From positions 1,085,001 through 1,149,000 of the forward strand of contig JACYXH010000702.1 of NCBI GenBank assembly GCA_026745465.1: a DNA stretch of 64,000 bases, in the 5' to 3' direction. Below the pieces are notes generated by a model, which was not told the DNA's origin, searched no databases, and worked only from the letters and a program-made list of their open reading frames with translations. Below, in pieces: positions 1-64,000 of this stretch. The position numbers and the translations under genes are program-made. This DNA comes from Lota lota. Taxonomy: Eukaryota; Chordata; Actinopteri; Gadiformes; Lotidae. The number at the start of each line of letters is the position of its first letter. Within the stretch, counting starts at the first letter, position 1.

Positions 1-590
1 TTACTACCATCTCTCATTAACTAACATTAACTACCATCTCCATAGAGATAACTAACATATTTACTACCATCTCTCATTAACTAACAAATGAACTACCATC
101 TCTAAAGAGATACCTAACATATTTACTACCATCTCTCATTAACTAACATTAACTACCATCTCCATAGAGATAACTAACATATTAACTACCATCTCTCATT
201 AACTAACATTAAATACCATCTCTAAAGAGATAACTAACATATTTACTACCATCTCTCATTAACTAACATTAACTACCATCTCTAAAGAGATACCTAACAT
301 ATTTACTACCATCTCTCATTAACTAACAAATGAACTACCGTCTCCATAGAGATAACTAACATATTTACTACCATCTCTCATTAACTAACAAATGAACTAC
401 CATCTCTCTATGGAGATACCTAACATTAATCACATCTATATTATTAACAAAAATATACACTACCATCTCTATCATTAACAAACATATTAACTAACATATT
501 AACTAAAATATGTACTCTGATCTTTATCCTTAACTAACAGTAACTGTCATCTCTACCATTTCTAAACAGATGCATAACATATTAACTACC
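1..590. repeat. 60-bp tandem satellite-like repeat
   Basis: About seven copies of a 60-bp AT-rich unit built around CTACCATCTC and TAACTAACAT, degenerating after about 430. Alternate halves differ by CATAGAGATA versus AAAGAGATAC. The array runs off the left edge. No coding potential. Confidence 0.85.
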
Positions 591-632
591 ATCTTGTTAC
601 AATCATTGGGACATTAGCCTTTTCTGAATCTG

Positions 633-2199
633 CATTCTTGTCTGTACTTGTGTTCTTGTCTGTACTTGTGTTCTTGTCTGTACTTGTGTTCTTGTGGACT
701 TGTGTTCTTGTCTGTATTTGTGTTCTTGTGGACTTGTGTTCTTGTCTGTACTTGTGTTCTTGTCTGTACTTGTGTTCTTGTGGACTTGTGTTCTTGTGGA
801 CTTGTGTTCTTGTCTGTACTTGTGTTCTTGTCTGTACTTGTGTTCTTGTCTGTACTTGTGTTCTTGTCTGTACTTGTGTTCTTGTGGACTTGTGTTCTTG
901 TCTGTACTTGTGTTCTTGTCTGTACTTGTGTTCTTGTCTGTACTTGTGTTCTTGTGGACTTGTGTTCTTGTCTGTACTTGTGTTCTTGTCTGTACTTGTG
1001 TTCTTGTGGACTTGTGTTCTTGTCTGTACTTGTGTTCTTGTCTGTACTTGTGTTCTTGTGGACTTGTGTTCTTGTGGACTTGTGCTCTTGTCTGTACTTG
1101 TGTTCTTGTGGACTTGTGTTCTTGTCTGTACTTGTGTTCTTGTCTGTACTTGTGTTCTTGTCTGTACTTGTGTTCTTGTCTGTACTTGTGTTCTTGTGGA
1201 CTTGTGTTCTTGTCTGTACTTGTGTTCTTGTCTGTACTTGTGTTCTTGTCTGTACTTGTGTTCTTGTCTGTACTTGTGTTCTTGTGGACTTGTGTTCTTG
1301 TCTGTACTTGTGTTCTTGTCTGTACTTGTGTTCTTGTCTGTACTTGTGTTCTTGTGGACTTGTGTTCTTGTCTGTACTTGTGTTCTTGTCTGTACTTGTG
1401 TTCTTGTGGACTTGTGTTCTTGTCTGTACTTGTGTTCTTGTCTGTACTTGTGTTCTTGTGGACTTGTGTTCTTGTCTGTACTTGTGTTCTTGTCTGTACT
1501 TGTGTTCTTGTGGACTTGTGTTCTTGTGGACTTGTGTTCTTGTCTGTACTTGTGTTCTTGTCTGTACTTGTGTTCTTGTCTGTACTTGTGTTCTTGTCTG
1601 TACTTGTGTTCTTGTGGACTTGTGTTCTTGTCTGTACTTGTGTTCTTGTCTGTACTTGTGTTCTTGTCTGTACTTGTGTTCTTGTGGACTTGTGTTCTTG
1701 TCTGTACTTGTGTTCTTGTCTGTACTTGTGTTCTTGTGGACTTGTGTTCTTGTCTGTACTTGTGTTCTTGTCTGTACTTGTGTTCTTGTCTGTACTTGTG
1801 TTCTTGTCTGTACTTGTGTTCTTGTGGACTTGTGTTCTTGTGGACTTGTGCTCTTGTCTGTACTTGTGTTCTTGTGGACTTGTGTTCTTGTCTGTACTTG
1901 TGTTCTTGTCTGTACTTGTGTTCTTGTCTGTACTTGTGTTCTTGTCTGTACTTGTGTTCTTGTGGACTTGTGTTCTTGTCTGTACTTGTGTTCTTGTCTG
2001 TACTTGTGTTCTTGTGGACTTGTGTTCTTGTCTGTACTTGTGTTCTTATCTGTACTTGTGTTCTTGTGGACTTGTGTTCTTGTCTGTACTTGTGTTCTTG
2101 TCTGTACTTGTGTTCTTGTGGACTTGTGTTCTTGTCTGTACTTGTGTTCTTGTCTGTACTTGTGTTCTTGTCTGGACTTGTGTTCTTGTGGACTTGTGA
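633..2199. repeat. Minisatellite with mixed 18-bp and 16-bp units
   Basis: Nearly 1.57 kb made of only two units: TTGTGTTCTTGTCTGTAC (18 bp) and TTGTGTTCTTGTGGAC (16 bp). One to four long units alternate with one or two short ones. Neither unit contains a stop codon in several frames, so long spurious ORFs appear on both strands. I treat none as a gene. Confidence 0.95.
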
Positions 2200-3235
2200 A
2201 ACGTCACCAGTCGCAGCCCAAGTCCCGCTCCATAAAGAAATCGGCATCTAGCCAAGTACAGTCCCTATACTAAGTCCTATACTAACCCTAGCCCCCTAGT
2301 ACAGTCCCTATGCCCCGACATGTTCTTGCTCCGGCCATTTTATCAAGGATCCATCGGGAGATGACTTGTATGGACTTGAGACAGCCAAGTATCCCAGAAT
2401 GCATTTTGCAATGTCCAGCAGCAATGGCGAAGGAGAAAACTCACAAATGTTGTAAAAAATGTTGTAATTCATTTTTATGCAATTTCTGTTCTAATGTCTA
2501 ATGGTGAAATTTGTCATTCATTCACCAACGTTCACAACAACAACCTTCCTCAACCTTTTACTGGCTTTTTATATGTAGGCTACAGATCTTCGAGCACTCA
2601 AATTATAAGCTTATATATGTTAATATTGTATAAAGGAAAATGAAAAAAGGCAGGGTTGTGCTTTATATCATATTTCATTTTATTGGGAGAAGATAACGAG
2701 TATTGCCAGACGAGCTGAGATGATGACGTCACCGAGTACGCTGCTGTTCCAGTTTCAGAATGACGGGGCTGGGTTGGTTGGAGGTTAGAGTTAGGGGAGA
2801 TGGGTTAGGGTTAGGGTTGGTAAGTAACCCTAAAGTTTTAGGGTTAGGGTTAAACTAACCAGTGTTATTCCATAACATCGATGGAATATTCGGCCACCTG
2901 TAATCAGGGAGGCGGACTCTGCCGAGATATTCCAAGCTGAAAACCTTCCTCTTTACTCTTTGGTTTGGCACCTAGGGGTAACCACAGCAACAGCAGCTGA
3001 GGGCACCCCTAGGTGCTCTCAGCTGGGTTAGCCACTAGGTGAGTGGTTGTCTACATGTTTTCTGTGCACCCTGCCCCGTCTGATTCTTAATCGGTCTGTT
3101 TTAGCGTGTTACGGTGACTGGATGCCTGGACTCCCCTGACGGTCAACCAGCCAGCACCCCGAACCATAGACAACATTTATCTTTCTTAACTAAATGATTT
3201 AAAATGTTTGCTTTGTATGTAAATTATGACACCCA
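2200..3235. other. Unclassified unique DNA with two competing hairpins
   Basis: No gene is recognisable. It contains a short TTAGGG-like run (about 2800-2855) and two overlapping inverted repeats near 2968-3025, described in the findings. A 63-codon ORF at 2310-2501 has no recognisable domain. Confidence 0.5.
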
Positions 3236-3415
3236 TTGCACTCCTAACCATCCCTGGAAGGAGGAATCTGCGTTCCTTCTCAGGATTTCTTCCTTGCTAA
3301 TTAAGGACGTTTTTCTTGCCCTCTGGGGGGCTAGGGCTAGGGAGTGTCATAAATATATGGCCTGTTAGGCCTTTGAGACTGGAACTGTGATTAAGGGCTA
3401 TACTAATAAAATGTC
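3236..3415 (+). mobile_element. 3' end of a widespread teleost interspersed repeat
   Basis: The text includes CATCCCTGGAAGGAGG, TTCTCAGGATTTCTTCC, then CCTTTGAGACTGGAACTGTG and GGGCTATACTAATAAAATG. This resembles the 3' tail of a very common fish retroelement-like repeat, as I remember it. No 5' part is seen. Confidence 0.55.
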
Positions 3416-3499
3416 ATGGAATTGAAATTACATTTGGTGGAAGTATGAGTCAACAGTGGTAGCTGGGGTAACTGTGGTAGTAGTATGAGTCAACAGTAG

Positions 3500-3655
3500 T
3501 AGCTGGGGTAACTGTGGTAGTAGAGGGAGTTGGGGCGCCCTCTATAGACCATTACCTTCTCACACAGCTGACAGGGCTGTCAATCACCTGAAGCAGCTCT
3601 CAGTGAGTGTTAGGAAGCAGAGAGGAGTTAGTCTCCAGTCTGACAAGGTCATCAG
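3500..3655 (+). promoter_or_regulatory. Candidate muscle-type promoter and first non-coding exon
   Basis: Three E-boxes cluster here: CAGCTG at 3565-3570, CACCTG at 3585-3590 and CAGGTG at 3653-3658. The last overlaps a good 5' splice site (ATCAG|GTGAGG, cut after 3655). E-box clusters fit myogenic control of a skeletal-muscle sodium channel. That this is the real scn4a promoter is inference from position and motif. Confidence 0.35.
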
Positions 3656-3927
3656 GTGAGGCTTTTCTTTCTACAGTGTAACTGTGAGCATGGTGCTTAT
3701 GTTTAGCTCCAAGCTTCCATGGTAAACCATGTGAGCTGAATGAGCATGACGTACTAGCCTGCTAGCATAGTACTGGGTTCATTAGTTTTAATGTAGCAGT
3801 ACTGTGATCAACATGCTCAGTTTGTAAGCTAAGCATGTTGATGTCAAAGTGCTGCTACTTCTACTTTACAAAGATAAGTAGTGGAAAAGGTGGTTCTGGT
3901 TGGGTGTCAGAGAGAGGCAATTGGGAG

Positions 3928-3930
<3 letters not shown>

Positions 3931-3973
<43 letters not shown>
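3931..3973. repeat. (TG)n microsatellite
   Basis: About 21 uninterrupted TG dinucleotides. Confidence 0.95.
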
Positions 3974-3974
<1 letters not shown>

Positions 3975-4023
3975 ACTGTTTTCAGCCAAGAGTGATCACA
4001 GTACCTGATCTCTCGTATTTCAG

Positions 4024-4172
4024 CCACGAGGAGCAGCAAAGCTCACAGCTGTAGAAGACACACACACGCGAACGCAAGCAAGTAGGCAGGCACACACACA
4101 CACTAAGGCTCACTTTGACTGGAATACAGCAGAGACACAGCAGTGGACCCTGTGCCTGAATACACTCAGAAG
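4024..4172 (+). other. Candidate 5' untranslated exon of scn4a
   Basis: A 149-bp segment is bounded by TATTTCAG| and CAGAAG|GTACGC. It is not repetitive apart from short CA runs, and it lies in the non-coding region upstream of the first coding exon. It is a candidate untranslated exon only; RNA data are needed to confirm it. Confidence 0.35.
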
Positions 4173-4189
4173 GTACGCCTCAACCCTCT

Positions 4190-5155
4190 ACCGCACCCCC
4201 TATCTAACCCTACCCTCTATCACTACATATCTAACCCTACCCTCTATCACACTACTACCTAACCTTTACCGCACCCCCTATCTAACCCTTCCCTGATCAC
4301 TACTACCTAACCCTACCCTCTATCAGTACATATCTAACCCTACCCTCTATCACACTACTACCTAACCCTACCCTTTATCACTACATATCTAACCCTACCC
4401 TCTGTCACACTACTACCTAACCTTTACCGCACCCCATATCTAACCCTACCCTCTATCACTACATATCTAACCCTACCCTCTATCACTACATATCTAACCC
4501 TACCCTCCATCACTACATATCTAACCCTACCCTCTATCACTACATATCTAACCCTACCCTGATCACTACATATCTAACCCTAACCCTGATCACTACATAT
4601 CTAACCCTATCCTCTATCACACTACTACCTAACCCTACCCTCTATCACTACATATCTAACCCTACCCTCTATCACTACATATCTAACCCTACCCTCTATC
4701 ACTACATATCTAACCCTACCCTCTATCACTACATATCTAACCCTACCCTGACCACTACATATCTAACCCTAACCCTGATCACTACATATCTAACCCTAAC
4801 CCTGATCACTACATATCTAACCCTACCCTCTATCACTACATATCTAACCCTATCCTCTATCACACTACTACCTAACCCTACCCTCTATCACCACATATCT
4901 AACCCTACCCTCTATCACTACATATCTAACCCTACCCTCTATCACTACATATCTAACCCTAACCTCTATCACTACATATCTAACCCTACCCTCTATCACT
5001 ACATATCTAACCCTAACCCTGATCACTACATATCTAACCCTAACCCTGATCACTACATATCTAACCCTAACCCTGATCACTACATATCTAACCCTAACCT
5101 CTATCACTACATAGCTAACCCTACCTAACCCTAATCATCATCACACTACCTATCT
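4190..5155. repeat. Telomere-like minisatellite, about 27 bp
   Basis: Roughly 35 copies of a unit of the type CTACCCTCTATCACTACATA plus TCTAACC, so CTAACCCTA recurs once per unit. Variants replace CCTCTATCAC with CCTGATCAC or ACTACTACC. Confidence 0.9.
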
Positions 5156-5159
5156 TACC

Positions 5160-5660
5160 CTAGACCAGCAACATGTTGATATAGAGACCAGCAACATGTT
5201 GATATAGAGACGAGCAGCATGTTGATATAGAGACCAGCAGCATGTTGATATAGAGACCAGCAGCATGTTGATATAGAGACCAGCAACATGTTGATATAGA
5301 GATCAGCAACATGTTGATATAGAGACCAGCAACATGTTGATATAGAGACCAGCAACATGTTGATACAGAGACCAGCAGCATGTTGATATAGAGACCAGCA
5401 ACATGTTGATATAGAGACCAGCAGCATGTTGATATAGAGACCCGCAGCATGTTGATACAGAGACCAGCAACATGTTGATATAGAGACCAGCAACATGTTG
5501 ATATAGAGACCAGCAACATGTTGATACAGAGACCAGCAGCATGTTGATACAGAGACCAGCAACATGTTGATATAGAGACCAGCAGCATGTTGATATAGAG
5601 ACCAGCAGCATGTTGATATAGAGACCAGCAGCATGTTGACCAGCATGATGTTTGCAACAT
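5160..5660. repeat. 23-bp minisatellite
   Basis: About 21 copies of a unit read as ACCAGCAACATGTTGATATA plus GAG, with A/G and T/C variants (CAGCAGCATG, GATACAGAG). The antisense ORFs over it are by-products of the repeat. Confidence 0.95.
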
Positions 5661-5707
5661 GTTGATATATAGCAAAATTCAGCAACATTGTTGTATCTAT
5701 CTAGGGG

Positions 5708-6100
5708 TTAGGGTGGGTGTGGGTGTGTGTGTGTCTATGGTGTGTGTGTGTATCCATGGTGTGTGTGTATCCATGGTGTGTGTGTGTGTGTGTCTATGGT
5801 GTGTGTGTATCCATGGTGTGTGTGTATCCATGGTGTGTGTGTGTATCCATGGTTTGTGTGTATCCATGGTGTGTGTGTGTCTATGGTGTGTGTGTGTATC
5901 CATGGTGTGTGTGTATCCATGGTGTGTGTGTGTTTGTCATAGGTGGCGCCTCTTATCAACAGTATAAGAGGCTGAATGATGCAAACGCACACACCATGAA
6001 CACACACACACACACACCATAGACACACACACACCATGGACACAAACACACACACACACCATGGACACACACACCATGAAAACACACACCATGGACACTC
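5708..6100. repeat. Inverted pair of TGTG/CCATGG minisatellites
   Basis: Left arm 5708-5935 repeats TGTGTGTATCCATGG and TGTGTCTATGG. Right arm 5986-6097 carries the reverse complement (ACCATGGACACACAC, ACCATAGACACAC). The spacer holds CCTCTTAT (5949-5956) and ATAAGAGG (5964-5971), a perfect 8-bp stem with a 7-base loop. Confidence 0.85.
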
Positions 6101-6289
6101 AGGGTCTGTCTTTCTATCCCTAACCCTCTCTGTTTATTTTCCTGTATCACTCTTTCCCCTCTCCCTCTCAATCTCTCTTGCTCTCCCTTCGTCTCTCTCT
6201 CCATCTTTCTCTCCCTCTCTCCCTCTCAATCTCTCTCCGTCTCTCTCTCACTCTCTCTGTGTATGTGGCTCTCTCTCTCTGTTGATCTC

Positions 6290-6401
<112 letters not shown>

Positions 6402-6618
6402 TAATCTCGTGGTATTGAGGTGTGAGTGGAACACAGTAGAGGGAGGCGGTGCGTTGGGGTGGAACAGATTAGACACAGTAAGACATTTATGAACACATAT
6501 TACTAACCTTAGCTTTAACTAACCTTAACTAATCAATAACATATACTTATGAACATATACAACTAACCACGACTTACATTATTACCCATGTAACTAACCT
6601 TAGCCTTATTAACACATT

Positions 6619-7143
6619 TAAAGGTGCAGTGTGTACGATTTGGCATCTAGCGGTGAGGTTGCAGATTGCAGCCAACTAAATCCCCCCCCCCCCTCCCACG
6701 ACGTAGGAGAAGCTACGGTGGCCTGTAAGGAGCCCGTAGGTACTTCCAAATGACGTCATCGTCTACGACATCACCGAGCAGCCGAGCACCAAGCGATGAG
6801 GATCTTTCATAGATTTATAAATTGTATTTAGTTATTTATTCTGTAAAACTACAGGTCAGAGTTTACATAAACTAGTAATTATGATACATACATTTAAATG
6901 TATCCTCTCTAGAGCCTTTTGTCCGTTCTGGGCTACTGTAGAAACATGGCGGTGCAACATGGCGGCCTCCGTGGAAGAGGACCCCCTCCTACGTAGATAT
7001 AAAGCCTCATTCTAAGGTAACAAAAGACGATTCATATTTTCATGGGATTATACACCAGTTAAAATAGACTTATGAATATTATATTACATTTATGCCATGT
7101 CCATTTCACCAGATGCCACTAAATTATACACACTGCACCTTTA
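6619..7143. mobile_element. Non-autonomous DNA transposon (MITE) with inverted ends
   Basis: The left end AAAGGTGCAGTGTGTA (6620-6635) is the exact reverse complement of the right end TACACACTGCACCTTT. The 0.52-kb interior has no ORF. It contains GGCATCTAGCGGTGAGGTTG, ACGTAGGAGAAGCTACGG and AACATGGCGG, which I recall from a family dispersed in many teleost genomes. A target duplication is not clear because the flanks are TTTA/AAA rich. A second, split copy lies at 36045-38200. Confidence 0.8.
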
Positions 7144-7669
7144 AAGGAATAATAACATAATGTTCTAAAATCTTCACTCTTCAACATTTCAAAATATTAT
7201 ATTAAATTTTGCCACCAGTATTGAAGATTGGGGCAAAAATGTGTAAACTCTCATTCTCAGGCTTCTAGATACGATTACTATGGAACTCAAGTCCCCAAAT
7301 GCACCATATGATGGCTCCCCATCCACAGGGTTGGAGCTGGGTGGCTGAAACCCGGGTTCAGTGTGTTATTAGGGTATTAGGTGGATTGTGGTTATGTTTA
7401 TTCATTAACACAAAACTCAATGAATCACAATATCACACTTGCCCCTGCTAGCATGCTTACCCCGACATCCCTTTGACTGCCAATAGAGATCATATCTTTA
7501 CATCTTGTGATTAATGCTGATATTCTTTATTGTAATGCAATCCATTCTATTTTCAAAACAAGGTAATCTGAATCTACAGAGGTTAATTTCGATTAACCTC
7601 TTTGAAATTCCAATATGGCATTTATTACCATAAATAACTGGTGTCTAACCCCTATAGACACCCTATACG

Positions 7670-8508
7670 CCTAACTAGGGTTAGGGTAGAGTAACCAGGG
7701 TTAGGGTAGAGTAGCCAGGGTTACTGTTAAAGTAGGGTTAGGGTAGAGTAGCCAGGGTTACTGTTAAAGTAGGGTTAGGGTAGAGTAGCCAGGGTTAGGG
7801 TAGAGTAGCCAGGGTTAGGGTAGAGTAGGGTTAGGGTAGAGTAGCCAGGGTTAGGGTAGAGTAGCCAGGGTTAGGGTAGAGTAGGGTTAGGGTAGAGTAG
7901 CCAGGGTTAGGGTAGAGTAGCCAGGGTTAGGGTAGAGTAGCCAGGGTTAGGGTAGAGTAGGGTTAGGGTAGAGTAGCCAGGGTTAGGGTAGAGTAGGGTT
8001 AGGGTAGAGTAGCCAGGGTTAGGGTAGAGTAGCCAGGGTTAGGGTAGAGTAGCCAGGGTTAGGGTAGAGTAGGGTTAGGGTAGAGTAGCCAGGGTTAGGG
8101 TAGAGTAGCCAGGGTTAGGGTAGAGTAGCCAGGGTTAGGGTAGAGTAGGGTTAGGGTAGAGTAGCCAGGGTTAGGGTAGAGTAGGGTTAGGGTAGAGTAG
8201 CCAGGGTTAGGGTAGAGTAGCCAGGGTTAGGGTAGAGTAGCCAGGGTTAGGGTAGAGTAGGGTTAGGGTAGAGTAGCCAGGGTTAGGGTAGAGTAGGGTT
8301 AGGGTAGAGTAGCCAGGGTTAGGGTAGAGTAGCCAGGGTTAGGGTAGAGTAGCCAGGGTTAGGGTAGAGTAGCCAGGGTTAGGATAGAGTAGGGTTAGGG
8401 TAGAGTAGCCAGGGTTAGGGTAGAGTAGGGTTAGGGTTAGGGTAGAGTAGCCAGGGTTAGGGTAGAGTAGCCAGGGTTAGGGTAGAGTAGGGTTAGGGTA
8501 GAGTAGCC
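7670..8508. repeat. Telomere-like minisatellite GGGTTAGGGTAGAGTAGCCA
   Basis: About 0.84 kb of 20-bp units (GGGTTAGGGTAGAGTAGCCA) mixed with shortened 15-bp units (GGGTTAGGGTAGAGTA). G-rich strand is plus throughout. Confidence 0.95.
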
Positions 8509-8632
8509 ATTGGAGTGCAAACACCTCCATTAACAAAGCTCTAGACTATTAAGAGCTTTCCCTAGGGTCAACCCTCCATTGACCAGCCACCATTGGTTGT
8601 TTGACTTATTTAGTTATTTACTGTTTAGACAC

Positions 8633-8634
<2 letters not shown>

Positions 8635-8727
<93 letters not shown>
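8635..8727. repeat. (TG)n microsatellite
   Basis: 93 bp of perfect TG; a short poly-G tract (8796-8813) follows. Confidence 0.95.
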
Positions 8728-8731
<4 letters not shown>

Positions 8732-8829
8732 GTATTTAGCGTGAGACTGAAGCCTAATATTTGTGGGAACCAACATTCAGCTGAAAGACGATATGGGGGG
8801 AGGGGGGGGGGGGTAGTGACATTTAAATA

Positions 8830-9880
8830 GTATCATGGGAGACGGTGAAGGGGATATTTTATTAATATTTATTATATTGTATTCATATATAAGATAATTA
8901 ATTACTTCAATGTTTATACTGGTAAAATATGGTGAAGAATACTGAGATATTTAATATATCATATTTATTTATACTATAACTTGTATAATATACACCATAT
9001 CATATTACTTTATAAAACCCCAACGCTAACAATGATGCTCTGTATGTATATGTTGACAATGATTTGTTTGGTTTTTCCGATCAAAGATATGTTATAGTAG
9101 ATGTTATATAGTTAATATCAGATTTATGATATAGCTGACATAAAATAGTTGATTAAGATATATGATATAGCTCATATAAGATATGATATAGTTGATATAA
9201 TATAGAAGATAACGTTTACATAAGATAGATATAGCTTATATATCTAACATAGAGAGCTGATATAAAATAGATTATACAGTTTATATCAAAGATAGGTGAT
9301 ATAGTTGAGATCAAATAGATAAAGTTGATATAAGAGATGATATAGTTCACACAAGATGTATGCTATAGCTGATTTAGTTAAAATAAGATATTTGATATAA
9401 AATAGATAATATAGCTGATATAAAATAGTTGATATAGTTTACATAAGGTAGCTGAAATATTATAGAGATATAGTTGATTTAGATGATACAAGGTAGATGA
9501 TAAAGCAGAAATAGGATAGATGAGATCGATGAAATGAGATAGAGATATACGGTTTTTAGGTGATGTAAAATAGATGTAATGTTGATATAAGATAGGGGGG
9601 ATAGATGATATGCAATAGAGATATAACGATATAATCTAGGGGTTATAGTGATATAAGATCAATTAGATAGATGATGTAAGTGATGAGATAATTGATATGA
9701 GTTATTGGGGACATAGCTCATATAAGATAGAGGGGATATAAGGAGGTTGACGCAGGTGAGATTAGATAGTGATATAGTGTATATAGGTGATATAGTCTAG
9801 ATTGATGATACAAGAGGTGTGAGATAGGTGATTAAGATGAGATTTATGATATAAGAGGTGAGAACTGTACATATATGCAA
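8830..9880. repeat. AT-rich degenerate GATATA repeat
   Basis: About 1 kb of loosely periodic sequence built on GATATAGTTGATATAAGATA variants, too diverged for a clean unit. No gene is visible. Confidence 0.7.
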
Positions 9881-9899
9881 GTTGTGATTCATATTTTTG

Positions 9900-10450
9900 T
9901 GATATCGCTAGTCAGAGAATGTCATGTGACTTGGAGAGAGTCTGGAGTTTAGAGAAGGGATAGGCTGTGTTTGATTTTGATCATTTGTTCCCTAATTCCC
10001 TATATCGTAATCACTGTATAGTAAACTATTTAGGAAACAAGTGTACTATCTCTCTTGGATTTGACGGCTATATAAACCGCTGTGCATGATGGGATGTAGG
10101 GTGGAAGTACTTGTTTCATTGGGCATTGTAAGAATGTAACCAATTCAATTCTTCAAATTGGGTTAGACCCTAACCCTGTAAGAATGTGTACACCAATTCA
10201 ATTCTTCAAATTGGTGAAACCCTAAACTAAACTAAACTAAACTAAACTAAACTAAACCCCTGCACAATGCAGGGAACATGAATAGTGTACTATATAGGAA
10301 AACATATCGGGATACTGAATAGTGCACTATATAGGGAACCAGAACAGTGGATTATATAGGGAACCAGAACAGTGGATTATATAGGGTGCCACAATAGTGT
10401 ACTATATAGGGTGCCACAAAAGTGTCCTATATAGGAAACCAGTATAGTGT
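9900..10450. repeat. Dispersed-repeat remnants
   Basis: Two copies of TTCAATTCTTCAAATTGG (about 10142 and 10197), a short (ACTAA)n run (10206-10256) and six degenerate copies of AGTGTACTATATAGGG. The last motif resembles one common in salmonid and other fish repeats. No gene is seen. Confidence 0.55.
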
Positions 10451-11635
10451 ACAAGAGGTAGGAGATAGGATGTAGGGAAAGGGGTTAGAGTATAGGATCT
10501 GAGAGGTAGGATGTGGTGGATAGGAGTTAGGATGTGGTGGATAGGAGTCAGGATATAGGATTGAGTGGATTGGAGTTAGGATGTAGTGGATAGGAGTTAG
10601 GATATAGGATTGAGTGGATAGGAGTTAGGATGTGGTGGATAGGAGTCAGGATATATGATTGAGTGGCGTTATTATGACGGTGAGGAGGAGTCAGGATATA
10701 GTATTGAGTGGATAGGAGTTAGGATGTAGTGGATAGGAGTCAGGATATAGGATTGAGTGGATAGGAGTTAGGATGTGGTGGATAGGAGTCACGATATAGG
10801 ATTGAGTGGATAGGAGTCAGGATGTGGTGGATAGGAGTCAGGATATAGGATTGAGTGGATAGGAGTTAGGATGTGGTGGATAGGAGTCAGGATATAGAAT
10901 TGAGTGGATAGGAGTCAGGATATAGGATTGAGTGGATAAGAGTCAGGATGTGGTGGATAGGAGTCAGGATATAGGTTTTGAGTGGATAGGAGTTAGGATG
11001 TGGTGGATAGGAGTCAGGATATAGGATTGAGTGGATAGGAGTTAGGATGTGGTGGATAGGAGTCAGGATATAGGATTGAGTGGATAGGAGTCAGGATGTG
11101 GTGGATAGGAGTCAGGATATAGGTTTGAGTGGATAGGAGTTAGGATGTGGTGGATAGGAGTCAGGATATAGGATTGAGTGGATAGGAGTCAGGATGTGGT
11201 GGATAGGAGTCAGGATATAGGATTGAGTGGATAGGAGTCAGGATGTGGTGGATAGGAGTCAGGATGTAGGATTGAGTGGATAGGAGTTAGGATGTGGTGG
11301 ATAGGAGTTAGGATATAGGATTGAGTGGAGTTATTATGACGGTGAGGAGGAGTCAGGATATAGGATTTGAGTGGATAGGAGTCAGGATGTGGTGGATAGG
11401 AGTAAGGATATAGGATTGAGTGGATAGGAGTTAGGATGTAGTGGATAGGAGTTAGGATATAGGACTGAGTGGATAGGAGTTAGGATGTAGGATTGAGTGG
11501 ATAGGAGTTAGGATAGGAGTTAGGATGTGGTGGATAGGAGTCAGGATATAGGATTGAGTGGATAGGAGTTAGGATGTAGTGGATAGGAGTTAGGATATAG
11601 GTTTGAGTGGAGTTATTATGACGGTGAGGAGGAGT
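10450..11635. repeat. Compound 49-bp minisatellite
   Basis: About 22 copies of GGATAGGAGTTAGGATGTGGT plus a GGATAGGAGTCAGGATATAG-type half. Three copies of an interrupting segment, TTATTATGACGGTGAGGAGG, sit at about 10668, 11329 and 11612. Confidence 0.9.
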
Positions 11636-12214
11636 GTGTGAGTGTTGAAATGAGCTCAGTCAAAGTGTGTGTAAATTTACACCAAGCACCAAAGTGACAC
11701 AACAGCTGCTGCTTCCATGGCAACGCAAGGGTGGGGTTAGGGTATAACCCTACCCTCACTATACTTTATTTATATAATGCATTATGTGTTATATAACTAT
11801 ACCATATCGCAAAGGGATGTATCCACTTCCCACCTCCCGAATATCTTGTCAGGAAAACGTCAAAGTATATTAATATACATCTCAGCTAATAAACTCAGTC
11901 TTGAATTTCTAGTAGTTTGTAATTCTCAAAGTCCGATCGCGCCACAGCTTCCTCAACCTCGACTGTAATGTGAGTGTATATAATTGGTCCCTGCTTGGCT
12001 ACGTAGCCAGGATGCAATATAAACCCCACCTATTCAATTGGCTTGAAGGAATGGAAGGAAATCGATAGACTGAATTATGTGAGAAAGCTATGGATTTGAT
12101 GGAACATCATTTTGTGATGCTTAACGCACATCTTGATAACCCTTCATAACATGATTTCTGTTGTCCTTCACCTTAATTGTATCTATACATAGATAAACAT
12201 CCGTTCCTTTGCAG

Positions 12215-42392
<30,178 letters not shown>

Positions 42393-42400
<8 letters not shown>

Positions 42401-42790
42401 ACACTGCAGCTTTAACCCTGTACACACATAGTCTGAACACTGCAGCTTTAACCCTGTACACACATAGTCTGAACACTGCAGCTTTAACACTGTACACACA
42501 TAGTCTGAACACTGCAGCTTTAACCCTGTACACACATAGTCTGAACACTGCAGCTTTAACACTGTACACACATAGTCTGAACACTGCAGCTTTAACCCTG
42601 TACACACATAGTCTGAACACTGCAGCTTTAACACTGTACACACATAGTCTGAACACTGCAGCTTTAACCCTGTACACACATAGTCTGAACACTGCAGCTT
42701 TAACACTGTACACACATAGTCTGAACACTGCAGCTTTAACCCTGTACACACATAGTCTGAACACTGCAGCTTTAACACTGTACACACATA
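42393..42790. repeat. 36-bp minisatellite starting at the stop codon
   Basis: Eleven copies of TAGTCTGAACACTGCAGC plus TTTAACCCTGTACACACA. From copy two on, ACCCTG and ACACTG variants alternate strictly, so the true period is 72 bp. Confidence 0.96.
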
Positions 42791-43447
42791 GTCTGAGCGC
42801 TAACGGGCTCTGTCTGAGCTCTAACGGGCTCTGTCTGAGCGCTAACGGGCTCTGTCTGAGCGCTAACGGGCTCTGTCTGAGCGCTAACGGGCTCCGTCTG
42901 AGCGCTAACGGGCTCTGTCTGAGCGCTAACGGGCTCCGTCTGAGCGCTAACGGGCTCTGTCTGAGCGCTAACGGGCTCCGTCTGAGCGCTAACGGGCTCC
43001 GTCTGAGCGCTAACGGGCTCCGTCTGAGCGCTAACGGGCTCCGTCTGAGCGCTAACGGGCTCCGTCTGAGCGCTAACGGGCTCCGTCTGAGCGCTAACGG
43101 GCTCCGTCTGAGCGCTAACGGGCTCCGTCTGAGCGCTAACGGGCTCCGTCTGAGCGCTAACGGGCTCCGTCTGAGCTCTAACGGGCTCCGTCTGAGCGCT
43201 AACGGGCTCCGTCTGAGCGCTAACGGGCTCCGTCTGAGCGCTAACGGGCTCCGTCTGAGCTCTAACGGGCTCCGTCTGAGCGCTAACGGGCTCTGTCTGA
43301 GCGCTAACGGGCTCCGTCTGAGCGCTAACGGGCTCTGTCTGAGCGCTAACGGGCTCTGTCTGAGCTCTAACGGGCTCTGTCTGAGCTCTAACGGGCTCTG
43401 TCTGAGCGCTAACGGGCTCTGTCTGAGCGCTAACGGGCTCTGTATGA
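42790..43447. repeat. 21-bp minisatellite GAGCGCTAACGGGCTCTGTC
   Basis: About 31 copies of the 21-bp unit, with T/C variants (CTCTGTCT or CTCCGTCT) and occasional GAGCTC. GC-rich against its surroundings, presumably in the 3' untranslated region or just downstream. Confidence 0.96.
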
Positions 43448-43988
43448 ACACTACAGCATGTACACCTTGGGGACAGAGTGCTACCTTCACTAACCCTTAA
43501 CCCTTTCCGCACACACATTGGGATCTGGCAGACAGGTGGCTACTGTGTGGTTTGTAACGATTTGAAGTGGTCTTTGCTTTTCTGTTCATCTGTAACAAAG
43601 ACTTCCCTGATGCTTGGATCTAGTTTTATCATCTCTTTGTTTATTGTTGTATTTCGTAAATTAAATTATTTGCTATTTCTATCCTATCATGCAATTGTGA
43701 GTACGTGTAAAGATTTAATTCATGGACAACTTACAGAAAAACTTGGATGGAGATGATGGAATGTCGATTTTATCTTGTGCATCTTATCTCACACTATCTG
43801 TATGGCCTCACTCCTCAGCCAGTAATTCTGTACGTATGTTCTATAACATTTTATCTGACCCTACATATACTGTATGCTACCAACTCTTTTCCAATGAAAG
43901 TAGCTAGCACTAGCTACGCACTAGCTCCAAAAGTCGCTCAATTCGCCAGATGATGTCACACGCTCGTTTGAATTTTGATGCGATCATA

Positions 43989-43994
43989 AATAAA
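43989..43994 (+). terminator. Candidate poly(A) signal of scn4a
   Basis: First AATAAA after the stop codon that lies outside repeats. A 3' UTR of about 1.6 kb would include both minisatellites. Confidence 0.35.
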
Positions 43995-44274
43995 CAATTT
44001 AGTTAAATCTTAATGAATTTACTTGGCTGGATTTCAATGCAACAGGAAGTGGCATATCTGTTGATACTTTTTGTGTTAAAGCCCCTGACAAGGTAAATCC
44101 ATGTTTTAATTGTCACTATGTAATAACTATGTAATTAGGGATGTTTATAAATCTAATAAGCATTACAATACATCTTAGGAATCAAACATATTCCAAATCC
44201 AAATTTATTTTTGTGCGTGCTTTCTGACATTGTTAAAATGAGCGGGATTAAAAAGGCATATGCTGATGTCGACA

Positions 44275-45150
44275 AACACACTGGGTTAGTTAGATCTTTA
44301 TAAGAACACAGTGGGTTAGTTAGATCTTTACAAGAACACACTGGGTTAGTTAGATCTTTACAAGAACACACTGGGTTAGTTAGATCTTTACAAGAACACA
44401 CTGGGTTTGTTATATCTTTATAAGAACACAGTGGGTTAGTTAGATCTTTACAAAAACACATTGGGTTAGTTAGATCTTTATAAGAACACAGTGGGTTAGT
44501 TAGATCTTTATAAGAACACACTGGGTTAGTTAGATCTTTATAAGAACACAGTGGGTTAGTTAGATCTTTACAAGAACACACTGGGTTAGTTAGATCTTTA
44601 TAAGAACACAGTGGGTTATATAGATCTTTACAAGAACACAGTGGGTTAGTTAGATCTTTACAAGAACACACTGGCTTAGTTAGATCTTTATAAGAACACA
44701 CTGGGTTAGTTAGATCTTTATAAGAACACAGTGGGTTAGTTAGATCTTTACAAGAACACACTGGGTTAGTTAGATCTTTACAAGAACACACTGGGTTAGT
44801 TAGATCTTTATAAGAACACAGTGGGTTAGTTAGATCTTTACAAGAACACACTGGGTTAGTTAGATATTTATAAGAACACAGTGGGTTTGTTAGATCTTTA
44901 TAAGAACACAGTGGGTTAGTTAGATCTTTATAAGAACACCGTGGGTTAGTTAGATCTTTACAAGAACACACTGGGTTAGTTAGATCTTTACAAGAACACA
45001 CTGGGTTAGTTAGATCTTTATAAGAACACAGTGGGTTAGTTAGATCTTTACAAGAACACACTGGGTTAGTTAGATCTTTATAAGAACACACTGGGTTAGT
45101 TAGATCTTTACAAGAACACACTGGGTTAGTTAGATCTTTAGAAAAACACA
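44275..45150. repeat. 30-bp minisatellite
   Basis: About 29 copies of ACACTGGGTTAGTTAGATCT plus TTACAAGAAC, with C/G and C/T variants. The 30-bp period keeps an antisense ORF open (KDLTNPVCS repeats), which I do not consider a gene. Confidence 0.96.
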
Positions 45151-45262
45151 CTGTAAGAGTAAGAGGTTCATATCCCTGGATGGAGCATAGCAGCTGTGGT
45201 CTGTGGTTCCAACATCCAAGAAGAACATGCCCGTTTCACACGCCACTCTTATCTACGTCACT

Positions 45263-45264
45263 GT

Positions 45265-45302
<38 letters not shown>

Positions 45303-45521
45303 CCACTTCATAAGAGTTCTCATTGGCATCAGATGACATTTATCCCTCAGATCATCTGGAGATTAAATCTCACACCAACCCAACCAAGCAATGCATACAA
45401 AGCCAGCATAGCAGCTTATTTTAGTCTGTTTAGTAGCAGCAGAGGAAGTCTTCTCTTACATCTCAACAGCTGCTTGGCTCCTTGGCAACTTATCAACTGC
45501 TCTCACTTACAAACATATCTT

Positions 45522-45585
<64 letters not shown>

Positions 45586-45606
45586 ATGTGTGTATGTGTG
45601 TGTGTA
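45263..45606. repeat. Two (GT)n microsatellites
   Basis: GT runs at 45263-45298 (ending GCGCGCG) and 45524-45606. Confidence 0.9.
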
Positions 45607-46670
45607 CTGTCCTGGTGGCTTAATGTGTATTCACATTTTTTGAAATTACAATTTCAGTGTGTAAAGGCTTAGGAGGATGAAATGTAAACTCCCTAATTTA
45701 AAGGGTTAGGATAACATGTTAATTTAGTAATTTAAAGAGTACGTTTAAAATATAAACTAAGTCATTCGGGGGGTTAGGGTTAGCCAGGGCCGGCTCTAGG
45801 GGACCTCAGCCAGATCTTCTCACCTTACTTGCCTGGAGCCAAGAACTATGAACTAAAACAAAGGGGAGGGCAAGAGAGGGCAGGGAGGGTAAAGGAATTC
45901 TCTTCTTTATGGACAAATATAACATTTTCATTTTCTGCCATTGGACAAAAGTCATGGCGATGGCTTTGCTACCGCGAAAGGTGTCCAATGGCAGAAGCCC
46001 TACCCTGCAGTAGGATTGTCATTGGACGTTCTGCTGCACCGCACTAAATAAATAATGATAACCAAACAACTAGGGGAAAATTATAATGTTGTGACAGTAT
46101 TGTAAATGTTAGAATTGTAATATTTTAAACAGATATGTTGCTTGAGATGATGGAATTTGTGTATATACTTTTTTATTTAAATATAGACCACAATATATGT
46201 TCCTTGTGTATATGGAATGAACCAGAATGAGATGAAAAATGTATAATGTAACCCCAAAAATATATAAAATGTGTTGTCTGCAGATAACCATGTTCTATGG
46301 GGATCAGAGTAACACCGGCAGTGAGGCAGTGAGGAAAAGGGTAATGGAAGTGATAAATAGTCCAATGATGCCACCTAGTGGTGCCAGAGGAGGAACACGG
46401 GCACACTCCTCTTAAATGAAAAAACTACTGCTGCCATTATAACTTCATAAATGATGGAGAAAAAGAGAATAAGGGAGAAGAGGGTGGGAAAGGAAATTAC
46501 TATTAGTCAAAAAATTATGATACAAAAACTCACAACTAGGGGAAAGAAGGCGCATGTAGAAATAATGTTGGAATAATATTTAAAAAAAAGACAAGATGGT
46601 GCCCTGGGATCAGATAAGGAAACAGTATTTTTGTTTAATTAATTAGTCAAACAACTTGACATAATTGAAC
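45607..46670. other. Unclassified intergenic DNA
   Basis: No gene or clear repeat. CCAGGGCCGGCTCTAGG at 45785 resembles ends of some fish DNA transposons, but no partner end is seen. Confidence 0.4.
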
Positions 46671-46674
46671 TATG

Positions 46675-46880
46675 ACTGTTTGGATGGGGTTTATATTATA
46701 TTATAATTGAACTATGACTATGTTTGGGTGGGGTTTATATTATAATATAATAAAACTATGACTATGTTTGGGTGGGGTTGATATTATAATAAAAGTATGA
46801 CTATGTTTGGATGGGGTTGATATTATAATTGAACTATGACTATGTTTGGATGGGGTTTATATTTTAATTGAACTATGACT
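46675..46880. repeat. About 45-bp repeat, five copies
   Basis: Units of TTGAACTATGACTATGTTTG plus GATGGGGTTTATATTATAA. Confidence 0.85.
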
Positions 46881-46899
46881 ATGCCAGCATGTTTTTTTA

Positions 46900-47028
46900 C
46901 AAGAGACGTCACGTGGACTCGCCCCACAGGTGTGCTAATCAGTGAAATCACCTGAAATAGGGCCCAATCGCTCCGGTCTGGTCCTTCCCTTGCGCAGTAT
47001 GCGTCCTGTGAGCAACAGTGCGTACCTT
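46900..47028 (+). promoter_or_regulatory. Candidate promoter and first exon of the repeated non-coding unit
   Basis: GACGTCACGTG (46905-46915) overlaps a CRE-like site and a CACGTG E-box. CCAAT is at 46964-46968. A donor, ACCTT|GTAAGTAAG, follows at 47029. It is the only such combination upstream of the array. Inference only. Confidence 0.35.
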
Positions 47029-47780
47029 GTAAGTAAGCAAGTTATATTATTTCCCTTTACTTTGCGTAGCTTTTAGAAAATGTTGGGGTGTGTGGTGAGG
47101 ATTCTCTCTTATAGACTAACCTCCCTGAGTGTAGCCACACATTGTGGACTTCCTTGGTGTCTTTATCCTTGATTTGACGAATGTCTTTAGTCAATATATC
47201 TTCTGTCTGTGGTTCCAGTTTATTCTGGGTTTTGTGTGTCGGATAGTACCTGGGTCACATAAAGACCAGTTTTGATTTCTCACAGCATTTCTGACAATTG
47301 TTTTTGATTCAGTAACTAGGGTTAGGAAATCCGTGGCTTCTCTTACTTTGTGAAGCCAAACTATTTTAAGGGAACGTCTTAGAAGGGATCTGTCCCCTTC
47401 ACCGTAGTGCTTTGAATAGAATTGGAACCGCTTATTAAAAGTCCAAAGTGCAAATTAACTTGAATCAAATTAATTATAGATTTGACCAAGCCGTCGAAGG
47501 GTTCAGATGAAAACTAGTCTTATGGATATGTCTGAAGATATCCGACATTTGAAAAACCCAACTAGGGTTAGATATGGTCTAAGTATTTATATAAAGGGTT
47601 AGTATAAAAGAACGAGAGAAGGGGAAGGATAATTATTTTGTAAAGATGTAAACCCAAAAGGAGGGTTCAGTCCTTTGGTTGGATTTATTTTCTTGTTCTT
47701 CATACGTTGTTGGGTTGTGCCGCAGGGGTCTGAGGGTCCGAGGAAGGAGCAGAGCACAGCTTGGTTGGTTTTTGTATTTA

Positions 47781-47955
47781 TCGCGGCGACATTGCCTCGG
47801 GAGGCAGAGCGGATTGACTGGCAGTCGGAAGGTTGCTAGTTCGATCCCCGGCTCCTCCTAGCTGGTTGTCGAGGTGTCCCTGAGCACCGAAACCTAACCG
47901 CTCCCGACGTGTTGTCGCCTTGCATGGCTGACACCTGCCGTTGGCGTGGTTTTTA
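47781..47955 (+). mobile_element. tRNA-derived SINE
   Basis: tRNA-like head with an A-box-like GGCAGAGCGGATTG and B-box-like AGTTCGATCCC (47839-47849), then the conserved central part GTGTCCCTGAGCA, CCTAACCGCTCCCGACG. Same family as the copy at 62090. Confidence 0.75.
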
Positions 47956-48592
47956 TAGTCCTTTTTAATATTTACATTTTATATATATCATTTCATCCTT
48001 TGTATTTGAAATGTTTTTTTTTAATTTATATTCTATTTACTGAAGCATTAAACGGTTGCTCTCAAATGTGTGGCTTATGCGTCATATGTTTCCAAAGAAT
48101 TTAAGAATTCTAAATGAACAGTGATTTCTTTTTCAGGGTCAGGTTGTAGTCTAGAGCAGGGTTCTACAGAGCTGTCCGATCCAGGAGCGCTACATTCCAA
48201 GAGATGCAGAAGGGTGAGACAATGAGCCACACATCTCTAATTTCTTATTACTAATGTAATTCCATCTTCAATCAAGACTACACTGTTGTGGAAGAAGGTC
48301 CATGTAAAATAAAGTGTAGCCATGTGAGTGAGCTATAGCATTACTGGAGTAAAATAAATAATAAAAATAAAACACGTTTTAACTTTTAGAAGGACTGAGG
48401 CGATGCACCTGGAGGTCCTTGTGGTGGTCAGCTGGAGGTCCTTGATGTCAGCTATCTGATAAGTATTTCTTTATGATGGCTATAGTTTAAAACCCACCAT
48501 ATTTCTTATAAGAAGTGTGTTATAGGTCAACGTTCATTCACGTATTTAGCTATTACTCGGGTTGGTTTAAAGTCCTTTAGGGACGCCAACAG

Positions 48593-48659
48593 TATGCAAG
48601 TGGCGCTGAAACACATGAGGACGTAGTACTCCCTAATGTGTTTCTAGCTCCACTTGTGT
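48593..48659 (+). ncRNA. pre-miRNA-like hairpin, copy 1
   Basis: Same fold as copy 2. Two changes: CTCATG becomes CTAATG, which breaks one pair in the inner stem, and CCGCTT becomes CCACTT, which turns a U-G wobble into U-A. Confidence 0.45.
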
Positions 48660-48775
48660 CTGTAAAGCCCGGATAATGGAGGATATACGTGAATGAAGGT
48701 GGCCAAACACGCATCCTTTGTATTTGGTTGAGTTTTACACATAAGCCAAACAGTAAAAACTGTTTTATTTCACAG

Positions 48776-48921
48776 GAGCGGAACCACAGCGGCCCCAGAC
48801 AGAGATCCGACAGCACCTCCAGGAGATTGGCACTCCTGACGTCTCATCCCACAAACTGTTACCTGGCCTCTGATTCAGAGAGGCTCCACTAACGTCAAAG
48901 CAGAGTACAAGACAACCACCA
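48776..48921 (+). ncRNA. Exon-like block B, copy 1
   Basis: 146 bp between TTTCACAG and GTAAGT. No through-frame. Identical boundaries in the next four copies argue for a real exon. Confidence 0.45.
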
Positions 48922-50043
48922 GTAAGTTAGAATAGTCACCTTTCTGGTCATTTGATTTAGTGTTTTATGTGTACGCTTTAGTTTAAAACCTGACCTATTT
49001 ATTGTAAGTGTTAATGCAGTTGTGTAGGTCAACATTCATTCAGATATATCACAATACTCAAGACGCTTCCATGTATTAGCAAAGTAATGAACAGTATTTT
49101 TTGTTCATGTTTTAGGCAACAGTGGTGTTGTACAGAGCTGTCTGATCCAGGACTGGTGCTGGGAGCTGCAGGTGGAGGGAAGGCCAGGAGCGGTGCAGTC
49201 CAAGAGATACAGAAAGGTGAGACAATGAACCCCCCATTTCTAATTTCTCATTACTAATGTAATTCCATCTTCAATCAAGACTGCGCTGCGTGGAAGAAAG
49301 TCCATGTAAAATAAAGTGTAGCCATCTGAGTGAGCTACAAGCATTACTGGAGTAAAATACATATTTGCATCGTGACGGGGAGAACAAATGTTCAGTGTGC
49401 AAATAATACACATTTGAACTTTCAGAAGGACTGAGGCGATGCAGCTGGAGGTCCTTGAGATGGTCAGCTGGAGGTCCTTGTGGTGGTCAGCTGGAGGTCT
49501 TTGCGGTGGAGGTCAGCTATTTGATTTATGATTTGATTAATGGCTATAGTTTAAAACTTGTGTACAAATGTTCAGTGTGCAAATAAAACACGTTTGAACA
49601 TTCAGAAGGACTGAGGTGATGCAGCTGGAGGTCCTTGTGGTGGTCAGCTGGAGGTCCTTGCGGTGGTCAGCTGGACGTCCTTGATGTCAGCTATGTAGTA
49701 AATATTTGTTTTTGGCAATAGTTTAAAATTGTTGTGTAGAAATGTTGTGTGTGTGTGCAAATAGAACATGTTTGAGCTTTCAGAAGGACTGAGGCGATGC
49801 AGCTGGAGGTCCTTGCGGTGGTCAGCTGGAGGTCCTTGCGGTGGTCAGCTGGAGGTCCTTGCGGTGGTCAGCTGGAGGTCCTTGCTGTCATCTATCTGAT
49901 AAGTATTTCTTTATGATGGCTATAGTTTAAAACCCACCGTATTTCTTATAAGAAGTGTGTTAATGCAGTGTTATAGGTCAACATTCATTCACGTATTTAG
50001 CTATTACTCGGGTTGGTTTAAAGTCCTTTAGGGACGCCAACAG

Positions 50044-50110
50044 TATGCAAGTGGCGCTGAAACACATGAGGACGTAGTACTCCCTCATGTGTTTCTAGCT
50101 CCGCTTGTGT
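50044..50110 (+). ncRNA. pre-miRNA-like hairpin, copy 2
   Basis: The 5' arm TATGCAAGTGGCGCTGAAAC then ACATGAGG faces CCTCATGTGTTTCTAGCTCC then GCTTGTGT. The loop is ACGTAGTACTC. Counting by hand, 26 of 27 arm positions pair (three wobbles) with one C/U mismatch and one bulged U. It lies in the intron-like segment 116 bp before block B. I do not recognise the sequence as a known miRNA. Confidence 0.5.
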
Positions 50111-50226
50111 CTGTAAAGCCCGGTTAATGGAGGATATACGTGAAAGAATGTGGCCAAACACGCAGCCTTTGTATTTGGTTGAGTTTGACACATAAGCCAA
50201 ACAGTATAAACTTTTTTATTTCACAG

Positions 50227-50372
50227 GAGCGGAACCACAGCGGCCCCAGACAGAGATCCGACAGCACCTCCAGGAGATTAGCACTCCTGACGTCTCATCC
50301 CACAAACGGTTCCCTGGCCTCTGATCCAGGGAGGCTTCACTAATGTCAAAGCAGAGTACAACACAACCACCA
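50227..50372 (+). ncRNA. Exon-like block B, copy 2
   Basis: 146 bp with the same acceptor and GTAAGT donor as copy 1. Confidence 0.45.
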
Positions 50373-52481
50373 GTAAGTTAGAACAGTCACCTTTGTCATT
50401 TGATTTAGTGTTTTATGAGTTGGCTTTAGTTTAAAACGTGACGTATTTATTGTAAGTGTGTTAATGCAGTTTTATAGGTCAACATTCATTCAGATTTTTC
50501 ACCTTACTCAAGACTTTTCCATGGATTATCAAAGTAATGAACAGTATTCTTTGTTCAGGGTTAGGTTGTAGTCTAGAGCAGGGTTCTACAGAGCTGTCTG
50601 ATCCCGGACTGTTGCTGGGAGCTGCAGGTGGAGGGAAGGCCAGGAGCGGTACATTTCAAGAGATGCAGAAGGGTGAGTCAATGAACCACACGTCTCTAAT
50701 TTCTTATTACTAATGTAATTCCATCTTCAATCAAGACTACACTGTGTGGAAGAAGGTCCATGTAAAATAAAGTGTAGCCATCTGAGTGAGCTATACGCAT
50801 TATTGGAGTAAAATACATAATTACATCGCTGACGGGGAGATCAAATGTTCAGTGTGCAAATAATACACGTTTGAACTTTCAGAAGGACTGAGATGATGCA
50901 GCTGGAGGTCCTTGCGGTGGTCAGATGGAGGTCATTGCGGTGGTCAGCTGGAGGTCCTTGATGTCAGCTATTTGATAAGTATTTCTTTATGGCTATAGTT
51001 TAAAACTGTTGTGTCCAAATAAAACACGTTTGAACTTTCAGAAGGATTGAGGCTATGCGGCTGGAGGTCCTTGTGGTGGTCAGCTGGAGGTCCTTGCGGT
51101 GGTCAGCCTGAAGTCTTTGCGATGGAGGTCAGCTATTTGATTTATGATTTGATTTATGGCTATAGTTTAAAACTGTTGTGTACAAATGTTCTGTGTGCAA
51201 ATAAAACACGTTTGAACTTTCAGAAAGGACTGAGGCGATGCAGCTGGAGGTCCTTGTGGTGGTCAGCTGGAGGTCCTTGTGGTGGTCAGCTGGAGGGCCT
51301 TGTGGTGGTCAGCTGGAGGGCCTTGTGGTGGTCAGCTGGAGCTCTTTTCAGTGGAGGTCAGCTACTTGATTTATGATTTGATATGTGATTAATGGCTATA
51401 GTTTAAAACTTGTGTACAAATGTTCCGTGTGCAAATAGAACATGTTTGAACTTTCAGGACTGAGGCGATGCAGCTGGAGGTCCTTGCGGTGGTCAGCTGG
51501 AGGTCCTTGCGGTGGTCAGCTGGAGGTCCTTGCGGTGGTCAGCTGGAGGTCCTTGATGTCAGCTATTTGATAAGTATTTCTTTATGGCTGTAGTTTAAAA
51601 CTGTTGATTGCAAATAAACCACGTTTGAACTTTCAGAAGGATTGAGGCTATGCAGCTGGAGGTCCTTGTGTTGGTCAGCTGGAGCTCTCTGTGGTGGAGG
51701 TCAGCTATTTGATTTATGATTTGATAATTGATTAATGGCTATAGTTTAAAACTTGTGTACAAATGTTCAGTGTGCAAATAAAACACGTTTGAACTTTCAG
51801 AGGGACTGGGGCGATGCAGCTGGAGGTCCTTGCGGTGGTCAGCCTGAGGTCCTTGATGTCAGCTATTTGATAAGTATTTCTTTATGGCTATAGTTTAAAA
51901 CAGTTTTGTGCAAATAAAACACGTTTGAACATTCAGAAGGACTGAGGTGATGCAGCCGGAGGTCCTTGTGGTGGTCAGCTGGAGGTCCTTGAGGTGATGC
52001 AGCCGGAGGTCCTTGCGGTGGTCAGCTGGAGGTCCTTGAGGTGGTCAGCCTGAGGTCCTTGTGTTGGTCAGCTGGAAGTCTTTGCGGTGGAGGTCAGCTA
52101 TTTGAGTTGATTTCTGGCTATAGTTAAAAACTTTTGTGTACAAATGTTCTGTGTGCAAATAAAACACGTTTAAACTTTCAGGACTGAGGCGATGCAGCTG
52201 GAGGTCCTTGCGGTGGTCAGCTGGAGGTCCTTGCGGTGGTCAGCTGGAGGTCCTTGCGGTGGTCAGTTGGAGGTCCTTGCGGTGGTCAGCTGGAGGTCCT
52301 TGCTGTCAGCTGGATGTCCTTGCTGTCAGCTATCTGATAAGTATTTCTTTATGATGGCTATAGTTTAAAACCCACCATATTTCTTATAAGAAGTGTGTTA
52401 ATGCAGTGTTATAGGTCAACATTCATTCACGTATTTAGCTATTATTCGGGTTGGTTTAAAGTCCTTTAGGGACGCCAACAG

Positions 52482-52548
52482 TATGCAAGTGGCGCTGAAA
52501 CACATGAGGACGTAGTACTCCCTCATGTGTTTCTAGCTCCGCTTGTGT
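52482..52548 (+). ncRNA. pre-miRNA-like hairpin, copy 3
   Basis: Identical to copy 2 over the 67 nt. Confidence 0.5.
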
Positions 52549-52664
52549 CTGTAAAGCCCGGATAATGGAGGATATACGTGAATGAATGTGGCCAAACACG
52601 CATCCTTTGTATTTGGTTGAGTTTTACACATAAGCCAAACAGTAGAAACTGTTTTATTTCACAG

Positions 52665-52810
52665 GAGCGGAACCACAGCGGCCCCAGACAGAGATCCGAC
52701 AGCACCTCCAGGAGAATGGCACTCCTGACGTCTCATCCCACAAACGGTTCCCTGGCCTCTGATCCAGAGAGGCTTCACTAACGTCAAAGCAGAGTACAAC
52801 ACAACCACCT
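52665..52810 (+). ncRNA. Exon-like block B, copy 3
   Basis: 146 bp. The last exon base differs (CCT|GTAAGT) but the donor is kept. Confidence 0.45.
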
Positions 52811-54427
52811 GTAAGTTAGAAGAGTCACCTTTCTGGTCATTTGATTTAGTGTTTTATGTGTACGCTTTAGTTTAAAACCTGACCTATTTATTGTAAGTGT
52901 GTTAATGCAGTTGTGTAGGTCAACATTCATTCAGATATTTCACAGTACTCAACACGTTTCCATGGATTTGCAAAGTAATGAACAGTATTTTTTGTTCAGG
53001 GTCAGGTTGTAGTCTAGAGCTGGGTTCTACAGAGCTGTCTGACGCTGGGAGCTGCAGGTGGAGGGAAGACCAGGAGCGGTACAGTCCAAGAGATGCAGAA
53101 AGGTGAGACAATGAACCCCCCATTTCTAATGTCTCAATGCTAAAGCAATTCCTTCTTCAATCAAGACTACACTGCGTGGAAGATGGTCCATGTAAAATAA
53201 AGTGTAGCCATCTGAATGAGCTATAGCATTACTGGAGTAAAATACATAATTACATCGTGACAGGGAGAACAAATGTTCTGTGTGCAAATAAAACACGTTT
53301 GAACTTTCAGAAGGACTGAGGCGATGCAGCTGGATGTCCTTGCGGTGGTCAGCTGGAGGTCCTTGCGGTGGTCAGCTGGAGGTCTTTGTGGTGGAGGTCA
53401 GCTATTTGATTTATGATTTGATTAATGGCTATAGTTTAAAACTTGTGTACAAATGTTCAGTGTGCAAATAAAACACATTTGAACATTCAGGACTGAGGCA
53501 ATGCAGCTGGAGGGCCTTGCGGTGGTCAGTTGGAGGTCCTTGCGGTGGTCAGCTGGAGGTCCTTGCGGTGGTCAGCTGGATGTCCTTGATGTCAGCTATT
53601 TGATAAGTATTTCTTTATGGCTGTAGTTTAAAACTGTTGATTGCAAATACAACACGTTTCAACTTTCAGAAGGATTGAGGCTATGCAGCTGGAGGTCCTT
53701 GTGGTGGTCAGCTGGAGGTCCTTGTGTTGGTCAGCTGGAGCTCTCTGTGGTGGAGGTCAGCTATTTGATTTATGATTTGATAATTGATTAATGGCTATAG
53801 TTTAAAACTGGTGCACAAATGTTCAGTGTGCAAATAAAACACGTTTGAACTTTCAGAGGGACTGGGGCGATGCAGCTGGAGGTCCTTGCGGTGGTCAGCC
53901 TGAGGTCCTTGATGTCAGCTATTTGATAAGTATTTCTTTATGGCTATAGTTTAAAACAGTTTTGTGCAAATAAAACACGTTTGAACATTCAGAAGGACTG
54001 AGGTGATGCAGCCGGAGGTCCTTGTAGTGGTCAGCTGGAGGTCCTTGAGGTGGTCAGCCTGAGGTCCTTGTGTTGGTCAGCTGGAGGTCTTTGCGGTGGA
54101 GGTCAGCTATTTGATTTGAGTTGATTTCTGGCTATAGCTAAAAACTTGTGTACAAATGTTCTGTGTGCAAATAAAACACGTTTAAACTTTCAGGACTGAG
54201 GAGATGCAGCTGGAGGTCCTTGCGGTGGTCAGCTGGAGGTCCTTGCGGTGGTCAGCTGGAGGTCCTTGCTGTCAGCTATCTGATAAGTATTTCTTTATGA
54301 TGGCTATAGTTTAAAACCCACCATATTTCTTATAAGAAGTGTGTTAATGCAGTGTTATAGGTCAACATTCATTCACGTATTTAGCTATTATTCGGGTTGG
54401 TTTAAAGTCCTTTAGGGACGCCAACAG

Positions 54428-54494
54428 TATGCAAGTGGCGCTGAAACACATGAGGACGTAGTACTCCCTCATGTGTTTCTAGCTCCGCTTGTGT
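54428..54494 (+). ncRNA. pre-miRNA-like hairpin, copy 4
   Basis: Identical to copy 2 over the 67 nt. Confidence 0.5.
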
Positions 54495-54610
54495 CTGTAA
54501 AGCCCGGATAATGGAGGATGTACGTGAATGAATGTGGCCAAACACGCATCCTTTGTATTTGGTAGAGTTTTACACATAAGCCAAACAGTAAAAACTGTTT
54601 TATTTCACAG

Positions 54611-54756
54611 GAGCGGAACCACAGCGGCCCCAGACAGAGATCCGACAGCACCTCCAGGAGATTGGCACTCCTGACGTCTCATCCCACAAACTGTTCCCTG
54701 GCCTCTGATCCAGAGAGGCTTCACTAACGTCAAAGCAGAGTACAACACAACCACCT
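54611..54756 (+). ncRNA. Exon-like block B, copy 4
   Basis: 146 bp; same splice signals as copy 3. Confidence 0.45.
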
Positions 54757-56768
54757 GTAAGTTAGTAGAGTCAACGTTCTGGTCATTTGATTTAGTGTTT
54801 TATGTGTACGCTTTAGTTTAAAACCTGACATATTTATTGTAAGTGTGTTAATGCAGTTGTGTAGGTTAACATTCATTCAGATATATCACAGTACTCAAGA
54901 CGTTTCCATGGATTAGCAAAGCAATGAACAGTATTTTATGTTCATGTTTTAGGCAAGAGTGGTGTTGTACAGAGCTGTCCGATCCAGGACCGATGCTTGG
55001 AGCTGCAGGTGGAGGGAAGGCCAGGAGTGCTACAGTCCAACAAGGTGAGACAATGAACAGCACATCTCTTTAATTGTAGTAGTAATGATCGTAATTCCAT
55101 CTTCAATCAAGGCTACACTGTGTGGAAGAAGGTAAATGTAAAATAAAGTGTACCCATCTGAGTGAGTTATAAGCATTACTGGAGTAAAATATATATTTGC
55201 ATCATGACGGGGAGAACAAATGTTCAATGTGCAAATAAAACACGTTTGAACTTTCAGAAGGACTGAGGCGATGCAGCTGGAGGTCCTTGTGGTGGTCAGA
55301 TGGAGGTCCTTGTGGTGGTCAGCTAGAGGTCCTTGCGGTGGTCAGCTGGAGCTCCTTGATGTCAGATATCTGATAAGTATTTCTTTATGGCTATAGCTTA
55401 AAACAGTGAGTGCAAATAAAACTCGTTTGAACTTTCAGAAGGACTGAGGCGATGCAGCTGGAGGTCCTTGATGTCAGCTATTTGATAAGTATTTCTTTAT
55501 GGCTATAGCTTAAAACAGTGAGTGCAAATAAAACTCGTTTGAACTTTCAGAAGGACTGAGGCGATGCAGCTGGAGGTCCTTGCGGTGGTCAGCTGGAGGT
55601 CCTTGATGTCAGCTATTTGATAAGTATTTCTTTATGGCTATAGTTTAAAACTGTTGTGTGCAAATAAAACACGTTTGAACTTTCAGAAGGATTGAGGCTA
55701 TGCGGCTGGAGGTCCTTGTGGTGGTCAGCTGGAGGTCCTTGTGGTGGTCAGCTGGAGGTCCTTGCGGTGGTCAGCCTGAAGTCTTTGCGGTGGAGGTCAG
55801 CTATTTGATTTATGATTTGATTTCTGGCTATAGTTTAAAACTGTTGTGTACAAATGTTCTGTGTGCAAATAAAACACGTTTGAAATTTCAGGACTGAGGT
55901 GATGCAGCTGGAGGTCCTTGTGGTGGTCAGCTGGAGGTCCTTGTGGTGGTCAGCTGGAGGTCCTTGTGGTGGTCAGCTGGAGGTCCTTGTGTTGGTCAGC
56001 TGGAGCTCTTTTCAGTGGAGGTCAGCTACTTGATTTATGATTTGATATGTGATTAATGGCTATAGTTTAAAACTTGTGTACAAATGTTCATGTGTGCAAA
56101 TAGAACATGTTTGAACTTTCAGGACTGAGGCGATGCAGCTGGAGGTCCTTGTGGTGGTCAGCTGGAGGTCCTTGTGGTGGTCAGCTGGAGGTCCTTGTGG
56201 TGGTCAGCTGGAGGTCCTTGTGTTGGTCAGCTGGAGCTCTTTTCAGTGGAGGTGAGCTACTTGATTTATGATTTGATATGTGATTAATGGCTATAGTTTA
56301 AAACTTGTGTACAAATGTTCCGTGTGCAAATAGAACATGTTTGAACTTTCAGGACTGAGGCGATGCAGCTGGAGCTCCTTGATGTCAGCTATTTGATAAG
56401 TATTTATTTATGGCTGTAGTTTAAAACTGTTGATTGCAAATAAAACACGTTTGAACTTTCAGAAGGATTGAGGCGATGCATTTGGAGGTCCTTGTGGTGG
56501 TCAGCTGGAGGTCCTTGTGGTGGTCAGCTGGAGGTCCTTGCGGTGGTCAGCTGGAGGTCCTTGCGGTGGTCAGCTGGAGGTCCTTGCGGTGGTCAGCTGG
56601 ATGTCCTTGCTGTCAGCTATCTGATAAGTATTTCTTTATGATGGCTATAGTTTAAAACCCACCATATTTCTTATAAGAAGTGTGTTAATGCAGTGTTGTA
56701 GGTCAACATTCATTCACGTATTTAGCTATTACTCGGGTTGGTTTAAAGTCCTTTAGGGACGCCAACAG

Positions 56769-56835
56769 TATGCAAGTGGCGCTGAAACACATGAGGACGT
56801 AGTACTCCCTCATGTGTTTCTAGCTCCGCTTGTGT
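56769..56835 (+). ncRNA. pre-miRNA-like hairpin, copy 5
   Basis: Identical to copy 2 over the 67 nt. Confidence 0.5.
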
Positions 56836-56951
56836 CTGTAAAGCCCGGATAATGGAGGATATACGTGAATGAAGGTGGCCAAACACGCATCCTTTGTATT
56901 TGGTTGAGTTGTACACATAAGCGAAACAGTAAAAACTGTTTTATTTCACAG

Positions 56952-57097
56952 GAGCGGAACCACAGCGGCCCCAGACAGAGATCCGACAGCACCTCCAGGA
57001 GATTGGCACTCCTGACGTCTCATCCCACAAACGATTCCCTGGCCTCTGATCCAGAGAGGCTTCACTAACGTCAAAGCAGAGTACAACACAACCAACA
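56952..57097 (+). ncRNA. Exon-like block B, copy 5
   Basis: 146 bp; ends CCAACA|GTAAGT. Confidence 0.45.
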
Positions 57098-58205
57098 GTA
57101 AGTTAGAAGAGTCACCTTTCTGGTCATTTGATTTAGTGTTTTATGTGTTGGCTTTAGTTTAAAACCTGACCTATTTATTGTAAGTGTGTTAATGCAGTTG
57201 TGTAGGTCAACATTCATTCAGATATTTCACAGTACTCAACACGTTTCCGTGGATTAGCAAAGTAATGAACAGTATTTTTTGTTCAGGGTCAGGTTGTAGT
57301 CTAGAGCTGGGTTCTACAGAGCTGTCCAATCCAGGACTGGCGCTAGGAGCTGCAGGTGGAGGGAAGGCCAGGAGCGGTACAGTCCAAGAGATGTAGAAAG
57401 GTGAGACAATGAACAACACATCTGTAATTTCTTATTACTAATGTAATTCTATCTTCAATCAAGACTACACTGCGTGGAAGAAGGTCCATGTAAAATAAAG
57501 TGTAGCCATCTGAATGAGCTATAAGCATTACTGGAGTAAAATACATATTTGCATCATGACGGGGAGATCAAATGTTCAGTGTGCAAATAATCCACGTTTG
57601 AACTTTCAGAAGGACTGAGGTGATGCAGCTGGAGGTCCTTGAGGTGGTCAGCCTGAGGTCCTTGTGTTGGGCAGCTGGAGGTCTTTGCGGTGGAGGTCAG
57701 CTATTTGATTTATGAGTTGATTTCTGGCTATAGTTAAAAACGTGTGTACAAATGTTCTGTGTGCAAATAAAACACGTTTAAACTTTCAGGACTGAGGCGA
57801 TGCAGGTGGAGGTCCTTGCGGTGGTCAGCTGGAGGTCCTTGCGGTGGTCAGCCTGAGGTCCTTGTGTTGGTGGTCAGCTATTTTATTTATGATTTGATTA
57901 ATGGCTATAGCTTAAAAGTGTTGTGTATACATTTTTAGTGTGCAAATAGAACAAGTTTGAACTTTCAGAAGGACTGAGGCGATGCAGCTGGAGGTCCTTG
58001 TGGTGGTCAGCTGGAGGTCCTTGTGGTGGTCAGCTGGAGGTCCTTGCTGTCATCTATCTGATAAGTATTTATTTATGATGGCTATAGTTTAAAACCCACC
58101 ATATTTCTTATAAGAAGTGTGTTAATGCAGTGTTATAGGTCAACATTCATTCACGTATTTAGCTATTACTCGGGTTGGTTTAAAGTCCTTTAGGGACGCC
58201 AACAG

Positions 58206-58272
58206 TATGCAAGTGGCGCTGAAACACATGAGGACGTAGTACTCCCTCATGTGTTTCTAGCTCCACTTGTGT
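58206..58272 (+). ncRNA. pre-miRNA-like hairpin, copy 6
   Basis: One change from copy 2 (CCGCTT to CCACTT), which keeps pairing as U-A. Confidence 0.5.
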
Positions 58273-58388
58273 CTGTAAAGCCCGGATAATGGAGGATATA
58301 CGTGAAGGAATGTAGTCGAACACGCATCCTTTGTATTTGGTTGAGTTGTACACATAAGCCAAACAGTAAAAACTGTTTTATTTCACAG

Positions 58389-58536
58389 GACCGGAACCAT
58401 AGCGGCCCCAGACAGAGATCCGACAGCACCTCCAGGAGATTGGCACTCCTGATGTCTCATCCCACAAACGATTTGCTGACCTTGGTGTCTGATCCAGAGC
58501 TACATCAGTTATTTTGTTAATGCTGCACAACCAACA
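58389..58536 (+). ncRNA. Exon-like block B, copy 6 (diverged 3' half)
   Basis: 148 bp. The first 95 bases match the others, the rest is different, and the GTAAGT donor is retained. It is the last module before unique sequence. Confidence 0.45.
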
Positions 58537-58540
58537 GTAA

Positions 58541-59124
58541 GTTGTTACCCTTTCTTGTAATTTGATGTAGTGTATTTGTAATGGCTACAGTTGAAAAGAC
58601 AACATGTTAGTGTTAATGCTGTTTTATAGTTCAACATATTTAATATGACAGTTCTCAACACTCTTGATTATTTTGTATTGTTTCCTGTTTTTAACTTTCA
58701 CTTCATTGTGACTGCTGCCTGATGTTTCATTACGTTCAGTGTGGTTTCATTATATGCGGCTTCTGGCAGTGCCTTTTTGTTGAAGCTGGTCTTAAGTTAC
58801 TGTATGTTGGTACAGTAAATGCAATTGTGTTGGCTCATTTTCACCCCTAGTTAGTAATGTAGTTTTCTCCATTTCATCTGTGCTGTGAACTTGGACTATG
58901 CATTTTTAAATAGACAATGTTAATGGTTGAATTAGGTTTTGCACCTTGAAGTTTGTTAGCCATGAAATGTAATTTGTTTATATAATTATTAATGTAGAGT
59001 AAATCTTATGTAAAAAAATTATGAGCAAAGCCTGTAAGTAATTGTATTTTTGTCACTTACAATATGCTGATAAACACAGATACTGTTTGGCCCAGTAGAA
59101 TTGGAGTCACTGGTCAGGTGATGA

Positions 59125-59159
<35 letters not shown>

Positions 59160-59300
59160 ACCAGATGTATCCAGAGATGTTTCATAAATGTGCAGCTGAT
59201 TTGTTAAATGTTGTGAAACAGATAAGGAGTTATATTGTCACCGATGTGTAGTTGCTAGGGTGGTCCACTCCCAGTAGAGATTTGTTTAACCGGTTCTTTA
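58541..59300 (+). other. Unique DNA after the array, with a poly-C tract
   Basis: No exon recognised. AT-rich with a C33 homopolymer at 59127-59159. Confidence 0.5.
59127..59159. repeat. C33 homopolymer
   Basis: 33 consecutive C residues between GATGAGG and ACCAGATG. Confidence 0.95.
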
Positions 59301-59307
59301 AACTCAG

Positions 59308-59379
59308 GACTGCGTCCAGGAGGAGAGGATGGACCAAAGTGTTTCAGTACAGCGGCCTAAAGACCCCACGTGGATCCGG
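59308..59379 (+). CDS. Candidate unique exon with small ORF start
   Basis: 72 bp between AACTCAG and CCGG|GTAAGA. ATG at 59329 (A at -3, G at +4) opens MDQSVSVQRPKDPTWIR, which continues in phase 0 into the next two exons for 35 residues in all. No known family recognised. It could equally be part of a non-coding transcript. Confidence 0.35.
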
Positions 59380-59943
59380 GTAAGATACTGGATGGATGAT
59401 CTTAATGCTGTGTTTTTTATAATTATTTATTCAACAGGGTTAGTTTTGGTCAGCAGTGATGTGGCTTTGACACTTTTCTCACACCCAACTGAAACCATAC
59501 TTGCTAGAGCATCTGAGTCCAGCCAATCAGTGGGATGTAGATGAGTCAATGTGTTGAAGGTGTTATAGCACCGGCTTACACGATGTTGTTACTCAATCTT
59601 TTTGTCTTATAAGCCTTGTAGCACCGTTATGTATAGCACAGGTATGAAGAACCTAATTCATTGCCAATGTCTTGTTGAAACATCCCTAGTAGCTTTATTG
59701 GATTATTTATGAGATGATGGTAATTAATATCCAACATCCCTGGTAGCTGTATTGGTTCATGTAAGAAATAATGTTGGAAATGTAATTTGTAATCTTTTGT
59801 ATGTTTGGAAGGCAAATCATTCTGGGACGGGTTGTAAAGAAGGAACATTGCCCATGCCAATGTTAGACAATGCTTGTGTTGATAATTTCTATATTTACCA
59901 TTGATTAATGTTTTACCCTTTTTGTGACTCTGTGGATAAATAG

Positions 59944-59988
59944 GCACCAGATGTGCATCAGATGGGTGGTGATGCTGCAGAGACCCAG
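59944..59988 (+). CDS. Candidate small ORF, middle exon
   Basis: 45 bp between AAATAG and CCCAG|GTGAGA, in frame: APDVHQMGGDAAETQ. Confidence 0.35.
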
Positions 59989-60434
59989 GTGAGAGTGCTA
60001 ATAATTATGTACTGTTTTCTTAAATAGACAAAACTGATCAAACGGCAGTAGTATAATCCCTCGTGATGTTTGTAAAAGGTCCGAACACGGTTTTTTTCTG
60101 GGAACATGTCCATTGACTCGTGTGCTCTTAAGGAAAGTGTTTATTTAGATGCAGTAACTGTAATGCAACCGGAGGAGGCACGTAATTATAATTTAATTGA
60201 AGAAACCCGGTGAGGCAGCAATTTGTGTTTGGAGTTTCTTTTTGCTGTAATGATTTAATGCGTAGGTTGTTGTTTTTCACCTGTGTGTAATTTAAATGAA
60301 ATGCTAAACGTAATGACCCGTGTTTGACACAGGTAAAGCACATGTCTGTGCTGTTAATGTGTATATGGGCATGGAAATGTCTTAAATCTCCAATGTGAAA
60401 CTGAATTTACTTTTGACATCAATTCACTTCACAG

Positions 60435-61145
60435 TGTGATGACTGAAGAGAGTCGATGTACACCAGCGTCCTATTCCCCATCCTCCCTTAGGATCCCCGG
60501 CTACACCCGCACACCATATTGACTGTACTGTTTCAACGTTTAGAACAAACTACACGATGCCACACCACATTTTGGTGAAGTATGTTTTGATGTGTCTACT
60601 TTATTTCTGTAAACCATAGCTATGATCCAAGCCCTCGTATATGTAACCCCGTAGCTGTGAACCCTCTTTTTAAGGGATCGACTAAAGGGACAAGCCGGAA
60701 GCAAACGTTATCCTTGATCTTCTTTGTAACCCTAATGCCTCAATTGAACCACAAGTTTAATGTAATACCTAAATTAACATGTGCAATGCCCAAGCTGTCT
60801 TACCTAATAGCTAAACATCTAAAATGCCTAGACTTGCATAGGTAATGAGTAACGTAATGCATAAAGCTCACTTCATTTGTAAAGGTATAATAATAAAGGT
60901 AAAGTAATGCCTATACCAAACAGGGCCTAAACTTTATCCTAACTAACTGTATATCCTATTTGAAACGTTATACAAAGCTAACCATCCTTAATGTGAAACT
61001 GTAAACCAGCCTTGTCCCTCGGCTGCTCTGCTTTATTGTTCAAAGTTTTTCCCTATCAGGGTGTTGATTTAGAATCGCGGGCTTGAAGTGCTTTGTATAT
61101 GTGAAGACTTGTTGCTTGATAAATAAACATGCTTTCTCTTTACCC
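60435..61145 (+). ncRNA. Candidate 3' terminal exon
   Basis: Begins after CTTCACAG with TGTGATGACTGA, which would end the small ORF (CDD stop). AATAAA at 61122-61127 gives a plausible 3' end. Otherwise non-coding. Confidence 0.4.
61122..61127 (+). terminator. Candidate poly(A) signal
   Basis: AATAAA followed within 30 bases by a T-rich stretch (TTTCTCTTTACCC). Confidence 0.45.
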
Positions 61146-61149
61146 ATGT

Positions 61150-62080
61150 TGTATTTGCTTTTGTAATGTGGAATCGGGCCAACTGCACAGTCACGTCACA
61201 TTGTGCTTTGTGACCCTCAGGCTCTCTGTGCGTGCGTCGATGTTTGTGTCTTTAGTTTGAGAGCTAAATACAAAATGCTAAAAGACGATGATTATGAATG
61301 GGTTCAGAGGTCAAGTGAAAGTGCAGAGCCTCTGAATTCACCGTGAGGTTAGCATAGTGTTTCATGGAGTGTTGAAACAATGAAATTGTTGACAGAGCGT
61401 GAAACCCTAAAGCGAATGCCATTGCGGTCCAATGTTTGTACCCTTTAGTAATTTATAAGTTCAGAACACAAAGGCGTGCATTGCTGAAACCGACAGTGGA
61501 ACTGTAGATGCAGTTTGTAGCAGGTGTTGGTCTCTTTAAAGAACCAACAGCAAGTGTTTTTGTCTGAGGTTGTAGACATCAGATCTGTAAGGTTTGGATT
61601 ACTTGTCATTAGAGTGAAGTCATGGATACGACGCTAGGTTGAAATGAGTATAAAGGTGGAGAACCGGATAATGTATTTCACAACATTTATTAGTTGCATA
61701 GTGATTTGTTGTTGCTGCTCATTTAAATACAGCATGAAGAATATGGTGGTGTTGTTGATTTATCATAAACATGTAACTTTTAAATGCCAATATATTTATT
61801 ATTTCTGTAAAGGCATTTTAGACTGTTTTGTAATCCCACATGATTAAAGATCAGGTAGGTATTAGAATAAGCGCCCTGACATTTACCCCTAACCCTCTTC
61901 TGATGTCTGGGGAAAATCACAGCCAAGTGAATTGTATTAACGTCATCCGAAAAAATGATTGATTATTTCGATTGTTGTTCATAATTTTTTACTTTGTGAT
62001 GCAGGGATAGAGCACGAGTAGCAGCAGCTGAAACCCAGCATGTGTAGACTGAAGGATCACAGCTAAGTTGTATTTTTTTT
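61150..62080. other. Unclassified intergenic DNA
   Basis: Nothing recognised. A 67-codon ORF at 61644-61847 has no domain or splice support. Confidence 0.4.
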
Positions 62081-62089
62081 TGTGCAGCT

Positions 62090-62275
62090 CGGGGCGACAT
62101 TAGCTCAGGAGGTAGAGAGGGTTGACTGTCGGAGTCAAGGATCCAACTGGCAACCTTTCAACTGAGTATAGCTATGTCGAAGTGTCCCTGAGCCAGACAC
62201 CTAACCCCGCCACCGCTCCTGACGTCGTTGTCGGCCGAGCTTGGTGCAATAATCTGAAGCACTTTCAGTGGAATA
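62090..62275 (+). mobile_element. Degraded tRNA-derived SINE
   Basis: Shares GGGGCGACATTAGCTCAGGA, GTGTCCCTGAGCCAGACACC and CGCTCCTGACGTCG with the SINE at 47781. Its B-box is decayed. Confidence 0.7.
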
Positions 62276-62462
62276 TTGTAGTCTATTAAGGAGTAATATT
62301 AAAATGGCAAAGGAACGACATAGAGCATAGTGTTGTTCCATCCAGTATTAATAGAAACAGCGTAATGTCATAATCATGTTATATTTCTAACATTTATTTT
62401 TGTCATTAAGAACATTTTGAACCCTTTAGTCATTAATTCAACCAATTTAATCAATTCAATTT

Positions 62463-64000
62463 AAGTTGTGCGCATAGCGTATGAAACGTAGCCTGGGGAT
62501 CCTTGACTCATCCACTCATTATAAGTAGTTAGTTATTAGGGATATTAAAGATTTTCACTTGGACACTGTCTTTGAATCAAAAGTTGTAAGCGTTGAAGAA
62601 GCCAAGGATGTATTTAATTTAAGCTGTAAACGGAATGCTTGTTAATTGGACGTCCATATTATTCCGTCACCAGTGTCGTGGCTGTGATTGGTTGTAGCTG
62701 TACAATAACGTCCAGAGGCATTTGAATTTTTGCCCGCTGTTGACGTGCTTCGGAAATGTCAAACTGCATTTAGAATACGGCGCTGTTATGTTATAATTGT
62801 TGATTTCAGAGGCCAAGAACGACAGTAAAGATACTTTGAAGGGATTTTAAGGAATGAAGAAGCTCATCGAACGAGGTATGTAGTTGAAACGTAATAGGTG
62901 CCGAGTGTCGTTTGAATTTTGGCGCCCAGCGCCATTTGTATTTCCATTGGTTGTCACTGTGGCCACATTAGAAAGAATAATCTCGTGCTCTTTTTAACGC
63001 AAGTGCTTGTTACTACGCATTTAATGTAGTCACTTTTGAGTCGTTACATTGTTGTACACATGCTTGTCGAAGGATGTGGCTTTATCTGAAGTTGTAATCC
63101 CTGAATGTAATTGAAAAGCCAGTGAAATTTAAGTTGTGCGCATAGCGTGTGAAACGTAGCCTGGTGATCCTTGACTCATCCACTCATAAGTAGTTAGTTA
63201 TTAGGGATATTAAAGATTTTCACTTGGACAGTCCACTGTCTTTGAATCAAAAGTTGTAAGCGTTGAAGAAGCCAACGATGTATTTAATTGAAGCTGTAAA
63301 CGGTATGCTTGTTAATTGGACGTCCATATTAGTCCGTCACCAGTGTCGTGGCTGTGATTGGTTGTAGCTGTACAATAACGTCCAGAGGCATTTTAATTTT
63401 TGCCCGCTGTTGACGTGCTTCGGAAATGTCAAACTGCATTTAGAATACGGCGCTGTTATGTTATAATTGTTGATTTCAGAGGCCAAGAACGACACTAAAG
63501 ATACTTTGAAGGGATTTTAAGGAATGAAGAAGCTCATCGAACGAGGTATGTAGTTGAAACGTAATAGGTGCCGAGTGTCGTTTGAATTTTGGCGCCCAGC
63601 GCCATTTGTATTTCCATTGGTTGTCACTGTGGCCACATTAGAAAGAATAGGCTCGTGCTCTTTTTAACGCAAGTGCTTGTTACTACGCATTTAATGTAGT
63701 CACTTTTGAGTCGTTACATTGTTGTACACATGCTTGTCGAAGGATGTGGCTTTATCTGAAGTTGTAATCCCTGAATGTAATTGAAAAGCCAGTGAAATGT
63801 AAGTTGTGCGTATAGCGTATGAAACGTAGCCTGGTGATCCTTGACTCATCCACTCATAAGTAGTTAGTTATTAGGAATATTAAAGATTTTCACTTGGACA
63901 CTGTCTTTGAATCAAAAGTTGTAAGCGTTGAAGAAGCCAACGATGTATTTAATTTAAGCTGTAAACGGTATGCTTGTTAATTGGACGGCCATATTAGTCC
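62463..64000 (+). repeat. About 670-bp tandem repeat with exon-like block
   Basis: Units start at AAGTTGTGCG: 62463, 63131 and 63801 (periods 668 and 670). The third runs off the edge. Each complete unit holds a 66-bp block between GATTTCAG and GAACGAG|GTATGT (62810-62875, 63480-63545). Each also holds two ATTGG (inverted CCAAT) motifs and a TGGCGCCCAGCGCCA hairpin. All three frames of the block carry stops. Confidence 0.9.

Follow-up and report, generated by a model that had tools for sequence, protein, structure and literature searches.

A nearly invariant microRNA-like hairpin repeated in the introns of a dispersed, apparently non-coding host gene of Lota lota

Overview

The 64,000-nt stretch of Lota lota DNA analysed here (the window) harbours six copies of one 67-nt hairpin, and at least 81 further copies lie outside it. 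These hairpins probably constitute a homogeneous and heavily amplified family of intronic microRNA-like elements within a spliced, non-coding host, with an architecture resembling that of C19MC but spread over many loci. According to this model, the locus would be one copy of the host gene, in which the hairpin occupies the intron that immediately precedes exA, an exon of 146 nt; a precursor would be excised from the plus-strand host transcript, with one such product for each intron of this kind (six in the window) from every transcript. As at least 15 gene copies carry nearly the same hairpin, amplification would serve to increase dose rather than variety. Transcription, splicing, cutting by Drosha and Dicer, the choice of arm and any target or function of the hairpin are elements of the model that we infer.

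Hairpins and predicted products in the window

All six of the hairpins named in the original prediction were found (Table 1). The 24-nt 5′ arm matches the window six times with no mismatches, against an expectation of 0.00 in 100 shuffles at up to three mismatches. The geometry holds as well, with 26 base pairs (positions 2–28 with 40–67), one C–U mismatch, one bulged U and a loop of 11 nt, to which folding adds 4 base pairs at the foot, giving a stem of about 30 pairs. A microRNA precursor is expected to form one stable hairpin with a single loop and 16 or more pairs across the mature region, and the Lota sequence does so. The six copies display minimum free energies of −38.9 to −45.3 kcal/mol (z −6.8 to −8.4), with none of 200 shuffled controls being as stable for any copy; across 79 copies the range is −34.4 to −49.3, and the sense strand is more stable than the antisense in 78. 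Both of the changes that had been singled out behave as described, with G60A in copies 1 and 6 replacing a U–G pair by U–A, and C43A costing copy 1 a pair. Inspection by eye did not reveal a CNNC motif where one is expected.

Table 1. Features of the host gene and its hairpins, in window coordinates
Feature	Position	Strand	Remarks
Putative first exon/promoter segment of host	46910..47038	+	99–100 % match in three other gene copies (C321, C379, C517)
exB, second repeated exon, first copy	48137..48213	+	Flanked by TTTTTCAG and GTGAGA
Hairpin copy 1	48593..48659	+	C43A breaks one pair, G60A keeps one; stem runs about 4 nt further on each side
Predicted 5p product, copy 1	48601..48622	+	Hairpin positions 9–30; equal offset in other copies; placed by stem geometry
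Predicted 3p product, copy 1	48632..48654	+	Hairpin positions 40–62; predicted cut sites
exA 1	48776..48921	+	146 nt, without open frame
Hairpin copy 2	50044..50110	+	Consensus
exA 2	50227..50372	+	
Hairpin copy 3	52482..52548	+	Consensus
exA 3	52665..52810	+	
Hairpin copy 4	54428..54494	+	Consensus
exA 4	54611..54756	+	
Hairpin copy 5	56769..56835	+	Consensus
exA 5	56952..57097	+	
Hairpin copy 6	58206..58272	+	G60A, pairing intact
exA 6	58389..58536	+	148 nt up to GTAAGT donor
exD, downstream exon	59308..59379	+	Splice signals by reading
exE, downstream exon	59944..59988	+	Splice signals by reading
exF, terminal exon, start	60435..60577	+	Member of older dispersed family

The main product would most likely derive from the 5′ arm, with a sequence of about UGGCGCUGAAACACAUGAGGAC. 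Within the 5p region, positions 8–30 are unchanged in 75 of 83 copies; for the 3p region, positions 40–53 are unchanged in 78 of 83, and the full stretch of 40–62 in 62 of 83. Two 7-nt matches to the possible 5p seed (62927 and 63597), found in a tandem array downstream, were judged to be intronic chance occurrences. This array, with units of about 665–713 bp, contains no hairpin of comparable strength.

The host gene

Splicing of the host is read from sequence signals. Each of the six exA copies is preceded by TTTATTTCACAG and followed by GTAAGT, in keeping with the strong splice signals originally reported, and amongst copies genome-wide the donor GT is kept in 64 of 65 and the acceptor AG in 60 of 65. 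The claimed arrangement, in which every hairpin lies about 116 nt ahead of a 146-nt block, stands for the spacing (6/6) and for five of the block lengths, with the sixth extending to 148 nt. Given that 116 nt separate hairpin and acceptor in all six cases, the hairpin ends do not coincide with short-intron splice sites, as they would in a mirtron. Beyond the copies listed in Table 1, the first segment finds partial matches of 68–87 % in eight further gene copies, whilst the exF family comprises at least 40 loci (40 scored among 131 candidates). Downstream of the start of exF, an AATAAA at 61122–61127 is a possible poly(A) signal.

A protein-coding host was set aside as unlikely, because exA is closed by stops in all frames (frames 1, 2 and 3 in 66, 67 and 66 of 67 copies, respectively) and three host stretches compared with Pfam gave no match. 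exB, though, is often open, with stops in frames 1, 2 and 3 in 18, 22 and 47 of 65 copies, respectively. The host thus appears to be a repeated, spliced, non-coding gene.

Copies across the genome

Within the 575-Mb genome, at least 87 copies of the hairpin are present, distributed over at least 15 gene copies on 13 contigs; this count is a lower bound, from a search in which 40 of 100 candidates were scored. The longest gene copy found outside the window holds ten hairpins. Indels or rearrangement affect 3 of the 87, and wherever a unit was identified from the flank on the downstream side, the hairpin was present (79 of 79), the loci themselves having been picked by hairpin. In a tree of the units, terminal copies from different loci cluster together.

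The finding of the hairpin throughout the genome bears on a reading in which it is the core of a mobile element (a MITE) that entered the host and spread, an outcome that the original prediction had named as one that would refute it. That outcome is half borne out: the hairpin is indeed genome-wide, but exA, typically 146 nt, follows it in 84 of the 87 copies seen. The three exceptions lie in host pieces or flanks, with one having host flanks on both sides and no exon found after the hairpin (C235:513614), one a partial exon only (C489:435807), and one being a truncated gene piece (C453:752561). Amongst the candidates scored (40 of 100), the hairpin therefore does not appear to be a free-standing MITE. 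Mobility would suit the last of these exceptions, where 218 bp surrounding the hairpin match the array at 94 % and the following 1143 bp of alignment is 68 % identical, with 227 gap positions; it would also suit the older host relatives, in which the hairpin is absent over 4–5 kb in the three cases examined that far (C473, C438 and C615:368073). Of the close host relatives, 2 of 12 lack it within about 3.8 kb, and these absences in older and close relatives also count against the microRNA-like reading. Considering how consistently the exon accompanies the hairpin, we regard a mobile origin as very improbable. C453:752561 had also been considered to be an ancient copy whose hairpin is perfect; this was dropped, as comparison with relatives (L032–L035) suggests a joined piece, and it is given little weight.

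Rates of change along the unit

With the flanks also nearly identical, as the original prediction itself cautioned, the identity of the copies taken alone indicates recent duplication rather than selection. That caveat is partly answered by the diversity of the 75 copies, from 79, that aligned, because the rate of change differs between hairpin, loop, flanks and exon. The stem cores (positions 11–30 and 41–50) show values of 0.005–0.011, compared to 0.104 for the loop tip (31–40), 0.057 for the region downstream of the hairpin and 0.093 for exA, with the 3′ arm stretch of 51–60 not being quiet (0.079). Of the 52 arm sites, 8 are variable, a smaller share than in the downstream region (43 of 96, P 0.0003) or in the exon (99 of 146, P 4e-11). 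The arms as a whole are also more conserved than the loop within this one genome (0.023 vs 0.095), a difference that is not significant when variable sites are counted (8/52 vs 4/11, P 0.20). Change is not spread in the manner that simple duplication predicts. What persists of the caveat is that the 100 nt upstream are about as quiet as the arms (0.029 vs 0.023; 23/100 vs 8/52 variable sites, P 0.30), and hence the low rate extends beyond the hairpin.

This quiet upstream flank is what one would expect if the block were a repeat without any product, homogenised by tandem or segmental duplication and gene conversion, with the inverted repeat a chance feature of the unit. Loci do seem to exchange sequence: C702 and C615 are 97–99.6 % alike in their 3′ parts despite different first segments, and C702, C615 and C232 are 99.0–99.6 % alike over about 2.3 kb from exF onward, again with different first segments, such that exchange between loci could homogenise the block. 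Several copies are, moreover, located near contig ends, as is seen with recent repeats. Conversion, however, leaves unexplained why a variable loop tip and exon sit beside invariant stem cores, and it accounts neither for transitions that keep RNA pairing on one strand nor for a pair altered on both sides, both of which are set out below. A repeat of this kind is accordingly, in our assessment, an unlikely explanation.

Pairing-preserving change

The pairing analysis covered the 84 ungapped copies out of 87, with 15 distinct changes at paired positions. All ten distinct transitions occur in copies where the pair is kept, a result that 29 of the 52 possible single transitions would give (P 0.003); an earlier version, run on 38 of 41 haplotypes, returned P 0.001. 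In nine of the ten the pair is retained unaided, whilst U15C does so by way of A54G in the same copy (C300, about 1039347), meaning that both sides of one pair have changed. Reading the same ten transitions on the antisense strand preserves pairing in only two. The five distinct transversions all break their pair, and are found in 13, 3, 3, 1 and 1 copies. There is little strand bias in the flanks, where four segments together have 143 distinct A>G and C>T changes vs 113 T>C and G>A; the stem, including damaged copies and unpaired positions, has nine and four, respectively. A column shuffle test gave no covariation signal, with 486 of 500 shuffles reaching the observed score. The pattern of change suggests preservation of the folded RNA.

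These data point to selection on pairing but do not identify the product, and the same signal would be produced by a structured RNA element other than a microRNA, for example one acting in splicing or stability of the host, or a Dicer substrate yielding siRNA-like products. A stem so close to perfect pairing would be compatible with this, and the conserved upstream flank would suit a larger element. The length, single terminal loop and stem of about 30 pairs are, however, consistent with a microRNA precursor, an siRNA hairpin being expected to be longer, and no Rfam family fits. We therefore think an element of this type improbable, and retain the microRNA-like reading.

Comparison with known RNAs and microRNA clusters

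Searching the whole window against Rfam at gathering score returned only UnaL2, at 39293, leaving the hairpin unmatched. With E-values of up to 5, the 48–59 kb region yielded only mir-3956 and MEG8_3, both weak and far under their thresholds; mir-3956 is the best of the weak microRNA matches, at 21.4 bits vs 100. There is thus no Rfam match to indicate homology to the microRNAs of C19MC or to miR-430, families that Rfam covers. A search of the full text of articles with four 15-mers from the arms in RNA and DNA letters gave no match, topic searches of titles and the starts of abstracts retrieved nothing describing this hairpin family, and an exact 21-mer of the 5′ arm had no hits in viral contigs.

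The original prediction proposed a fish cluster analogous to C19MC, and much of that analogy holds: the hairpins are tandem, intronic and pre-miRNA-like, the host is repeated, spliced and apparently non-coding, the arms are quiet, the loop is variable and pairing is kept. As in C19MC, they would reside in introns between tandemly repeated non-coding exons, judging by the splice signals. What does not hold is the notion of a single diversified cluster. C19MC occupies one locus and its members are diversified, whereas the Lota hairpin is one nearly invariant sequence, present in no fewer than 15 gene copies spread over 13 contigs. C19MC is described as holding 46 microRNAs within about 100 kb, together with exons that are conserved and repeated in tandem; under one of two models, the microRNAs are by-products released from the introns of a Pol II host (PMC7692494).

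Two further systems offer partial parallels. In fishes, miR-430 forms multi-copy tandem clusters, with isolated repeat subunits in some species (PMC10417697), and the tandem, multi-copy arrangement is shared with the Lota hairpin; the abstract of that paper makes no mention of a repeated spliced-exon host such as surrounds the hairpin here. The mouse cluster in intron 10 of Sfmbt2, with 65 hairpins, is described as a lineage-specific intronic amplification in tandem units (PMC3212979), and in this respect resembles the Lota array. It is contained in one intron of one gene, with a repeat region rich in B1 elements and CA/TG repeats, whereas in Lota the repetition extends to the host exon, and entire gene copies are scattered.

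Tentatively, and with the balance close to even, we suggest that a fish lineage may have installed a microRNA hairpin in one intron of an older, dispersed family of spliced non-coding genes, with later amplification of hairpin, exon and gene (to no fewer than 87 copies across 15 or more genes) whilst the product was held constant, resulting in a dose-amplified single-microRNA system hidden from annotation. Should the hairpin be processed, the gene would be unusual amongst microRNA genes in how often it is repeated with its product unchanged; its host architecture is clear, and the apparently hairpin-free host relatives would offer a before-and-after comparison. Such a family would be hidden because multi-locus precursors are filtered out by microRNA pipelines: an Atlantic cod study excluded, as likely repeats, putative precursors that had more than 50 loci (PMC4851352), and a pikeperch study discarded those with more than five (PMC10778745). 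Filters of this type could leave a family with real reads unnamed.

Structure and copy number of the hairpins

The six 67-nt hairpins of the original prediction are confirmed in the window sequence at the positions claimed for them. All six copies have the same 24-nt 5′ arm (shuffling expectation 0), the stem reaches about 30 pairs once four extra basal pairs are counted, and each copy folds far better than 200 shuffles, with z values of -6.8 to -8.4. When 100-nt stretches from both strands of 46.8–64 kb are scanned for folding, copies 2–6 occupy the top five ranks; copy 1, in which one pair is broken, ranks eleventh, preceded by antisense readings of other copies and by minisatellite stretches at 51960 and 51240.

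A genome search with copy 1 (575,287,041 bases, 867 contigs) returned 79 rows. Of these, 40 are matches in sense orientation, spread over 12 contigs, and the other 39 are weaker opposite-strand rows that arise from the self-complementarity of these hairpins; with 40 of 100 candidates scored, this is a lower bound. Twenty fetched stretches and the window contain 80 hairpin matches, 79 of which score above 40, and the count rises to 83 with three further stretches and to 87 with two loci found through the terminal exon alone. In total, at least 87 hairpins are seen, in 15 gene copies on 13 contigs. The two seven-hairpin arrays of contig C489 (stretches L017–L019) face each other, and the second holds all three hairpins with indels or rearrangement.

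Hairpins by contig, and neighbouring features of the window
Contig or feature	Position	Content
C232		9 hairpins
C235		2 hairpins
C300		8 hairpins
C321		9 hairpins
C343		6 hairpins
C379		4 hairpins (contig end)
C453		1 hairpin, plus at least 2 at another site
C489	424000-453999	7 + 7 hairpins, opposite directions
C517		10 hairpins
C566		9 hairpins
C615		5 hairpins
C702 (window, contig positions 1085001-1149000)	starts 48593, 50044, 52482, 54428, 56769, 58206 (+)	6 hairpins
C705		at least 2 hairpins
LINE 3′ element	39293-39346	UnaL2, Rfam RF00436, 62 bits
Sodium channel exon	42044-42397	last exon, voltage-gated channel
Minisatellites	42400-43450	two, long, immediately 3′ of the sodium channel stop codon
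Tandem array	44275-45174	30-bp unit, ~30 copies
Short element	46360-46400	CCACCTAGTGGTGCCAGAGGAGGA, just 5′ of the host; shared with C702:1149001-1159000, 3′ of the downstream array
C run	59127-59159	33 C, intron 5′ of exD
Second tandem array	62420-64000, on into C702:1149001-1159000 (L026)	units of ~665-713 bp

Organisation and coding potential of the host

The gene copies share a plan in which a first segment (putative first exon or promoter) is followed by repeated units and then by the exons exD, exE and exF, the last being the start of the terminal exon; first segment and exF are both seen in 8 of 15 copies (C232, C300, C321, C343, C517, C566, C615 and C702). Each unit runs from upstream flank through hairpin, downstream flank, exon exA and exon exB to a 23-nt minisatellite with splice-acceptor-like starts. 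exA lies 3′ of the hairpin in 84 of 87 copies, the exceptions being C235:513614, C489:435807 (a piece of exA only) and C453:752561. The C702 and C615 copies are 99.6 % identical over ~2.3 kb from exF onward, but their first segments differ; they are therefore distinct loci, not merely alleles, and have also exchanged sequence.

Each frame of exA is closed by a stop in no fewer than 66 of 67 copies, and 99 of the 146 exA sites are variable, with splice sites kept (donor GT in 64/65, acceptor AG in 60/65). In exB, which is 99 to 114 nt long, stops close frames 1, 2 and 3 in 18, 22 and 47 of 65 copies, respectively, and no Pfam match was found in the three host stretches tested. Judged by exA the host looks non-coding, and exB is less clear. 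Genes that serve mainly to carry an intron, such as snoRNA and microRNA hosts, are expected to look like this: the body drifts, whereas the splice sites and the element within the intron are maintained.

Evidence beyond duplication

Three lines of evidence, namely position, diversity and pairing, point beyond plain duplication. With regard to position, the hairpin is present in 79 of 79 units recognised by the downstream flank, at loci to which the hairpin itself had led. A fairer test comes from loci picked through exF, and hairpins occur at 10 of the 12 with a full exF match of ≥ 94 %; none lies within ~3.8 kb at the other two, C232:1498866 and C816:2697737.

Diversity was assessed in 75 of 79 copies, the other four being too close to the edge of a fetched stretch. 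The two stem cores (positions 11–30 and 41–50) are the least diverse parts, and the loop tip (31–40) is about tenfold higher. Values elsewhere are 0.079 in the looser 3′ arm stretch 51–60, 0.057 in the downstream flank and 0.093 in exA. The 100 nt upstream of the hairpin are likewise quiet (0.029), which the hairpin alone cannot explain, and counts of variable sites in loop versus arms give a P of only 0.20.

For pairing, 84 ungapped copies were used, with the three rearranged or indel-bearing C489 copies set aside. Fifteen distinct changes fall on the 26 pairs: all ten transitions are in copies that retain the pair, and all five transversions break it (in 13, 3, 3, 1 and 1 copies). Nine transitions retain the pair unaided, and the tenth, U15C, does so with A54G in the same C300 copy. 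With 29 of 52 possible single transitions retaining pairing, 10/10 has P ~0.003, counting distinct changes as independent, which some may not be. In the flanks such a bias is slight, with 143 distinct A>G or C>T changes against 113 T>C or G>A, and read antisense the same transitions retain pairing in 2/10. This strand difference, given the flanks, suggests that selection acts on the + strand RNA, the host's own strand. A column shuffle test added no support for pairing selection.

Putative processing and related systems

The structure and position of the hairpin, the number of its copies, the low diversity of its stem cores and the pairing-preserving changes are observed. A putative processing route can be added, in which the host would be transcribed and spliced, the Microprocessor would cut near hairpin positions 8–9 and Dicer near positions 30 and 40. 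The 5′ arm would be the arm used, because its 5′ end is weaker by pairing and positions 8–30 are better kept than 40–62 (exact matches in 75 and 62 of 83 copies, respectively). As to role, one guess is a dose-amplified product, comparable to miR-430 in the early embryo.

The nearest systems in architecture are C19MC (PMC7692494), the Sfmbt2 cluster (PMC3212979) and miR-430 (PMC10417697). Four 15-mers of the hairpin arms have no occurrence in the main texts of the literature searched, and the hairpin has no match in Rfam. Two fish microRNA studies report that precursors were dropped as repeats at > 50 loci in cod (PMC4851352) and > 5 loci in pikeperch (PMC10778745).

Older relatives and genomic neighbourhood

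The family to which exF belongs is older and dispersed, and 40 of its 131 candidates were scored: 12 are full-length at 94–100 %, 5 are at 81–84 % and 23 match over 70–82 nt at 84–90 %. Relatives of exB, exD, exE and exF are present among the diverged loci examined. At 8 of the 28 diverged loci ~1 kb was fetched, too short to reach a hairpin placed as in the window, and ~4 kb more was fetched at C473, C438 and C615:368073. No hairpin was found at these diverged relatives, the search extending far enough at the latter three; to judge by these three loci, only a younger host subgroup may carry it. A ninth diverged locus, C453:752824, is a truncated gene piece with a perfect 67-nt hairpin. The older host relatives (L032–L042) hold varying sets of exB, exC, exD, exE or exF, and GC-rich self-complementary minisatellites occur in L040 and L042.

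Upstream of the host, the sodium channel exon carries an IQ motif (PF24609) and, among PDB entries, matches types 4 and 5 best, in keeping with a vertebrate genome, presumably that of a fish. Folding scans of the second tandem array, including its continuation in C702:1149001-1159000, revealed no hairpin of comparable strength. Each unit of this array has a 66-nt block with splice signals, the first ~2.4 kb downstream of the exF start, and the array also lies 3′ of the C232, C321, C343, C517 and C615 gene copies.
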